From NCBI RefSeq assembly GCF_026967805.1, contig NZ_JAPVBG010000001.1, positions 1,069,143-1,133,142 of the forward strand: DNA of 64,000 nucleotides. The letters run 5' to 3'. Both the position numbers and the translations under genes were made by a program. This stretch comes from Blastococcus sp. VKM Ac-2987. GTDB lineage: Bacteria; Actinomycetota; Actinomycetes; Mycobacteriales; Geodermatophilaceae. The first letter of the stretch is position 1. The number at the start of each line of letters is the position of its first letter. The notes under the pieces are model-generated. The model was given only the letters and a program-made list of their open reading frames with translations, had not been told where the DNA came from and made no database searches. Positions 1 through 64,000 of the stretch are shown piece after piece.

Positions 1-462
1 GGTGAACTGCGCGACGAAGGCGAGCACCAGGATCGGGATCGAGACGATCAGCGTGGTGCTCACCAGCACGACGTTGTCGAAGAAGCCGTTCTTCCGGATA
101 CCGGCCATGACGCCGGCGACGATGCCGATCACGATCTCGAAGGCAATGGCGACCAGCGCCAGCTTGATGGTGACGGGCATCCGCTGGGTGATCGTGTCGA
201 GCACCTCGCGGCCGCGGAAGTCGGTGCCGAAGTCGCCCTGCAGCAGGTCACCGACGTACTTGACGTACTGCAGCCAGAGCGGGTCGTTGAGGTTGAACTC
301 GTCGGTCAGCTGGGCCACCACGGCGGGTGCGAGGGGTCGGTCGCCGCCCAGGGCCCGGATGGGGTCGCCCGGCAGCGCGTAGACCAGCGCGAAGATCAGG
401 AAAGAGGCCCCGAGCATGACCGGGATCGTGAGTAGAAGGCGGCGCGCGATGTAGCGGCCCAT
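1..462 (-). CDS. Oligopeptide/dipeptide ABC transporter permease, DppB type (partial)
   Basis: This is the N-terminal 154 residues of an inner-membrane permease of a binding-protein-dependent peptide importer; the gene runs off the left edge. The protein opens with MGRYIARRLL and a first membrane helix at about residues 8-28. A periplasmic-side stretch typical of DppB/OppB follows (ALPGDPIRALGG, then LQYVKYVGDLLQGDFGTDF), then helices from about residue 100. The ATG at 462 has a GAGGAG ribosome site. It lies downstream of the substrate-binding lipoprotein on the same strand, the usual importer order. Family assignment is firm; substrate specificity is not readable. Confidence 0.9.
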   Translation of the reverse strand, partial: MGRYIARRLLLTIPVMLGASFLIFALVYALPGDPIRALGGDRPLAPAVVAQLTDEFNLNDPLWLQYVKYVGDLLQGDFGTDFRGREVLDTITQRMPVTIKLALVAIAFEIVIGIVAGVMAGIRKNGFFDNVVLVSTTLIVSIPILVLAFVAQFT

Positions 463-548
463 GTCGCTCCTCGGTCAGGACGCGCCGTTCCCCTGTGATG
501 GGCGCGGACGCGTCGTCCATGATGCGGGACGAGCCCGAGCGGCCGACC

Positions 549-587
549 GCCGGGGAGCCCTGCCCGGTCTGGGCGGGGTTCCCCGGC
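549..587 (-). terminator. Intercistronic stem-loop between binding protein and permease
   Basis: The 149-bp gap between the binding-protein gene and the permease holds a long GC hairpin. Outer arms GCCGGGGA/TCCCCGGC pair perfectly, and inner arms GCCC/GGGC continue with one or two mismatches around a GGTCT loop. There is no U-tract. A partial terminator or mRNA-stabilising hairpin here would make much more binding protein than permease, as in other importer operons. The structure is seen; the role is inferred. Confidence 0.5.
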
Positions 588-611
588 GGCGGCCTGCGGT
601 GTGCGGCTACG

Positions 612-2270
612 TCAGCTGGTGGGCGTGACGTTGGCGACGTCGATGTCACCGAAGACGTCGATCACCACGTCGCTGACGTTCTCCGAGTGCCCGGCCTGCT
701 CGAGGTCGAAGAACATCGGGATGATCGGCATGTCCTCGAGCAGGATGTCCTCGGCCTGGTTGTAGAAGTCGAGGGCTTCCTCGTTGCTCGAGGCGCTGTT
801 GCCCTGCTGGATCAGGGCGTCGAACTCGGGGTTCGAGTAGAACGTGGCGTTCGAACCCGCCGGCGGCAGCGCCGCCGTGGAGTACAGCGGCTCCAGGTAG
901 TTCTGCGGGCTCGGGTAGTCCATGCTCCAGCCGAGGCGGAACGGACCGGTCACGCCCTGCTCGTCCAGCAGCGGCAGGTACTCGGCGAAGTCGAGCTCGC
1001 CCCGGAGGACGTAGTCGAGACCGAGGTTCTCGCGGAGCTGGTTGCCCACGGCCTGCACCCAGGCGTCGTGGCCGGCGCCCGCGTTGAACCACAGCTCGAT
1101 CGGCTGGCTGCGGTCGAAGCCGGCCTCGTCGAGCAGCGCGTTGGCCGCGTCGACGTCCAGCTCGCAGTACTCGCAGACACCCTCGCGGTAGCCGTCGACG
1201 ACGGGGGCGACGTAGGCGTCGGCGGGCGTGCGGCTACCGGCGAAGATGGCGTCGGAGATGGCCTGCCGGTCGACGCCCATCGACAGCGCCTGACGGACGC
1301 GCGGGTCGGAGAACCGCTCGTCGTAGGTCGGGTAGCCGAGGTAGGTGAACCCGGAGGACGGGGCCTCGAGGTAGCGGTCGCCGAGCACGTCCTGGGCCGA
1401 GGCCAGGGCGTCCGGCGGCAGGTCCGGCAGGACGTCGAGGTTGCCCGCCTGCAGGTCGTTGTATCCGGTGTTCAGGTCGGCGTAGACGCGGAAGTCCACG
1501 GACTCCGCGACGGCCGGGTCCTCGCCGGCGTAGTCCTCGTACCGGGTGACGGTGATGCCCTGACCGGGGACGAACTCGCCCTCGGCCTGGAACGGACCGT
1601 TGCCGATCGGCATGGCGCCGAAGCCCTCGGGGTCCTCGAAGAAGGCCTCGGGCATCGGCCAGAAGGCGTTGTAGCCGACGGTCACCGGGAACTGGGCGAA
1701 CGGCGAGGCGAGCTCCACCTCGAAGGTGTTCTCGTCGATGACCCGGAGGCCGCTGAGCTCCTCGGCGGCGGGGTCACCGGTGACGTTGCCCTCGTCGTCG
1801 GTCGGCGCCTGCAGGTCGTCGTACCCGAGGATGTTCGAGAAGAAGTAGGACGCACCCTGGGCGTTGGGGCTGTAGGCGGTGTAGTTCCACGCGTCGACGA
1901 AGGACTGCGCGGTCACCGGAGTGCCGTCGTGGAACGTCCAGCCGTCCTTGAGCTCGACGGTCCAGGTGGTGTTGTCCTCGGACTCGATCGACTCCGCGAC
2001 GCCGGTGTACTCGACCGCGCCGTCGGCGGCGTACTCGATCAGGCCCGTCCACAGGGAGGAGATGACCTGGTGGCCCTCGCTCTCCGTCGTGTTGCCCGGG
2101 ATGAGGGGGTTCTCCGGCTCACCGACGTAGACGCTGAAGGTGCCGCCGTCGGCAGCAGCGCCGTCGCCACCGCCGCCGCCGTTGTCGTCACTGCCACCAC
2201 AGGCGGACAGCAGCATCGCGGCGGCGACGCCGCCGGCCACGAGCGCGGTCCTGCGCTTGCTCAAATTCAC
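612..2270 (-). CDS. Peptide ABC transporter substrate-binding lipoprotein (SBP_bac_5 family)
   Basis: This extracytoplasmic binding protein (552 aa) captures oligopeptides for the permease encoded just downstream. The GTG at 2270 follows a GAGGGAGG ribosome site; a longer upstream frame was rejected because it lacks a signal sequence. Residues 1-25 form a lipoprotein signal peptide ending in the lipobox LLSAC, followed by a glycine/aspartate-rich linker. The rest is the DppA/OppA fold: a VYVGEPENPLIPGN opening strand, an ELKDGWTFHDGTPVTA segment typical of the family near residue 95, and a long C-terminal lobe. Length is normal. The ligand cannot be told from sequence. Confidence 0.92.
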   Translation of the reverse strand: MNLSKRRTALVAGGVAAAMLLSACGGSDDNGGGGGDGAAADGGTFSVYVGEPENPLIPGNTTESEGHQVISSLWTGLIEYAADGAVEYTGVAESIESEDNTTWTVELKDGWTFHDGTPVTAQSFVDAWNYTAYSPNAQGASYFFSNILGYDDLQAPTDDEGNVTGDPAAEELSGLRVIDENTFEVELASPFAQFPVTVGYNAFWPMPEAFFEDPEGFGAMPIGNGPFQAEGEFVPGQGITVTRYEDYAGEDPAVAESVDFRVYADLNTGYNDLQAGNLDVLPDLPPDALASAQDVLGDRYLEAPSSGFTYLGYPTYDERFSDPRVRQALSMGVDRQAISDAIFAGSRTPADAYVAPVVDGYREGVCEYCELDVDAANALLDEAGFDRSQPIELWFNAGAGHDAWVQAVGNQLRENLGLDYVLRGELDFAEYLPLLDEQGVTGPFRLGWSMDYPSPQNYLEPLYSTAALPPAGSNATFYSNPEFDALIQQGNSASSNEEALDFYNQAEDILLEDMPIIPMFFDLEQAGHSENVSDVVIDVFGDIDVANVTPTS

Positions 2271-2639
2271 GTGCAATGCCTCCCTCGACCCGCACCAGCG
2301 GGGGGAACGGACAGGTCGAACCACGGCCGCGCGGGCGAATGGACGACTGACTGGTCACGAACCGAACACAACCGGGAGATGACGTCCCAGCGGTGACGGG
2401 TGGACCCTAGGCACGCCTCGAAGAGGGTGTCCACGGACGTCATCGAGTTGTGACCTGGGCTCACGATCCGCCTGCGCACCGTAACTTCCACGCCTCTCAA
2501 CCGGTCGGGCGGGCGGTCCTCCGGCCGCTACGCCGGGTTCGCCGGACGCCTTCCAGCAGGTCAGAAAGCCGTGGTGTCGCGGTCACGCGGCGGGGGTACA
2601 GCGGCATCCACACGACCGACGAGCACCGGAGGTACCGCG
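2271..2639. other. Gene-free divergent promoter region between peptide-binding protein and csbD
   Basis: About 370 bp without a supportable gene. Reading toward the binding protein (minus strand) there is a good promoter, listed separately. Toward csbD there is only a weak SigB-like element (GTGT, 16 bp, GGGTAC ending near 2599). Open frames here are remnants of neighbouring shadows and lack ribosome sites. Confidence 0.5.
2404..2433 (-). promoter_or_regulatory. Candidate SigA-type promoter of the peptide-binding protein
   Basis: On the minus strand a -35 TGGACA (2433-2428) and a -10 TAGGGT (2409-2404) are separated by 18 bp. Both are close to the actinobacterial housekeeping consensus. The start point would be near 2397, giving an untranslated leader of about 125 nt before the GTG at 2270. 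Confidence 0.45.
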
Positions 2640-2813
2640 ATGAGCGGCATGGACAAGATGAAGAACAAGGCCGAGGAGCTGTCGGGCAAGGGCAAGGAGT
2701 CCGTGGGCGAGGCGACCGGCGACCGGGATCTCCAGGCCGAGGGCCAGGCGGACCAGGCCTCGGGCAACCTGAAGCAGGCCGGCGAGAAGGTCAAGGACGT
2801 CTTCAAGAAGTAG
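2640..2813 (+). CDS. CsbD family stress-response protein
   Basis: A 57-residue, highly charged hydrophilic protein of the CsbD family, small helical proteins often induced in the general stress response; molecular function is unknown. It shows the typical pattern MDKMKNKAEELSGKGKE, a central GDRDLQAEGQADQ, and a C-terminal ..GEKVKDVFKK. The ATG at 2640 follows CCGGAGG at good spacing, so longer in-frame starts upstream were discarded. It stands alone and is followed by a strong hairpin. A weak SigB-like promoter upstream would fit stress control. Confidence 0.9.
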   Translation: MSGMDKMKNKAEELSGKGKESVGEATGDRDLQAEGQADQASGNLKQAGEKVKDVFKK

Positions 2814-2869
2814 GCGCACCCTGCCGGTGATCCTCAGCGCACGCGCGAGGAGGTAGCCGGGAGTCAGCC

Positions 2870-2903
2870 GACGGGCGCCGCTCCCCCGGGAGCGGCGCCC
2901 GTC
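2870..2903. terminator. Strong GC hairpin terminator between csbD and the Nudix gene
   Basis: Arms GACGGGCGCCGCTCCC and GGGAGCGGCGCCCGTC (16 bp, perfect) are separated by only two bases. It lies between two convergent genes and can act in both directions. No U-tract follows, which is common in high-GC actinobacteria. Confidence 0.75.
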
Positions 2904-2973
2904 GTCGTTCCCGACCTTCCGCGCAAACCGACCCCGCCTTCCAGCGGGAACCCACGCTCCGCGGAGAAGCGGG

Positions 2974-3729
2974 TCAGAGGCGGGCGAGGAGGGCGCGGAC
3001 CGCGGGGAGCAGGGGGCGGTCGGCGGGGATCCAGTCGAGCGACTCGAGCTCACCGGCGCCGACCCACCGCAGGTCGGCGTGCTCGTGGGCGACCGGCCGG
3101 CCGGAGGCGATCCGCGCCCACCACACCCGCATCGTCGAGGCGCCCGGGGCGCCACCGGCGACGACGCCGTCCAGCGGCACCTCGCCGAGGAACGCCTGCG
3201 GCGCGACGACGACGCCGAGCTCCTCCGCGCACTCGCGCACGAGCGCGGCCAGCTCCGGCTCCCCCGGCTCCACCTTGCCGCCCGGGAACTCCCAGCAGCC
3301 GTCGAAGCGCCCGCCGGAGCGCTGCGCGACCAGCACGCGGTCGCCGTCGACGAGGGCCGCGCCGACGACCTGCACCACCTCGTGCGCCCGCAGGGCCGCC
3401 GCGGCGGCGTAGGCGTCGAGGTGCGACCGCATCGCCCGCACGATCCGGCCGCGCAGCACCATCTGGTCGACGACGCCACCGAACGCCCCGGGCAGCCCGG
3501 TCTCCCAGTCGACCTGCTCGTCGACGAGCGTGCCGGCGCCGGTGGCCGAGAAGCGGCGCGAGTGGGTGACCCAGCCGCGACCGCGGGCGACCGCGTAGAC
3601 GTCCCGCTCCGGCCGGACGGACACGACCTCCTCCAGCGGCACCGGCCAGGGGCGGCCGAGCGCGCGGGCGACGTCGAACGCCACGGTCAGCGGCGCCTCC
3701 ACCATGGTGGTGAAACGCAGCTGGAACAC
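2974..3729 (-). CDS. SRPBCC-like domain fused to a Nudix hydrolase
   Basis: A two-domain protein of 251 residues. Residues 1 to about 115 resemble an SRPBCC/polyketide-cyclase-like lipid or ligand cavity (FQLRFTTMVEAPLTVAFDVA, later VDWETGLPGAFGGVVDQMV). Residues from about 120 form a MutT-type Nudix domain with a complete Nudix box: G, five residues, E, seven residues, RECAEELG. Such domains hydrolyse nucleoside diphosphate derivatives, for example 8-oxo-dGTP; here the PG-G and WxxxxEL pattern is MutT-like. The GTG at 3729 has a GGGAG site. It is divergent from the Rrf2 gene with only 27 bp between them. The fused SRPBCC part is unusual and could set the substrate. Confidence 0.82.
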   Translation of the reverse strand: MFQLRFTTMVEAPLTVAFDVARALGRPWPVPLEEVVSVRPERDVYAVARGRGWVTHSRRFSATGAGTLVDEQVDWETGLPGAFGGVVDQMVLRGRIVRAMRSHLDAYAAAAALRAHEVVQVVGAALVDGDRVLVAQRSGGRFDGCWEFPGGKVEPGEPELAALVRECAEELGVVVAPQAFLGEVPLDGVVAGGAPGASTMRVWWARIASGRPVAHEHADLRWVGAGELESLDWIPADRPLLPAVRALLARL

Positions 3730-3756
3730 CAGGGCACTCTCCCAGATGACGGCACT

Positions 3757-4239
3757 ATGGGTCCCGTGCGCATCAACGCCCGGGTCGACTACGCCGTCCG
3801 AGCCGTCGTGGAGCTCGCCGCGGTCGCGCCCGAGGCACTGACCTGCGACCGCATCGCGACCGCCCAGAACATCCCCAACCGCTTCCTGCAGGCGATACTC
3901 GCCGACCTGCAGCACGCCCGGCTGGTCACCAGCCAGCGCGGCCGGGACGGCGGGTACCGGCTGGCGCTGCCGGCGTCGGAGATCTCGATCGCCCGCGTCA
4001 TGCGCGTGGAGCAGGGCTTCCTGGCCGAGGTGCACGGCCAGCGCCCCGAGGAGGTCGTCTACCCGGGGCCGGCCGCCGGGCTGGCCGGCGTCTGGGTCGC
4101 CGCCCGCGAGGCCTACCGCCAGGTGCTCGAGGGCGTCACCGTGGCCGACGTCGTCGCCGGGGAGCTCCCGCCGCACGCGGCCGAGCTCGTCGCCATCGAC
4201 ACCGCGTGGCGCTCGTTCAGCGGCCCGGCCCCCGGCTGA
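3757..4239 (+). CDS. Rrf2 family transcriptional regulator
   Basis: A winged-helix repressor-type protein of 160 residues starting at ATG 3757, or GTG 3766 (RINARVDYAVRAVVEL), which looks closer to the usual Rrf2 start. The helix-turn-helix spans about residues 25-65 (IATAQNIPNRFLQAILADL, then the wing GRDGGYRLALPASEI). Only one cysteine is present in the whole protein, so it cannot hold an iron-sulfur cluster like IscR or NsrR and is more like CymR. Its position directly upstream of the sulfate-assimilation operon suggests control of sulfur genes, an inference from context. No ribosome site is visible; translation may be leaderless. Confidence 0.85.
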   Translation: MGPVRINARVDYAVRAVVELAAVAPEALTCDRIATAQNIPNRFLQAILADLQHARLVTSQRGRDGGYRLALPASEISIARVMRVEQGFLAEVHGQRPEEVVYPGPAAGLAGVWVAAREAYRQVLEGVTVADVVAGELPPHAAELVAIDTAWRSFSGPAPG

Positions 4240-4306
4240 GGGCTCCCGGTGCGAGCGTCGGGTGGTTCACACGGCGGATCGGCCGGGATGTGGGAGTATC
4301 GACGGC

Positions 4307-4393
4307 ATGACGGACCGCGGCAGCCTGCTCGTCGCGCGTCTGCACATCGATCTGGCGCTCGTCTCCAGCGCCGCCTGTCGCGCCGCGCGCTGA
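4307..4393 (+). CDS. Cysteine-type leader peptide upstream of sulfite reductase
   Basis: A 28-codon reading frame, MTDRGSLLVARLHIDLALVS followed by SAACRAAR, ends 104 bp before the sulfite reductase start. The core RLHIDL..SSA.CR is the hallmark of small actinobacterial leader peptides found before sulfur-assimilation genes; cysteine-responsive leader ORFs of this kind have been shown to act as attenuators in mycobacteria. A -10-like GAGTAT ends seven bases before the ATG, consistent with a leaderless mRNA. Ribosome stalling at the Cys-Arg codons when cysteine is scarce would be expected to change folding of the following 100 bases. Identification is by motif; the mechanism here is inferred. 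Confidence 0.82.
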   Translation: MTDRGSLLVARLHIDLALVSSAACRAAR

Positions 4394-4497
4394 CCCAGGT
4401 CCCCCGCGCAGCCCTCCCGCTGCGTCCCGATCCAGCAGCGCCCCGCACCCCCGGCCAGCTGCCGGGCGGACGGCGAGCGCAGGAAGAAGTACGCCAC
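4394..4497 (+). promoter_or_regulatory. Possible attenuator region between leader peptide and sulfite reductase
   Basis: This 104-base gap contains alternative short hairpins: CGCTG..CAGCG around 4411-4433 and CCCGGC/GCCGGG at 4450-4455 and 4461-4466 with a CAGCT loop. These could be the switching elements governed by translation of the leader peptide. No classical terminator U-tract is visible, so control might act on translation or through Rho. Confidence 0.35.
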
Positions 4498-6171
4498 GTG
4501 AGCACCCCCACCCGTACCAGCAACCGGCCGCAGCGCGGTCAGGGTCAGTGGGCGCTGGGCTACCGCGAACCGCTCAACCCCAACGAGCGGATGAAGAAGG
4601 ACTCCGACGGCCTCGAGGTGCGCCAGCGGATCCTCGACATCTACGCGAAGACCGGCTTCGAGGGCATCGACCCCGGCGACCTGCGCGGCCGGATGCGCTG
4701 GATGGGGCTCTACACCCAGCGCGCCCAGGGCATCCCCGGCGGCAAGACCGCCGTGCTGGAGCCCGAGGAGCTCGAGGACTCCTACTTCATGATGCGCGCC
4801 CGCATCGACGGCGGGCAGCTGACCAGCGACGCGCTGCGGATCCTCGGCGGCATCAGCACCGAGTTCGGCCGGGACGTCGCCGACGTCACCGACCGGCAGA
4901 ACGTGCAGTACCACTGGATCCGCATCGAGGACGTCCCCGAGATCTGGCGCCGGCTGGAGTCGGTCGGCCTGTCGACCATGGAGGCCTGCGGCGACGTCCC
5001 GCGCGTCATGCTCGGCTGCCCGCTGGCCGGCATCCTCGAGGACGAGGTCCTCGACGCCACCGACGTCATCGCCGCGACGGTCGACAAGTACGTCGGCAGC
5101 CCCGAGTTCAGCAACCTCCCCCGCAAGTGGAAGACGTCGATGTCCGGGTGCGTCGACCACTGCACCGAGCCCGAGATCGACGACGTCTCCTTCGTCGGCG
5201 TCGTGAACGAGGCGGGCGAGGCCGGCTACGACCTGTGGGTCGGTGGCGGCCTGTCGACCAATCCCATGTTCGCGCAGCGGATCGGCGTCTTCGTCCGCCC
5301 CGAGCAGGTCACCGACGTCTGGGCCGCCTGCACCTCGGTCTTCCGCGACTACGGCTACCGCCGGCAGCGCAACCGGGCCCGGATCAAGTTCCTCATGGCC
5401 GACTGGGGCCCGGAGAAGTTCCGGCAGGTGCTCCAGGACGAGTACCTGCACGTGCAGCTGCCCGACGGTCCCGCGCCCGCACCGGCCAAGCACGACCAGC
5501 GCGACCACGTCGGCGTCAGCCGGCAGAAGGACGGCCGCAACGCCGTCGGCTTCGCGCTGCGCACCGGCCGGATCAGCGGCTCGCTGCTCACCACGATCGC
5601 GAACCTGGCCGACGAGTACGGGCAGGGCCGCATCCGGACGACGACGCAGCAGAAGCTGGTCATCCTCGACGTGCCCGACGACCGGGTGGAGCCGCTGGTC
5701 GAGGCGCTGGCCGAGCACGACCTGCAGGTGCGGCCCAGCGCCTTCCGCCGCGGCACCATGGCCTGCACCGGCCTGGAGTTCTGCAAGCTGGCGATCGTCG
5801 AGACCAAGCAGCACGCGCAGGACCTCTACGCGGAGCTGGAGCGGCGGCTGCCCGACTTCGACGTGCCGATCGGCATCAACGTCAACGGCTGCCCGAACAG
5901 CTGCGCCCGCTTCCAGACCGCCGACATCGGCTTCAAGGGCTCCATGGTCCGCGACGACGCCGGGGAGATGGTCGAGGGCTTCCAGGTCCACCTGGGCGGT
6001 CACCTCGGCGTGGAGGCCACCTTCGGCCGCAAGTTCCGCGGCCACAAGGTGACCAAGGCCGAGACGGCCGACTACTGCGAGCGCGTGCTCCGCGGGTTCC
6101 TCGACCGCCGCACGTCCGGCGAGTCCTTCGCGCACTACGTCTCCCGCGCCGAGGAGGACTGGTTGCTGTGA
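4498..6171 (+). CDS. sir: Ferredoxin-dependent assimilatory sulfite (nitrite) reductase
   Basis: A 557-residue siroheme enzyme that reduces sulfite to sulfide with six electrons from ferredoxin (NirA/SirA family). Two ferredoxin-like halves are visible. The siroheme/4Fe-4S ligands are intact: CTGLEFC (Cys-X5-Cys) near residue 422 and GCPNSC (Cys-X3-Cys) near residue 466. The substrate-pocket arginine/lysine stretch around GRIRTTTQQK is also typical. The GTG at 4498 has an AGGAAG site. It is the first structural gene of an operon with a zinc-ribbon protein and cysH, so sulfite is the likely substrate rather than nitrite. Confidence 0.93.
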   Translation: MSTPTRTSNRPQRGQGQWALGYREPLNPNERMKKDSDGLEVRQRILDIYAKTGFEGIDPGDLRGRMRWMGLYTQRAQGIPGGKTAVLEPEELEDSYFMMRARIDGGQLTSDALRILGGISTEFGRDVADVTDRQNVQYHWIRIEDVPEIWRRLESVGLSTMEACGDVPRVMLGCPLAGILEDEVLDATDVIAATVDKYVGSPEFSNLPRKWKTSMSGCVDHCTEPEIDDVSFVGVVNEAGEAGYDLWVGGGLSTNPMFAQRIGVFVRPEQVTDVWAACTSVFRDYGYRRQRNRARIKFLMADWGPEKFRQVLQDEYLHVQLPDGPAPAPAKHDQRDHVGVSRQKDGRNAVGFALRTGRISGSLLTTIANLADEYGQGRIRTTTQQKLVILDVPDDRVEPLVEALAEHDLQVRPSAFRRGTMACTGLEFCKLAIVETKQHAQDLYAELERRLPDFDVPIGINVNGCPNSCARFQTADIGFKGSMVRDDAGEMVEGFQVHLGGHLGVEATFGRKFRGHKVTKAETADYCERVLRGFLDRRTSGESFAHYVSRAEEDWLL

Positions 6172-6338
6172 CGGAGGAGCCGGCGGGAAGGACCCGGCAG
6201 CTGCCGGTGTTCCACTGCCCGTACTGCGGGGACGAGGAGCTGACCCCCTACGACGGGGAGTCGGCCACGGGGTGGCGCTGCGGCGCCTGCCTCCGCGCGT
6301 TCTCCGTCCGCCTGATTGGGACGGGAGTCCAGGAATGA
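6168..6338 (+). CDS. Small zinc-ribbon protein between sulfite reductase and cysH
   Basis: A 56-residue protein starting with GTG at 6168 that overlaps the stop of sulfite reductase (GTGA) and whose own stop overlaps the cysH start (ATGA). Two knuckles, CPYCGDEE and CGACLRAF, form a Cys2-Cys2 zinc ribbon. Small proteins of this sort sit at the same place in streptomycete sulfate operons. The double overlap shows tight co-translation with sir and cysH. A role in metal or sulfur handling, or as a partner of CysH, is possible but unproven. Confidence 0.85.
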   Translation: MTEEPAGRTRQLPVFHCPYCGDEELTPYDGESATGWRCGACLRAFSVRLIGTGVQE

Positions 6339-7060
6339 CATCGGCTGGAACGATCCGGTCCCTCTCGTCGACGCCGGAGCTCGCCGCCGACGCGGACGCC
6401 CGCTTCGAGGGCATCGCCGACCCGGTGGAGCAGGCGCTCGCCGTGCTCCGCTGGGCCGGCGAGACGTTCGGTGACCAGTTCGCGGTCACGTCGTCCATGG
6501 CCGACGGGCTGCTGTCGCACCTGGCCTCCCGGGTGATCCCCGGCGTCAACGTGGTGTTCCTCGACACCGGCTACCACTTCGCCGAGACGATCGGGACCCG
6601 GGACTGGATCAGCAGCGTGCTGCCGATCACGCTGCACAACGTCACCCCGCCGCAGACCGTGGCGGAGCAGGACCTCTCCTTCGGGCCGAAGCTGCACGAC
6701 CGCGATCCGGACCTGTGCTGCGAGCTGCGCAAGGTCAAGCCGCTGGCGCAGGCCCTGGCCGGGTTCGCGGCCTGGGGCTCGGGCGTGCGGCGCGACGAGT
6801 CGCCGACGCGCGCGGGGACGAAGCTGGTCGACTGGGACGCCAAGCGCGGCATGGTGAAGGTCAACCCGATGGCGGCCTGGACCCAGGACGTCGTCGACGC
6901 GTACACCGCCGAGCACCAGATCCCGGTCAACCCGCTGCTGGAGATCGGCTACGGCTCGATCGGCTGCGCGCCCTGCACCCGCCCGGTCGCTCCCGGCGAG
7001 GACCCCCGCGCCGGCCGCTGGGCCGGCAGCGGCAAGACCGAGTGCGGCCTGCACACCTGA
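6335..7060 (+). CDS. cysH: Adenylyl-sulfate (APS) reductase, thioredoxin-dependent
   Basis: A 241-residue PAPS/APS reductase that reduces activated sulfate to sulfite, feeding the sulfite reductase upstream. The P-loop-like segment is VTSSMADGLLSHLA near residue 50. Four cluster-binding cysteines mark it as the 4Fe-4S APS-reducing type: CCELRKVKPL near residue 129 and GCAPCTRP near residue 211. The catalytic C-terminal cysteine is in KTECGLH at the very end. The ATG overlaps the previous stop. Length is normal for actinobacterial CysH. Confidence 0.93.
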   Translation: MTSAGTIRSLSSTPELAADADARFEGIADPVEQALAVLRWAGETFGDQFAVTSSMADGLLSHLASRVIPGVNVVFLDTGYHFAETIGTRDWISSVLPITLHNVTPPQTVAEQDLSFGPKLHDRDPDLCCELRKVKPLAQALAGFAAWGSGVRRDESPTRAGTKLVDWDAKRGMVKVNPMAAWTQDVVDAYTAEHQIPVNPLLEIGYGSIGCAPCTRPVAPGEDPRAGRWAGSGKTECGLHT

Positions 7061-7084
7061 GCCGCTGAGCGGGAGGATGGGCGC

Positions 7085-7375
7085 GTGCCGCGCCCTCCTC
7101 GCCTCACCCCCGGTGAGCTCGCCGCCGCCCTGCCCGGTCTGCCGCTGTGGTCCGGCGACGGGGACGGCCTCCGGCGGACGGTCGAGCTGCCGAGCTTCCG
7201 GGACGCCGTCGCCGCCATCGTCGCGATCGCCGACGTGGCCGAGGAGCTGGACCACCACCCGGACGTCGACCTGCGCTTCCGCCGATTGCACCTGCTGCTG
7301 GTCAGCCACTCCGCCGGTGGTGTGAGCGAACTGGACCTGGAACTGGCCCGCCGCATCGACGCGCTGCTCCCCTGA
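7085..7375 (+). CDS. Pterin-4a-carbinolamine dehydratase
   Basis: A 96-residue PCD/DCoH-family protein that dehydrates 4a-hydroxy-tetrahydropterin during pterin recycling, or takes part in molybdopterin-related chemistry. The active-site pattern is present: EELDHHPDVDLRF near residues 57-69, where the paired histidines bind the pterin, followed by HSAGGVSELDLELARRID. It starts with GTG at 7085, 24 bp after cysH, so it may be co-transcribed, although it has no known part in sulfur assimilation. Confidence 0.88.
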   Translation: MPRPPRLTPGELAAALPGLPLWSGDGDGLRRTVELPSFRDAVAAIVAIADVAEELDHHPDVDLRFRRLHLLLVSHSAGGVSELDLELARRIDALLP

Positions 7376-7381
7376 CCGACG

Positions 7382-7450
7382 CCGGCCCCCGCACCGTGCG
7401 GCGCGGGGGCCGGGGACCCTGCTCCCACCGCGGGCGGTGGGGAGCAGGGG
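7382..7450. terminator. Two tandem hairpins between convergent genes
   Basis: The first hairpin has perfect arms CCGGCCCCCGC and GCGGGGGCCGG (7382-7413). A second pairs CCCTGCTCCC with a GGGGAGCAGGG segment (about 7417-7450). They separate the pterin dehydratase from phoX, which is read in the opposite direction, and probably terminate both. Confidence 0.7.
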
Positions 7451-7457
7451 GCATCGC

Positions 7458-9716
7458 TCAGCTGCCGACGCGGCCCTCGTCGGGGCGGTACACGACGGCC
7501 ACGCTCGGCCGCGGGAACGGCCGGTACGCCTGCATGTCGGGCCACCGGCTGGACGGGTGCTCGACCGTCGAGCCGGTCGTCTCACCGGGGTGCTGCACGG
7601 AGACGAAGACCGCCCGGCCGTCCGGCGGGATCATCGGGCCGCTGCACTCGGCGCCGATGGGAACGGTCAGGAAAGCCTTGAGGTGACCGCGCTCCGGGCC
7701 CTGGGTGGGAACGGCGAAGAGCCCGTCGTTCGCGCCGCCGAAGGTGCCCGCCTCCTGGTTGCGCGTGGAGAGCACGTTCCCGTCCGTCGAGATCCAGAGG
7801 TTGCCGGCCGGGTCGAACTCCAGGTTGTCCGGGCACGAGATGGCGCTCACCTGCGACTTGTCGTACCCGGCGAAGTACGTGCCGGGGAACTCCGGGTCGC
7901 CGCAGAGGAGGAAGATCCGCCAGTTGAACGTGTCGCCGGTGGCCGAGCCCAGCTCCTCCCACTCGATGACGTGCCCGTTGCGGTTGCCCGGGCGCTCCAC
8001 GAAGTCCGCCGGCGTGCCGGCCTCCTCGTCGGCGGGCACGAAGGCGAACGAGCGGGTCAGCGGGTTGGCCTCGTCCGCCCCCGGCCGGCCGTTCGTGCCG
8101 GTGCGGTTGGAGTTGTTGGTCAGCGCCGCGTAGACGCGCCCGTTGACCGGGTTGACCTGGATGTCCTCCGGCCGGTCCATCTTGGTGGGCACCTTCGACG
8201 GGTCGACGACCTGGACGTTCTCCGGGTCGGGGAGGTCGCCGTTCTCGTCCAGCTGCTTGCCGAGCCGGTCGGCGGCCTGGCGGGTGAAGACCAGGACCCA
8301 GGCGACGTCCTTGCCCGGGATCATCGACCGGCCGTCCAGTACCAGCGGGATCCAGCGGCCCACGCCGTCGAACTCCCCGTCGGAGGGCAACCGCCCGCTG
8401 CCGTCGATCTCGGCGGCCGGCGAGTCCCCGGTGAACCGGGCGACGTAGAGGTCGCCCTCCTCCAGCAGGGTCATGTTGTGCTGGCGCGCCGCCCGGTCGG
8501 TGCCCGCCCGGTACTTCTTCTTCGACACGAACTTGTAGATGTAGTCGAAGCGCTCGTCGTCGCCCGAGTACGCGACCACCCGGCCGTCCGCGGCGATCTG
8601 CACGTTCGCGCCCTCGTGCTTGAAGCGCCCCAGGGCGGTGTGCTTCTTCGGCGTCGAGGTCGGGTCGTAGGGGTCGACCTCGACCACCCAGCCGAAGCGG
8701 TTGACCTCGTTGGGCTCCTGGCTGAGGTCGAAGCGCGGGTCGACGGTGTGCCATTTGCGGGTCGGGACGTCCTCCGGGCTGACGCCGTACCGGCGCAGCG
8801 CCGCCATCTGGGTGGCCTCGCTGATCGGCGCGGTCGTCCCGAAGTACTGGTTGAAGTTCTCCTCGCCGTGCAGCGTCGTCCCCCACGGGGTCACCCCGCC
8901 GGCGCAGTTGTTCAGCGTGCCCAGGACGGTCCTGCCCTCGGGGTCGGCGCTGGTCCTCAGGTACTCGGACCCGGCAGCGGGCCCGGTCAGCCGGAAGGGT
9001 GTGTCGGTCGTGATCCGGCGGTTGCGGTCGCGCTCGCGCGTGGCGCGCCACCGGCCGGCCGGACCGTCCCGCCGGACCTTCACCACCGAGATGCCGTGCG
9101 CCATCATCGCGATGCGCTTCTGCTCGTCGGGGATGTCGCCGGCGCCCTCCTCGTCGGCGACACCGGCGAACATCAGCTGCTCGTCGGTGTACTCGTGGTT
9201 GACCACCAGCAGGGCGTTCCGGTCGTCGAGCGGCAGCCACCCGATGAAGTCGCAGTTGTAGCCGAACTGCAGGGCCTGGGCCTCGGGCGTCTGCCGGTCG
9301 ATGCGGAACGGCGGCGCACCGGGCAGCACCGGGTCGCCCCAGCGCATGACCACGCTGGAGGCGTAGCCGGCGGGGACGACGAGCTCGTCGAGGAAGTTCT
9401 GCTGGACCGGCTCGAACGTCAGGGCACCGTCGGCGCCACCGGTGCCGCGCTGGGCGGCGGGCCGGGCGGCGGCCGGGAGGGCCGGTCCGGCGGCGACGAC
9501 GAGCGCGCCGATGCCGGCCGCCTTGAGCATGCTGCGCCGGCTGAACGCGCTCTGGACGGCGTCGGTGAAGGTCGGGTTGTCAGTCGGGTTGGGGACGGCG
9601 CTGTCGCAGGCGTTGCCGCACTTGTAGAAGCACGTCGCGTGGCTGCGGCTGCCGTGCCGGACGGTGTTCAGCAGCGGCAGGAGCGTGCGGGCGCGCGGCT
9701 CGGAGATCTCGGTCAT
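7458..9716 (-). CDS. PhoX family alkaline phosphatase (DUF839), Tat-secreted
   Basis: A 752-residue secreted phosphatase of the PhoX type, a calcium/iron enzyme that releases phosphate from organic esters outside the cell. The N-terminal region contains a twin-arginine signal, SRRSMLKAAGIGALVVAAG, near residues 60-80, preceded by a cysteine-containing segment. Family motifs follow: NHEYTDEQLMF, a NCAGGVTPWGT..GEENFNQYF block near residue 295, and GDDERFDYIYKF near residue 390. The ATG at 9716 has an AGAGGGA site; an upstream in-frame extension lacks one. A PHO box lies 64-81 bp upstream, so phosphate-starvation control is likely. Confidence 0.92.
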   Translation of the reverse strand: MTEISEPRARTLLPLLNTVRHGSRSHATCFYKCGNACDSAVPNPTDNPTFTDAVQSAFSRRSMLKAAGIGALVVAAGPALPAAARPAAQRGTGGADGALTFEPVQQNFLDELVVPAGYASSVVMRWGDPVLPGAPPFRIDRQTPEAQALQFGYNCDFIGWLPLDDRNALLVVNHEYTDEQLMFAGVADEEGAGDIPDEQKRIAMMAHGISVVKVRRDGPAGRWRATRERDRNRRITTDTPFRLTGPAAGSEYLRTSADPEGRTVLGTLNNCAGGVTPWGTTLHGEENFNQYFGTTAPISEATQMAALRRYGVSPEDVPTRKWHTVDPRFDLSQEPNEVNRFGWVVEVDPYDPTSTPKKHTALGRFKHEGANVQIAADGRVVAYSGDDERFDYIYKFVSKKKYRAGTDRAARQHNMTLLEEGDLYVARFTGDSPAAEIDGSGRLPSDGEFDGVGRWIPLVLDGRSMIPGKDVAWVLVFTRQAADRLGKQLDENGDLPDPENVQVVDPSKVPTKMDRPEDIQVNPVNGRVYAALTNNSNRTGTNGRPGADEANPLTRSFAFVPADEEAGTPADFVERPGNRNGHVIEWEELGSATGDTFNWRIFLLCGDPEFPGTYFAGYDKSQVSAISCPDNLEFDPAGNLWISTDGNVLSTRNQEAGTFGGANDGLFAVPTQGPERGHLKAFLTVPIGAECSGPMIPPDGRAVFVSVQHPGETTGSTVEHPSSRWPDMQAYRPFPRPSVAVVYRPDEGRVGS

Positions 9717-9779
9717 CGGTCCCTCTGGTGGCGAGGAGGTAGCGGGCCCTCGCACCCAAACCCGCCACCGCCACGAACC

Positions 9780-9797
9780 GGTGCACTGCCGGTGAAC
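9780..9797 (-). promoter_or_regulatory. Candidate PHO box (PhoP operator) upstream of phoX
   Basis: Reading the minus strand, GTTCACC (9797-9791) is followed after GGCA by GTGCACC (9786-9780). This gives two direct-repeat units with the 11-bp period and GTTCACC consensus of Streptomyces PHO boxes. A third unit position (CGTGGCG) matches poorly. The location upstream of a phosphatase gene supports function. Confidence 0.65.
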
Positions 9798-9826
9798 AGG
9801 TGGTGAGCGCTGGCCACCTAAAGCGG

Positions 9827-10231
9827 TCAGCCGACCACGGGGAGCACCAGCAGCGACAGCAGGCGGTCGGCCTCGGCGTCGGGGTCCGTCGTGAGCCCGG
9901 TGTGCACCGGCCCCGGCTGGATCACGGTGCTGCGCGGCGCGGTGAGCCAGCGGAAGCGGGAGCCGAGCGTCTCCCGCCCGGCCGCACCGGCGCCCGGATC
10001 AGCCGCGCAGACGTCGGCGGCCGCCTGCAGGGCCCGGCCGATCGCCACCGGGTCGGCGGTCGGGTCCAGCGCCCGCAGCCGGTCGACGTCGAGGTGCAGC
10101 CGCGAGCCGAGGTAGTCGCGTTGCCGGCAGTAGACGAGCACGCCGGCGTTGAGCGACTCGCCGCGCTCGATGCGCGGCACGACCCGCAGCACCGCGTACT
10201 CGAAGGTCTCCCTCGCCCGCGGCGCGCTCAT
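9827..10231 (-). CDS. DUF3037 domain protein
   Basis: A 134-residue protein of the DUF3037 family, beginning MSAPRARETFEYAVLRVVPR with the conserved ERGESLNAGVLVYCRQRDYL block at residues 22-41. Function is unknown. Its ATG overlaps the stop codon of the upstream HipA-like kinase (ATGA). DUF3037 proteins are typically encoded next to such kinases, so they probably work as a pair. Confidence 0.85.
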   Translation of the reverse strand: MSAPRARETFEYAVLRVVPRIERGESLNAGVLVYCRQRDYLGSRLHLDVDRLRALDPTADPVAIGRALQAAADVCAADPGAGAAGRETLGSRFRWLTAPRSTVIQPGPVHTGLTTDPDAEADRLLSLLVLPVVG

Positions 10232-11079
10232 CGCTGGCTCATCCCCTCGGGCGGCGGTGGCCCCAGCCAGCCCGGCCGGTTGGCCCCGACCCGGGCTCGC
10301 CGGCGCCCCGCTCCCCCGGCGGCCGCGGCCGACACCAGCCCGGGCAGCCACGCGTCCCGGGCGGCCAGGCGGGCCAGCAGCTGCCCCGCGTAACGGGCGC
10401 GGACGGCGTGGACCGGCCGCTCGTCGTCGGCCAGCCACTCGTCGGGCACCTGGTCCAGCACGCTCTCCAGCAGCGGGCGGGTGACGCGGCCGGCCAACGC
10501 GGCGTCGGCCGCCGGCACGTCGGGGGCGCACTCGACCAGCGCGTGCGCCGAGGCGTCGTAAGGCCGCGTGACCGCCGCCTCGGCCCCGGGCCAGTGGTGG
10601 TGGAAGGTGAGCGCGGCGCCGTGGTCGATGAGCTGCAGCCGGCCGTGCCAGAAGAGCATGTTCGGGTTGCGCCAGGACCGGTCGACGTTGCCGATCAGCG
10701 CGTCGAACCACAGCACCCGGCCGGCCAGCTCCGGGTCCACGCCGTCGGCACCGGCCTCGAAGTCGAGCGCGCCGGGGAGGTAGTCCAGCCCCAGGTTGCG
10801 TCCGGCGGAGCGCTGCAGCAGCTCCTGCACCTCGTGGTCCGGCTCCCCTACCGCCAGCTCGGCGGCGACGTCGACGGTGACCAGCGCCGGCACCGGCAGC
10901 CCCAGCGCCCGGGCCAGCTCCGCGCAGACGACCTCCGCGACCAGCACCTTCACGCCCTGGCCGGCCGCGCGCCACTTGACGACGTACGTGCCGAGGTCGT
11001 CGGCCTCCATGAGACCGGGCAGCGAGCCACCCTCGCGCAGCGGGGTGACGTAGCGGGTGGCGGTGACGGCGGGGAGCAC
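10228..11079 (-). CDS. HipA-like kinase family protein
   Basis: A 283-residue protein resembling the kinase part of HipA. Visible elements are GLMEADDLGTYVVKW near residue 22 (nucleotide-binding lysine), a central LWFDALIGNVDRSWRNPNML near residue 125 with the N-x-D-R catalytic pattern, and LQLIDHGAALTFHH supplying the metal-binding Asp (DHG for DFG). It lacks a HipB antitoxin partner. It is paired with DUF3037 instead, so it is probably not a classical toxin. The GTG at 11079 is the only good start. A phosphotransferase activity is inferred from motifs. Confidence 0.8.
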   Translation of the reverse strand: MLPAVTATRYVTPLREGGSLPGLMEADDLGTYVVKWRAAGQGVKVLVAEVVCAELARALGLPVPALVTVDVAAELAVGEPDHEVQELLQRSAGRNLGLDYLPGALDFEAGADGVDPELAGRVLWFDALIGNVDRSWRNPNMLFWHGRLQLIDHGAALTFHHHWPGAEAAVTRPYDASAHALVECAPDVPAADAALAGRVTRPLLESVLDQVPDEWLADDERPVHAVRARYAGQLLARLAARDAWLPGLVSAAAAGGAGRRRARVGANRPGWLGPPPPEGMSQR

Positions 11080-11226
11080 AGTGCCGTCAACCTACGCCGG
11101 GACGGCGCCGGTGCACGCGCGGCCGCACCGGCCGGGGGCCGTGCCACCCCTCCGGGGGACGGCCGCTCAAGGGGCGGCGCCGTCCGGCCGATCCCCCGCG
11201 GAACGACGGCGCCGGAGGAGGTGCGG

Positions 11227-12785
11227 GTGGAGCTGCCCGAGCGGTCCGCCGGGATCCGCGCGCTCCGCACGCGCGTCCTGCGGGAGGCGCTCGTCGTCGC
11301 CCTGGTCACCGTGCTGTTCGCCGCGGCCAGCGTCCGCTGGGACCTGCCCCGGCTGCTCGGCGGCCCCGCGGACGACGTGGTGCTCGTCCTGGCCTTCTCC
11401 CACCTGCTGATGATGGTCTTCGGCAAGCGTCGCTCCGACGAGCTCAAGGCCGAGGCGGTGTCCCGCCGCGCGGCCGAGCAGGAGCTCCGCCACCGGGCCC
11501 GGCACGACTCCCTCACCGGACTGCTCAACCGGTCCGCGCTGGTCGAGGAGGTCGAGGCCGCCGTGGCGGGGGCGCTCGCCGGCGGCCCGGCCCCGGCCGT
11601 CGTCCTGGTGGACCTCGACCGGTTCAAGGAGGTCAACGACACCCTCGGTCACGACGTCGGCGACATGCTCCTGCGATCGGTGGCGCGGCGCCTGGCCGGC
11701 GAGCTGCGGGGGGACACCGTCCTGGCCCGGCTGGGCGGGGACGAGTTCGCCCTCCTGCTGCCGGGGTGCGACGCCGACGGCGCCGCGCGGGCCGCCGAGC
11801 GGGCGCTCCGGGCGATCCGCCGCCCCTTTCCCCTCGACGGGCTCATCCTGGAGGTCGACGGCAGCTGCGGCGTCGCCGTCGACGGGCCCGCGGCGGACCT
11901 GCTCCGGCACGCCGACGTCGCCATGTACGCGGCCAAGGCCGACCGCCTCGGGGTGGCGGTCTACCGCCCGTCGATCGACGCCGGCGCCCCCGGTCGGCTG
12001 AACCTCTTCGGCGAGCTCCGTCGCGCCATCCGCGACGGCGAGCTGCTGGTGCACTACCAGCCGCGGGTGGCCGTCGCGGGCGGCCGCGTGCTCGGCGTGG
12101 AGGCGCTGGTGCGCTGGCAGCACCCCGAGCGCGGGCTGGTGCCCCCGTCGGAGTTCGTCCCCCTCGCCGAGCAGACCGGGTTGATCCGCCCCCTCACCGA
12201 GGCGGTGCTGGACCAGGCGCTGGCCGCGTGCCGGCAGTGGCGCGACGCGGGGCTCGAGCTCACCGTCGGGGTCAACCTCTCCGCCCGCAGCCTGCTGGAC
12301 GCCGGGCTCGCCGACCAGGTGGCCGAGCAGCTGCGCCGGCACGGCCTGCCGCCGGCCTGCCTGGAGCTGGAGATCACCGAGACGCGGCGATGAAGGACCC
12401 CGCGCGCGCCGTCGAGGTGCTGCGCCGGCTGCGCGACCTGGGGCTGGAGCTGTCCGTGGACGACTACGGCACGGGGCACGCGTCGCTGGCCTACCTGACC
12501 CGGCTGCCGGTCAGCACCCTGAAGATCGACCGGTCCTTCGTGCAGACGATGGAGCTCGACGCGAGCGACCGGACGATCGTGCGCTCGACGATCGACCTGG
12601 CGCACAGCCTCGGGCTCCGGGTCGTCGCCGAGGGGGTGGAGACCCGCGCGACCTGGGAGGAGCTCGGCCGCCTGGGCTGCGACGCCGCCCAGGGCTACTG
12701 GCTGGCCCGGCCGCTCCCCGGCGAGGAGCTGCCCGGGTGCGTGGCCGCCCTGGAGGCCCGGCTGACCGCACCCCGCGTGGGCTGA
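11227..12785 (+). pseudogene. GGDEF-EAL cyclic-di-GMP protein with a single-base frameshift
   Basis: N-terminal membrane helices (residues about 15-65) precede a GGDEF domain with an intact LGGDEFALLLPG signature and an EAL domain opening with GVEALVRWQHP. The first frame stops at 12393, right after LELEITETRR. The next frame carries on exactly where the EAL domain should (MKDPARAVEVL, then SVDDYGTGHASLAYL, KIDRSFV, VAEGVET) to 12785. One missing base near 12384-12388 explains this; LEITETAAMKDP would be restored. The downstream ATG overlaps the upstream stop (ATGA), so restart is conceivable. Either a real mutation or a sequencing error. GTG 11227 has a GGAGGAG site. Confidence 0.85.
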
Positions 12786-12826
12786 GCGCCCCGGCGGGCT
12801 CGGCGCCCGCCCCGCAGACTGCAGCG

Positions 12827-13372
12827 GTGGGCCTCCTGCGCGCGACCGACCCGGCCGACTTCACCGGTACGCCGCTGAACTACCCCGAGGTGGGCGCGAC
12901 CGGCGACCCCGAGCTGCCGGCCGGCTACCGCTCCGCCGAGCACGCCGCGGTCGTGGGCACCGGGCCGGCGGCGTTCGAGCGGGCCACGGCCGCGGTCCTC
13001 GGCTGGCGGGCGCAGCGCGGTGCCGGGTTCCGGGTGCGCGCCGACGGGCCGGCCGGCGTGCCGGGCACCGTCGTGATCCTCACCGCCGGGCTGCCCCGGT
13101 TCGGCTACGACCTCCCCTGCCGGGTCGTCTGGGCCCGCACCGAGGACACCGAGCGCGGGTTCGCCTACGGCACGCTGCCCGGCCACCCGGAGAGCGGCGA
13201 GGAGCGGTTCACCGTGCAGCTGACCCCGGAGGGCGACGTCGTCTACCGGATCCGGGTGTTCTTCCGGCTGGCCTCGCCGGCGGCCCGGCTGGCCGGCCCG
13301 CTCAGCCTGGCGCTCCAGCGGCTGGGCACCGCCCGGTACGTCTCGACGATCCGCCGGGCCGCCCGGGGCTGA
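12827..13372 (+). CDS. DUF1990 family protein
   Basis: A 181-residue protein of the DUF1990 family, a compact beta-barrel resembling a lipocalin or START-like fold with unknown role. The conserved LNYPEVGAT opening is near residue 15 and RYVSTIRRAARG ends the protein. The GTG at 12827 gives the family's usual length; a longer upstream frame is low in predicted structure and was rejected. It lies 41 bp downstream of the GGDEF-EAL gene and converges on the FNT channel gene. Confidence 0.8.
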   Translation: MGLLRATDPADFTGTPLNYPEVGATGDPELPAGYRSAEHAAVVGTGPAAFERATAAVLGWRAQRGAGFRVRADGPAGVPGTVVILTAGLPRFGYDLPCRVVWARTEDTERGFAYGTLPGHPESGEERFTVQLTPEGDVVYRIRVFFRLASPAARLAGPLSLALQRLGTARYVSTIRRAARG

Positions 13373-13395
13373 CGGTCCCGGCACACCCCGGCGCT

Positions 13396-14226
13396 TCAGT
13401 GACCGGAGGCGACCGCCGCCCGCTCCCGCTCGATCAGCTCCTTGCTCCGCACGAGGCGGATCAGGGTGACCACGAACAGGCCCCCGGCCATGTTGAGCAG
13501 CAGGGTGTACCAGAACCAGCCCAGCCAGTCGAAGTAGCCGAACGGGGCGCCGGCGTGCAGCGCACCGAAGATCAGCAGCGAGTCCAGGATCGAGTGGAAC
13601 AGCACCAGCCCGGCGAGCAGGAAGCCGCCGATGACGGAGGCGACGATCTTCCCGGTCTCCGAGTGCGCGCCGTGCTGCATGCGGGTCATCAGCGTGATGA
13701 CGCTGCCGGCCAGGAAGGCCAGGGCAACCGACTGGACGTCCAGCGGCGCCTCGACGAAGTGCGTCGCCGACTCGATCGCGGTGTCCGCCAGCTCGGGGAA
13801 GGCGAGCACGACCACCCACATGACCAGCCAGCCGCCGACGAGGTTGGCGACCAGCGTCCCGGCCCACAGCTTCGCCAGCTGGGCGGTGCTCGCCCGCCCG
13901 GCGAACACCGCGGTGACCGGGACCAGGAAGCCCTCGGTGAACAGCTCGCTGCGCCCGAGCATCAGCGCGATCAGGCCGATGCTGAACGCCAGGCCGGCGA
14001 GCAGCTCGCTGCCCGTGGCCTCCAGGACCGCCAGCAGGGCGAGCACGCCGACGGCGATCTCCAGCCCGCCGGCCAGGCCCGTGGCGAGCACCTCGCGCCA
14101 CCGGCGGTGCAGGCGCTGGGCGCCCTCGCTGACGATCTTCTCGAACGCCTCGGCGACCTCGTCCTCGGCGGGGGCGTCGGTGTCGCCCAGCTCCGCGCGC
14201 TTCCGGTCCTGCTCCACGTCCTCCAC
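13396..14226 (-). CDS. Formate/nitrite transporter (FNT) family membrane protein
   Basis: A 276-residue integral membrane protein of the FNT family, pentameric channels for formate, nitrite or related small anions. After a charged 45-residue N-terminus it shows six hydrophobic segments. FNT-type features are visible, including FTEGFLVPVTAVFAGRA near residue 102 and the LLNMAGGLFVVTLIRLVR helix near the end. The GTG at 14226 follows GGAGGAG. It stands alone, divergent from an ABC transporter gene. The acidic N-terminal extension is typical of an actinobacterial subgroup; transported ion unknown. Confidence 0.85.
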   Translation of the reverse strand: MEDVEQDRKRAELGDTDAPAEDEVAEAFEKIVSEGAQRLHRRWREVLATGLAGGLEIAVGVLALLAVLEATGSELLAGLAFSIGLIALMLGRSELFTEGFLVPVTAVFAGRASTAQLAKLWAGTLVANLVGGWLVMWVVVLAFPELADTAIESATHFVEAPLDVQSVALAFLAGSVITLMTRMQHGAHSETGKIVASVIGGFLLAGLVLFHSILDSLLIFGALHAGAPFGYFDWLGWFWYTLLLNMAGGLFVVTLIRLVRSKELIERERAAVASGH

Positions 14227-14494
14227 GGTGCTCCTCCGATCGTCGGACACCGGGACCGGGAACGGGCGGCACGTCCGTCCCGGCCGCGTACCCGGGGGCA
14301 CCCCGGCCACACCCGGGCGGGACCGCGGCTCACCGGAGCGGCCCATGACACGCGTCACGGGTCGGGCGTGCGGACGACGCCGCAGGTCGTGCACGACGGC
14401 ACCTGTGCCGGGCCCGCCCGGGCGGCAGCGTAGGAGCTGCGTCCCGGAGGACCGGCCCGACGGCGGCCGGCGGGACGCGCCGAGGAGGCTGCGC

Positions 14495-15481
14495 ATGACC
14501 ACCGTCGACGACTCCCCCCGCCCCCGGCCCGGACCGCGGGAGGCCGGACCACCGGCGGTGGAGGTCACCGATCTGCGGCGCCGCTACGGCGACTTCGAGG
14601 CGGTCCGCGGGATCTCCTTCGAGGTGCACCCCGGTGAGGTGTTCGCGCTGCTCGGGGTGAACGGCGCGGGCAAGACCTCCGCGCTGGAGGTGCTCGAGGG
14701 CCTGTCGCCACCGGACGGCGGCACCGTCCGCATCCTGGGCGCCGACCCCGGCCGCGAGCACGCCGCCGTCCGGCCGCACCTGGGGGTGCTGCTCCAGACC
14801 AGCGGGCTGCCGGGCGACCTGACCGTCGAGGAGACGGTCGCCACCTGGGCCCGGACCCTCACCCGCCCCCGCCCGGTCGCCGAGGCGCTCGCCCAGGTCG
14901 GCATGGCCGGCCGCGCCGACGTCCGGGTGCGCAGCCTCTCCGGCGGCGAGCGCCGCCGCCTCGACCTCGCCCTCGCCCTCCTCGGCCGCCCGCGGGTCCT
15001 GGTGCTCGACGAGCCCACGACCGGGCTGGACCCGGAGAGCCGGCGGACGGTGTGGTCGCTGGTCCGCGAGATGGTGCGGGGCGGGACCGCCGTCGTCCTG
15101 ACCACGCACCACCTCGAGGAGGCCGAGGAGCTGGCCGACCGGATCGCCATCCTCCGCGCGGGACGGATCGAGCTCGAGGGCACACCGGAGGAGATCAACG
15201 CGACCCAGCCGGCCGGCATCCGCTTCTCGCTCCCGCCGGCCGCTCCCCCGCTGCCGCCGCTCCCCGGCGTGCGGGTGGTCGCCCCCGCTCCCCGGGTGGA
15301 GCTGCACACCCGCGACCTGCAGGCGGCGCTGACGGCGCTGCTGGGCTGGGCCGCCGCCGAGGGCGTGCAGCTGGCCGGGCTGCAGGCCCGGTCGGCCTCC
15401 CTGGAGCAGGCCTTCCTGGCGGTCGCCGACGGCGCCGCACCGGCCACCGACCGATCCGTCCTCGAGAGCAGGAGCGCCTGA
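14495..15481 (+). CDS. ABC-2 type exporter ATP-binding protein
   Basis: A 328-residue ATPase subunit of a DrrA-like exporter. It has Walker A GVNGAGKTS near residue 60, signature LSGGERRRLDLAL, Walker B VLVLDEPTTGLDPE and a switch histidine in LTTHHLEEAEELADR. A C-terminal extension of about 90 residues is typical of DrrA-type subunits. The ATG at 14495 has a GAGGAGG site. Its stop overlaps the permease start (TGATG). The following histidine kinase and response regulator suggest a drug or lipid exporter under two-component control. Confidence 0.92.
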   Translation: MTTVDDSPRPRPGPREAGPPAVEVTDLRRRYGDFEAVRGISFEVHPGEVFALLGVNGAGKTSALEVLEGLSPPDGGTVRILGADPGREHAAVRPHLGVLLQTSGLPGDLTVEETVATWARTLTRPRPVAEALAQVGMAGRADVRVRSLSGGERRRLDLALALLGRPRVLVLDEPTTGLDPESRRTVWSLVREMVRGGTAVVLTTHHLEEAEELADRIAILRAGRIELEGTPEEINATQPAGIRFSLPPAAPPLPPLPGVRVVAPAPRVELHTRDLQAALTALLGWAAAEGVQLAGLQARSASLEQAFLAVADGAAPATDRSVLESRSA

Positions 15482-16308
15482 TGCCCGTCCCTCCGACCGC
15501 CACCCCGCCCACGACGTCGCCCGCCGGGCCGAGCCGGATCCGGCGCACCCTCGCCCTCGCCGGCGCCGAGACCCGGCTCTACCTGCGCAACCGCACCGCC
15601 GTGGTGAACTCGGCGCTGCTGCCGCTGCTGCTGGTCGCCGCCGTCCCGCTGCTCGGGTTCGGTGACGGCGCGGTCCCGGTCGGTCCCCGGCTGCTGGTCA
15701 GCGCCATCGGCGTGATGCTCGTCTTCCTGACCTACACCAACCTGCTCACCACGTTCGTCGCCCGCCGGGAGGACCTGGTCCTGCAGCGGATGCGCACCGG
15801 CGAGCTCACCGGCGCCGAGGTGATCCTCGGGACCGCCACCCCCACCCTGCTGATCACGGTGGGCCAGGTGCTCCTCGTCGGCGCCGGGGTCGCCGTCCTC
15901 GGCGAGTGGGCGATGCCGGTGGACGTCGTCCTGCCGCTGGTCGCGCTGATCGGCGGCGGCGCGCTGATGCTGCTGCTGGCCGCCGCGAGCACCGCCTTCA
16001 CCCGCACGCCCGAGAGCGCGCAGATCACCGCGCTCCCACTGCTGCTGATCTCCACCTCGCTGTCCGGGCTGTTCTTCCCGCTGTCGGTGCTGCCCGACCC
16101 GCTCGCCACCGCCGCGCGGTTCCTGCCGCTCACCCCCGCCGTCGAGCTGAGCCAGCTCGGTCTGGCGGGGCTGACCTGGAGCGGCGATGCGGTGGGCTGG
16201 GCCGGCGCGTGGACCGCTGCCGCGCTGCCTCTGGCGGTGCTCGCGGGCTGGCTCCTCGTCGCCGGCGTGCTCGCCCGGCGGGGGTTCCGCTGGGCGCCAC
16301 GGCGGTGA
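15481..16308 (+). CDS. ABC-2 type exporter permease
   Basis: A 275-residue membrane subunit with six predicted helices (starting near residues 40, 65, 107, 140, 175 and 240) and the ABC-2 family pattern, including YTNLLTTFVARREDLVLQRM near residue 81 and LSGLFFPLSVLPDP near residue 185. It pairs with the ATPase immediately upstream, whose stop it overlaps. Substrate unknown. Confidence 0.9.
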   Translation: MPVPPTATPPTTSPAGPSRIRRTLALAGAETRLYLRNRTAVVNSALLPLLLVAAVPLLGFGDGAVPVGPRLLVSAIGVMLVFLTYTNLLTTFVARREDLVLQRMRTGELTGAEVILGTATPTLLITVGQVLLVGAGVAVLGEWAMPVDVVLPLVALIGGGALMLLLAAASTAFTRTPESAQITALPLLLISTSLSGLFFPLSVLPDPLATAARFLPLTPAVELSQLGLAGLTWSGDAVGWAGAWTAAALPLAVLAGWLLVAGVLARRGFRWAPRR

Positions 16309-17546
16309 GCACGGCGCCGGCGCGGCGGTCGGGCAGCATGGGCGCCGTGCCGACCGTGACCCGCTGGTGGGGCAGCCGCTCCGACCCCGAGCGCATCGAG
16401 CTCTACACGCGGTGGTCGTTCTACTCGCTGCTCGGCGCGCTCCCGCTCTTCGCCGTCGCGGTGCTCGGCTCCGCCGCCGAGCCGGTGCCGGACCTCGCCG
16501 TCGGCCTGTTCGTCGCCGGCGCCGTCGCGACGGCGGTCGGCGGGGTGCTCGTGACCCGCCGTGGCCTGGCCGCGCACCGCCGGGGCGAGCCGCTGCCTTA
16601 CCGCACCGTCGCCGGCGCCTTCGCGGCCGCGGGGCTGATGGCGGCGGCGGGCGCCTGGGCGTTCGGCACCGGCGGGTCCACGCCCGCCGTGCCGTGGTCG
16701 GTGGCGCTGCCCCTCGGCACGGTGCTGACCGCGTGCGCGACGGTCTGGACCACCCGGCAGCTGCTGCCGCACACGGTCACCATCGGGGTGCTCAGCGGCT
16801 TCGCCGGCCACCTCGACGGGACGCCGGCTCCCGCGGCCGTGGCGCAGGGGATCGCGCTCACCCTGGCGGTCATCGGGGTGGTGCTCGCCTTCCGGTTCTC
16901 CGTCTGGGTGCTCGACGTGGTGCAGGAGACGGCGCGCAGCCGCGGGGTCGCGCTGCAGCTGGCGCTCGCCGAGGAGCGGCTGCGCTTCGCCCGCGACCTG
17001 CACGACGTCATGGGCCGCGACCTGTCCACCATCGCGGTGAAGAGCCAACTGGCCGGCGAGCTGGTGCGCCGGGGCCAGCCCGGCGCCGCCGAGGAGCTCG
17101 GCGACATCGCCCGCATCGCCGAGGGGTCGCTGCGGGAGGTCCGGGAGGTGGTGCGCGGCTACCGCTCGGCGGACCTGGCCGGCGAGCTGGCGGGCGCGCG
17201 GTCGGTGCTGCGGGCGGCCGGGGTGGCGTGCACCGTCGTCGGCGAGGACGCGGGGGCGGGGCTGCCGCCGCAGGTGCACACGGCGCTGGGCTGGGTGGTG
17301 CGCGAGGCGGTGACCAACGTGCTCCGGCACAGCCGTGCCGCGGAGTGCACGATCACCCTGTCCGTGACGTCCGAGGAGGTGCGGCTGTCCGTGGTCAACG
17401 ACGGCGCCGGGGAGGCCGGCCCCGGCCGGGGCAACGGCCTCACCGGCCTGGCCGAGCGGCTGGCCGGCCTGGACGGGCGGCTGTCCGCGCGGTCCGCGGG
17501 CGGCCGCTTCCTGCTCGACGCGACCCTGCCGCGGGTCCCCGCGTGA
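16305..17546 (+). CDS. Sensor histidine kinase, DesK/NarX-like (HisKA_3)
   Basis: A 413-residue kinase with five or six N-terminal membrane helices and no large extracellular domain, so it probably senses the membrane or the adjacent transporter. The phospho-acceptor His is in RDLHDVMG near residue 233, followed by a HATPase domain with REAVTNVLRHS and GNGLTGLAERL. The GTG at 16305 overlaps the permease stop; an ATG at 16338 is an alternative start. Its stop overlaps the response-regulator start. It forms one unit with the ABC-2 exporter and the regulator. Confidence 0.9.
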   Translation: MSTAPARRSGSMGAVPTVTRWWGSRSDPERIELYTRWSFYSLLGALPLFAVAVLGSAAEPVPDLAVGLFVAGAVATAVGGVLVTRRGLAAHRRGEPLPYRTVAGAFAAAGLMAAAGAWAFGTGGSTPAVPWSVALPLGTVLTACATVWTTRQLLPHTVTIGVLSGFAGHLDGTPAPAAVAQGIALTLAVIGVVLAFRFSVWVLDVVQETARSRGVALQLALAEERLRFARDLHDVMGRDLSTIAVKSQLAGELVRRGQPGAAEELGDIARIAEGSLREVREVVRGYRSADLAGELAGARSVLRAAGVACTVVGEDAGAGLPPQVHTALGWVVREAVTNVLRHSRAAECTITLSVTSEEVRLSVVNDGAGEAGPGRGNGLTGLAERLAGLDGRLSARSAGGRFLLDATLPRVPA

Positions 17547-18148
17547 TCCGGGTGCTGCTCGCCGACGACGAGAACCTGATCCGCTCGGCGCTCGCGGCCC
17601 TGCTCGGTCTGGAGGAGGACCTGGAGGTGGTCGCGGAGGCGGCGTCGGCCGGGGAGGCGCTGGCCATGGCGCGGGCGCACGCCCCCGACGTCGCCGTTCT
17701 GGACCTGCAGCTGCCCGACCGCGACGGCATCTCGCTGGCCGCGGACCTCGCCGCGGTCGTCCCCGGCTGCGGGCTGGTCATCGTGACCGGGCACGGCCGC
17801 CCCGGCCACCTCAAGCGGGCGCTGGAAGCGGGCGTCCGCGGCTTCCTGCCCAAGACGGTGAGCTCCGCGGTGCTGACCACCGTCGTCCGGACCGTGCACG
17901 GCGGTGGGCGCTACGTCGACCCGGAGCTGGCCGCCGAGGCGATCAGCGCCGGGGACAGCCCGCTCACCCCGCGCGAGGCCGACATCCTCGAGCTGGCCGC
18001 CGGCGGTGCGCCGGTGGAGGAGATCGCCGCGAAGGCGCACCTCTCCCCCGGCACGGTCCGCAACCACCTCTCCGCCGCGGCCGCCAAGCTCGGTGCGCCC
18101 AACCGGCACGCCGCCGTCACGGAGGCCCGCCGGCACGGCTGGATCTGA
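17543..18148 (+). CDS. NarL/LuxR family response regulator
   Basis: A 201-residue regulator. The receiver domain has acidic residues DDEN near residue 9, phospho-acceptor Asp in VAVLDLQLPDRDG near residue 54, and the conserved Lys in GFLPKTVS. The C-terminal LuxR helix-turn-helix is LTPREADILELAAGG..VEEIAAKAHLSPGTVRNHL. It is the partner of the kinase upstream (GTGA overlap) and probably controls the exporter genes. Confidence 0.92.
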   Translation: MIRVLLADDENLIRSALAALLGLEEDLEVVAEAASAGEALAMARAHAPDVAVLDLQLPDRDGISLAADLAAVVPGCGLVIVTGHGRPGHLKRALEAGVRGFLPKTVSSAVLTTVVRTVHGGGRYVDPELAAEAISAGDSPLTPREADILELAAGGAPVEEIAAKAHLSPGTVRNHLSAAAAKLGAPNRHAAVTEARRHGWI

Positions 18149-18313
18149 TCCCGGCCGGGACCGCCGGTCGCACCGAGCGACCGTGCGTGTCCGCCCGGTG
18201 GCCCCACGCTGCCGGTGCACGACGGCCGGTCCGGGCGGCGAAACGCCACCGCCCGGAGTCGTTACCGTCGCCCTCCGCGCACAGGAGACCCGCGACGGCT
18301 CGGAGGAGCAGCC

Positions 18314-19771
18314 ATGTCCCGGAAACTCTCGCTTCTGACCATGACGACGGTGGCGGCGCTCGGTCTGAGCACCGGGGTCGCCTCCGCCGGCGACGATCGC
18401 CCCGGTACGGGTTCGCCCGGAGCCCCCGGCATCGGGGATCCCTACTTCCCGCTCGACGGGAACGGCGGGTACGACGTCGAGCACTACGACCTGGACATCC
18501 GCTACGACCCCGCGACCGACGTCCTCCAGGGGGTCGCGACTATCACGGCGCGGGCCGTGCATGACCTCTCGAGCTTCAACCTCGACCTGGAGGGCATGGA
18601 GGTCCGGTCGGTACGGGTGGGCTCCGCGGACGCGACCTGGGTGCGCGAGGGTGGCGAGCTCACAGTCACCCCCGCCAAGCCGCTGCGCGCGGGGCAGAAG
18701 TACGCCACCACCGTCACCTACGACGGCGTCCCGGAGACCATCACCGACGCACTGGGCACCTCGGGGTTCATGCACACCGACGACGGCGCGATCGTGGCCG
18801 GCCAGCCCGACGTCGCGGCCACCTGGTTCCCGGCCAACGACCACCCCCGGGACGCCGCCTCCGTGACCGTCCGCGCCACCGTTCCCGCCGGGCTGGAGGC
18901 GGTCTCGAACGGCGTCCTCCGGAACAGTCGGACCGCGCACGGGTGGACCACCTGGGACTGGCGCGCGAAGGAGCCGATGGCCACCTACCTGGTGACGCTG
19001 GCGATCGGTGAGTTCGACCTGCGGGAGTACGTCGCCGACGGCATCGGGTACTGGGACGCACTGGACCCCGACCTGTTCACCATGGACCCCGACCCGGCGA
19101 CCGAGGGCCCCAGCGTCGGCGAGCTGGCCGAGGGGTCGCTGGCCCGGCAGCCCGAGATCACCGAGTTCCTCTCGGGCGTCTTCGGCCCGTACCCGTTCCG
19201 CGCCTCCGGCGGCATCGTCGACGACCTGCCGGAGTTCCAGTTCGCGCTGGAGACGCAGACCCGGCCGATCTACTCCTCGGCGTTCTTCTCCGACCCGGTG
19301 AGCGGTGACCTCGTGGTGGTGCACGAACTCGCGCACCAGTGGACCGGCGACCTGCTGCGCATCGACGAGTGGCGGCACATCTGGCTCAACGAGGGGTTCG
19401 CCACCTACGCCGAATGGCTCTGGCTGGAGCGGGAGGGGCTGCAGACCCCGCAGGAGGCGTTCGACAACATCGCCGCCGACGCGCCCCCGGAGTTCTGGGA
19501 GCTCACCATCGGGGACCCGGGAGCGGCGACGGAGAACCTCTTCGACATCGCGGTGTACTACCGCGGCGCGATGACCCTGCAGGCGCTGCGCAACGAGGTC
19601 GGCGACGAGGCCTTCTTCGCGATCGTCCGGGAGTGGGTGGCGTCGCAGGCCGGCGGCACCGTCACCACCGAGGAGTTCATCGCGCTCGCGGAGAAGGTGT
19701 CCGGTCAGCAGCTGGACGAGCTGTTCCAGCGGTGGCTGTTCACCCCCGGGAACCCGACCGCGGCCGGCTGA
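18314..19771 (+). CDS. Secreted M1 family metallopeptidase
   Basis: A 485-residue zinc aminopeptidase-like enzyme of the M1 (gluzincin) family with an N-terminal signal peptide ending near VASAGDD (residue 24). The zinc site is complete: HELAHQ near residue 337 and the third ligand Glu in LNEGFATYAEW 18 residues later. The usual GAMEN substrate loop is replaced by FALETQTRP, as in other secreted actinobacterial members. It is shorter than full aminopeptidase N because the large C-terminal domains are absent. The ATG has a GGAGGAG site. It stands alone. Confidence 0.92.
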   Translation: MSRKLSLLTMTTVAALGLSTGVASAGDDRPGTGSPGAPGIGDPYFPLDGNGGYDVEHYDLDIRYDPATDVLQGVATITARAVHDLSSFNLDLEGMEVRSVRVGSADATWVREGGELTVTPAKPLRAGQKYATTVTYDGVPETITDALGTSGFMHTDDGAIVAGQPDVAATWFPANDHPRDAASVTVRATVPAGLEAVSNGVLRNSRTAHGWTTWDWRAKEPMATYLVTLAIGEFDLREYVADGIGYWDALDPDLFTMDPDPATEGPSVGELAEGSLARQPEITEFLSGVFGPYPFRASGGIVDDLPEFQFALETQTRPIYSSAFFSDPVSGDLVVVHELAHQWTGDLLRIDEWRHIWLNEGFATYAEWLWLEREGLQTPQEAFDNIAADAPPEFWELTIGDPGAATENLFDIAVYYRGAMTLQALRNEVGDEAFFAIVREWVASQAGGTVTTEEFIALAEKVSGQQLDELFQRWLFTPGNPTAAG

Positions 19772-19813
19772 CGCCGGCTGCCGTCCGAGCGGCCGGGGGG
19801 CCGGCCTGGCTCC

Positions 19814-20543
19814 TCAGCCGCTCGGACCGAACTGCTCCACCCGGATGTCCGCCGCCGGGATGCCCAGGGTCTCGAGCAGCCGGGTGGCCGCGCCGGCGAA
19901 CGCGGCCGAGCCGCAGACGAAGGCGGTCTGCCCCGGTTCCCACAGCGGGACGAGGTCGGCCGCGGTGAGCCGGCCGGCCGGGCGGATGCCGCTCGGCTCC
20001 CGCGTCGTGGCGATCAGCGCCCCGGCGTCGTGGAGCTCGTCGGCGTAGGGCAGCAGCTCCAGCGCCCGGACGGAGACCGCCGTACGGAGCAGGTCGGCCC
20101 GCCCGAGCGCGCGCGCCGTGCGCAGCATCGACACGAAGGGGACGACGCCGCTGCCGCCGGCGACCAGCAGCGCCGGGGTCGTCCCGTCCCAGACGAACCA
20201 CCCCCCGATCGGGCCGCGCACCTCGAGCTCGTCCCCGGGCTCGACGACGTCGGCGAGGTGGGTGGAGACCTCGCCGTCGTCCAGCCGCTCGACGAACAGC
20301 TCCACCAGCGGGTCGCCGGGCGCCGACGCGACCGAGTAGGACCGCTGCGCGGTGTAGCCGTCGGGCGCGGTCAGCCGGACGACGTAGTGCTGCCCGGGGA
20401 GGTGGTCGATCCGGTCGGCCACGTCGAGCCGCAGCTGCACCGAGCGGGGCACCGGACGGCGGACGCCCGCGACGGTGGCGGTGCGCCAGCCACCGGTGGG
20501 CGCACCGGCGACGCCGGCGCCCAGCACGACCGGGTCCAGGGCC

Positions 20544-20551
<8 letters not shown>
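19814..20551 (-). CDS. Ferredoxin-reductase-like FAD/NAD(P) oxidoreductase
   Basis: A 245-residue flavoprotein of the ferredoxin-NADP reductase superfamily. FAD-binding RSYSVASAP is near residue 70; NAD(P)-binding LLVAGGSGVVPFVSML is near residue 125, and VCGSAAFAGAATRLL near residue 211. No 2Fe-2S domain follows. The GTG start lies inside the end of the molybdopterin oxidoreductase gene (8-bp overlap), so the flavoprotein probably supplies or takes electrons from that enzyme. Confidence 0.87.
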
Positions 20552-21158
<607 letters not shown>

Positions 21159-21256
21159 ACGATCCCCTACCGCGGGCCGCTGGACCACCGTCACGCCTTC
21201 GACGTGCGCGGATACCCGCGGAACCCCTCTGACCTGCGGTGAGGGTCCCCTTACAT

Positions 21257-21271
21257 GAGGTGTGTCACCTC
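21257..21271. promoter_or_regulatory. Inverted repeat GAGGTG-TGT-CACCTC upstream of sdhC
   Basis: A perfect 6-bp inverted repeat with a three-base centre lies about 45-60 bp upstream of the sdhC start, just before the predicted -35. It is a candidate operator for a regulator of the first succinate dehydrogenase operon. I cannot match it to a known factor. Confidence 0.35.
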
Positions 21272-21279
21272 GCGTTTGG

Positions 21280-21309
21280 TTGGTGGCAAGCACCGTGTGG
21301 TCCTAGCGT
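21280..21309 (+). promoter_or_regulatory. Candidate promoter of sdhCAB with leaderless start
   Basis: A -35-like TTGGTG (21280-21285) and a -10 TAGCGT (21304-21309) are 18 bp apart. The expected start point, about seven bases downstream, falls on the GTG at 21317, which also lacks a ribosome site. A leaderless sdhC mRNA is therefore likely. Confidence 0.4.
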
Positions 21310-21316
21310 GGCACTT

Positions 21317-22018
21317 GTGGTGACGGTGGAGCACGCGCAGCGCAGGACCCCGAAAGTTGCGAAGACCAACTCGGTCTTCAAGAAGGCCGTCATGGCGGTC
21401 ACCGGCATCATCATGGTGCTGTACCTGATCGCGCACGTGATCGGGAACCTGAAGGCCTTCTCCGGTGCCGAGGCGTTCAACTCGTACTCGGGCTGGATCC
21501 GGACGGTCGGCAACCCGGCGCTGCCGGGTGAGACCACGCTCTGGGTCATCCGGATCGTGCTGCTGGTCGCGGTGGTGGCGCACTTCTGGGCCGCCGTGTC
21601 GCTGTGGCGCCAGGCCAAGCGGGCCCGCCCCCAGGGCTACGTGACCAAGAAGGCCACGGCGCAGAGCTACGCCTCGCGCACGATGCGCTGGGGCGGGGTG
21701 ATCATCGGCGCCTTCATCATCTACCACATCCTCGACCTCACCCTGGGGACGGTGAACGCCGAGGGCTTCGACAGCACGCCGTACGAGCGGCTCGTCGCCA
21801 GCTTCCAGAACCCCTTCGTCACGATCTTCTACGCCATCTCGGTGATCCTCCTGGGCATGCACCTCCGGCACGGCATCTGGAGCGCCACGCAGACCCTGGG
21901 GCAGAGCAACCGCCGCCGCGAGAAGACCGTCAGCCTCTTCGCCGTGGCGTTCGCGACCGCCATCACCCTCGGCTTCCTGCTCGTGCCCCTGTCCGTCCTC
22001 TTCGGGCTCATCGACTAA
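21317..22018 (+). CDS. sdhC: Succinate dehydrogenase cytochrome b subunit
   Basis: A 233-residue membrane anchor of a B-type succinate:quinone oxidoreductase with five predicted helices. Haem and quinone-site histidines appear in VLYLIAHVIGNL near residue 33 and in later helices (YHILDLTLG; GMHLRHGIW). This single large subunit replaces SdhC plus SdhD. GTGs at 21308, 21317 and 21320 are all possible; 21317 fits a leaderless transcript. It is followed 12 bp later by sdhA. Confidence 0.92.
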   Translation: MVTVEHAQRRTPKVAKTNSVFKKAVMAVTGIIMVLYLIAHVIGNLKAFSGAEAFNSYSGWIRTVGNPALPGETTLWVIRIVLLVAVVAHFWAAVSLWRQAKRARPQGYVTKKATAQSYASRTMRWGGVIIGAFIIYHILDLTLGTVNAEGFDSTPYERLVASFQNPFVTIFYAISVILLGMHLRHGIWSATQTLGQSNRRREKTVSLFAVAFATAITLGFLLVPLSVLFGLID

Positions 22019-22030
22019 GGAGCTCCCCAG

Positions 22031-23973
<1,943 letters not shown>

Positions 23974-23977
<4 letters not shown>

Positions 23978-24798
23978 CAGCCACACGGCACGACGCCCCC
24001 ATGACTTCCAGCGTCGGCAACCCCGGCGCCGAGAAGCGCGGGATGAACCTGACGCTGCGGATCTGGCGCCAGCAGGGGCCGACGGTCAAGGGCAAGATGG
24101 TGACCTACAAGATCACCGACATCTCCCCCGACATGTCGTTCCTCGAGATGCTCGACGTGCTCAACGAGCAGCTGATCATGCAGGGCGACGACCCGGTCGC
24201 CTTCGACCACGACTGCCGCGAGGGAATCTGCGGCATGTGCGGCGTCATGATCAACGGCCAGGCGCACGGCCCGCAGCAGACGACCACCTGCCAGCTGCAC
24301 ATGCGGTCCTTCAAGGACGGCGACTCGATCGACATCGAGCCGTGGCGGGCCACGGCCTTCCCGATCATCAAGGACCTCGCCGTCGACCGGCGGGCGTTCG
24401 ACCGGATCATCCAGTCCGGCGGCTACATCAGCGTGCCGACCGGGACCGCGCCGGAGGCGCACGCGACGCCGGTGCCCAAGGCCGACTCGGACGCCGCGTT
24501 CGACGCCGCGACCTGCATCGGCTGCGGCGCCTGCGTGGCGGCCTGCCCCAACGCCTCCTCGATGCTGTTCACCGCCGCCAAGGTGACGCACCTCGGGCTG
24601 CTCCCCCAGGGTCAGCCCGAGCGCAACGACCGCGTGGTCAACATGGTGGCGCAGCAGGACCGCGAGGGCTTCGGCGGCTGCACCAACATCGGCGAGTGCT
24701 CCGCCTCCTGCCCCAAGGGCATCTCGATGGAGACGATCTCCCGGCTCAACCACGACCTGCTCGGCGCCCTGCGCGCCGGCGCACGGCCGAAGAGCTGA
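23974..24798 (+). CDS. sdhB: Succinate dehydrogenase iron-sulfur subunit
   Basis: A 274-residue electron-transfer subunit. The 2Fe-2S ligands are CREGICGMC and a later Cys in TTTCQLH. The 4Fe-4S site is [12 protein letters not shown], and the 3Fe-4S site is [12 protein letters not shown]. The GTG at 23974 overlaps the sdhA stop; an ATG at 24001 is a weaker alternative. It completes the sdhCAB operon and is followed by strong hairpins. Confidence 0.94.
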
Positions 24799-24804
24799 GC
24801 ACCG

Positions 24805-24867
24805 CCCCGTCGTGGTGACGGGGCTCCCGCGACGGGCGGGCACCCATGCCGGGTGCCCGCCCGTCGC
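24805..24867. terminator. Tandem hairpin terminator after sdhCAB
   Basis: A small hairpin CCCCGTC/GACGGGG (24805-24823) is followed by a perfect 17-bp stem GCGACGGGCGGGCACCC/GGGTGCCCGCCCGTCGC with an ATGCC loop (24829-24867). It separates sdhB from the convergent GGDEF-EAL gene. Confidence 0.8.
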
Positions 24868-24934
24868 GTCTCCCGGCCCCGTGCGGGCTGCCACACCGCG
24901 CCCGTGCTGCCCGCCCCGGGCTCGTGGGCGCCGG

Positions 24935-26319
24935 TCAGCCGACCGCGACCTGCGCCCGCTCGTGCAGCCACGCCTCCAGCTCCTCCGGCGGCAGCGGCCG
25001 GCTCAGGTGGAAACCCTGGACGACGTCGCAGCCGAGCTCCGCCAGCGCCTCGACCGTCGCGGCGTCCTCCGCCCCCTCGGCGACCAGCACCAGCCCGGGG
25101 GCGTGCGCCAGCTGGAGGGTGGAGGTGACGATGGAGGCGGCGCGGGCGCTGCCGGTCATCGCGGCGATGAAGGTGCGGTCCAGCTTCAGCTCGGTGACGG
25201 GCAGGGCGGCGAGGTAGGCCAGGCTGGAGTGCCCGGTGCCGTAGTCGTCGATGGCCACGCCCACGCCGGCTCCCGCAGCCGGCCGAGCACGCGGACGGCC
25301 CGCTCGCGGTCCTCCATCAGCAGGCTCTCGGTGACCTCGAGGACGAGGCTGGTCGCCGGCAGCCCGTGCGCGGCCAGCAGCCGGGCGACGTCGTCGGGGA
25401 AGGTCTGGTCGACCAGGTTCGACGGGCTGACGTTGACCGCCATCGTCAGGGAGCGGCCCTGGTCCGCCCAGCGCCGGCACTGGGCCAGCGCCATGTCGAC
25501 GACCTGCGTGGTCAGGGGGGCCATGAGGCCGGCGGACTCCGCGAGGTCGATGGAGGCGTCCGGGTAGAGCAGCCCTCGCGTCGGGTGCCGCCAGCGGACG
25601 AGCGCCTCGACGCCCTCCACCGTGCCGGTCGGCAGGGCGAGCTTCGGCTGGTAGTGCAGGACCAGCTCCCCGCGCTCGAGCGCCCGCCGGAGTGCGGTGA
25701 CGTCCTCCAGCCGGTGCCGGCCGTGCCCGTCGCGGTCCTCGTCGTACACGGCGGCGCCCAGCCGGCCGGCCTTCGCCGAGTACATGGCCAGGTCGGCCAA
25801 CTGGAGCAGCTCCACGGCGCGCTCGGTGTGCCCGGGCCCGACGGCCACGCCGACGGCGGCGTCGACGGTCAGCTCCATGCCGCCCAGCCGGAACGGCCGC
25901 TGCAGGTGGCTGCGCAGCCGCTCGGCCATCGCCAGGGCGCCGTCGACGTCGAGGTCCTGGGCCAGGACGACGAACTCGTCGCCGCCCAGCCGGGCCAGCA
26001 GGTCCCCGGCGCGCACCTGGTCCTGCAGCCGGATGGCGACCTCGCTGAGCAGGGCGTCGCCGACGCCGTGGCCGAGGGAGTCGTTGATCTCCTTGAAGCG
26101 GTCCAGGTCCAGCACCAGGACGGCGAGCTCCTCGCCGCTGAGCAGCCGGGCGTCGATCCCGTCCAGCGCCTCGAACACCGACCGGCGGCTGGGCAGCCCG
26201 GTCAGCTCGTCGGTGCGCGCCTGCCGGCGGCTGTCGGCCAGCGCGCGGACGGCGCGGAAGGTGAGCGCGGTGCTCGCCAGCGCGGCGAGGACCGCCCCGA
26301 GGGCCAGCGCGCCGGCCAC
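24935..26319 (-). pseudogene. Second GGDEF-EAL cyclic-di-GMP protein with a single-base frameshift
   Basis: The first frame (26319 down) begins with a membrane helix, then a GGDEF domain (LARLGGDEFVVLAQD) and an EAL domain (GVEALVRWRHP; TESLLMEDRERAVRVL). After GRLRE at about 25270 it shifts into meaningless sequence. The correct continuation, VGVAIDDYGTGHSSLAYL, then LKLDRTFI and VAEGAED, lies in another frame down to 24935. One base missing near 25268-25272 explains it (GAGCCGGC for GAGCTCGGC). Apart from the shift all GGDEF and EAL signatures look functional. Mutation and sequence error cannot be told apart from this sequence alone. Confidence 0.85.
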
Positions 26320-26323
26320 CGGG

Positions 26324-26632
26324 TCACCCCGCGAAGCACCACCACGCCCGCCGCCCGGTGGAGGCGACGCCCGCCCGCATCCCGAACATGACGGTGAGCG
26401 CAGCGAGGAAGACCAGCTTCCCGCCGGCGGCCAGCGACTCCCCGACGTAGGGCACCCCGAGCGCGGCCAGCGCGATGCAGGCCACCCAGATGCCGGTCGA
26501 GAACGCCGCGGTCATCCGCACGGCGCGCAGGGTGCGGTCCGCGTCGCAGGCCTGCGGCGCGTGGTCCCCGGTCGGCGGCGTTCCATGACCACGCGATCGG
26601 CGCGGTACGGGATCGACTGAAATGCGGCTCAC
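26324..26632 (-). CDS. Small membrane protein upstream of the GGDEF-EAL gene
   Basis: A 102-residue protein with two hydrophobic helices at about residues 40-60 and 68-88 (TAAFSTGIWVACIALAALG; KLVFLAALTVMFGMRAG). The GTG at 26632 has a good GGAGAG site. Its stop lies four bases before the GTG of the GGDEF-EAL gene, which itself starts with one membrane helix. It may be a partner protein, or the original N-terminal sensor part of that gene separated by a further frame change. No family recognised. Confidence 0.6.
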   Translation of the reverse strand: MSRISVDPVPRRSRGHGTPPTGDHAPQACDADRTLRAVRMTAAFSTGIWVACIALAALGVPYVGESLAAGGKLVFLAALTVMFGMRAGVASTGRRAWWCFAG

Positions 26633-26689
26633 GATGGCGCTCTCCCGTGGGGGTGAGCGCCCCGCGCGGGCGACCCGGGGACGGCTGGG

Positions 26690-27595
26690 TCAGGTGGCGG
26701 GCACCGGCGGCATGATCCGCTCGACGACGTCGGCGGGCATCAGCCCGGCCTTGCCGAACCTGCTCGCGGCCTCCAGGAACTGCGGTGCGGACGCGGCGAG
26801 CTCGACCAGCATCTCCCGGGCGGCCTCCTCCCGGCCGGCCAGCGCTGCCACGACCGCCCGCCACATGAGCTGGTCGGGCTCGGTCACCGGGTCCATGGGC
26901 CGGAGCAGCTCCAGCTCGCGGTCGGCGGTGACCGGGTCGCCGTCGATGGCCTGCTGGAACGCGCGGACGACGTCCTGGTAGCGGGCGCGGGTGACGGTGA
27001 GGTCGGCGAGGACGGCGAGCGGGTCCGCGGCGTCGTCGACCCGCAGGTCGACCACCATGTCGTGCCAGGGGCGACCGGTGGTGGTCGCGCGGATGACCAT
27101 GATCGCCGCCGACCGGCGTCCCCGGAAGTCCCCGCCGGCCTCCTCCCCCGCCACCAGCGCGGTGAGCAACCGCTGGGCCAGCGGCCCGGCGGAGCCCTCG
27201 AACCGCTCCACCATCGCCTCCCACACCGCCGGCGAGCTGGCCATGTTCGCCAGGGCCACGCAGGTGTCGCCCATCAGGTGCCCGGCGGAGTCGACGCAGC
27301 TCTGGCCGGTGTAGGCGGCCAGGTCGCCGTTCACGCCGAGGACGGCGACCTGCCGCCGCTCCGGCTGCGGGTCGACGCTGCTGAGCGCGGTCAGCACCTC
27401 CTGGGCGGTGAAGCCACCGCGGAGCAGATCGAGCCCCACCGCGCCGTACATCGGCTCGGCCATGGACTGCGTGGCGATGACCCCGTGCCCGGGCAGGGCG
27501 AAGGGCACGCTGTTGCCGACCGCGAAGGCCTGCGACTGGGTGGCGACGCCCATCTCCCCGGTCTCCGGGTCACGGGCCACGATCGAGTACGTCAC
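26690..27595 (-). CDS. DUF1028 family protein (putative Ntn-type hydrolase)
   Basis: A 301-residue protein of the DUF1028 family, starting VTYSIVARDPETGEMGVATQ. Related proteins are thought to have an Ntn-hydrolase fold; substrate unknown. Family blocks are VPFALPGHGVIATQSMAEP near residue 31 and QVAVLGVNGDLAAYTGQSC near residue 82. The last 80 residues form helical, possibly TPR-like repeats (ELELLRPMDP..; AAREMLVELA). The GTG start has no clear ribosome site. It stands alone. Confidence 0.82.
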   Translation of the reverse strand: MTYSIVARDPETGEMGVATQSQAFAVGNSVPFALPGHGVIATQSMAEPMYGAVGLDLLRGGFTAQEVLTALSSVDPQPERRQVAVLGVNGDLAAYTGQSCVDSAGHLMGDTCVALANMASSPAVWEAMVERFEGSAGPLAQRLLTALVAGEEAGGDFRGRRSAAIMVIRATTTGRPWHDMVVDLRVDDAADPLAVLADLTVTRARYQDVVRAFQQAIDGDPVTADRELELLRPMDPVTEPDQLMWRAVVAALAGREEAAREMLVELAASAPQFLEAASRFGKAGLMPADVVERIMPPVPAT

Positions 27596-27641
27596 GCCCG
27601 CGATCTACCCGTGGCTCCCCGGGGGGCGAAACACCGGCCGG

Positions 27642-28631
27642 TCACGCGGTGACCGGCTCCATCGCCTGGGCCAGGAGCTCGACCGACCGGAGCCGGCCCT
27701 CGAGGGAGCCCGACTGGTGGGCCACGATGAGCTCGTCGGCGTCGGCGACCTCGCTGAAGGCGTCCAGGTGCTCGCGCACCTCGGCCGGCGTGCCGACGGC
27801 GGTGTGCGTGAGCATCGTGCTCACGTGGTGCCCGGCGCCCTGGGCGAGCAGCTGGTCGGCCTGCGCGTCGGTGAGGGCCTGCCCGCGGCCAAAGAGGCCG
27901 ATGGCGAGGTTGCGCCGCACGGCCTGCAGCTGCTCCTGGGCGGCGGCGGTGCTGTCGGCCGCCACGACGTTGACCCCGGCGATGACGTAGGGCTCGGCGA
28001 GCTGCTCCGACGGCTGGAACTCGCGCCGGTAGGCCGCGACGGCCGGCTCGAGCATGGCCGGCGCGAAGTGCGAGGCGAACGCGTAGGGCAGGCCCAGGGC
28101 CGCGGCCAGCGTGGCCCCGAACATCGAGGAACCGAGGATGTACAGCGGCACGCGGGAGCCCTTGCCGGGGATGGCGTCGACGCCGGGCACGCGGGTCTCG
28201 CCGGCCAGGTAGGCCTGCAGCTCCAGGACGTCCTGCGGGAAGGTGTCGGCCGAGCGCGGGTCGCGGCGCAGGGCGTACATCGTGTTCTGATCGCTGCCGG
28301 GAGCGCGACCGAGGCCGAGGTCGATGCGGCCGGGGTACATCGCGTCGAGGGTGCCGAACTGCTCGGCGATGGTCAGCGGCGAGTGGTTGGGCAGCATGAC
28401 CCCGCCCGCCCCGAGCCGGATGGTGCTGGTGTGCGCGCCCACGTGCGAGATCAGCACGCTGGTGGCCGACGACGCGATCCTCGGCATGTTGTGGTGCTCG
28501 GCGTACCAGACCCGCTCGTACCCGTGCTGCTCCGCGCGCTGGGCGAGGGCGACGCTGGCGGCGATGGCGCTGCCCGGGGTCTCCCCACGCAGGATGGGAG
28601 CCAGGTCGAGGACGGACAGCTTGATGCTCAT
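27642..28631 (-). CDS. LLM class flavin-dependent oxidoreductase (luciferase-like monooxygenase)
   Basis: A 329-residue TIM-barrel flavin enzyme of the MsnO8-like LLM subgroup. Typical segments are [20 protein letters not shown] near residue 42, the [20 protein letters not shown] block near residue 72, [11 protein letters not shown] near residue 105 and [12 protein letters not shown] near residue 165. Such proteins use reduced FMN and oxygen on diverse substrates; the substrate here is unknown. The ATG at 28631 is preceded by AAAGG. Confidence 0.9.
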
Positions 28632-28771
28632 GTGCGGTGCAGGCCTTTCACGTCGGTTGCCCGTCGCAACGCCGTCCCGGCCCGGGTGCTTCCCGCGCTC
28701 CGGGAGCGTTCCGCCCGCCCCGTGCGTCCGGCGGAACGCCCGGAGTACGGACGACGCCCTGTGAGGGCCGG

Positions 28772-29389
28772 TCAGCGGCTCTGCAGCGCGTCCAGGGCCA
28801 CGGCCATCGCCGCCGCCACCCGGAAGTCCAGGCGGGCGTCGGGGACCGTCACCGTGTACCGGTCCCGCAACGCGACGCGCTTCTCGCTGCTCATCACCAG
28901 CGCGCCGGTCCGGCTGTCGGTGAAGTCGAAGTGGAAGAGGAACGGCACCGGGATGTTGTTCAGGAAGGGGATGAAGTTCCACACCCGGCGCAGCACCGCG
29001 ATGAACTGGTTGCGCTCCTGGCCGACCGCCTCGACACCGGGCGCCGAGAGGTTCCAGGTCGAGCGCAGCAGGCTGGCGCCGAACTGCTTGCGGAAGTAGC
29101 CGATCGGCTGGCCGTGCTCGTCGAGGACGTCGTGCTCGGCGCCGACGTCGAGCCGCTGGCGGGCCTTGAAGGAGAACACCCGCCGGCTCATCGATTCGTC
29201 GGAGTAGAAGGCGACCTCCTCCCGCAGCTTCATCCGCTTCTGCTGGGCGAAGGCGAGGAGCGGCCCCTCGCCGCCGTCCGGGCCGGCCGACAGGATCTCG
29301 TAGCGGTTCACCATGAGGGTGACCCGCTGCCTGATGAAGAACGTCGGCACGACCATCGGGGCCGGCTGGTGCGCGGGGGGAACGGTCAC
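28772..29389 (-). CDS. LURP-one-related / phospholipid-scramblase-like protein
   Basis: A 205-residue protein with the tubby-like beta-barrel pattern of LURP-one-related proteins: [17 protein letters not shown] near residue 17, [20 protein letters not shown], then [18 protein letters not shown]. It has no transmembrane segment or signal peptide. Function in bacteria is unknown; membrane binding is suggested for the fold. The GTG at 29389 has a GGAG site. Confidence 0.75.
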
Positions 29390-29498
29390 GAGGGTGCTCC
29401 GTTGCGGGTCGGGAGTGCGGGGAGGCTCATCCTGGCGGACCGGCGCCGGTCGCGGGCCTGCGCCGGTCGCCGTGTCGTCCGCCGGCGCCGCGCCGGGC

Positions 29499-29852
29499 TC
29501 AGCGGGGTGTCGCCGTCCGGCGTCCGGTGAGGGCGTCGTGCAGGCGCTGGACGAGCCGCTCCAGGGGGCTCGGGGTCTCGTCGCTGCGGGCCGGGCCGGA
29601 CGGCATGAGCACCCACAGGAGCAGGTAGACCAGCACGCCGGCGCCACCGGCGACGGCGAGACCGACGAAGCCGACCCGCCAGAGCACCGCGTCGATGCCG
29701 GTGTGGTCGGCCAGGCCGCCGGAGACGCCCCCGATCATCCGGTCGGTGCTGCTGCGGCGGAGCTGCGGGACGGCGCGGACGGCCGGGAGCGGCTGGTGCC
29801 GGGCCGGATGCTCGGTGGTCGGCTGGTCCGTGAACGGTTCGGTGTTCGTCAT
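29499..29852 (-). CDS. PspC domain protein, copy 1
   Basis: A 117-residue protein with a PspC domain (RRSSTDRMIGGVSGGLADHT near residue 33), one amphipathic region and one strong membrane helix (VGLAVAGGAGVLVYLLLWVL) before an arginine-rich tail. PspC proteins take part in envelope-stress responses. It is nearly identical from the PspC motif onward to a second copy at 34476-34820. The upstream regions are also similar. Confidence 0.88.
   Translation of the reverse strand: MTNTEPFTDQPTTEHPARHQPLPAVRAVPQLRRSSTDRMIGGVSGGLADHTGIDAVLWRVGFVGLAVAGGAGVLVYLLLWVLMPSGPARSDETPSPLERLVQRLHDALTGRRTATPR
29534..29760. repeat. Direct repeat copy 1 (within PspC gene)
   Basis: This segment aligns without gaps to 34514-34740, exactly 4980 bp away, in the same orientation. 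By eye I count about 19 differences over 227 positions. A short stretch upstream of both genes (29900-29916 and 34869-34885) also matches. It flanks the second succinate dehydrogenase region and could recombine. Confidence 0.85.
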
Positions 29853-30185
29853 GCCATCAGCGTGCCGAGCGTGGACTGCTCGGGACCATCGGGGAACCCA
29901 CGGATCCGACCCTGGTTCCCGGGTCGGGGTCGGGGCCGCAGCAGACCCTCGCCGGTCGCTCCCTCGACGACGTGACGGGAGCTCTCCCCGTCTCGGCGAA
30001 CAGGCGGTGGACTGCACCGGTTCCGGATGGTCGGGCCGACGAACGCCGACGGGAAGAGGTGCGGACGACTCGCCGGACGTCTCGCCGACGTCGCCACCAA
30101 AGCCCTTTCGTCCACCGGGGGTCCGTGATCCACTGCGCTCCTCCCCGCCGCGCCGTCGGCGTCAGCGACGAAGCTGGAGGCAGCG
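29853..30185. other. Gene-poor region upstream of the second sdh operon
   Basis: About 330 bp between the divergent PspC gene and the leader ORF of the sdh1-type operon. I see no supportable gene. The first 70 bp resemble the upstream region of the other PspC copy (shared CGGATCCG.CCCTGGTT). Confidence 0.5.
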
Positions 30186-30254
30186 ATGCCGATCTGGCAG
30201 GACGTGGCCGTGGTCCGGGCGACCGGCGCCGACCCGGATCTCCCGGCGTCGTGA
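30186..30254 (+). CDS. Short leader ORF translationally coupled to the second SDH membrane subunit
   Basis: A 22-codon frame, MPIWQDVAVVRATGADPDLP then AS, begins with ATG 30186 behind a good CTGGAGG ribosome site. It ends with TGA overlapping the GTG start (GTGA) of the membrane-subunit gene, which has no ribosome site of its own. Translation of the leader therefore probably delivers ribosomes to the sdh gene. Peptide function, if any, is unknown. Confidence 0.55.
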   Translation: MPIWQDVAVVRATGADPDLPAS

Positions 30255-31081
30255 CCGCCACCGCTCCCCGGGGGACCGGGGGGGTCATCCCCGGGCGAGG
30301 CGACGGCGGGCCGGCGCCGCGCCGCGCCGCGATCCCCGAGCGCACCCTGCGCACCGACCGGTGGTGGGTGCAGCCGCTGGTCACCGTCGTCGTGCTCGTG
30401 CTGTTCATCGCGTACTCGACGTTCCGGGCATTCCAGAACGCGCACTACTACGCCACGCCCTACATCTCGCCCTTCTACTCGCCCTGCATCACCACCAGGT
30501 GCGAGGGCGACAGCTTCCCGGAGTTCTTCACCGGCCCGTCCTGGATCTCCCCGGCGATCTACATCCTCGTGCTGCCGCTCGGTATCCGGCTGACCTGCTA
30601 CTACTACCGCAAGGCCTACTACCGCTCGTTCTGGCTCTCCCCGCCGGCGTGCGCGGTCGCCGAGCCGCACCGCCGGTACACCGGTGAGACGCGTCTGCCG
30701 CTCGTCGGGCAGAACATCCACCGCTACTTCCTGTACGCGGCACTGGTCTTCAACGTGATCCTGTTCTACGAGGCCTTCCGCAGCTTCCGGGACGAGACCG
30801 GCGAGTGGGGCCACATGGGGCTCGGCACGCTGATCCTGCTGGCGAACGCCGTCCTGCTCTTCATGTACTCGATCTCCTGCCACTCCTGCCGGCACATCGT
30901 GGGTGGACGCCTGAACCACTTCTCCGCGCACCCGCTGCGCTACAAGGCGTGGACCTGGGTGTCGAAGCAGAACGCCCGGCACATGCAGTACGCCTGGATC
31001 TCGCTGTTCGGCGTCGCCTTCGCCGACTTCTACGTCTTCCTGCTGGCCACCGGCACGATCACGGATCTCCGATTCTTCTGA
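30251..31081 (+). CDS. Succinate dehydrogenase membrane-anchor subunit, mycobacterial Sdh1 type
   Basis: A 276-residue protein with five membrane helices (starting near residues 40, 97, 155, 192 and 243). It is not homologous in obvious motifs to the B-type SdhC at 21.3 kb. It resembles the membrane subunit of the mycobacterial Sdh1 complex (Rv0249c type) in size, topology and gene order. Notable conserved-looking residues are SCHSCRHIVGG near residue 214 and AHYYATPYISPFYSPC between helices 1 and 2. The start overlaps the leader ORF stop. Electron acceptor is presumably menaquinone. Confidence 0.82.
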   Translation: MTATAPRGTGGVIPGRGDGGPAPRRAAIPERTLRTDRWWVQPLVTVVVLVLFIAYSTFRAFQNAHYYATPYISPFYSPCITTRCEGDSFPEFFTGPSWISPAIYILVLPLGIRLTCYYYRKAYYRSFWLSPPACAVAEPHRRYTGETRLPLVGQNIHRYFLYAALVFNVILFYEAFRSFRDETGEWGHMGLGTLILLANAVLLFMYSISCHSCRHIVGGRLNHFSAHPLRYKAWTWVSKQNARHMQYAWISLFGVAFADFYVFLLATGTITDLRFF

Positions 31082-31097
31082 GAGTGGGGCCCTCCTG

Positions 31098-32945
31098 ATG
31101 GAGCTCGAGCGGCACGAGTACGACGTCGTCGTCATCGGGGCGGGAGGTGCAGGCCTGCGGGCCGCCATCGAAGCCCACGAGAACGGCGCCCGCACAGCGG
31201 TGGTGTGCAAGTCGCTGCTCGGCAAGGCGCACACGGTCATGGCCGAGGGCGGCATCGCCGCCGCGATGGCCAATGCCTACCCCGAGGACAACTGGCGGGT
31301 GCACTTCCGGGACACCATGCGCGGCGGCAAGATGCTCAACCACTGGCGGATGGCGCAGCTGCACGCGCAGGAGGCTCCGGACCGGGTGCGCGAGCTCGAG
31401 GACTGGGGCGCGCTGTTCGACCGCACCCCCGACGGGTTGATCAGCCAGCGCGACTTCGGCGGCCACCGCTACGCCCGCCTCGCCCACGTCGGTGACCGGA
31501 CGGGCCTGGAGCTCATCCGCACGCTCCAGCAGCGCACCGTCGCCCTGGGCATCGACGTCTACATGGAGTGCACGGTCACCCGGCTGCTCACCGGTCGGGG
31601 TGGTGGGGCGGGTGACGACGGAGCGGCCGAGGACGGCGGTCGGGAAGAGGTGACCGGCGCCTTCGGCTACTGGCGGGAATCGGGCCGGTTCGTCGCCTGG
31701 CAGGCGCCCTCGGTGGTGCTCGCCACGGGCGGGATCGGCAAGTCCTACAAGGTGACGTCGAACTCCTGGGAGTACACCGGCGACGGCCACTCCCTGGCAC
31801 TGCAGGCCGGCGCGACGCTGGTCAACATGGAGTTCGTCCAGTTCCACCCCACGGGCATGGTCTGGCCGCCGTCGGTGCGCGGGATCCTGGTGACCGAGAG
31901 CGTCCGGGGGGACGGCGGCATCCTGAAGAACTCCGCCGGCAACCGCTTCATGTTCGACTACATCCCCGACTTCTTCCGCAAGGAGACAGCGGAGACGGAG
32001 GAGGAGGCGGACCGCTGGTACGACGACAAGAAGAACAACCGGCGGCCGCCCGAGCTGCTCCCCCGCGACGAGGTCGCCCGCGCCATCAACAGCGAGGTGA
32101 AGGCCGGCCGCGGCACCCCGCACGGCGGCGTGTACCTCGACATCGCGTCCCGGCGGACGCCCGAGTACATCCGCAAGCGACTGCCGTCGATGTACCACCA
32201 GTTCAAGGAGCTGGCCGAGGTCGACATCACCGCCGAGGCCATGGAGGTCGGGCCCACCTGCCACTACGTCATGGGCGGCGTGGAGGTGGACCCCGACACC
32301 GAGGCCGCCTGCGTGCCCGGCCTGTTCGCCGCCGGTGAGGTCGCCGGCGGCATGCACGGCTCCAACCGGCTGGGCGGTAACTCGCTGTCGGACCTGCTGG
32401 TCTTCGGCCGGCGTGCGGGCCTGGCCGCGGCCGAGCACGCCCTGCGGCGGACCGGCCGGATCGCGCTCCCGGACGAGGACCTGGCCGACGCCGCCCGCGC
32501 CGCCCTGGCACCGTTCGACCGGGAGGGTGGCGAGAACCCCTACACCGTGCAGCACGACCTGCAGCAGACGATGCACGACCTGGTCGGGATCATCCGGACC
32601 GCCCCGGAGATGGAGCGGGCGCTCGAGCGCATCGCCGAGCTGAAGGAACGGGTGGCGAACCTGTCGGTCGAGGGGCATCGGCAGTACAACCCGGGCTGGC
32701 ACCTGGCGCTGGACCTGCCGCACATGCTGGTGGTCAGCGAGTGCATCGCCCGGGCGGCGTTGCAGCGCGAGGAGAGCCGGGGCGGGCACACCCGCGACGA
32801 CTTCCCCGCGACCGATGACGAGTGGGCGAGGACGAACCTGATCTGCTCTCGCGCGCCCGACGGCTCGGTGGCGCTCACCCGCCAACCGCTCCCTCAGATG
32901 CCGGCCGAGCTGGCCGAGGTCTTCGAGGAGGTCTCGGCGTCATGA
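31098..32945 (+). CDS. Fumarate reductase/succinate dehydrogenase flavoprotein subunit (second copy)
   Basis: A 615-residue FAD subunit clearly distinct from the one at 22 kb. The Rossmann motif VVIGAGGAGLRAAIEAHENG is near residue 11. The FAD-linking histidine is in KAHTVMAEGGI near residue 45. Catalytic segments include VQFHPTGMVWPP near residue 250 and GGMHGSNRLGGNSLSDLLVF near residue 418. A variable glycine/acid loop occurs near residue 170. It corresponds to Rv0248c of the Sdh1 complex in mycobacteria. The next gene overlaps its stop. Confidence 0.93.
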   Translation: MELERHEYDVVVIGAGGAGLRAAIEAHENGARTAVVCKSLLGKAHTVMAEGGIAAAMANAYPEDNWRVHFRDTMRGGKMLNHWRMAQLHAQEAPDRVRELEDWGALFDRTPDGLISQRDFGGHRYARLAHVGDRTGLELIRTLQQRTVALGIDVYMECTVTRLLTGRGGGAGDDGAAEDGGREEVTGAFGYWRESGRFVAWQAPSVVLATGGIGKSYKVTSNSWEYTGDGHSLALQAGATLVNMEFVQFHPTGMVWPPSVRGILVTESVRGDGGILKNSAGNRFMFDYIPDFFRKETAETEEEADRWYDDKKNNRRPPELLPRDEVARAINSEVKAGRGTPHGGVYLDIASRRTPEYIRKRLPSMYHQFKELAEVDITAEAMEVGPTCHYVMGGVEVDPDTEAACVPGLFAAGEVAGGMHGSNRLGGNSLSDLLVFGRRAGLAAAEHALRRTGRIALPDEDLADAARAALAPFDREGGENPYTVQHDLQQTMHDLVGIIRTAPEMERALERIAELKERVANLSVEGHRQYNPGWHLALDLPHMLVVSECIARAALQREESRGGHTRDDFPATDDEWARTNLICSRAPDGSVALTRQPLPQMPAELAEVFEEVSAS

Positions 32946-33697
32946 GCTACGACGCGACGTTCCGGGTCTGGCGGGGCGACGCCGACGGCGGCGGCCTGCA
33001 GACGTTCACGGTGGCGGTGAACGAGGGCGAGGTGGTGCTCGACGTCATCCACCGGCTGCAGTCGACCCAGGCCGGCGACCTCGCCGTCCGCTGGAACTGC
33101 AAGGCAGGCAAGTGCGGCTCGTGCAGCGCGGAGATCAACGGCCGGCCGCGGCTGCTGTGCATGACCCGGATGAGCACGTTCGGGGAGGCGGAGACGGTGA
33201 CCGTCACCCCGCTGCGCACCTTCCCGGTCATCCGCGACCTGGTCACGGACGTGTCCTTCAACTACGAGCAGGCGGCGCGGATACCGGCGTTCACGCCGAA
33301 GCCGCGGGAGGCGGACGGGAATCACCGGATGCAGCAGGTGGACGTCGAGCGCTCGCAGGAGTTCCGCAAGTGCATCGAGTGCTGGCTCTGCCAGGACACC
33401 TGCCACGTCCTCCGGGACCACGAGGAGAACAAGGCCGCGTTCTCCGGGCCGCGCTTCCTCATCCGCCTGGCCGAGCTGGACATGCACCCGCTGGACACCG
33501 TGGACCGCCGCGACGCGGCCCAGGACGACTTCGGGCTCGGCTACTGCAACATCACCAAGTGCTGCAGCGAGGTGTGCCCCGAGGGCATCCACCTCACCGA
33601 CAACGGCATCATCCCGCTGAAGGAGCGCGTCGTGGACCGGAGGTTCGACCCGCTGACCTGGCTGGGCTCGAAGATCGGGCGTCGTCCGAAGGGGTGA
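32942..33697 (+). CDS. Fumarate reductase/succinate dehydrogenase iron-sulfur subunit (second copy)
   Basis: A 251-residue iron-sulfur subunit. The 2Fe-2S motif is CKAGKCGSC with a distal Cys in LLCMTRM, the 4Fe-4S motif is CIECWLCQDTC, and the third site is CNITKCCSEVCPEGI. The ATG overlaps the flavoprotein stop (ATGA). It matches the Rv0247c-type subunit and ends the operon. Having both SDH types allows different redox conditions to be served, as proposed in mycobacteria. Confidence 0.93.
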   Translation: MSYDATFRVWRGDADGGGLQTFTVAVNEGEVVLDVIHRLQSTQAGDLAVRWNCKAGKCGSCSAEINGRPRLLCMTRMSTFGEAETVTVTPLRTFPVIRDLVTDVSFNYEQAARIPAFTPKPREADGNHRMQQVDVERSQEFRKCIECWLCQDTCHVLRDHEENKAAFSGPRFLIRLAELDMHPLDTVDRRDAAQDDFGLGYCNITKCCSEVCPEGIHLTDNGIIPLKERVVDRRFDPLTWLGSKIGRRPKG

Positions 33698-33752
33698 GGG
33701 CGCCGGCCTCCCCACCCCTCGCACACCCGGGGCGGTGCCCCCTCGTCGGTGG

Positions 33753-34331
33753 TCAGGGCATGCCGTCGCCGAAGACCGGCCCCGCCGGCGGCAACGGGCG
33801 GCGGACCACCGGGCGCACCTTGCGCGCGGCCGGCAGCCGGCCGGTGTAGCTCTCGGCGTTGCCGCGGATGTGGGCGAGGTCGTCGTCGGTGGCCGCCCGG
33901 ACGACGGTGGCGGGGACGCCCGCCACCACCGATCGGGGTGGCACGGTCGTGTTCGGGGTGACGACGGCGCCGGCCGCGACGATCGAACCCGCACCGATGT
34001 GCACCCCGTTCATGACCACGCTGCCCATGCCCACGAGGACGTCGTCGTCGATCTGCGCGCCGTGCAGCACGACCCGGTGCCCCACGGTGACCCCGCGCCC
34101 GACGGTCAGGGGGAAGCCGGGGTCGGAGTGGAGCGAGCAGCCGTCCTGCACGTTGGAGTCGGGGCCGATGACGATCACTTCCTCGTCGGCCCGGGCGACC
34201 GCGCCGTACCAGATGCTCGACCGCGCGCCGAGGGTGACGGCACCCACCACGACCGCCGTCGGCGCCACGAACGCCTCCTCGTCGATCTTCGGCGCACCGA
34301 AGTGCAGCTCCGCGATGTAGTTGTCAGCCAT
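33753..34331 (-). CDS. Gamma-class carbonic anhydrase family protein
   Basis: A 192-residue left-handed beta-helix protein built of hexapeptide repeats (for example VVVGAVTLGARSSIWYGAVAR near residue 27). Three zinc-ligand histidines are plausible in CSLHSDPG, TVGHRV and VVLHGA. These proteins (PaaY/YrdA type) are predicted carbonic anhydrases or acyltransferase-like proteins. The ATG has a GAGG site. It faces the second sdh operon convergently. Confidence 0.88.
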   Translation of the reverse strand: MADNYIAELHFGAPKIDEEAFVAPTAVVVGAVTLGARSSIWYGAVARADEEVIVIGPDSNVQDGCSLHSDPGFPLTVGRGVTVGHRVVLHGAQIDDDVLVGMGSVVMNGVHIGAGSIVAAGAVVTPNTTVPPRSVVAGVPATVVRAATDDDLAHIRGNAESYTGRLPAARKVRPVVRRPLPPAGPVFGDGMP

Positions 34332-34475
34332 CCCGCGCCTCCCGGTCGTCCTCGCGGCCAGTCTTGCGGATCGGCCCGCGATCGAGGAGGGGATCGGTCG
34401 CGGCACCGTGGAGGGCGCGCTCGGCCCGCCGCGGTGGACCGGTCGGCCGCGGGCCCCTCCACGTCCGGACGGCGG

Positions 34476-34820
34476 TCAGCCGGTCGGAGGCGTCGCGCGG
34501 GTTCGGCTCAGTGCGTCGTGCAGGCGCTGGACGAGCTGCTCCAGGGGGCTCGGGGTCTCGTCGCTGCGGGCCGGGCCCGACGGCATGAGGACCCACAGGA
34601 GCAGGTAGACCAGCACGCCGGCGCCACCGGCGACGGTGAGGCCCACGAAGCCGACGCGCCAGAGCACGGCGTCGATGCCGGTGTAGTCGGCCAGGCCGCC
34701 GCACACACCGCCGGCCATCTTGTCGGTGCTGCTGCGCCGCAGCTCCGGTCGGCCGGGCGGGAGCTGCTGCGCGCCACCGGGAGCGTCTGCGGGGGGAGGG
34801 AGGGGAACCGAGTTCGTCAT
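34476..34820 (-). CDS. PspC domain protein, copy 2
   Basis: A 114-residue paralogue of the PspC protein at 29499-29852. The N-terminal 35 residues differ (proline-rich), but from RRSSTDKMAGGVCGGLADYT to PLEQLVQRLHDAL the two are nearly identical, including the membrane helix. Both are read from the minus strand and flank the sdh1-type operon and the carbonic anhydrase gene. Confidence 0.88.
   Translation of the reverse strand: MTNSVPLPPPADAPGGAQQLPPGRPELRRSSTDKMAGGVCGGLADYTGIDAVLWRVGFVGLTVAGGAGVLVYLLLWVLMPSGPARSDETPSPLEQLVQRLHDALSRTRATPPTG
34514..34740. repeat. Direct repeat copy 2 (within second PspC gene)
   Basis: Partner of the segment at 29534-29760, in the same orientation and at a constant offset of 4980 bp. 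Similarity of roughly nine bases in ten suggests a duplication kept alike by selection or gene conversion. Confidence 0.85.
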
Positions 34821-34949
34821 GGCTCGAGCGTGCCGCTGCCGCCGCCCGGCGGACATCCGGAGATCCCCGGATCCGGCCCTGGTTTCGCGCTCAGGGTCTC
34901 CCCCGTCACGTCGCCCCGGATGCCGACGACGACGTCCTGACGGCGGTGC

Positions 34950-35402
34950 TCAGCGCAGCGGCAGCGGCGTCGTGTCGCCGTCCTCGCGCGGGCCGAGGAT
35001 CCAGCGCTCCTCCGGGGCGATGGGCACGTCGTTGATGCTGGCCTCGCGCCGGTGCATGAGGCCGTCGGCGGCGAACTCCCAGTTCTCGTTGCCGTAGGAG
35101 CGCCAGGTCCGGCCCTCGGCGTCGTGCCACTCGTACTGGAACCGGACGGCGATCCGGTCGCCGGTGAACGCCCAGAGCTCCTTGCGCAGCGCGTAGTCCA
35201 GCTCGCGCTCCCACTTGCGGGTCAGGAAGGCGACCACCTCGTCCCGGCCGCGCACGAACTCGTCCCGGTTCCGCCAGACGGTGTCCTCGGTGTAGGCCTG
35301 CGCGACGCGATCCGGGTCCCGGCTGTTCCAGCCGTCCTCGGCCGCCTGCACCTTCTGCCGGGCGGTCTCGACGGTGAACGGTGGGAACGGGGGACGGGAC
35401 AC
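34950..35402 (-). CDS. NTF2-like DUF1348 family protein
   Basis: A 150-residue protein of the nuclear-transport-factor-2 fold, DUF1348 group. Characteristic sequence: [20 protein letters not shown] near residue 26, [40 protein letters not shown] and EASINDVPI near the end. Function unknown, often linked to small-molecule binding. The GTG at 35402 has an AGGAGG site. Confidence 0.88.
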
Positions 35403-35551
35403 GCGGGCCTCCTCGGGTCGGCGGCCGCCTCCCGGCCACCCGTCCCCACCCTGCCCGGAGCTCGCGGGACCGGCGAGCGCGCCGGGCGATGAGTTCGCGA
35501 TCGATGTCGGGTCTACTCCCCCGACGTCCACCCGACACGAAGGAGCCCCCC

Positions 35552-36091
35552 GTGGGTCTGATCGCCGCCAACCTGTTCACCACCGTCGACGGTTCCGCCG
35601 AGCGCCCCGACCAGTGGCACTTCCCGTACTTCGACGACGCGATGGGCAAGGCGGTGGACCGCCACACCGGGCGGTGCGAGGCCTACCTGATGGGCCGCCT
35701 GCTCCACGACCAGTGGTCGCAGTACTGGCCGGGCAACGACACCGACGACTTCGCCGAGTTCATCAACCCCGTCCCGAAGTACGTGCTGTCCTCGACGCTG
35801 GAGAGCTCGGACTGGGCCGGCACCACGGTGCTGCGCAGCCTGGACGACGTGCGGGCGCTGAAGGCGCGCACCGAGGGCACCATCGGCATGTCCGGCAGCC
35901 TCACCACGGTGCGGTCCCTGCTGGACGCCGGCCTGCTCGACGAGCTGGTGCTGATGGTGGACCCGATCGTGGTCTCCGGCGAGCGCCGGTGGACCGACGA
36001 GCTGGGCCGCACGCCGCTGGAGCTGACGCACTCCGAGGCCTTCCCCACCGGCGTCCTGCACCTGGTGTACCGGCCGGTCCGGGGCGCCTGA
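35552..36091 (+). CDS. Dihydrofolate reductase/RibD C-terminal family protein
   Basis: A 179-residue protein of the DHFR/RibD superfamily, probably an NADPH-dependent reductase of unknown substrate. It begins with [20 protein letters not shown], has [13 protein letters not shown] near residue 43, and the cofactor segment [20 protein letters not shown] near residue 108. The GTG follows GAAGGAG. It is divergent from the DUF1348 gene. Confidence 0.87.
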
Positions 36092-36169
36092 GCCCGTCCC
36101 CCGGCACCACACGCCGAGTGTTCGGCCGCACGCCACCTGGCCGACACCTGGGGTGCGCACGCTCTCGGC

Positions 36170-36406
36170 ATGACGGCGAGCCTCTTCGTGATCGGCATCC
36201 GGGTCGGGTGGATCGGACCTGACGTCCTGCCGGGGGACGACGGCTTCGCGCGCGCGCACGACGTCGCGCACGCGGTCGCCAAGCCGGTCGTGGACGGGCT
36301 CGAGGCCTCGCTCTGCGGGCAGCTGGTGCGCGCGACCGCGGCCCAGGACTGGACGTCCGACCGCGCGGCCGCCCGGTGCGAGGAGTGCGCCCGCCTCGCC
36401 GGCTGA
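36170..36406 (+). CDS. Hypothetical protein with C-terminal cysteine pair
   Basis: A 78-residue acidic protein of no recognised family. Cysteines occur in SLCGQLV near residue 48 and RCEECARLAG at the end, a possible small metal site. The ATG at 36170 has no clear ribosome site, so the start may be leaderless. Coding is plausible from codon use and similarity in style to small actinobacterial hypotheticals, but not certain. Confidence 0.55.
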   Translation: MTASLFVIGIRVGWIGPDVLPGDDGFARAHDVAHAVAKPVVDGLEASLCGQLVRATAAQDWTSDRAAARCEECARLAG

Positions 36407-36479
36407 GCGCCCGGGCCTTGATGTGCCGCGACGGCGACGGCACCATCCAGGCGTCGCCGTCGCGGAGGAGGGCAGGGGC

Positions 36480-37037
36480 ATGGTCACGAATGCCCGGATC
36501 GGGCCCGTCGAGCGGGCCACCCACCGCAGGTGGGACGAGTGGCTGCGGTTCATGGACGGCATCGGCGCCGAGCACCTGGACCACAAGGCCATCGCGCTGG
36601 AGGTCTACGCCGAGCTCGACGGCACCGTCGAGCGGCTCGGCTGGTGGACCCAGGCGGTCACGGTCGCCTACGAGCAGCACATCGGCCGGCGGGAGCCCGG
36701 TCAGCGGCCCGACGGGACGTTCCAGACGAGCGTCAGCAGGTCGACGCCGATGGGGATGGCCGAGCTCATGGAGCGGTGGCAGGCGTTCGCCGCGGGCGAC
36801 GCGGACGTGCAGGAGATGGTCGTCGACGGCGAACCGCGGGTCAGCGGCACCGACCGGCGGATCACCTGGCGGACCCGGGCCCGCGACGGCTCCGCCGTCG
36901 TCGTCACCAGCGAGCCGAAGAAGGGCGCGACCGCCTCCATCGTGGTGAACCAGATGGGGCTGCGGACGCCGGAGCTCAACGAGGCGGCCCGGGAGCGCTG
37001 GGCCGGCGTCGTCGGCCGCTTCCTGCAGGGCCCGTAG
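36480..37037 (+). CDS. DUF4287-like protein with C-terminal SRPBCC-like part
   Basis: A 185-residue protein. Residues 1-80 match a DUF4287-like pattern (RIGPVERATHRRWDEWLRFM; GWWTQAVTVAYEQHIGRREP; GTFQTSVSRST). The rest resembles a small ligand-binding domain (RITWRTRARDGSAVVVTSEP). Function unknown. The ATG has a GGAGG site within a long purine stretch. Confidence 0.72.
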   Translation: MVTNARIGPVERATHRRWDEWLRFMDGIGAEHLDHKAIALEVYAELDGTVERLGWWTQAVTVAYEQHIGRREPGQRPDGTFQTSVSRSTPMGMAELMERWQAFAAGDADVQEMVVDGEPRVSGTDRRITWRTRARDGSAVVVTSEPKKGATASIVVNQMGLRTPELNEAARERWAGVVGRFLQGP

Positions 37038-37167
37038 CCCGCCGCCGCGAGAGGGAGTCGTCTGTTGGCTGTGCGCTACCCCGGCGTGCGCGCGCTGCTC
37101 TCCTGCGGGCCACCTCCGGGCCGGAGCCTGGACGGTGCCCCGAACGGAATCCCTCCAGGAGGAAGCC

Positions 37168-37683
37168 ATGACCACGCCGTCCCCCAAGCCCTCGACCGCA
37201 CCCGACACCGCAGCGACCCGTGGCAAGCGCGCCGAGGACGACGCGCCCCGGCAGGAGCAGGACACCACCGCCGGCGCCCCCGTCGAGATGGCGGAGCTGG
37301 CTCGCACCCGCGACGAGGCCGAGGACCGGGCCCGGGAGCTGCTGTCCGCCCAGGTCCTGCAGGAGTCGCGCAACGGCTCCCACGACGAGCGGGCCCGCCA
37401 GCTGGTGCTCGCCGTCCGCCGCGACCTGCTCGCGGAGCTGCGCGAGCAGGAGCAGCAGCAGGCCCGTCGGCAGCTCGCCTCGGCGGCGGACAGCAGCGAG
37501 GACGCCGTCGCCGGCCTCGTGCAGGGCATGACGACGATCGTGCGCAGCCTCGTGCCCGCCGTCCTCGTCCGGCCCGAGGAGGTCATCGAGACCACCTACG
37601 CGCTGGCCGACCAGAGCCTGCGCGTGGCGCGCCGCTTCGCCCTGGTGGTCACCGAGAACATGCGTGGTCTCGTCACCACCTGA
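37168..37683 (+). CDS. Hypothetical protein, charged and coiled-coil-like
   Basis: A 171-residue protein with a disordered N-terminus (residues 1-45), a long charged helix (ARTRDEAEDRARELLSAQVL; RRDLLAELREQEQQQARRQL) and a C-terminal amphipathic part (VLVRPEEVIETTYALADQSL). No signal or membrane helix and no recognised family. The AGGAGG site before the ATG is strong. A hairpin follows. Confidence 0.72.
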   Translation: MTTPSPKPSTAPDTAATRGKRAEDDAPRQEQDTTAGAPVEMAELARTRDEAEDRARELLSAQVLQESRNGSHDERARQLVLAVRRDLLAELREQEQQQARRQLASAADSSEDAVAGLVQGMTTIVRSLVPAVLVRPEEVIETTYALADQSLRVARRFALVVTENMRGLVTT

Positions 37684-37700
37684 CCGGCCACGCCGCCCGC

Positions 37701-37739
37701 CCGGGTGGCCGTCGCGGCACCGACCCGACGGCCACCCGG
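37701..37739. terminator. Hairpin terminator after the coiled-coil gene
   Basis: Perfect 14-bp arms CCGGGTGGCCGTCG and CGACGGCCACCCGG surround an 11-base loop, ending the gene at 37683 and isolating the ECF41 module that follows. Confidence 0.7.
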
Positions 37740-37781
37740 TCGTGTGCGGACGACCTTCCCTACGGCTCCAGGAGCTGCGGG

Positions 37782-37808
37782 TGTCACACGGGCTGCGCGG
37801 CCGGTGTC
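37782..37808 (+). promoter_or_regulatory. Predicted ECF41 promoter upstream of the CMD gene
   Basis: TGTCACA (37782-37788), 16 bp, then TGTC (37805-37808). The published ECF41 consensus is TGTCACA in the -35 and CGTC in the -10 at this spacing; one base of the -10 differs. The start of transcription would lie about 20-25 bases before the ATG at 37842, leaving room for the GGAGGAG ribosome site. Confidence 0.75.
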
Positions 37809-37841
37809 TCCATGTCGGACCACCACACACCTGGAGGAGAC

Positions 37842-38432
37842 ATGGCGAGCACCCGCATCCCCGCGACCGAGGTCACCGGCGTCTACGGCGGCCTGGTGAA
37901 GGCGATCACCCGCAAGCTGTTCGGTTCCGTCCCGGAGTCGGTCGGCGTGCTGTGGCACCACCCGGCCGTGTTCAAGGCCCTGATGGGGCTCGGCCGGAAG
38001 GCCGACTCGTGGAACCGGCTGGACCGCGACCTCGCGACGTTCGCGTCCATGGCAGCGGCCGGCGAGGTCGGCTGCAGCTTCTGCCTGGACCTGCACTACT
38101 TCACGACCCACGACCGCGGGCTGGACGAGGCCAAGGCGCGGGAGGTGCCGCGGTGGCGGCAGTCGACCGTGTTCAGCCCCCTCGAGCGGCGGGTCATGGA
38201 GTACGCCGAGGCGATGAGCCGGACGCCGCCGGCCGTGACCGACGAGCTGTCGGCCGCCCTGCTCGCCGAGCTGGGTGCGCCCGCGCTCGTCGAGCTGACC
38301 GCCCGGGTCGGCGCGATGAACCTCAGCGCGCGGACCAACGTCGCCCTCGGCATCCGGTCCGAGGAGTTCGCGGCCTCCTGCGGCCTGCCGCCGCTGGCGA
38401 CCCGCTCGGCGGACGGCCTGGCCTCGGCATGA
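37842..38432 (+). CDS. Carboxymuconolactone decarboxylase/AhpD-like protein, ECF41 partner
   Basis: A 196-residue protein of the CMD/AhpD superfamily. The redox motif EVGCSFCLDLH near residue 73 has the Cys-X2-Cys and following His of AhpD-like enzymes. Carboxymuconolactone decarboxylases are one of the three classes of COE genes that accompany ECF41 sigma factors. Its stop overlaps the sigma gene (ATGA), and a predicted ECF41 promoter stands before it, so the pair is probably self-controlled. Substrate unknown. Confidence 0.88.
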   Translation: MASTRIPATEVTGVYGGLVKAITRKLFGSVPESVGVLWHHPAVFKALMGLGRKADSWNRLDRDLATFASMAAAGEVGCSFCLDLHYFTTHDRGLDEAKAREVPRWRQSTVFSPLERRVMEYAEAMSRTPPAVTDELSAALLAELGAPALVELTARVGAMNLSARTNVALGIRSEEFAASCGLPPLATRSADGLASA

Positions 38433-39298
38433 CCGACGACCCCTACCTCGCCCACCGCAGCCTGCTGTTCACAGTCGCCTACGAGCTGCTCGGCTCCGCC
38501 GCCGACGCCGACGACGTGGTGCAGGAGACCTGGCTGCGGTGGGCCGAGGTGGACCACGCGGCGGTGCGCGACCCGCGGGCCTACCTGGTGCGGATCGTCA
38601 CCCGGCAGGCGCTCAACCGGCTGCGCACGGTCTCCCGGCGCCGCGAGGACTACGTCGGCGAGTGGCTGCCCGAACCGCTGCTGACCAGCCCCGACGTGGC
38701 CGACGACGTCGAACTGGCGGAGAGCGTCTCGATGGCGATGCTGACCGTGCTGGAGACCCTCGGCCCGACCGAGCGCGCCGTCCTCGTGCTGCACGAGGTG
38801 TTCGCCGTGCCGTACGACGAGATCGCCGAGGCGGTGGGCAGGTCGGCCGCCGCGGTCCGGCAGGTCGCGCACCGGGCGCGCGAGCACGTGGCCGCCCGCC
38901 GTCCGCGGACGACGGTGAGCCGCGCCGAGCAGCAACGGGTCGTGGACCGGTTCCTCGCCGCCGTCACCGCCGGCGACGTGCACGGCCTGCTGGACGTGCT
39001 GGCCCCGGACGTCGTGGTGGTCGCCGACGGCGGGGGGCTCGCGCCCGCCGCCCGGCGTCCGATCGCCGGCCGGGAGCGGGTGGCCAACGCGCTCGCCCGC
39101 TTCGCGGCGTTCGCGCCCGGCGTCGTGATCACCACCCCGCTGGTGAACGGCGGCGTCGCGGCACGGATCGATGCGGGTGGCGAGTTCGACACGGCGATCA
39201 CGTTCGTCGTCGAGGACGGGCGGATCAGCCGCATGTACGCCGTGCGGAACCCGCACAAGCTGGGCCGGCTCGACACGGTGGCCGAGCTGCGGCGGTGA
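38429..39298 (+). CDS. ECF41 family RNA polymerase sigma factor with SnoaL-like C-terminus
   Basis: A 289-residue sigma factor. Region 2 is visible at residues 10-75 (LLGSAADADDVVQETWLRW; DPRAYLVRIVTRQALNRL) and region 4 near residues 110-160 (LGPTERAVLVLHEVFAVPYD; RSAAAVRQVAHRAREHVA). A C-terminal NTF2/SnoaL-like domain of about 120 residues follows, which in ECF41 replaces a separate anti-sigma factor. The C-terminus contains the conserved VRNPHKL element. The signal sensed is unknown. Confidence 0.92.
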   Translation: MTDDPYLAHRSLLFTVAYELLGSAADADDVVQETWLRWAEVDHAAVRDPRAYLVRIVTRQALNRLRTVSRRREDYVGEWLPEPLLTSPDVADDVELAESVSMAMLTVLETLGPTERAVLVLHEVFAVPYDEIAEAVGRSAAAVRQVAHRAREHVAARRPRTTVSRAEQQRVVDRFLAAVTAGDVHGLLDVLAPDVVVVADGGGLAPAARRPIAGRERVANALARFAAFAPGVVITTPLVNGGVAARIDAGGEFDTAITFVVEDGRISRMYAVRNPHKLGRLDTVAELRR

Positions 39299-39360
39299 CG
39301 CGGGTGTCCGCCGCCTGGCCGGACCGCACCCGTCGCCGGCTCGGTCCCCGGCGTGTGGCG

Positions 39361-39446
39361 CGGACGACCTGATCAGCCGCGCGTGCGCCGTTCGGAACGC
39401 CTGCATCCTGGGCAGGCCCGACACGGTGGTCGAGCTGCGGCGCTGA
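39361..39446 (+). pseudogene. Remnant duplicate of the ECF41 C-terminus
   Basis: The translation DDLISRACAVRNACILGRPD followed by TVVELRR and a stop closely resembles the sigma-factor C-terminus DGRISRMYAVRNPHKLGRLD..TVAELRR. The DNA aligns without gaps at an offset of 148 bp (39213-39298 with 39361-39446). No sigma domains precede it. It is a partial tandem duplication or the tail of a deleted second sigma gene. Confidence 0.75.
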
Positions 39447-39478
39447 CAGAGGTCCGCGGCCTTCAGCGAGGAGGCGGC

Positions 39479-40663
39479 ATGGAACAGCACGAGGTGCTCA
39501 TCGTCGGTGGCGGCAACGCCGGCATATCCCTGGCGGCGCGGTTGCTGCGCGACGGCGTCCGGGACGTCGCCGTCGTGGCTCCCCAGCCGCTGCACCGGTA
39601 CAAGCCGCTGCTGAACTACGTCGGCGCCGGGGAGGCGACGATGGCCGACCTGGAACGCCCGATGGCCGACGTCGTCCCCGACGGGTGCACCTGGGTCCGC
39701 GACAGCGTGGAGTCCGTCGACCCGGGCGCCACGACCGTGCGTACCCGCGGCGGGCGGACGCTGCACGGCACCACCCTCGTCCTCTGCCCCGGACTCGTGG
39801 AGGACTGGGAGGCGACCCCGGGGCTGCTGCAGGCGTACGCCGACGGGTGGGTGGCCTCCACCTACGTGCCGGGCAGCACGCCGCAGGTCTGGCCGAGGCT
39901 GTCCTCGCTGCGCGAGGGTTCCGTCGTCTTCACCGTGCCGCCGGAGCCGGCGTCGTGCGCCCCGACCGCGCTCAAGCCGCTGCTCATGGCGTGCGACCAC
40001 TGGCGGCGCACCGGCGTCCTGCCCGCCCTCGACGTCACGCTGGTGCTGCCGGCGGCGACCGCCACGGGTCTCCCGGAGGCCGACCGGGTCCTCGAGGAGG
40101 CGTTCGCGGACTACGGCGTCGCGGTGCTGCGCGAGGCGCGCGTGGAGCGGGTGGACTGGGACGTCCACGCCCTCGAGATCACCTCGCGCACCGGCCGTCG
40201 TGTGCTCGAGGACGTCGCCTTCGCCCACGCCGTGCCGCACTACCGGGCACCGGGCTGGATCGCCGACGCCGACCTGGCCGTCGACGCCTCACCCGGGCTG
40301 GTGGACGTCGACCCGGAGACCCTGCGGTCGCGCCGGCACGGGTCGATCTGGGCGATCGGCGACGCGGCCGACCTCGCCACCCGGCCCTCGGGCGGGGCGC
40401 TGCGGAAGCAGGTCGACGTCCTGTCCCGGAACATCGCGGCCGCCCGGGAGGGCAAGGAGCTGAAGCGCTACGACGGCTACACGGTCATGCCGATCACCCT
40501 GAGCCACCGCAAGCTGATGCTCAACGAGGTCGACCGCGACGGCGCCGCCAGCCCGTCGGTGCCCTTCATCGACCCCTTCAAGCCGCGCCGGTGGGCCTGG
40601 CTCTTCGACCGCTACGGCCTCCCGCACGTCTACTGGCACCGCATCCTCCGCGGCAAGGTCTGA
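39479..40663 (+). CDS. Sulfide:quinone-oxidoreductase-like FAD oxidoreductase
   Basis: A 394-residue flavoprotein with the N-terminal FAD motif VLIVGGGNAGISLAARLL and second FAD contact GSIWAIGDAADL near residue 285. The central VPPEPASCAPTALKPLLMACD near residue 155 resembles the cysteine-containing SQR/FCSD segment. A C-terminal membrane-surface helix (PRRWAWLFDRYGLPHVYWHR) fits quinone-linked family members. Only part of the SQR cysteine set is recognisable, so sulfide oxidation is likely but not certain. It may be co-regulated with the ECF41 genes upstream. Confidence 0.78.
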   Translation: MEQHEVLIVGGGNAGISLAARLLRDGVRDVAVVAPQPLHRYKPLLNYVGAGEATMADLERPMADVVPDGCTWVRDSVESVDPGATTVRTRGGRTLHGTTLVLCPGLVEDWEATPGLLQAYADGWVASTYVPGSTPQVWPRLSSLREGSVVFTVPPEPASCAPTALKPLLMACDHWRRTGVLPALDVTLVLPAATATGLPEADRVLEEAFADYGVAVLREARVERVDWDVHALEITSRTGRRVLEDVAFAHAVPHYRAPGWIADADLAVDASPGLVDVDPETLRSRRHGSIWAIGDAADLATRPSGGALRKQVDVLSRNIAAAREGKELKRYDGYTVMPITLSHRKLMLNEVDRDGAASPSVPFIDPFKPRRWAWLFDRYGLPHVYWHRILRGKV

Positions 40664-40697
40664 CCCGCCGAACGGAAGACCGGGGCCCGGATCCCCG

Positions 40698-40895
40698 CTA
40701 GCGCTGCTGCCGGCGGGCGATGAGGACGAGGCCGCCGACCAGGATCACGAGAGGCGCCCAGCCCGGGAGCCCGAAGGGTCCGACGAGCAGCTGGATGACG
40801 AAGATCGCCAGCTGGAAGGCGACCAGGAAGCCCACCAGGAGCAGGAGTCCGAAGAGCAGCGGCCGTTCCGCCTGCAGCTGTCGCAGGTAGTCCAT
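40698..40895 (-). CDS. Small two-helix membrane protein
   Basis: A 65-residue protein with two hydrophobic segments (residues 13-37 and 43-60) and a basic tail RRQQR. The ATG at 40895 follows GAGGAG. No family or function recognised. It is convergent with the flavoprotein gene. Confidence 0.7.
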   Translation of the reverse strand: MDYLRQLQAERPLLFGLLLLVGFLVAFQLAIFVIQLLVGPFGLPGWAPLVILVGGLVLIARRQQR

Positions 40896-41112
40896 CAGGT
40901 CTCCTCGGTCATCGGTTCCGACTGGTCGTCCCGGCGTGACCACCGGACATCCGGGCTGCCGGACACATCGGCAGGGAGAACCAGCTCCTGTAGGCAACTG
41001 TTCCACCGGACCGGCGACCTGGCTGCGGCGCCGGCCGGTGGTGAACCGGCGCACACCGGGTATGGGCCGGGGGCTCGACGACCCGAGCACCTCACGCAGC
41101 CAAGGAGACGTC

Positions 41113-41382
41113 ATGCCCGAGGTACCCCAACCGGTCACCGACAACAGCATCAAGGTCCGCCAGCTCAGCCACTACCAGTTCAGCTGGACCGCCGGGGAGC
41201 CCGGCAAGCCCGGGACGTACACCCTGCAGCTGGTGCTCGACCAGGGCGCCTGGGAAGAGGTGCTCACCCTGGACCCCGACGACGCCGACAACCTGCAGGA
41301 CCTGCTCAGCAACACCAGCACGGTGCACTACGACGTCGAGCGTCGCGTGCTGATGTTCGGCGTCACCAAGACCGGCGACTGA
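41113..41382 (+). CDS. Hypothetical small soluble protein
   Basis: An 89-residue protein, MPEVPQPVTDNSIKVRQLSH and onward, rich in beta-strand-type sequence (GTYTLQLVLDQGAWEEVLTL) with no cysteine and no membrane segment. It is not assigned to a family. The AAGGAG site and spacing to the ATG are ideal, and a compound terminator follows, so it is very likely a real gene. A GGGTAT element at 41058 could be a stress-sigma -10. Confidence 0.75.
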   Translation: MPEVPQPVTDNSIKVRQLSHYQFSWTAGEPGKPGTYTLQLVLDQGAWEEVLTLDPDDADNLQDLLSNTSTVHYDVERRVLMFGVTKTGD

Positions 41383-41400
41383 CCCACCTGAGCCGAGGTC

Positions 41401-41451
41401 GCCGACTGCGCACCCGCCCGACCGTTCCGACGGTCGGCGAGCGCAGTCGGC
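41401..41451. terminator. Compound hairpin terminator
   Basis: Outer arms GCCGACTGCGC/GCGCAGTCGGC and inner arms CCGACCGT/ACGGTCGG around TCCG. It ends the gene at 41382, just before the left boundary of the genomic island. Confidence 0.7.
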
Positions 41452-41514
41452 GGCTGTTCCGGTGTCGACGGCACCGGCTACGGCAACCGGGTCCGCGATG
41501 AGCCCCGCCGGAGC

Positions 41515-41533
41515 TCACACGTTGAAGCGGAAC
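41515..41533. repeat. Left copy of 19-bp direct repeat (candidate att site; copy of ychF 3' end)
   Basis: TCACACGTTGAAGCGGAAC is identical to the last 19 bp of ychF at 46844-46862. Read on the minus strand it encodes FRFNV-stop, the ychF C-terminus. A copied gene end flanking a region with foreign-looking fragments is the signature of site-specific integration. Confidence 0.72.
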
Positions 41534-41536
41534 GTC

Positions 41537-41781
41537 GCCAGCGTGATCGGACGGCTCTGACTACGACCGAAACGTGCCACTGACCAGCGCCTCATGGTCG
41601 GGCGTCGTTGGTGGGCGACGACCAGAGTTGGGATTCTTGTTGCTTGTGCCAGCTCGTCCGCCACGCCCTGCATCCAGCCGGGATCGGGCAACTCGTCGAG
41701 CAGCACACCGGCCAGGTTGCCCGAGAACGGGTGCTCGGTCGGGAACGCGTCGACGACGGCGAACGCGGTCCCGTCGGACAC
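41537..41781 (-). pseudogene. Truncated PhzF family gene (N-terminal fragment)
   Basis: From the GTG at 41781 (GGAG site) the frame reads AFAVVDAFPTEHPFSGNLAG then VLLDELPD..WMQGVADELAQAT, the canonical start of PhzF-type isomerases. After about 48 residues the similarity stops (RIPTLVVAH) and the frame runs into the copied ychF tail at the island edge. The C-terminal four fifths are missing. It looks like a gene cut by rearrangement at the island boundary. Confidence 0.72.
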
Positions 41782-41798
41782 GGGCGGCTCCAGCCGGG

Positions 41799-42671
41799 TC
41801 AGGCGGGCCGGATCGGTGTTCCGAGGCGGATCTCGCCGTCGGTGAGGACGTCGACCCGGAGTCCGCCCTTGTGGATGAGTGGCCGGAGCAGGCCGGGCCC
41901 GCTGAGCCGGTCCAGGTGGACGCAGGGCTCGCACAGCCGTCGGCCTGCGCAGAGCACGTCGCCGATGTGGAAGGTGTGGCCGACGAGGGCGTTGACGTCG
42001 ATGCCGCGGGTGAGCACGTTGCGGCGGGTGGCGGCGAAGTCGACGGCGTGCCCGGCGGCGATGAGCTCGTCGAGGACCTCGGCGGCCATCAGTGTCAGGT
42101 CGTAGCCGGGCCGGTGGCCGGCGCGAGGGCTGAAAGTGCCGGCGCCGGCGGCGTAGCGGTCACCGTCGAGGCCGCGGCCGGCGCGGGCGGAGGCGACCTC
42201 GAGCAGCCGCATCTCGGCCTCGGCCGCGGGAGCGACCGCCAGGCCCTCGACCGTGCCGTGCAGATCGGGCGTCGCCGTCGCTGCGGGCAGCACCGGGTCG
42301 AGGGAAGCGACGGCGTAGGCGGCGGTGATGGGCAGCTCCGCGGTCGGCTGACCGAGGAGGGCGGGGTCCTGCGGGCTGAGCACGATGCCCGGCGGTGTCC
42401 CGAAGGCCACCGTGGCGGCCTCCGTGTCAGTGGTCTGGACGACCGCCAGCCACCACCCGGCCCACTGGAAGGCGGTGGGGTCGGCGATGGGCACCAGGCC
42501 GAACCCTCGCCCGGCCAGCCACGACCGCCACGCGCCGAGAGCCTGGGGCAGGTCACCGGCGGGCAGTGGCAGGTCGGTCACCGGTACCTCGGTGACCGCG
42601 GCCAGGCAGGCGGCGAACCCGCGGGCCAGCGGGCTGGTCGCCGGCGCGGTCGGCAGGTCCGTGTCGATCAC
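41799..42671 (-). CDS. MOSC domain-containing protein
   Basis: A 290-residue protein. The C-terminal MOSC domain (about residues 145-290) shows GLDGDRYAAGAGTFSP, ATRRNVLTRGIDVNALVGHT, the conserved cysteine in RRLCEPCVHLDRL and LRVDVLTDGEIRLG. MOSC domains are sulfur-carrier-type relatives of the molybdenum-cofactor sulfurase C-terminus. The N-terminal 140 residues (FQWAGWWLAVVQTTDTEAAT) form a domain I do not recognise, perhaps a lyase-like barrel. The GTG overlaps the stop of the PLP enzyme gene, so they are co-translated. Confidence 0.85.
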   Translation of the reverse strand: MIDTDLPTAPATSPLARGFAACLAAVTEVPVTDLPLPAGDLPQALGAWRSWLAGRGFGLVPIADPTAFQWAGWWLAVVQTTDTEAATVAFGTPPGIVLSPQDPALLGQPTAELPITAAYAVASLDPVLPAATATPDLHGTVEGLAVAPAAEAEMRLLEVASARAGRGLDGDRYAAGAGTFSPRAGHRPGYDLTLMAAEVLDELIAAGHAVDFAATRRNVLTRGIDVNALVGHTFHIGDVLCAGRRLCEPCVHLDRLSGPGLLRPLIHKGGLRVDVLTDGEIRLGTPIRPA

Positions 42672-43873
42672 GGGTGACTCCCGGCGGGAACTGTCGAACG
42701 GACGGTGGACGCGGCGGGGGCTTCCGCGGCGGGGGCCTCAAGGGCGGTGTGCAGGTCGGTCCACAGGTCCTCGACGTGCTCGCAGCCCACGCTCAGGCGC
42801 AGCAGGCCGGCAGGGACGTGCTCCTGGCCGGGGAGCTTCGCCCGCCGCTCGATGGTCGACTCCACCCCGCCGAGGCTGGTGGCGTGCGAGATGACGCGCA
42901 GAGCGGCACAGACGGCATCGGCGGTGCCGGCGTCGGCCAGCTCGAAGCTGAGCACCGTCCCGAAGCCGCGCATCTGCTCGGCGGCGCGGGTGTGGTTCGG
43001 GTCGTCGGGCAGGCCCGGGTAGCGCACCCGGCCGACCGCCGGATGTGCCGCCAGTCGGCGGGCGAGTTCGCCGGCGGTCTCCTGCTCCTGTCGCAGCCGG
43101 ACAGCCAGGGTGCGGGCACCGCGCAGGGCGAGGAAGGCCTCCAGTGCGCCGGGTGTGGCCCCGGCGACCTCGCGGCGCCGGCTCAGCCGTGCCCGGTCCT
43201 CGTCGCGGCGGCACACCACCAGGCCCAGCAGCAGGTCGGAGTGGCCACCGATGGACTTGGTCGCGCTGTGCACCACGAAGTCCGCGCCGAGGGACAGCGG
43301 GTTCTGCAGCAGCGGGGTGGCGAAGGTGTTGTCGACCGCGACGAGGGCACCGGCCGCCCGGGCGGCCGTGGCGACCTCGGCGATGTCGACGACGTCCAGC
43401 AGCGGGTTGCTCGGCGTCTCCAGCCACACCAGGTCGGAGTCGGCGACCGCGGCGGCGAGCGCTTCGGCGTCGGTCATGTCGGCGGTGCGCACCTGCCAGC
43501 GACCGCCGGCCGCAGCACCATCGGCGAGCAGGGCGCGCAGTCCGGTGTAGCTGTCCCGGGGTGCGACCACCCGGGCGCCGACCGGCAGCAACTCGAGCAC
43601 CGCGGCGATCGCGGCCATCCCGGAGGAGAAGGCGACCGCCGGGCCACCCTCCAGGTCACCGACCAGCTCCTCGAGCGCCTCCCAGCCGGGGGTTCCGTCG
43701 TCGCGGGAGTACTCCCGGCCGGCGCCGCCGTCCGGTGCGGCGCGGAAGTTCGACGCCGGGATGATGGGGACGTTCAACGGCCGTCCCGGCTCGGAGCCCC
43801 CGCGGCCGAGAACCGCCAGCCGGGTCTCCAACCGCAGCCCCGCGTCGCTCGACCGGTGCCCCTGCACAGCCAT
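42668..43873 (-). CDS. Trans-sulfuration family PLP enzyme (cystathionine gamma-synthase-like)
   Basis: A 401-residue PLP enzyme of the Cys/Met metabolism family. The PLP-lysine motif is VHSATKSIGGHSDLLLG near residue 207, and cofactor contacts include AVAFSSGMAAIAAVLE near residue 78 and LVWLETPSNPLLDVVD near residue 150. C-terminal SHATSLGGVESTIERRAK is typical. The reaction (cystathionine synthase, lyase or an O-acylhomoserine sulfhydrylase type) cannot be fixed from motifs. The ATG has an AGGAGG site. It is divergent from the XRE-cupin regulator. Confidence 0.9.
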   Translation of the reverse strand: MAVQGHRSSDAGLRLETRLAVLGRGGSEPGRPLNVPIIPASNFRAAPDGGAGREYSRDDGTPGWEALEELVGDLEGGPAVAFSSGMAAIAAVLELLPVGARVVAPRDSYTGLRALLADGAAAGGRWQVRTADMTDAEALAAAVADSDLVWLETPSNPLLDVVDIAEVATAARAAGALVAVDNTFATPLLQNPLSLGADFVVHSATKSIGGHSDLLLGLVVCRRDEDRARLSRRREVAGATPGALEAFLALRGARTLAVRLRQEQETAGELARRLAAHPAVGRVRYPGLPDDPNHTRAAEQMRGFGTVLSFELADAGTADAVCAALRVISHATSLGGVESTIERRAKLPGQEHVPAGLLRLSVGCEHVEDLWTDLHTALEAPAAEAPAASTVRSTVPAGSHP

Positions 43874-43888
43874 CACCGCACCTCCTGA

Positions 43889-43904
43889 TGCACTATGTTG
43901 CACT
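43889..43904. promoter_or_regulatory. Direct repeat TGCACT-N4-TGCACT in a divergent promoter
   Basis: Two TGCACT units start 10 bp apart (43889 and 43899), one helical turn, in the 85-bp gap between the PLP-enzyme gene and the XRE-cupin regulator. The position and spacing suit a binding site for that regulator. Confidence 0.45.
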
Positions 43905-43958
43905 CTAGGAGGCAGCGTAGCCGGGTGCGGCGGGGATGACGCAAGGGAGGCGGCCCAG

Positions 43959-44549
43959 ATGACGGCCGAAGTGGTCGCGGTCAACGAGCAGATCGGGCAG
44001 CGGGTGCGGCAGCACCGGACCGCCCGCGGCTGGACCCTCGACGAGCTGGCCGACCGCTCTGGCGTCAGCCGCCGCATGGTCATCACCATCGAGCACGGCG
44101 AAGGCAACCCCAGCATCGCCACGCTGCTGCGGATCAGTGACGCCCTCGGTGTCGGGCTGCCGGTGCTGGTCGACGTCGAACGCCCGCATGCCCTCACCGT
44201 GACGGCGGCCGGGCGGGCGCCGGTGCTGTGGCACGGCGACCACGGCGGGCAGGCGCTGCTGGTCGCCGGAACCGCGCCACCCGACGTCGTCGAGCTGTGG
44301 GACTGGACGCTGCAGCCGGGCGATGCGAACACCAGCGAGGCGCACAGCGCCGGCACCCGGGAACTGCTGCTCGTCCTGGAGGGCGCCGTGGACCTGCGCG
44401 TCGGCGACCGCACCGAGCGGCTGACAGTGGGCGACTCCGCGGCCTTCGCCGGCGACGTCGCCCACGGCTACGCCACCCCCGCCGACGCCGCCGGCCCCGC
44501 CCGCTTCGCCCTCACAGTGTTCCAGCCCCACGTCACCGGGAGCCGTTGA
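43959..44549 (+). CDS. XRE family transcriptional regulator with cupin domain
   Basis: A 196-residue regulator. The helix-turn-helix covers residues 13-67 (IGQRVRQHRTARGWTLDELA; RSGVSRRMVITIEHGEGNPS). The C-terminal cupin has EAHSAGTRELLLVLEGAVDL near residue 128 and GDSAAFAGDVAHGY near residue 158, a small-molecule sensor. It probably controls the divergent PLP-enzyme/MOSC pair and its own operon (B3/4 protein, exporter). The ATG has a GGGAGG site. Confidence 0.9.
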   Translation: MTAEVVAVNEQIGQRVRQHRTARGWTLDELADRSGVSRRMVITIEHGEGNPSIATLLRISDALGVGLPVLVDVERPHALTVTAAGRAPVLWHGDHGGQALLVAGTAPPDVVELWDWTLQPGDANTSEAHSAGTRELLLVLEGAVDLRVGDRTERLTVGDSAAFAGDVAHGYATPADAAGPARFALTVFQPHVTGSR

Positions 44550-45280
44550 TGACCGACCCCCAGCAGTGGCTCGCCGCCGCCACCGTCGACGACGCGGTGT
44601 TCGCGCTGCGGCCGGACTACCGGGTGGTGCTGCTGACCGCCGACGGCCTGCAGGGCGGCCCGAGCGATGCGGTCAGCGAGCGGGTTCTCGCCGCTGCCGA
44701 GGACACCGCGCGGGAGCGGCTCGACGGGCGCCGGCCCGAGGAGTTGCCGCATCTTGCCGCGTGGCGGGAGGCCTACCGGTCCTTCGGTGCCAAGCCGCAG
44801 CGCACCCGGCCGAGCGTGGAGGCGCTGATGCGCCGGCTCGACCCCGCCGGGCTGCCGCGCATCGACCGGATCACCGACGTCTACAACGCCGTCTCCATCG
44901 GCTCCATGCTGCCCTTCGGTGGGGAGGACCGCGCCGCCTACGCCAGCCCGCCGCGACTCGTCCGTGCCGACGGCACCGAGCCGTTCGACACCATCGCCGG
45001 CGGCGAGGCGGTCGTCGAGCACCCGGAGGTCGGCGAGGTCGTCTGGCGCGACGACGTCGGCGTCACCTGCCGCCGCTGGAACTGGCGGCAGTGCACCCGC
45101 ACCGGCATCACCACCGCCACCACCAGTGCCGTCTTCATCCTCGACGTGCTCGAGCCGCTCACCGATGACGACGCGCACGCCGCGGCCGACGCGCTCACCG
45201 AGAGCCTGCTCGCCCTCAGCCCGGAAGCCACCTTCCACCGCCGGCTGCTCACCCTCCCCGACGGAGATGCCCCGTGCTGA
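44549..45280 (+). CDS. B3/B4 tRNA-binding-like domain protein
   Basis: A 243-residue stand-alone B3/B4 domain, the fold found in the editing region of the phenylalanyl-tRNA synthetase beta subunit. Typical segments are FGAKPQRTRPSVEALMRRL near residue 77, the ITDVYNAVSIGSMLPFGGED block near residue 108, and RRWNWRQCTRTGITTATTSA near residue 175. Such free-standing proteins may act on mis-charged tRNA or amino acids. The start overlaps the regulator's stop (TGATG). Confidence 0.87.
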   Translation: MTDPQQWLAAATVDDAVFALRPDYRVVLLTADGLQGGPSDAVSERVLAAAEDTARERLDGRRPEELPHLAAWREAYRSFGAKPQRTRPSVEALMRRLDPAGLPRIDRITDVYNAVSIGSMLPFGGEDRAAYASPPRLVRADGTEPFDTIAGGEAVVEHPEVGEVVWRDDVGVTCRRWNWRQCTRTGITTATTSAVFILDVLEPLTDDDAHAAADALTESLLALSPEATFHRRLLTLPDGDAPC

Positions 45281-45339
45281 TCCACCCCTGGGGCGACGCC
45301 CACGACATTCTGTGGCGCGCCTGGCCGGCCGAGGGGTGA
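45274..45339 (+). pseudogene. N-terminal fragment of a PaiB-like FMN-binding protein
   Basis: Twenty-one codons, VLIHPWGDAHDILWRAWPAE then G, overlap the B3/4 gene's stop. MLIHPWDAA..EWRAWL is the usual start of PaiB-like FMN-binding/pyridoxamine-oxidase-fold proteins. Everything after the first 20 residues is missing. The likeness is short, so the call is tentative. Confidence 0.5.
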
Positions 45340-45344
45340 GTTGA

Positions 45345-46310
45345 ATGTTGCACACGAGGCGTCGTCCCCGGTGGGGTATCCGGTTCAGCCGGCAGGAGTT
45401 GGCGCTGATCGCCGTCACCGCGGTTTGGGGCGCGACGTTCCTCGTCGTCCACCTCGCCATGCAGCACGGCGGGCCGCTGCTCTTCGTCGGCCTACGCTTC
45501 CTCGCCGCCGGCGCGATCAGCCTGGTCGTCTTCCGGCACACGCTGACCGGGCTCACGCGGCGCGAGCTGGGTGCCGGCGCGGCGATCGGCGTGACGATCT
45601 TCCTCGGCTATGCGCTGCAGACCGTCGGGCTGCAGACGATTCCCAGCAGCACCTCGGCGTTCCTCACCGCGCTCTACGTCCCGCTCGTGCCACTGCTGCA
45701 GTGGGCGGTGTTCCGCCGCGCGCCCAAGCCCGCGGCCTGGGCCGGGGTGGCGCTCGCCTTCACCGGGCTGCTCCTGCTGGCCGACCCCGGTTCGGCGGGG
45801 CTGACGCTGAGCACCGGCGAGGTGCTGACGCTGGTCAGCACCGCCGCCATCGCAGCGGAGATCGTCCTCATCGGCCTGTTCGCCGGCACCGTCGACCTCG
45901 GCCGGATCACGGTGGTGCAGCTGCTCGTCGGCGGCGCCCTGTCGGTCGCGATGATGCCGGTCGTGGGCGAGGCCGTCCCCTCCTTCTCATGGCTCTGGAT
46001 CGCCGCCGCGCTCGGTCTCGGGGCCGCCAGCTGCCTCATCCAGATCACCATGAACTGGGCGCAGCAGTCGGTGTCACCGACCCGGGCGACGGTCATCTAC
46101 GCCGGCGAGCCGGTGTGGGGCGGCGTCATCGGTCGCCTCGCCGGCGACCGACTGCCCGGCCTCGCCATCGTCGGCGCCGCACTCATCGTCGCCGGCGTGC
46201 TGGTCAGCGAGCTCAGACTCCGGGCTCGGCCTCACCAGGGTCGAGATGACGTCCAACGAGATTCAGCACTGCCGCCGGAACAGCGCCCGCGCGGCGAAGG
46301 GCCAGCGTGA
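45345..46310 (+). CDS. EamA (DMT) family transporter
   Basis: A 321-residue membrane protein with about ten hydrophobic helices arranged as two EamA repeats (first from WGATFLVVHLAMQHGG near residue 28, second from STGEVLTLVSTAAIAAEIVL near residue 160). Members export amino acids or other metabolites. With the regulator and PLP enzyme nearby, an amino acid or sulfur compound is a reasonable guess. The last 25 hydrophilic residues end inside a 14-bp repeat also present at the other island edge, so the native C-terminus may be altered. Confidence 0.87.
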   Translation: MLHTRRRPRWGIRFSRQELALIAVTAVWGATFLVVHLAMQHGGPLLFVGLRFLAAGAISLVVFRHTLTGLTRRELGAGAAIGVTIFLGYALQTVGLQTIPSSTSAFLTALYVPLVPLLQWAVFRRAPKPAAWAGVALAFTGLLLLADPGSAGLTLSTGEVLTLVSTAAIAAEIVLIGLFAGTVDLGRITVVQLLVGGALSVAMMPVVGEAVPSFSWLWIAAALGLGAASCLIQITMNWAQQSVSPTRATVIYAGEPVWGGVIGRLAGDRLPGLAIVGAALIVAGVLVSELRLRARPHQGRDDVQRDSALPPEQRPRGEGPA

Positions 46311-46391
46311 TCGGCCGCGCGACAGCGCTGCTACGCCGGGGCAGCCGCAGCGCGCCAGGCCAGTCCATGTGAGGTTCACGGCGATCGGCAC

Positions 46392-46592
46392 GTGATGACA
46401 CCCGGACTGGTCGAGATGCTGGCCGCACATCTTGCCGCGCAGAGCCGGGACGGCGGCTGGATGTTCACCGGAGAAGGCGATCAGCCACCGCACCCGAACA
46501 CCGTCGGCCACCGCTGGTGCACCGCCGCGCTGGCGATGCTCGTCGAGTCCTGCGAACCGGAGGTCGACCGGAGCAGTACAGGAGAACGCTGA
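46392..46592 (+). pseudogene. Remnant of a tyrosine site-specific integrase
   Basis: The frame VMTPGLVEMLAAHLAAQ, then GGWMFTGEGDQPPHPNTVGH then RW, resembles the mid-catalytic-domain part of actinobacterial phage/island integrases (TPxLVExLAAHL..WVFTGEGG.P.HPNTVGHRW). The catalytic Arg, His and Tyr blocks on either side are absent. It sits about 250 bp from the ychF end, where an integrase gene is expected. Confidence 0.6.
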
Positions 46593-46843
46593 CGGGTCAC
46601 TGGCGACCTCCAGCACATCTCACCCGCGGCGCTGACCACGGGTACCTGCGACATCGCAACGGCTCACAGATATCTCGTCACACATGAGCGATGAACGCTC
46701 CGCGTCCTTGGGCCGGGCCGGTCCTCCCGGGCTGCCCGAGGTGCGCGATTTGGTCCGCGCGCGGGCCTGGAACGCAAGATCCTGTTGACAGGGTGTTGCC
46801 TGGAGGACCACTGCAGGCGGCTGACCTGGAGGAATAGGACAGA
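46593..46843. other. Non-coding relic region between integrase remnant and ychF
   Basis: About 250 bp with no supportable gene and a less coding-like composition than the surroundings (for example CACAGATATCTCGTCACACA). It presumably holds decayed integrase and attachment-arm sequence. Confidence 0.45.
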
Positions 46844-46862
46844 TCACACGTTGAAGCGGAAC
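46844..46862. repeat. Right copy of 19-bp direct repeat at ychF 3' end (candidate att site)
   Basis: Identical to 41515-41533 and including the ychF stop codon. Integration leaves the ychF reading frame whole, as seen for elements that target gene 3' ends. Confidence 0.72.
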
Positions 46863-47917
46863 TCCACGACGTCGCCGTCGGCCATGACGTACTCCTTGCC
46901 CTCCATGCGGACCCAGCCCTTGGACTTGGCCTCGGCCATGGAGCCGGCCTCGACCAGCTGGCCGAAGGAGACGATCTCGGCCTTGATGAAGCCGCGCTGG
47001 AAGTCGGTGTGGATGACCCCGGCGGCCTGCGGGGCGGTGGCGCCGACCGGGATGGTCCAGGCCCGCGACTCCTTGGGGCCGGCGGTCAGGTAGGTCTGCA
47101 GCCCGAGCGTGCGGAAGCCGACCCTCGCCAGCTGGTCCAGGCCCGGCTCGTTCTGGCCGATCGACTCGAGCAGCTCGGCGGCCTCGTCGGCCGGCAGCTC
47201 GATCAGCTCCGACTCGGTCTGCGCGTCGAGGAAGATCGCCTCCGCCGGGGCGACCAGCGCCCGCAGCTCGTCGAGCACCTCGGTGTTCGCCAGCTCGTCG
47301 GCGTCCACGTTGAAGACGTAGAGGAACGGCTTGGTCGTCATGAGGCCGAGCTCGCGCAGCGGCGCCGGGTCGATGCCGGCGGCGAAGAGGGTCTTCCCCT
47401 CGTTCAGCACCTCCTGCGCCTGGACGGCGGCCGCGTGCAGGGCGGCGCGCTCCTTGTCCTTGCGCATCTCCTTCTCCAGCCGCGGGATCGCCTTCTCCAG
47501 CGTCTGCAGGTCGGCCAGCAGGAGCTCGGTGTTGATCGTCTCGATGTCGTCGGCCGGGCTGACCTTGCCGTCGACGTGCACGACGTCGGGGTCGGTGAAG
47601 ACCCGGATCACCTGGCAGATCGCGTCGCTCTCGCGGATGTTGGCCAGGAACTTGTTGCCCAGCCCCTGCCCCTCGCTGGCGCCGCGGACGATGCCGGCGA
47701 TGTCGACGAAGGACACCGTCGCCGGGATGATCTTCTGGCTGCCGAAGATCTCGGCCAGCTTCGCGAGCCGCTCGTCGGGCACACCCACCACACCGACGTT
47801 CGGCTCGATCGTCGCGAACGGGTAGTTCGCCGCCAGCACGTCGTTCTTGGTCAGGGCGTTGAAGAGGGTCGACTTGCCGACGTTGGGCAGGCCGACGATC
47901 CCGATGGTGAGGCTCAC
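46844..47917 (-). CDS. ychF: Redox-regulated ATPase YchF (Obg-family)
   Basis: A 357-residue universally conserved P-loop protein that binds ribosomes and prefers ATP to GTP. G1 is GLPNVGKST at residues 8-16, the G3 equivalent is VDIAGIVRGASEGQGLGNK near residue 71, and the altered G4 is NVDADEL near residue 205. The C-terminal TGS domain holds TIPVGATAPQAAGVIHTDF and RMEGKEYVMADGDVVEFRFN. The protein is full length. Its 3' end is the apparent integration site of the adjacent island. Confidence 0.95.
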   Translation of the reverse strand: MSLTIGIVGLPNVGKSTLFNALTKNDVLAANYPFATIEPNVGVVGVPDERLAKLAEIFGSQKIIPATVSFVDIAGIVRGASEGQGLGNKFLANIRESDAICQVIRVFTDPDVVHVDGKVSPADDIETINTELLLADLQTLEKAIPRLEKEMRKDKERAALHAAAVQAQEVLNEGKTLFAAGIDPAPLRELGLMTTKPFLYVFNVDADELANTEVLDELRALVAPAEAIFLDAQTESELIELPADEAAELLESIGQNEPGLDQLARVGFRTLGLQTYLTAGPKESRAWTIPVGATAPQAAGVIHTDFQRGFIKAEIVSFGQLVEAGSMAEAKSKGWVRMEGKEYVMADGDVVEFRFNV

Positions 47918-47952
47918 GGGGGTCCAGCCTAGGCGTCGCTAGGTTGCCCCCC

Positions 47953-48570
47953 ATGCCGCCGCCCGATCTCCGCGTGTGCTTCCTCGGCGACTCGCTGACC
48001 GCCGGGGTCGGTGATGACGCCGCGCTGGGCTGGGTGGGACGGCTCGTGGTCGCCGCCCGCGGGGCCGGCACGGACCTGACCGGCTACAACCTCGGCGTCC
48101 GGCGGGAGACCGCCCCGGAGGTCGCCGCCCGGTGGATGGCCGAGGCCGCGCCCCGGCTCCGTCACGGCGACGGGTGCGGCGTCGTGCTCGCCGTCGGGGT
48201 GAACGACACCACCGTCGAGGGCGGACGGCGCCGGGTGCCCGAGGCCGGGACGCTCGGCGCGGTGGACCTCGTCGCCGATCAGGCCGGCGCCGAGGGGTGG
48301 CCGCTCCTCGTCGTCGGCCCCACCCTGGTCGCCGACGCGGAGCAGAACCGCCGCATCACCGCCCTCTCCGCCGCCATGGCCGACCGCTGCGGCCGGCGGA
48401 GCCTGCCGTTCGTCGAGCTCGCCGCCGGCCTCGACGACGAGTGGCTGGCGGACGTCGCCTCCGGGGACGGCGCCCACCCGTCGGCCCGCGGCTACGAGCG
48501 GCTGAGCCGGAGCATCTCCCCCGTCTTCACGACCTGGCTGGGCACCCTCGCGGACCGTCGCACCGGCTGA
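47953..48570 (+). CDS. SGNH/GDSL-type hydrolase
   Basis: A 205-residue cytoplasmic esterase/lipase-type hydrolase without signal peptide. Block I is FLGDSLTAGVGDD (catalytic Ser), block III is VGVNDTT, and block V is GDGAHPSARGY (catalytic Asp and His). Substrate unknown. Divergent from ychF with a very short gap. Confidence 0.9.
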   Translation: MPPPDLRVCFLGDSLTAGVGDDAALGWVGRLVVAARGAGTDLTGYNLGVRRETAPEVAARWMAEAAPRLRHGDGCGVVLAVGVNDTTVEGGRRRVPEAGTLGAVDLVADQAGAEGWPLLVVGPTLVADAEQNRRITALSAAMADRCGRRSLPFVELAAGLDDEWLADVASGDGAHPSARGYERLSRSISPVFTTWLGTLADRRTG

Positions 48571-48659
48571 CGTCCGGTCCCCCGTCCGGATGAGGTCGGC
48601 GCTCCAGTTCCGCCCGGTCCGGGCCGACGAGGGAGGTGGACTTCTCGAAGGGACGCAGA

Positions 48660-49934
48660 GTGGGCAAGCACCGCACGGACGCCGAGCAGCAGATCGCCGA
48701 TCTGCTGCGCACGGCGAAGAAGTCGCTACGGCTGTCCGTGGCGTTCCTGTCCCGGCTCGACGGGACGACGCAGCACCTGGAGGTCGTGGAGTCCTCGGTG
48801 CCCTTCCTGTTCCAGGAGGGCGTCACCCAGGTGCAGGAGACGACGCTGTGCCAGGCGATCCTGGACAAGAAGCTGCCCGCGGTGATCCCGAACCTGAAGG
48901 ACTTTCCCGAGGCGATGAAGCTGCCGGCCGCCCGGATGCCGCGGATCCGCAGCTACGTGTCGGTGCCGGTGACCCTGTCGGACGGCACCCTCTACGGCAC
49001 CTTCTGCGCCGCCGGCCTCACCTCGGACAAGGATCTCACCAAGCGGGACAAGGCGCTGATGGACGTGCTCGCGTCGGCCGCCTCGGTGATCATCGAGCCG
49101 CAGGTGAAGGAGGAGGGGCGGCGCACCGGCATCGAGGGGCGGCTGCTGCCCCTCGTCGCCGGCGGTGGGCCGGTGGTCGCGCTGCAGCCGATCGTCGACC
49201 TCGCCACCGGCGTCCGCGTCGGCGCCGAGGCGCTCAGCCGCTTCCCTGCCGCGTGGGAGCAGGCGCCGGACGTGGTGTTCGCCGACGCGCACAGCGTGGG
49301 CCTGGGCGACCAGCTGGAGCTGCTGGCCCTGCGCCGCGCCGCCGACCTGCTGGCCGACGCCGACGGGTACGTCGCCATGAACGTCTCCCCCGGCACCCTG
49401 CTGACGCCGGAGTGCGCCGAGCTCCTCTCCGAGCTCCCCCTCGACCGGGTGCTGCTCGAGCTCTCCGAGCACGACCCGGTGGACGACTACGACGCGCTCG
49501 CCGCGGCGCTTGCCCCCTTCCGCGCCGCCGGGCTGCGGCTGGCCATCGACGACGTCGGCGCCGGCTTCTCCTCGCTGCGGCACATCGTCGTCACGTCGCC
49601 CGACGTCCTCAAGATCGACCGCAGCATCGTGAGCGGCCTGGACACCGATCCGGTGCGGACCGTCCTGATCCGCTCCCTGGTCGACTTCGCCCGCGGCCTG
49701 CGGGCACGCGTCGTGGCCGAAGGCGTCGAGACGGCCGCGGAGGCGGACGCTCTCCGCGCACTCGGGGTCGACTACGGGCAGGGCTGGCACTTCGGCCGCC
49801 CGGCCGTGCCCGCCCCTACCGTGCCCGCCCCGACCGTGGCCCCGGCCGCGAGCCACGGGAGGCCGGCCGTCGTGGGCGTCCCGATACCCCGGTCCTCCCT
49901 GCTGGACCGGGTCAGCGTGCCGCGCTTCCCGTAG
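48660..49934 (+). CDS. GAF-EAL domain protein (cyclic-di-GMP phosphodiesterase-like)
   Basis: A 424-residue protein. Residues about 20-160 form a GAF sensor domain (YVSVPVTLSDGTLYGTFCAA). Residues 180-400 form an EAL domain with RVGAEALSRF, VAMNVSPGTLL, AIDDVGAGFSSLRHI, VLKIDRSIV and VAEGVET. The EAL triad is present, but LELSEHDP replaces the usual LExTE at one metal site. A proline/alanine-rich tail with a short VPAPT repeat follows. Unlike the two GGDEF-EAL genes nearby, this frame is intact. The GTG at 48660 has AAGGGA. Confidence 0.88.
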   Translation: MGKHRTDAEQQIADLLRTAKKSLRLSVAFLSRLDGTTQHLEVVESSVPFLFQEGVTQVQETTLCQAILDKKLPAVIPNLKDFPEAMKLPAARMPRIRSYVSVPVTLSDGTLYGTFCAAGLTSDKDLTKRDKALMDVLASAASVIIEPQVKEEGRRTGIEGRLLPLVAGGGPVVALQPIVDLATGVRVGAEALSRFPAAWEQAPDVVFADAHSVGLGDQLELLALRRAADLLADADGYVAMNVSPGTLLTPECAELLSELPLDRVLLELSEHDPVDDYDALAAALAPFRAAGLRLAIDDVGAGFSSLRHIVVTSPDVLKIDRSIVSGLDTDPVRTVLIRSLVDFARGLRARVVAEGVETAAEADALRALGVDYGQGWHFGRPAVPAPTVPAPTVAPAASHGRPAVVGVPIPRSSLLDRVSVPRFP

Positions 49935-49984
49935 TCCAGGCGCGCGTGCGGGCACCGCCGATCGGCGCGCGCGGGCGGCACCGA

Positions 49985-51241
49985 TCAGCCCGTCCGCGAC
50001 CGTTCGGGATCCCCGCTGATGCGGGGGAGGGTGAGGATCTCGGTGCCGTCGGGCCGGTAGGTGTGCCACCGGCCGCTGGTATCCCGCTCGATGCGGAAGC
50101 CGTGGTGGACCTTGGTGTGATGCCGTTCGCACAGGAGGGCCGAGTTCTCCAGCGACGTCGGACCGTCATCGACCCAGTGCACCAGGTGATGGACGTCGCA
50201 CCAGGAGGCCGGGGCGTCGCAGCCGGTGAACACGCATCCCCGGTCGCGGTACTCGACCGCGCGGCGCAGCGGCGGCGGCACCACCCGGTGTCGGCGGCCC
50301 AGGTCCAGGAGCTCCCCGTCGGGGCCGATGACGATCCGGGAGACGTTGCCGTCGCACGCGATCCAGCGGGCGCGGGCGGCGGAGATGGTGGCCCCGAACC
50401 CGGTGGTCGCCGCGCCCGGTCCGGTGGCCGGGTCGACCAGGTCGGCCAGGTCGATCCGCACGACCACCTGCGGCTTGACCGTCCGCAGGACCGGAAGGGT
50501 GCCGGCGGCGAGGGCGTTGTCGGCGAGCTGCACCAGGGCGTCGGCGGACTGCTGGGCGCGGGTGCGGGTGTCCCCGGCGGGGCGGGTGGCCTGCACGATC
50601 GACTCGACCGCGGCCTGCAGCTTCTCCCCGCCGACAGCGTCCAGTTCGCCGCGGAACCCGACGCTGCCGTCGGCGTGGGTGGTGAACACCAGCGACCGGC
50701 CCTCGGTCGGATCGGGCTCGGGGCCGTCGGGGTCCAGCCGGGTGAGGTAGTGGTCCACGACCTGGCGGAGTTCGGCGTGCGGGCGACTCGCGGCGACCTC
50801 GGCCAGGGTTGCGTCGACCCCGGCGAGGTCGACCTGCTGGGCGTCAGCGGCGGCCACGTTCCCCGGTGCGGCGACCGGGGCGATCAACGCCACCTGCTCG
50901 GCGGTCACCGCACCCCGGTCGAAGGCCTCCGCCACTGCCGGAAGCTCGGCCAGCGCCCGCCCGGTGCGCACCACCCGGGACGCCGCGGCCGGCGAGAGCT
51001 TGCCGTGCCCGCGCAGCCAGGAGGCCATCGACGCCAACCCGTCCCGCTCCGGCGCCTGGGCGACCTCGCACTCGCGCACCGTGCGGGCCACCTGCGCCGC
51101 CAGCCGGTTCTGCGCCGTGAGCAAGCCGGTGAGCCGGTCCAGCAACTGAGGCCCGAACCGGCCCGACAGGTCCTCACCCGCGAGGTCGTCCAGCGCGGAC
51201 CCCAGCCGGTCCAGCGCGCCCCTCGCAGCGGTCGAACACAT
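49985..51241 (-). CDS. DUF222-HNH endonuclease-like protein
   Basis: A 418-residue protein of the DUF222/HNH group related to the 13E12 repeat family of mycobacteria. The helical DUF222 part spans about residues 1-300. The C-terminal HNH nuclease has CVFTGCDAPASWCDVHHLVH near residue 338, the asparagine-containing TSLENSALLCERHHTKVHHG, and zinc-binding cysteines. These genes occur in many copies in actinobacteria and may be mobile, but no repeats or inteins are seen here. Role unknown. Confidence 0.88.
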   Translation of the reverse strand: MCSTAARGALDRLGSALDDLAGEDLSGRFGPQLLDRLTGLLTAQNRLAAQVARTVRECEVAQAPERDGLASMASWLRGHGKLSPAAASRVVRTGRALAELPAVAEAFDRGAVTAEQVALIAPVAAPGNVAAADAQQVDLAGVDATLAEVAASRPHAELRQVVDHYLTRLDPDGPEPDPTEGRSLVFTTHADGSVGFRGELDAVGGEKLQAAVESIVQATRPAGDTRTRAQQSADALVQLADNALAAGTLPVLRTVKPQVVVRIDLADLVDPATGPGAATTGFGATISAARARWIACDGNVSRIVIGPDGELLDLGRRHRVVPPPLRRAVEYRDRGCVFTGCDAPASWCDVHHLVHWVDDGPTSLENSALLCERHHTKVHHGFRIERDTSGRWHTYRPDGTEILTLPRISGDPERSRTG

Positions 51242-51334
51242 GATCGAAGACTACCGGGGCGGGCAGTCGTCGACAACCCGAAACCCCAGGTCAGACGCCT
51301 AGCAGGACTCCACAAGTGCAGGTCGGCGGCGGCA

Positions 51335-51997
51335 TCAGCGGGGACCGGCAGCCCCTCCGGGCCCGGGGAGCAGCCCGCGCTCCACGGCCACCAGCACCGC
51401 CCGGGTGCGGTCGTCGACCCCGAGCTTGGCGAAGACCCGCAGCAGGTGCGTCTTGACCGTCGCCTCCCCGATGAACAGCTGCCGGCCGATCTCCGCGTTG
51501 GTCAGCCCCTGCGCCACCCCGGCCAGCACCTCCAGCTCCCGCGCGGTCGGCGCCTCGACGGCCGGCACCCGCATCCGGGACACCAGCCGGGCGGCCACCG
51601 GCGGCGCCAGGACCGTCTCGCCGCGGGCCGCGGCGCGCACCGCGTCGGCCAGCCGCGGCAGGGGCGTGTCCTTGAGCAGGTAGCCGGTGGCCCCCGCCTC
51701 GACCGCCCGCACGATGTCGGCGTCGGTGTCGTAGGTGGTGAGCACCAGCACCCGCACCGCGGGATGCTCCGCCGCGATCCGGACCGTGGCCGCGACGCCG
51801 TCCATCCGCGGCATGCGCAGGTCCATGAGGACGACGTCCGGCTCCTGCTCGGCGACCAGCGCGAGCGCCTCCGTGCCGTCGCCCGCCTCGCCGACCACGG
51901 ACAGGTCCGGCTGCGCGTCCAGCCACCCGACCAGGCCGCCGCGGACCACCGGGTGGTCGTCGACCACCGCCACCCGGATGACGCCGTCGCCGGTCAC
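51335..51997 (-). CDS. NarL/LuxR family response regulator (second module)
   Basis: A 220-residue regulator: acidic pocket VVDDHPVVRGG, phospho-acceptor Asp in VVLMDLRMPRMDG near residue 58, conserved Lys in GYLLKDTP, and LuxR helix-turn-helix TARELEVLAGVAQGLTNAEI..ATVKTHLLRV. The GTG at 51997 overlaps the kinase stop. It ends a four-gene ABC exporter/two-component operon. Confidence 0.92.
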   Translation of the reverse strand: MTGDGVIRVAVVDDHPVVRGGLVGWLDAQPDLSVVGEAGDGTEALALVAEQEPDVVLMDLRMPRMDGVAATVRIAAEHPAVRVLVLTTYDTDADIVRAVEAGATGYLLKDTPLPRLADAVRAAARGETVLAPPVAARLVSRMRVPAVEAPTARELEVLAGVAQGLTNAEIGRQLFIGEATVKTHLLRVFAKLGVDDRTRAVLVAVERGLLPGPGGAAGPR

Positions 51998-53241
51998 GAC
52001 GCGGGCACCCGCACCGTCACCCGCGTGCCCGCACCGGGAGCCGAGGCGACGTCGACCTCCCCGCCCACCGACGACACCCGGTCGCGCAGCCCCTCGATGC
52101 CGGATCCCCGCGCGCGGGACGGGTCGAAGCCGACGCCGTCGTCCTCCACGTGCACCGACACCTGCCGCACCCCCTCGCCGCCGACCACGGACACCCGGAT
52201 CACCACCGCCCGCGCCGCCGCGTGCCGCCGCACGTTGGTCAGCGCCTCCTGTGCCCCGCGCAGCAGCACGACCTCCTCGTCCCGGCGCAGCTCCAGCCCG
52301 CCGTCCAGCGCGGCCGTGTCCACGCGCACCGGCAGGCCGGTCTCCCGCCCGAACCGGTCGGCCAGGCGCGCCAGCGCCTCGACCAGGGTCGAGCCGTCCA
52401 GGGCCACCGGCCGGAAGGCGGCCACCATGGCGCGTGCCTCGGCGAGGTTCTCCCGCGCCACCTCCTCGATCAGCGTCAGCCGCTCGCGGGCGGCCACCGG
52501 GTCGGTGGCGAGCTGCGCGGCCGCGGTCTGCGCCAGGACGACGATGCTCGTGTAGCCCTGCGCGAGCGTGTCGTGCACCTCCTGCGCCAGCCGCTCCCGC
52601 TCGGTCAGCACACCGCGCTCGCGCTCGGCCCCCGCCAGCTGCGCCCGGGTGCGCTCGAGCTGCTCGATGAGCTCGGCGCGGTGGGCACTCTGGTGCAGCA
52701 CCCGGCTGACCCACAACCCCAGCGCCAGGCTGAACAGCAGGCTGACGCAGGTCTGCAGCAGCACGTCGCGGGCGAGCTCGCCGGAGACCGCGCGCACCAG
52801 CGGGCCGACCGCGGTGGCGACCGCCAGCAGCACCGTCCACGCCACCCCGGTCATCCGGCCGTGGACGACGAACCACACCTGCGGGTAGGCGAGGAACAGC
52901 AGGAAGAACAGCCCCGGCGCCAGGAACCCGAGCGCGCAGAACCCGGCGACGAGGACCGTGAGGTAGCCGACCGCGCGCACCGGTGCGCTGCCGGTCAGCG
53001 CCGGCGCACCGGCCAGCAGGTACGCCAGCGCGAACGCCGCCAGCACCGCGAGGACGGCGACCAGTCGGCTCCCGTCGTGGTCGGCGACCGCCGTCGCCAC
53101 GGCCAGCGCCCACAGCGCCGCCGAGATGACGTGCATCCCGACGACGGTCGCCTGCCACCCGCGCTCGGACAGCGGTTCGGCCCCGTCGTCCTCGTCCGGC
53201 GGGGGGAGGAAGGCGGCGCCGAGCCGGCTGCGCAGGCTCAT
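51994..53241 (-). CDS. Sensor histidine kinase, HisKA_3 type (second module)
   Basis: A 415-residue kinase with six or so N-terminal membrane helices (residues 35-195), then the phospho-acceptor His in AQEVHDTLAQG near residue 225 and a HATPase domain with GAQEALTNVRRHA and DDGVGFDPSRARGSGIEGL. Its ATG overlaps the permease stop and its own stop overlaps the regulator start. It is paralogous in layout to the 16.3-kb kinase. Confidence 0.92.
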   Translation of the reverse strand: MSLRSRLGAAFLPPPDEDDGAEPLSERGWQATVVGMHVISAALWALAVATAVADHDGSRLVAVLAVLAAFALAYLLAGAPALTGSAPVRAVGYLTVLVAGFCALGFLAPGLFFLLFLAYPQVWFVVHGRMTGVAWTVLLAVATAVGPLVRAVSGELARDVLLQTCVSLLFSLALGLWVSRVLHQSAHRAELIEQLERTRAQLAGAERERGVLTERERLAQEVHDTLAQGYTSIVVLAQTAAAQLATDPVAARERLTLIEEVARENLAEARAMVAAFRPVALDGSTLVEALARLADRFGRETGLPVRVDTAALDGGLELRRDEEVVLLRGAQEALTNVRRHAAARAVVIRVSVVGGEGVRQVSVHVEDDGVGFDPSRARGSGIEGLRDRVSSVGGEVDVASAPGAGTRVTVRVPAS

Positions 53242-54080
53242 CCGGCGTTCCGCCGCCAGCGGAAGCTCCGGGCGCAGACCACGACGCCGATGATCACCCA
53301 AGCGGCCAGCACCGCGGCAGTGGTCCCGTGCTCCCAGCTGCCTGCGGGCTCCGCGGCCTTCGCGGCGTCGGGCAGGAAGACCGAGCGCATGCCCTGGGTC
53401 ATCCACTTGAGCGGGAACACCGCGGCGAGCTGCTGCATCCAGCCGGGTAGCTCCGAGAACACGAAGAAGACGCCGGAGAAGAACTGCAGGACGATCGCGA
53501 CCGCCGGGATGCCCGTGCCCGCCGCCCGCGCGCTGCCCACGAACGACGACACCGCGATGCCGAGGACCGTGCCGGCGAGGACGCCCAGCACCGCCACCCA
53601 GGCGAAGGTCAGCCAGCGGCCGGCGTCGTCGGGCATCGGCACGTCGTAGACCGTCGCCGCCACGACCAGCAGCACGGTCAGCTGGACGGCGGTGGTGAGC
53701 ACCACCTGACCGGCCTTGCCGATCCCGTACGCCAGCGGCGGGGTGCCGAGCGTCTGCAGCCGCACCAGGTCGCCCCGGTCGCGCTCCTCGGTGATCGCGA
53801 GGCCGACGGCCTGGAAGCTGGTGAGCATGATCCCGGTCGCGGCGATCCCGGCGAGGAAGTACTGCCGGAAGTCCACGCCCGGCGCCACCTCGCGGTCGGC
53901 GAAGATCGACCCGAAGATCACCAGCATCACGACCGGGTAGGCGAACGAGAACACCAGCTGGCCGGGGTCGCGGACGAACAGCCGCAGCTCCAGGGCCACC
54001 CGGGCCCACCCGATCGAGAGGGCGCCCGGCGGGGCCGGGCGGCGGGTGGCCGGCGGCGGGGACGGCAGCAGGTCGGTCAT
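53238..54080 (-). CDS. ABC-2 type exporter permease (second module)
   Basis: A 280-residue permease with six membrane helices. ABC-2 features include VRDPGQLVFSFAYPVVMLVIFG near residues 35-56 and ERDRGDLVRLQTLGTPPLAY near residue 98. It pairs with the ATPase immediately upstream (ATGA overlap) and is followed by its regulatory pair. Confidence 0.9.
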   Translation of the reverse strand: MTDLLPSPPPATRRPAPPGALSIGWARVALELRLFVRDPGQLVFSFAYPVVMLVIFGSIFADREVAPGVDFRQYFLAGIAATGIMLTSFQAVGLAITEERDRGDLVRLQTLGTPPLAYGIGKAGQVVLTTAVQLTVLLVVAATVYDVPMPDDAGRWLTFAWVAVLGVLAGTVLGIAVSSFVGSARAAGTGIPAVAIVLQFFSGVFFVFSELPGWMQQLAAVFPLKWMTQGMRSVFLPDAAKAAEPAGSWEHGTTAAVLAAWVIIGVVVCARSFRWRRNAG

Positions 54081-54976
54081 CGGGACGCTCCCTCGGAGAC
54101 GAGCCGGAGGTAGACGTCCTCCAGGCCGGGTCGGGTCACGCTGAGGTCGGGGATCTCCCCGGTCGGTGCCGCGGCCAGGAGGTCGCGCAGGACGGCGGAG
54201 GGCTCGCGGGTGACGACCTCGCGGGCGGCGCCGTCCTCGGTCCAGCGCACGGTGGCCTCCTGCCGCAGCCCGGCACCGAGCGCCCCGGGCGCGGCGACCT
54301 CCACCAGCCGGCCGCCCGCGATCACCCCGACGCGGTCGGCCAGGTGCGCGGCCTCGTCGAGGTAGTGGGTGGTCAGCAGGACGGTGGTGCCGCGGTCCCG
54401 CAGCCCCTCGATCAGCGTCCAGAACTGCCGTCGGGCGGCCGGGTCGAGCCCGGTCGTGGGCTCGTCGAGGAAGAGCAGCTCCGGCCGCCCTTGCACGCCC
54501 AGCGCGACCTCGAGCCGCCGCCGCTGCCCGCCGGAGAGCCGGTCGACGCGCGTGCGCGCCGTCCCCTCCAGGCCGACGGCGTCGAGCAGCTCCGCGCTGT
54601 CCTGCGGGGTCGCGTGGTAGCGCGCGTAGTGGTCGACGGTCTCCCGGACGGTCAGCGCATCGCCGGCGCCGGTGCTCTGCCCCACCACACCGACGCGGTC
54701 CCGCCAGCGCCGGTCGGCACCGGCCGGGTCCTCCCCCAGCACCTCGAGCGATCCGCCGTCCCGCCGCCGGAGCCCGGCCAGGATCTCGACCGTCGTGGTC
54801 TTGCCCGCCCCGTTCGGGCCCAGCAGCGCGAACACCTCGCCCCGCCGCACGTCGAGGTCGACGCCGTCGACGACGGCCCGCCCCCCGTACCGCTTGACCA
54901 GACCGCGCACCTGCACGGCCGGTCGCTCGCCGGAGGCCGCAGCCGGCAGGGCGGGCGCCCCGTGGGTCGTCGTCAT
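54077..54976 (-). CDS. ABC-2 type exporter ATP-binding protein (second module)
   Basis: A 299-residue DrrA/CcmA-like ATPase: Walker A GPNGAGKTT near residue 53, signature LSGGQRRRLEVAL, Walker B LLFLDEPTTGLDP and switch LTTHYLDEAAHLADR. The ATG follows TGGAGG. First gene of the minus-strand exporter/two-component operon, divergent from the inositol-phosphate synthase operon. Confidence 0.92.
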   Translation of the reverse strand: MTTTHGAPALPAAASGERPAVQVRGLVKRYGGRAVVDGVDLDVRRGEVFALLGPNGAGKTTTVEILAGLRRRDGGSLEVLGEDPAGADRRWRDRVGVVGQSTGAGDALTVRETVDHYARYHATPQDSAELLDAVGLEGTARTRVDRLSGGQRRRLEVALGVQGRPELLFLDEPTTGLDPAARRQFWTLIEGLRDRGTTVLLTTHYLDEAAHLADRVGVIAGGRLVEVAAPGALGAGLRQEATVRWTEDGAAREVVTREPSAVLRDLLAAAPTGEIPDLSVTRPGLEDVYLRLVSEGASR

Positions 54977-55113
54977 GCCTCCACCCTGGACCCTGGACGG
55001 CGTCGGGGGGACGACCGAAGCGCTGATCCGGCGTCCACCGGTCGGTGGACGCCATGGTCGTACCGGAGCCGCGCGCTCACCCAGCGAGCACCGGAGACCT
55101 GTGCCAGGCTCGA

Positions 55114-55121
55114 TTGCGCAA
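55114..55121. promoter_or_regulatory. Palindrome TTGCGCAA upstream of the ino1 operon
   Basis: An 8-bp perfect palindrome 33 bp before the TTG start of the inositol-phosphate synthase gene. It could be an operator or part of the promoter; too short to be sure. Confidence 0.3.
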
Positions 55122-55153
55122 GACCTGATCCAGCACAACCAACGGAGGTTGCG

Positions 55154-56374
55154 TTGTCCGGTGCTTCTCGTCGAGTCGGTATCGCGGTGGTCGGTCTGGG
55201 GGGTGCGGTCGCGACGACCGCCGTCGCGGGGCTGGAATTGCTCCGGCTCGGCGCCGTCGACCCCGCCGGTCTCCCCCTGGCGGGGATGGAGGTCGACGGG
55301 AAGCCGGTCGAGGCCGCGACCGGCCTGGTCGGCTACGCCGACCTGGTGGTCGGGGGCTGGGACCTCGACGGCGCCGACCTGGCGAAGGCGGCGGAGCAGC
55401 ACGGCGTCCTCGACCCCCGCCAGCTCGAGCAGGCCGCCCCGGCGCTGTCGGCGCTGACCCCGTGGCCGGCGGCCGGGGACGCCGACTTCTGCCGCAACGT
55501 GACCGGCGGCAACGTGGTGCTCGCCGGCACCCGCCGGGCGCAGTCCGACATCGTGCGCGCGGACCTGCGCCGCTTCCGGGAGGAGCAGCGCCTCGACGGG
55601 CTGGTGCTGGTCAACCTCGCCTCCACCGAGCGGTGGCCCGACCCGGCCGCCCCGGCCCTGCAGTCGGCCGCCGCCTTCGAGGAGGGCCTCGACGCCGACG
55701 ACCGGGCGATCACCCCGGCCATGATCTACGCCCACGCCGCCATCAGCGAGGGCGTCGGCTACGTCAACTTCACCCCGTCGCTGGGCGCCGACGTCCAGGC
55801 GCTGCTCGAGCTGGCCACGACGCGGGGCGTGCCGGTCGCCGGCAAGGACGGCAAGACCGGCCAGACCATGATGAAGACGGTGCTCGCGCCGGCCTTCCGC
55901 AGCCGCGCGCTGACCGTGGAGGGGTGGTACTCCACCAACATCCTGGGCAACCGCGACGGCCTGGCGCTGGAGGACCCCGACTCGCTGTCGAGCAAGCTGC
56001 AGACCAAGGGCAGCGTGCTCGACTCGATCCTCGGCTACCCGGTCGAGGACCACGTCGTGCGGATCGACTACTACCGGCCGCGCGGCGACCAGAAGGAGGC
56101 CTGGGACGCCATCGACCTGGTCGGCTTCCTCGGCCAGCGGATGCAGATCAAGGTCGACTTCCAGTGCCGCGACTCGATCCTCGCGGCCCCGCTGGCCATC
56201 GAGCTGGCCCGGCTCACCGACCTGGCCCAGCAGCGGGGGCAGGGTGGGGTGCAGGAGCACCTGGGCTGGTTCTTCAAGGCCCCGATGACCGCCGACGGCG
56301 AGGTTCCCGAGCACGCCCTGCACCGCCAGGAGCGGGCGCTGCTCGACTGGCTCGCCACGCCCGCCCCCCGGTGA
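55154..56374 (+). CDS. ino1: myo-Inositol-phosphate synthase family protein
   Basis: A 406-residue NAD-dependent enzyme that cyclises glucose 6-phosphate to inositol 3-phosphate. The NAD motif is VVGLGGAVATTAV near residue 12, VLVNLASTE is near residue 153, and the signature region is AGKDGKTGQTMMKTVLAPAF near residue 233. LEGWYSTN-type sequence (TVEGWYSTNILGNRDG) follows near residue 255. The start is TTG 55154 behind GGAGG; no ATG or GTG fits. It heads a nine-gene operon with all later starts touching or overlapping, so inositol is probably the scaffold of the product. Confidence 0.9.
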   Translation: MSGASRRVGIAVVGLGGAVATTAVAGLELLRLGAVDPAGLPLAGMEVDGKPVEAATGLVGYADLVVGGWDLDGADLAKAAEQHGVLDPRQLEQAAPALSALTPWPAAGDADFCRNVTGGNVVLAGTRRAQSDIVRADLRRFREEQRLDGLVLVNLASTERWPDPAAPALQSAAAFEEGLDADDRAITPAMIYAHAAISEGVGYVNFTPSLGADVQALLELATTRGVPVAGKDGKTGQTMMKTVLAPAFRSRALTVEGWYSTNILGNRDGLALEDPDSLSSKLQTKGSVLDSILGYPVEDHVVRIDYYRPRGDQKEAWDAIDLVGFLGQRMQIKVDFQCRDSILAAPLAIELARLTDLAQQRGQGGVQEHLGWFFKAPMTADGEVPEHALHRQERALLDWLATPAPR

Positions 56375-57270
56375 GCACCGGGCAGGCCCCGCTCGCGGAG
56401 CTGCGCCCGCTGCTGGCCGAGATCGGGGACGCCAAGCGGGTCCGGGTCGCGGGGGCGCCCGGCTCGCTGGCCGAGCAGGCGTTCGCCCGCGCCTGGGGCC
56501 GGCTGGTCGCCGGGGAGGACCCCGCCGCGGTGGCCCTCTCGGAGACCGCCGCGGCCGTGGCCCGCGCCCGGCTGGCGGGCATCGACGGCGGCGTGCTGCG
56601 CACCGCCGGACTCGCCGACGACGAGGCGCTGGCGGTCCTGCGGCGGTCGTTCGACGAGGTCGCCGGGCCCCTGGACCCCGGTGCGGCCGCGGACCTGCGC
56701 GCCGCCCTGGTCGTGGACCTCCCGCAGCCCCCGCCTCCCCCACTGGCCGGCCGGCTCGCCGCCCAGCCCCGCGCCGGGGCCACCGCCCCCGGCCGGGCGC
56801 GCGTGGTGGTGGAGCCGCCGGAGAGCCACGGCGACCACTGCCTCACCGTCGCCGTGTACGGGGTGCTCGTCGCGCCGCTGTTCGGCGCCGACCCGGTCCC
56901 GCCGTTCCTCGTCGGGCTGGCCCACCACCTGCACAACGTCGCGCTGCCCGACGCCGGGTTCGCCGGCGAGGTGCTGCTCGGCGGTGCGCTGCCGAGGGTC
57001 GTGGCGACCCTGGAGGAGCGCGAGCTGGCCGCGCTGCCCGAGGGTCTCGCCGGGCGGCTGCGCGGGGTGCTGGCCCTGCGCGCCGACGCGGGGCCGGCGG
57101 AGGCGCGGGCCTTCCACGCCGCCGACGTCCTCGACCGCGTGCTGCAGGTGCACCACCACGCCCGGGCCGCCGCCTTCACCGCCGAGCAGGCCCTCGACCA
57201 CCTCGACCTGGTGCACGCCGGCCCGGTCCAGGGCTTCCACCTCGAGGTGCTGTCGGCGGCCGGGCTGTGA
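56371..57270 (+). CDS. HD-like domain protein of unknown function
   Basis: A 299-residue protein. The first 110 residues are helical without a recognised family. The second half has histidine-rich segments ESHGDHCLTVAVYG near residue 150, VGLAHHLHNVALPDAGF near residue 185 and AFHAADVLDRVLQVHHHARA near residue 240, resembling an HD-superfamily metal site with an HH in place of the usual HD. It could be a phosphohydrolase acting on inositol phosphate or a metal-dependent oxygenase of the HD fold; this is speculative. The start overlaps the ino1 stop. Confidence 0.6.
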   Translation: MSTGQAPLAELRPLLAEIGDAKRVRVAGAPGSLAEQAFARAWGRLVAGEDPAAVALSETAAAVARARLAGIDGGVLRTAGLADDEALAVLRRSFDEVAGPLDPGAAADLRAALVVDLPQPPPPPLAGRLAAQPRAGATAPGRARVVVEPPESHGDHCLTVAVYGVLVAPLFGADPVPPFLVGLAHHLHNVALPDAGFAGEVLLGGALPRVVATLEERELAALPEGLAGRLRGVLALRADAGPAEARAFHAADVLDRVLQVHHHARAAAFTAEQALDHLDLVHAGPVQGFHLEVLSAAGL

Positions 57271-57282
57271 GCCGGTGAGCTC

Positions 57283-58320
57283 GTGACCCGCGCGCTGCCC
57301 GCCCCCGTCGTCGACGGCATCCCGTTCGCCCGGGCCGGCCGCGAGGAGCTGCGCGCCGAGGTCGCCGGGCTGGTCGCCGCCGGGGAGGTCGACCGGGCCC
57401 GGGTGCTGCTGCTCGCCGACACCGACGACTGGTGGACCGAGCCGCCGCCACCTGCCGAGCAGCTCGCCCGGGTGCCGGCCGCCGGCACGCTGCGCGAGGC
57501 GATGGCGCTGCTGGGGATGGGCCGGGTCGCCGACTACTTCGCCCACCGCTGGTCGGACCCCACCCACCTGGCCGGGCTCGCCCTGCTCCAGCAGCACTGG
57601 CCCGGCTCCCGCCCGGTCGTCGACGTCGCCTGCGGCATCGGCACCCAGCTGCGCGAGCTGGCCCGCCGCGGCTGCACCGGGCTGGTGGGCGTGGACGTGG
57701 TGTGGGCCAAGCTCTGGCTGGCCCGCCGGTTCGTCTGCCCGGGCGCCCGGTACGTGTGCGTCGACGCCACCGCCGTCCCGGGGACCGCAGTCCCCGGTCT
57801 CGACGTGCCGCGGCCGGCCTACGTGCTGTGCTCCGACGCCTTCTACTTCCTGCGCGACAAGCCCGCCGCCGCGGCCGCGCTGCACGCGCTGGCCGGGCCC
57901 GGCGGCACGGTCGTGGTGGGCCACGCGCACGTCACCGACCCGGCCGGGGAGCCGCTGACCCCCGAGGGCTACGCCGCCGTGCTGGGCACCGACCTGCTCT
58001 ACGACGACGACGAGCTCACCCGCGCGCTGCTCGCAGGCCGCCCGCCCCGCCCCGCCGCGCCCGCCGACCTGCACGGCAGCGAGGCGGTCGCGCTCGTCGC
58101 CGGCGACCCCCTCCGGCCCGCCCCGGCCGACCTCGGGACGCCGCTGCCCCCGCTGCGCCCCAACCCGCTCTACGTCGACGGGGTGCGCACCTGGCCCAGC
58201 GCCCGCTACGGAGCGGAGTACGGCCCCCGTTCCGGGTACCTCCCCGAGCGCTGGCCGGACCCGCTGCCCCCCGACGCGGCCCGCCGCCGGCTGCTGGTCG
58301 ACCTACCGGAGGCGTGGTGA
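57283..58320 (+). CDS. SAM-dependent methyltransferase-like protein
   Basis: A 345-residue protein with a central class I methyltransferase core: motif I VVDVACGIGTQLRELARRG near residue 107, GVDVVWAKLWLARRF, and YVLCSDAFYFL near residue 183. N- and C-terminal extensions of about 100 residues each are unusual. A GTG at 57283 starts 12 bp after the previous gene. It probably methylates an intermediate of the operon's product. Confidence 0.78.
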   Translation: MTRALPAPVVDGIPFARAGREELRAEVAGLVAAGEVDRARVLLLADTDDWWTEPPPPAEQLARVPAAGTLREAMALLGMGRVADYFAHRWSDPTHLAGLALLQQHWPGSRPVVDVACGIGTQLRELARRGCTGLVGVDVVWAKLWLARRFVCPGARYVCVDATAVPGTAVPGLDVPRPAYVLCSDAFYFLRDKPAAAAALHALAGPGGTVVVGHAHVTDPAGEPLTPEGYAAVLGTDLLYDDDELTRALLAGRPPRPAAPADLHGSEAVALVAGDPLRPAPADLGTPLPPLRPNPLYVDGVRTWPSARYGAEYGPRSGYLPERWPDPLPPDAARRRLLVDLPEAW

Positions 58321-59345
58321 GCGCAGGGAGCCCCGGCACCGTCGGGTGGGGCGTCGCCGGCTGCGGGTGGGTGGCCCGCGACCACGCGCTGCCCGCGCTC
58401 CGGGCCACGCCGGGCGCCCGGGTGGTGGCGCTGCACGACCGCGACGGGCAGGCCCTGGACCGGGTGGACGGCGACACCCCGCGGGGCACCGACCTCGCCG
58501 CCTTCCTGGCCTCCCCCGGCCTGGACGCCGTCTACGTCGCGGTGCCCAACGCCGCCCACCGGGCCGTCGTGGAGGCGGCGGCGGCCGCGGGGTGCGCCGT
58601 CCTGGTGGAGAAGCCGCTGGCCGCCGACGTCGCCGACGCCGAGGCCCTGGTGCGCACCTGCCGCGACGCCGGGGAGCTGCTGGGCACCGCCTACGACCAG
58701 CGCTGGCACCCCGCCCACGTGCGGCTGCGCGAGCTGCTGCCCGAGCTGGGCACGGTGACCGCCGTCCGGGTCGTCTACTGCTGCTGGCTGCCCGCCGACT
58801 GGACGCCGGACGGCCGGCCGCACGACAACTGGCGGGTCGACCCGGCCCGCGCCGGGGGCGGCGCGGCGATCGACCTGGCCCCGCACGGGCTGGACCTGGC
58901 CGGCGTGCTGCTCGGCGAGGACGTCGAGACCCTCACCGCGCTGCTGCAGCGGCGGGTGCACGGCTACCCGGTGGACGACGGCGCACTGCTGGCCGGCCGC
59001 ACCGCGAGCGGCGTCCTGGTCGACCTGCACGTCGCCTACAACACCCCCGACGCGCTGCCCCGGCGCCGGCTGGAGGTGGTCGGCACCCGCGGCATGGCGG
59101 TGGCCGTCGACACGATGGGCCAGACCGCGGGCGGCTCGCTGACGCTGTACCGCCCGGAGCCGGTCGACGTCCCCTTCCCCGCCACGTCCCCGTTCGCCGC
59201 CCAGTTCGCCGCCTTCACCGCCGCGGTCGCGGGGGCGGCGGACTGGCCCTACGCCCCCGATCGCGACCTGCGCCTGCACCGGCTCCTGCTCACCGCCCTG
59301 GACGACGCCGCACCGGAACCCGCTGCCCTGGGAGGCACCCGATGA
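58317..59345 (+). CDS. Gfo/Idh/MocA family oxidoreductase
   Basis: A 342-residue NAD(P)-dependent dehydrogenase. N-terminal Rossmann segment GWGVAGCGWVARDHALPAL near residue 10, the EKP motif in VLVEKPLAADVADAEALV near residue 98, and a C-terminal beta-sheet domain with GGGAAIDLAPHGLDLAGVLL near residue 182 containing the catalytic-type D-x3-H. In this setting oxidation of an inositol or sugar hydroxyl to a ketone (an inosose) is likely. GTGA overlap with the methyltransferase gene. Confidence 0.87.
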   Translation: MSAGSPGTVGWGVAGCGWVARDHALPALRATPGARVVALHDRDGQALDRVDGDTPRGTDLAAFLASPGLDAVYVAVPNAAHRAVVEAAAAAGCAVLVEKPLAADVADAEALVRTCRDAGELLGTAYDQRWHPAHVRLRELLPELGTVTAVRVVYCCWLPADWTPDGRPHDNWRVDPARAGGGAAIDLAPHGLDLAGVLLGEDVETLTALLQRRVHGYPVDDGALLAGRTASGVLVDLHVAYNTPDALPRRRLEVVGTRGMAVAVDTMGQTAGGSLTLYRPEPVDVPFPATSPFAAQFAAFTAAVAGAADWPYAPDRDLRLHRLLLTALDDAAPEPAALGGTR

Positions 59346-60214
59346 CCAACCCCTACCGTGGGCTGCTGCCCGACCTGCCCGCCTACGCCTGCACCAACTG
59401 CGGCCACTGGCAGCGCTGGCCGGCCCCCGGCCCCCTGACCTGCCCGGTCTGCGCCGACGTGCGCAACGCGCTGCCCGAGCACGGCTTCGAGTTCGTCACC
59501 GACAAGCAGGCCGACGAGCTGGTCACCGGCTTCTGGCGGCCCACCGCCGTCGAGGGCGTCACCGAGTTCGGCACCGAGCCGCGGTTCGGGCTGGACAGCC
59601 GCGGGTGGGTGATCGAGACCGACATCGGCCTGGTCGGCTTCGAGTGCGCCCCCTGGTACACCGCACCGATGCTGGCCGAGCTGCGCCGGATGGCCGCCGG
59701 GAAGGGTGGCTTCGACGTCCTGGCCTCCAGCCACGTGCACGGCTACGGCGCGCTGTGGCAGCTGCAGGCCGAGCTCGAACCCCGGGTGGTGTGCGTGGGG
59801 GTGCGCGACCTGGAGTGGACCAAGGCCTTCCGGGTCACCTGGCCGGCCGACGACGTCCTCCAGCTCGCCCCGGACCTCACGCTGCACCGCACGGGCGGGC
59901 ACTTCCCCGGCCACTCGGTGCTGCACGACCGCCGCCGGGGCGTGCTGTTCTGCGGCGACTCGCTGAAGGTCGACCTGGCCGACGACGGGACGCCGGTCGC
60001 GCTGAGCGCGCACAAGGCGTTCCACGCGCAGATCCCGCTCTCCCACGGCGAGCTGCGCGAGTACCTGACCGTGGTCGGCGCGCTGGAGTTCGACACGGTG
60101 GCGACGCCGTTCGAGCTGGTGCGCGGGGTCACCACCGACACCGTCGTGCGCCTGGTGCGCCGATTGCTCGCCGGCCCGCCGGACGCCGCCCCGGTCGCGC
60201 TGGAGGAGCTGTGA
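59342..60214 (+). CDS. Zinc-ribbon metallo-beta-lactamase-fold protein with degenerate metal site
   Basis: A 290-residue protein. A zinc ribbon at residues 17-37 (CTNCGHWQRW..CPVCADV) precedes a metallo-beta-lactamase fold. The usual HxHxDH is HVHGYG, so the Asp and third His are missing. Later elements GGHFPGHSVLH and LFCGDSLKV are kept. A mononuclear site or a non-hydrolytic role is therefore possible. ATGA overlap with the dehydrogenase gene. Confidence 0.75.
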   Translation: MTNPYRGLLPDLPAYACTNCGHWQRWPAPGPLTCPVCADVRNALPEHGFEFVTDKQADELVTGFWRPTAVEGVTEFGTEPRFGLDSRGWVIETDIGLVGFECAPWYTAPMLAELRRMAAGKGGFDVLASSHVHGYGALWQLQAELEPRVVCVGVRDLEWTKAFRVTWPADDVLQLAPDLTLHRTGGHFPGHSVLHDRRRGVLFCGDSLKVDLADDGTPVALSAHKAFHAQIPLSHGELREYLTVVGALEFDTVATPFELVRGVTTDTVVRLVRRLLAGPPDAAPVALEEL

Positions 60215-61659
60215 CCCCCGCGCAGCGGTACCTGGCCTCGTTCCCGCCGGTCGAGGAGTTCGCCGTCGAAGGGCTCGACGTCCTCGACGTGCCGCTGCAC
60301 AGCGCCTTCCTCGTCGACTCCCCGGCGCACGCCGGCGGCTCGGGCCTCGGCTACGGCGCCACCCGGGAGGAGGCGCGCACCGGGGCGCTGGGCGAGATGG
60401 CCGAGATGGCGCTGTCGGCCCGCGCGCTGGCGACCCGGCCCCGGGTGCAGGCCTCGTACGCCGAGCTGGTCCGGCGTGAGGGCCGCGACCGGGTGGCCGA
60501 CCCGCGCACGCTGGCGCTGGAGGCCGGCAGCCCCTACGACGAGGACCGGCCGCTGCAGTGGCTGCCGATGCGCCGCCTCTCCGACGGCGGGACCGTGCTC
60601 GTGCCCGCCGAGCTGGTCGCCTCCGGCCCCGAGGACCTGCCCGGCGACCCGCCGCCCGGGGGCTGGCTGACCACGGTGGTCACCAACGGACAGGGCGCGG
60701 CGTTCGACGCCGACCGGGCCACCGCCCACGCGCTGCTGGAGGTGCTGCAGCGCGACGGGAACGCCACCGCCTTCCGGGCCATGGACCGCGGCGTGGTGCT
60801 CGACCTCGCCGGGTTGCGGGACCCCGACGCGCTCGCCCTGCTCGACCGGCTCGCCGCGGCGGGCATCGACGTGCTCGTGAAGCTGGCGAGCACCGCCTTC
60901 GGGGTGGTCGACGTCTACGCCGTGGGCTGCACGCGGGACGGCTCGGAGCCGGTGCCGGTGATGGCCACCGCCTGCGGGGAGGCCGCGCACCCCGACCGGG
61001 ACACCGCCGTCCGCAAGGCGCTGTTCGAGTTCGCCGCCGCCCGCGCCCGGAAGGCCTTCATGCACGGCCCGCTGGACCGGGTCGCCGCGGCCACGCCGCC
61101 CGGCTACCTCGACGCGTGGCTGTCCGGCCACCCGCCCGAGCGGCTGGTCGAGGAGGACCGGGCGCTGGCCGCGATGCTCGACTGGACCCGGCAGGGCACG
61201 CCCGCGCTGGTCGACCTCCTGCGCGGCACGGTGCTCTCGCGGCGGGAGACCGTCCCGCTGACCGGCCTGCCGACCTGGGCCGGTGACGACCTGCTGGCCA
61301 CCCTGACCGGGCGGCTGGCGGCCGACGGCCTCGACGTCCTGGTCGACCTGCACCCCTCCGACGGGGAGGCGGTCGCGGCCAAGGTGCTGGCCCCCGGGCT
61401 CGAGGTGGAGACCATGTCCTACGGGCGGATCGGTGAGCGCGGGGTCCGCCGGCTGCTGGAGCGCGGCGACCCGCTGGTCGCCGTCGGCCCCGACCCGGGC
61501 GGCTGGGCGCGGGTGCACCTGACCCCGGACGCGAGGGAGCGCCTCGGCGGGCCGGCCTGGTTCGACCGCGCCGGCGCCGACGCCCGGGTGGGCCCCCTCT
61601 ACGCCCTCTACCGGGAGCCCGGCCGGCACGTGGCCGCGAGCGTGGGAGCGGCCCGGTGA
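60211..61659 (+). CDS. YcaO-like protein (divergent)
   Basis: A 482-residue protein with the YcaO layout: ATREEARTGALGEMAEMAL near residue 50 (first acidic pair), ALLEVLQRDGNATAFRAMD near residue 174 (the ExxER helix with Gln in place of the second Glu), and GEAAHPDRDTAVRKALFEFA near residue 250. YcaO enzymes use ATP to activate amide oxygens for azoline, thioamide or amidine formation. There is no C-terminal proline-rich PxPxP motif, no fused partner and no precursor peptide gene nearby. A non-peptide substrate is possible. GTGA overlap with the previous gene. Confidence 0.78.
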   Translation: MTPAQRYLASFPPVEEFAVEGLDVLDVPLHSAFLVDSPAHAGGSGLGYGATREEARTGALGEMAEMALSARALATRPRVQASYAELVRREGRDRVADPRTLALEAGSPYDEDRPLQWLPMRRLSDGGTVLVPAELVASGPEDLPGDPPPGGWLTTVVTNGQGAAFDADRATAHALLEVLQRDGNATAFRAMDRGVVLDLAGLRDPDALALLDRLAAAGIDVLVKLASTAFGVVDVYAVGCTRDGSEPVPVMATACGEAAHPDRDTAVRKALFEFAAARARKAFMHGPLDRVAAATPPGYLDAWLSGHPPERLVEEDRALAAMLDWTRQGTPALVDLLRGTVLSRRETVPLTGLPTWAGDDLLATLTGRLAADGLDVLVDLHPSDGEAVAAKVLAPGLEVETMSYGRIGERGVRRLLERGDPLVAVGPDPGGWARVHLTPDARERLGGPAWFDRAGADARVGPLYALYREPGRHVAASVGAAR

Positions 61660-62510
61660 ACGCGCTGCGCTACGCCTACAACACCAACGGGCTGACCTCG
61701 CACCGGCTCGACGACGCGCTGGCCCTCCTGGCCGACACCGGGTACGCGGGCGTGGCCCTGACGCTCGACGTGGTGCACCTCGACCCGTTCGCCGAGGACG
61801 CCTTCCGGCAGGCCGAGCGGGTGCGGTCGCGCTGCGACGAGCTGGGGCTGGGCGTCGTGGTGGAGACCGGCGCGCGGTTCCTGCTGGACCCGCGGGTCAA
61901 GCACGAGCCGACGCTGGTCTCGCCGTCGGCCGAGGGCCGCGCCCGCCGGCTGGCCTACCTGCGGCTGGCCTGCGACCTCGCCGAGGTGCTCGACGCCGAG
62001 GCGGTGAGCTTCTGGGCGGGGGTGCCGCGCCCGGAGGTGGACCGCGAGGAGGCGTGGGGCCGGCTGGTGGACGGCGTCCGCGCGCTGGTCGACAGCCACG
62101 GCGGTCGCGGCTACGCCCTCGCCGTCGAGCCCGAGCCGGGGATGCTGGTCGAGGACTGCGACGGCTGGGCCCGGCTGGCCGCGGCGGCCCCGGGGATCAC
62201 GCTGGCCCTCGACACGGGGCACTGCGTCGTCGCCGGCGGGTACGCCCCCGAGGAGGCGGTGACCGCGTTCGCGCACCAGCTGGGCACGGTCGCGGTCGAG
62301 GGCATGCGCCGCGGCGTCCACGACCACCTGCCGCTTGACGAGGGGGACGTCGACCTGCCCGCCGTGCTGCGCGCGCTGCGGACCGCCGGCTTCGACCGGT
62401 TGGTCACCCTGGAGCTCTCCCGCGACGGGCACCGCGCGCACCAGATGGTGCCGCGGGCGATGGCGACCCTGCGGGCCGCGGAGACGGCCGGCGGCGAGGA
62501 GGCGACGTGA
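61656..62510 (+). CDS. Sugar phosphate isomerase/epimerase-like TIM-barrel protein
   Basis: A 284-residue protein of the xylose-isomerase-like TIM-barrel group (IolE/IolI/EboE relatives). Metal-ligand-type residues are in GYALAVEPEPGMLVED near residue 155, ITLALDTGHCVVAGG near residue 180, RRGVHDHLPLDEGDVDL near residue 213 and LVTLELSRDGH near residue 250. Isomerisation or dehydration of a keto-inositol produced by the dehydrogenase upstream is a fitting role. GTG start overlapping the YcaO stop. Confidence 0.82.
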   Translation: MNALRYAYNTNGLTSHRLDDALALLADTGYAGVALTLDVVHLDPFAEDAFRQAERVRSRCDELGLGVVVETGARFLLDPRVKHEPTLVSPSAEGRARRLAYLRLACDLAEVLDAEAVSFWAGVPRPEVDREEAWGRLVDGVRALVDSHGGRGYALAVEPEPGMLVEDCDGWARLAAAAPGITLALDTGHCVVAGGYAPEEAVTAFAHQLGTVAVEGMRRGVHDHLPLDEGDVDLPAVLRALRTAGFDRLVTLELSRDGHRAHQMVPRAMATLRAAETAGGEEAT

Positions 62511-63715
62511 GGACCTGCTTCGTGAGCCGGCGCTACTGGCCGGCGGTGAGCGGTATGAGCGTGTACGCGGAGAACCTGCTGCGCGAGCTCGTGGCCCTCG
62601 GCCAGGAGGTGACGCTGGTCAGCCAGTACCGCGACGACGAGGCCGGGACCCGGGTGTACGGCGGCGGCCCGCCCCCGCCGGAGCGGGTGCCCGCCGGGGT
62701 CGAGGTGGTGGCTCTGCCCAGCCGCGGGGAGACGGTCGTCCCGGCGGACTGGGAGGGCGACATCGCCGAGATCGTGCGCACCGTCGTCGGCCTGCACGCC
62801 GAGCGACCCTTCGACGTGCTGCACGCCCAGTACGGCTACCCCCCGGGCCTGGCGGTGCTGGCCGCCGCCCACGAGACCGCCCTGCCCGCCGTGGTGAGCA
62901 TCCAGGGCGGTGACGGGCACTGGGTGGGCACCTGCTGCAGCACGCACGCACAGGCGATGCGGACCGTGGTGGACGCCTCCAGCGCGGTGCTGATCGGCAG
63001 CGCCAGCTTCCGCGACGAGGTGGTGGGCAACCTCGGCAGCGACCCGGCGCGCTTCACGATCGTCCCCGGGGCGACCGACACCCGGCGGTTCACGCCGGCC
63101 GAGCGGCCCCCGGGCGCGCTGGGCGAGCCGCCGGTGCTGCTGTTCCACGGCCGGGTCGACCGGCGCAAAGGCGTGCTCGACCTGCTCGAGGCGCTACCCG
63201 AGGGGGTGCGGCTGGTGGTCTCCGGCATCGGTCCCGACCTCGACGAGGCCCGGGCCCGCGCCGACGGGCGGACGACGTTCCTCGGCTACGTCCCGCCCGA
63301 CGAGGCGCCGGAGGTCTACCGGTCGGCCGACGTCTTCGTCAGCCCGACCTACAGCGAGGGGTTCAGCAACACCCTGCTGGAGGCGATGGCCAGCGGCCTG
63401 CCGGTGGTGAGCACCGACAGCGTCGGCGTCGTCGACTGCATCCGGCACGGGGAGAACGGACTGCTGCACACCCCCGGCGACATCGCCGGCCTGCGCACGC
63501 AGCTGGACCGGCTGCTGGCCGACGGCGACCTGCGGGCCCGGCTGGCCGCCACCGCGCTGGAGGAGGTGCGGCGGCGGTACTCGTGGCCCGTGCTGGCCCG
63601 CGCGGTCGACGCGGTGCACCGGCAGGTGGCCGGGACGACGCCGGACGCCGGCTGGACGATGCCGGACGGCGTCGACCTCTCCTGCCGGTTCCGGTCGGCG
63701 GCGCACCTGCTGTGA
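62507..63715 (+). CDS. Glycosyltransferase family 4 protein
   Basis: A 402-residue GT-B glycosyltransferase. N-terminal acceptor domain from MRTCFVSRRYWPAVSGMSVY; C-terminal donor domain from LLFHGRVDRRKGVLDLLEAL near residue 209; the nucleotide-sugar motif E-x7-E is SEGFSNTLLEAMASGLPVVS near residue 285. It resembles MshA-like enzymes in overall form, so transfer of GlcNAc or another sugar to an inositol acceptor is plausible. GTGA overlap with the isomerase gene. Confidence 0.88.
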   Translation: MRTCFVSRRYWPAVSGMSVYAENLLRELVALGQEVTLVSQYRDDEAGTRVYGGGPPPPERVPAGVEVVALPSRGETVVPADWEGDIAEIVRTVVGLHAERPFDVLHAQYGYPPGLAVLAAAHETALPAVVSIQGGDGHWVGTCCSTHAQAMRTVVDASSAVLIGSASFRDEVVGNLGSDPARFTIVPGATDTRRFTPAERPPGALGEPPVLLFHGRVDRRKGVLDLLEALPEGVRLVVSGIGPDLDEARARADGRTTFLGYVPPDEAPEVYRSADVFVSPTYSEGFSNTLLEAMASGLPVVSTDSVGVVDCIRHGENGLLHTPGDIAGLRTQLDRLLADGDLRARLAATALEEVRRRYSWPVLARAVDAVHRQVAGTTPDAGWTMPDGVDLSCRFRSAAHLL

Positions 63716-64000
63716 GGGTGCTGGCGGTCAGCCCGCACCTGGACGATGCGGCGTTCTCCGTCGGCGGCACGCTCGCCGCCCTCGCCGACGCGGGCCACGC
63801 GGTCACGGTGGTCACCTGCCTGACCGCGAGCGTGCCGCACCCGACCGGCTTCGCGCTGGCCTGCCAGCTGGACAAGGGGCTGCCCGCCGACGCCGACTAC
63901 ATGGCGCTGCGCCGGGCCGAGGACGCCGCGGCGATGGCCACGCTGGGGGCCACCCCCGTGCACTGGGACCTGCCCGAGGCCCCGCACCGCGGCTACACCG
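63712..64000 (+). CDS. PIG-L family deacetylase (partial)
   Basis: The first 96 residues of a zinc-dependent deacetylase of the PIG-L/MshB family, cut by the window edge. The metal-binding SPHLDDAAFSVGGTLAALA sits at residues 7-25. Members remove the acetyl group from GlcNAc-type glycosides, as MshB does in mycothiol synthesis. The GTG at 63712 overlaps the glycosyltransferase stop, so the operon continues. Confidence 0.88.
   Translation, partial: MRVLAVSPHLDDAAFSVGGTLAALADAGHAVTVVTCLTASVPHPTGFALACQLDKGLPADADYMALRRAEDAAAMATLGATPVHWDLPEAPHRGYT

What the first reader, a model, noticed from the sequence alone, without database searches (positions are those of the whole stretch)
55154..64000. 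Uncharacterised nine-gene inositol-glycoside-like operon with a YcaO enzyme
ino1, HD-like, methyltransferase, Gfo/Idh/MocA dehydrogenase, metallo-beta-lactamase-fold, YcaO, TIM-barrel isomerase, GT4 and PIG-L genes lie head to tail, nearly all with overlapping start/stop codons. Known chemistry of the families gives a coherent route: make inositol phosphate, oxidise and isomerise it, glycosylate with a GlcNAc-type sugar, deacetylate. The first, glycosyltransfer and deacetylation steps echo mycothiol synthesis, but the oxidation, methylation and YcaO steps do not belong there. I know of no described pathway with this set. The product is inferred.
Basis: partly seen in the sequence, partly recalled or inferred. 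Interest (0 to 1): 0.87.

Follow-up and report, generated by a model that had tools for sequence, protein, structure and literature searches.

The report
Conserved nine-gene inositol-glycoside operon with YcaO
Nine adjacent genes, kept in the same order in many soil actinobacteria and in distantly related Acetobacteraceae, are predicted to build a sugar-bearing inositol compound with the help of a YcaO enzyme, a type usually known for modifying peptides; no product assigned to them was found in the papers searched.

Summary
The nine genes are real and co-oriented; seven of eight junctions overlap by 4 bases, and PIG-L runs past the window edge to 64443. With the metallo-beta-lactamase-fold (MBL) gene as probe, 71 loci were found; 52 carry all nine genes, and all 52 have the same order. 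They span Geodermatophilaceae, Streptomyces, Micromonospora, Pseudonocardia, Actinomycetospora and Acetobacteraceae. Two further loci swap YcaO and TIM. Five of five six-gene Actinomycetospora genomes tested keep TIM-GT4-PIG-L together elsewhere. A galE gene lies within 650 bases in 22 of 77 loci. The genome has a separate Ino1 and a mycothiol ligase MshC elsewhere, so this is not its mycothiol pathway. Most likely it makes an oxidised, methylated inositol carrying an N-deacetylated amino sugar, with YcaO activating an amide; every chemical step is inferred. Against a tidy story: the same YcaO subfamily also occurs in 16 examined genomes without the operon-type MBL gene, and the HD-fold protein has no His-Asp pair. 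Eight paper searches listed no such pathway. Substrate and product are untested.

The parts
55154..56374 (+). ino1: myo-inositol-1-phosphate synthase family
   Evidence: PF07994 210 bits, PF01658 120 bits; nearest solved chain 7nwr Inositol-3-phosphate synthase, 294.5 bits; TTG start behind GGAGG
56371..57270 (+). HD-fold protein, predicted phosphatase, with an HH pair where HD proteins have His-Asp
57283..58320 (+). SAM-dependent methyltransferase
   Evidence: PF13489 28.7 and PF13649 27.6 bits, both just above the cut-off of 27; no solved relative at E<=0.01
58317..59345 (+). Gfo/Idh/MocA NAD(P)-dependent dehydrogenase
   Evidence: PF01408, PF22725, PF02894; nearest solved chain 1,5-anhydro-D-fructose reductase 110.7 bits; K98, D185, H189 (numbered from base 58320) at >=97% of 68
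59342..60214 (+). Metallo-beta-lactamase-fold protein with an N-terminal four-cysteine knuckle and an altered metal motif (HVHGYG)
60211..61659 (+). YcaO-domain protein, a distinct subfamily (QRDGN motif, C-terminal YRE)
   Evidence: PF02624 180 bits; SagD model only 84 of 219 bits; motifs in 92 aligned sequences
61656..62510 (+). Xylose-isomerase-like TIM barrel (predicted dehydratase or isomerase)
   Evidence: PF01261 115 bits; IolE chain 9zmu E 2.3e-6; E158, D186, H189, E253 at >=97% of 65
62507..63715 (+). GT4-type glycosyltransferase
   Evidence: PF13692 113 bits; E284-x7-E292 at >=97% of 66
63712..64000 (+). PIG-L-type N-deacetylase, cut by the window end (genome continues to 64443)
   Evidence: PF02585 58.7 of 28.2 bits; H9, D11, D12, H140, D142, H143 at >=97% of 64

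Best explanation
These nine genes form one conserved operon that likely makes a small inositol-derived amino-sugar glycoside, separate from mycothiol. Inferred route: Ino1 turns glucose 6-phosphate into inositol phosphate; the HD-fold protein removes the phosphate; the Gfo/Idh/MocA enzyme oxidises a ring hydroxyl to a ketone; the TIM barrel isomerises or dehydrates the ketone; the methyltransferase adds a methyl group; GT4 adds an N-acetyl-hexosamine (donor possibly epimerised by the neighbouring GalE); PIG-L removes the N-acetyl group. YcaO would use ATP to activate an amide on this non-peptide substrate, and the MBL-fold protein, likely with one metal site, would assist or hydrolyse an intermediate. 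Shown: gene content, order, co-conservation, split-operon linkage, kept motifs. Not shown: any reaction, substrate or product.
For: 52 of 71 loci hold all nine genes, all 52 colinear, first to last match start within 9.6 kb. Five of five six-gene Actinomycetospora genomes tested hold TIM-GT4-PIG-L as a trio elsewhere, TIM 76-79% identical to that of a complete Actinomycetospora locus; an IclR-type gene (by Pfam) lies beside the six-gene half in L091 and beside the trio in L159. In one genome YcaO is missing between MBL and TIM but is kept about 7 kb upstream of ino1 on the contig that holds ino1. Goekera and three Kineococcus genomes without operon-type ino1 keep only a distant Ino1 match (26-30% identity), as expected if the step gives ordinary inositol phosphate. 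The galE-type gene is within 650 bases in 22 of 77 loci, in three placements, 11 of them with a 4-base overlap; the window's copy passes the GalE model (318 of 262.3 bits). Motifs are kept. A separate Ino1 and MshC lie elsewhere in the genome. An MFS transporter gene precedes the operon in 12 of 13 Acetobacteraceae loci (one typed by Pfam), in keeping with a small exported compound.
Against: No reaction was tested. The set has no aminotransferase or evident amide donor, so YcaO's substrate is unexplained. The same YcaO subfamily occurs in 16 examined loci without the operon, and 0 of those 16 genomes has the operon-type MBL gene, four having a distant relative at 108-126 bits, so YcaO is not exclusive. 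The HD-fold protein has HH, not His-Asp, and its fold match is of middling strength for a helical protein. The methyltransferase match is weak. Three Kineococcus and one Goekera genome lack operon-type ino1; one Kineococcus has no TIM match at E<=1e-20. 22 other genomes of the window's genus have no strong YcaO match.
Confidence: 0.5

Rival explanations
1. A second low-molecular-weight thiol pathway: inositol, GlcN-type sugar and an ATP-dependent coupling, with YcaO doing the ligase job of MshC.
For: Ino1, GT4 and PIG-L echo MshA/MshB steps; BshA and MshA models match GT4 weakly (72.9 and 71.1 bits), and BshB2, Mca and MshB models match PIG-L weakly (about 21 bits).
Against: The mycothiol models fall far below cut-off (Ino1 43.2 of 638, MshA 71.1 of 462.5; MshB 20.9 of 224.35); no MshC- or MshD-like gene among the nine; the genome has its own MshC (646 bits). 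YcaO is not known (recalled) to ligate a carboxylate to an amine.
Confidence: 0.1
2. YcaO and partners modify a peptide or protein (RiPP-like), with the inositol and sugar genes decorating it.
For: Most described YcaO proteins act on peptides (recalled; listing); several relatives are named ribosomal protein S12 methylthiotransferase accessory factor.
Against: No room for a precursor gene between the nine genes: junctions are 4-base overlaps or 12 bases. No TfuA or E1-like partner among the Pfam matches of the nine proteins. SagD model below cut-off. A distant precursor gene was not searched for.
Confidence: 0.12
3. A catabolic or salvage operon for an inositol or amino-sugar compound.
For: Gfo/Idh/MocA, IolE-like TIM barrel and deacetylases occur in sugar catabolism (recalled); operon-free YcaO sits near an ABC importer in 11 of 16 loci.
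Against: Ino1 and GT4 build rather than degrade; no importer, kinase or aldolase is among the nine genes.
Confidence: 0.1
4. The Ino1-family enzyme makes a different cyclitol (for example a five-membered ring), so the product is not inositol-based.
For: A five-membered-cyclitol-phosphate synthase is a distant relative (6k96, 45.6 bits).
Against: MIPS chains score far higher (7nwr 294.5 bits), and four genomes without operon-type ino1 keep another, distant Ino1 match.
Confidence: 0.08

Closest known systems
Mycothiol biosynthesis (Ino1, MshA-D)
   Same: Ino1, GT4 and PIG-L enzyme types; inositol and amino-sugar logic.
   Different: Mycothiol-specific models not reached; extra dehydrogenase, methyltransferase, MBL-fold, YcaO and TIM genes; a separate Ino1 and MshC elsewhere in the genome.
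Hygromycin A aminocyclitol pathway (Hyg17 and others)
   Different: There the dehydrogenase works with an aminotransferase; none is among the nine genes. The parts read mention no YcaO, MBL-fold or PIG-L gene.
ebo operon (eboA-F)
   Same: Conserved operon of unknown product with a xylose-isomerase-like TIM barrel, proposed to give a cyclitol compound (PMC5133447, passages read).
   Different: Uses a sugar-phosphate cyclase and a UbiA-type enzyme; the words 'inositol' and 'YcaO' have no occurrence in that main text.
Azoline- and thioamide-forming YcaO enzymes of RiPP pathways
   Same: YcaO domain (PF02624, 180 bits).
   Different: No precursor space between the genes, no TfuA or E1-like partner among the nine; QRDGN motif; SagD model below cut-off.

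Membership tests
Mycothiol pathway | Mycothiol-specific Ino1, MshA and MshB models reached | tested here: not met
   43.2 of 638 and 71.1 of 462.5 bits; 20.9 of 224.35
Mycothiol pathway | Cysteine ligase MshC in the locus | tested here: not met
   The one match over cut-off lies at C6:1074061, another contig
YcaO superfamily | YcaO domain over the curated cut-off | tested here: met
   180 bits vs 25.7
RiPP azoline-forming YcaO (SagD type) | SagD-family model reached | tested here: not met
   84 of 219.25 bits
RiPP YcaO system | Precursor peptide gene between the genes of the operon | tested here: not met
   No gap over 12 bases; genes within other genes or far away were not sought
Thioamide-forming YcaO/TfuA pair | TfuA gene in the operon | tested here: not met
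   No TfuA match among the nine proteins
Myo-inositol-1-phosphate synthase | Family domains over cut-off and near full-length similarity to a solved MIPS | tested here: met
Myo-inositol-1-phosphate synthase | Makes inositol phosphate from glucose 6-phosphate | not testable with these tools
   Needs an assay
YfbR/HDDC2 HD phosphohydrolases | Fold | tested here: inconclusive
YfbR/HDDC2 HD phosphohydrolases | His-Asp metal dyad | tested here: not met
   No His-Asp dipeptide in the protein; H185-H186 set against His-Asp of 2cqz at weak score; HH at >=97% of 62
Canonical binuclear metallo-beta-lactamase-fold hydrolases | HxHxDH motif (recalled) | tested here: not met
   HVHGYG or HVHGFG in 16 of 16 rows; H186 and D205 kept
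PIG-L deacetylases | Domain over cut-off and PHxDD/HxDH motifs (motif role recalled) | tested here: met
   58.7 vs 28.2 bits; motifs
GalE | GalE equivalog model reached by the neighbouring epimerase | tested here: met
   318 vs 262.3 bits for the window genome's copy; other loci typed only by clustering

The most novel reading that the evidence does not exclude
A widespread, horizontally shared pathway in which a YcaO enzyme works on a sugar or cyclitol instead of a peptide: it activates the N-acyl amide of an amino sugar so that a neighbouring hydroxyl or sulfur attacks it, giving a sugar oxazoline or thioamide in an inositol pseudodisaccharide. The recurring pairing of this YcaO subfamily with de-N-acetylase-type genes (PIG-L in the operon, a polysaccharide-deacetylase-like gene outside it) would reflect that shared substrate class.
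Probability: 0.3. Interest if true: 0.88.

Novelty: new variant of a known kind. Interest (0 to 1): 0.66.

Why it matters
If right, dozens of sequenced actinobacteria and Acetobacteraceae make an unrecognised inositol glycoside, and YcaO chemistry extends beyond peptides. The conserved order, the split operon and the galE link make the pathway directly testable by expressing one ten-gene set with isotope-fed mass spectrometry. It would also re-annotate a YcaO subfamily, several members of which are named in databases as ribosomal-protein accessory factors.

Tried and rejected
Mycothiol pathway copy: rejected on model scores and the separate MshC and Ino1. RiPP cluster: no precursor space or partner within the operon. 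The first scans of the HD protein used a wrong frame; the frame was found and scanned. MIOX-like mixed-valent oxygenase for the HD protein: considered; no such chain is in the fold rows shown, which excludes nothing. Persulfide-dioxygenase-like role for the MBL-fold protein: a recalled idea, not tested. Mycosporine-like (methoxy-cyclohexenone) product: an idea from the dehydrogenase, IolE-like and methyltransferase set, untested and not scored. YcaO as an operon-exclusive marker: rejected; in a midpoint-rooted FastTree of 92 YcaO sequences the operon-free copies fall in several places. The deacetylase-like neighbour of operon-free YcaO: of four representatives scanned, two pass Polysacc_deac_1 (L061, L051), one is below cut-off (L054, 19.4 of 23.1 bits) and one has no match (L033); one pair across the two clusters aligns at 29% identity, E 2e-14. 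No tree was used to date transfer between phyla.

The genome-contig scan used two peptide patterns of the MBL protein, so copies with altered motifs are missed. Partial loci: 19 of 71. Nine touch a contig edge (L092, L094, L098, L099, L109, L118, L121, L122, L149). The other ten: six Actinomycetospora loci without TIM-GT4-PIG-L (L091, L095, L097, L111, L117, L145; five of these genomes were searched for the trio, L097's was not), three Kineococcus loci without ino1 and TIM (L105, also without an MT match; L128; L143) and Goekera without ino1 (L093). Of the edge loci, L118 also lacks YcaO between MBL and TIM, and Kineococcus L099 also lacks TIM. Reverse test with YcaO as probe: of 15 more distant hits fetched with context, seven sit in the operon or a contig-cut part of it (L048, L049, L053, L055, L056, L058, L059), seven do not (L050-L052, L054, L057, L060, L061) and one is relocated (L047).

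Papers: no text holds YcaO with inositol-3-phosphate synthase and biosynthetic gene cluster; 14 papers hold YcaO and inositol, none on such a pathway by title. Searches were seen as listings only, and where more papers matched than were listed the rest were not seen. Of single papers I saw passages of PMC9290621, passages of PMC5133447, and abstract plus Results of PMC10949010. The library holds open-licence papers only, and no cluster database was available.
Full report
Observation. The window lies in G000:C1:1069143-1133142, a 4.6 Mb genome of 12 contigs. Its nearest YcaO relative in the family search, G058, is 92% identical; that contig's length (363621) equals that of a record titled Geodermatophilus sp. 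LHW52908, so I take the family to be Geodermatophilaceae. The nine genes run from 55154 to 64443, the last crossing the window end. Seven of eight junctions overlap by 4 bases and one gap is 12 bases. Upstream, genes that read by eye as an ABC transporter and a two-component system are divergent; downstream a galE gene is convergent and overlaps PIG-L by 13 bases.

Conservation. In the family, 32 of 112 genomes (the window's own included) hold a YcaO of 75% identity or more and nine hold one of 51-53%. In the window's own genus, G000 alone of 23 genomes has a strong match; the others have weak matches or none. In the order, 32 of 298 genomes match at E<=1e-30; in the class, 9 of 394 (samples that share genomes). 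With the MBL-fold protein as probe, 71 loci came from the genome collection. Of these, 52 hold all nine genes on one strand, and 52 of 52 are colinear. They include Streptomyces, Micromonospora, Pseudonocardia, Actinomycetospora, Geodermatophilus, Modestobacter and Blastococcus and, in Acetobacteraceae, Belnapia, Dankookia, Paracraurococcus and Roseococcus, hence two phyla (taxonomy recalled). Outside that set, two actinobacterial loci have YcaO and TIM swapped (L058, L059).

Departures that speak for linkage. Six Actinomycetospora loci end after YcaO. In the five of those genomes searched, TIM, GT4 and PIG-L lie together at another place. The gene after YcaO clusters together in seven such loci and is an IclR-type regulator in L091; the gene divergent from the trio in L159 is IclR-type too. 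In one Frankineae genome (G243, whose match position is the same as that of L118's genome), YcaO is gone from between MBL and TIM but lies about 7 kb upstream of ino1, on the contig with ino1; MBL is on another contig. Goekera and three Kineococcus genomes have no operon-type ino1 and only a distant Ino1 match of 26-30% identity; two of the three Kineococcus have a diverged TIM (38-39%) and one none at E<=1e-20.

Neighbours. The galE cluster lies within 650 bases in 22 of 77 loci clustered: 13 downstream on the same strand (11 with a 4-base overlap), seven downstream convergent, two upstream divergent. The window's copy passes the GalE model. In Acetobacteraceae an MFS gene precedes the operon in 12 of 13 loci and a GT2 gene is near in 12 of 13 (one representative of each typed).

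Not mycothiol. Mycothiol-specific models are not reached. The genome has a second Ino1 on contig C5 and an MshC of 646 bits on C6; it has eight PIG-L matches in all. MshA, MshB and MshD were not searched for elsewhere in the genome.

The YcaO puzzle. Sixteen loci carry the same YcaO subfamily without the operon. Eleven of 16 have a solute-binding protein with two permeases nearby, and 13 of 16 have a gene of two clusters that resemble polysaccharide deacetylases, not all by Pfam. None of these 16 genomes has the operon-type MBL gene; four have a distant relative at 108-126 bits. In a tree of 92 YcaO sequences the operon-free copies fall in several places. So the enzyme is portable, and its two settings share sugar handling and N-deacetylation; this is the basis of the novel case and is inference.

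Mechanism. I commit to a small-molecule pathway from glucose 6-phosphate via inositol to an oxidised, methylated inositol glycoside with a free amino sugar, YcaO activating an amide. Each chemical step rests on family knowledge. Confidence is 0.5 for this frame, lower for each detail.

Literature. The closest described inositol route, hygromycin A, has its dehydrogenase work with an aminotransferase.

Noticed in passing
window 51335-55055, - strand: Genes that read by eye as response regulator, histidine kinase, ABC permease and ABC ATPase run divergently from ino1.
   Followed up: no
L033-L041, L050-L052, L054, L060, L061: Operon-free YcaO copies lie near a sugar-type ABC importer and/or a deacetylase-like gene; a second, unexplained YcaO setting. 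Three of the nine g8 copies show one TGA inside the matched stretch.
   Followed up: partly
L159 6478-7545 and L160 12137-13228: A spore-photoproduct-lyase-type radical SAM gene follows PIG-L in the relocated Actinomycetospora trio (Pfam on L159 only).
   Followed up: no
L138 15224-15865 and relatives: A uracil-DNA-glycosylase-family gene follows PIG-L in five Acetobacteraceae loci (Pfam on L138 only).
   Followed up: no
L043 9139-10573: In this genome the YcaO match splits into two overlapping stretches in different frames near its 3' end.
   Followed up: no
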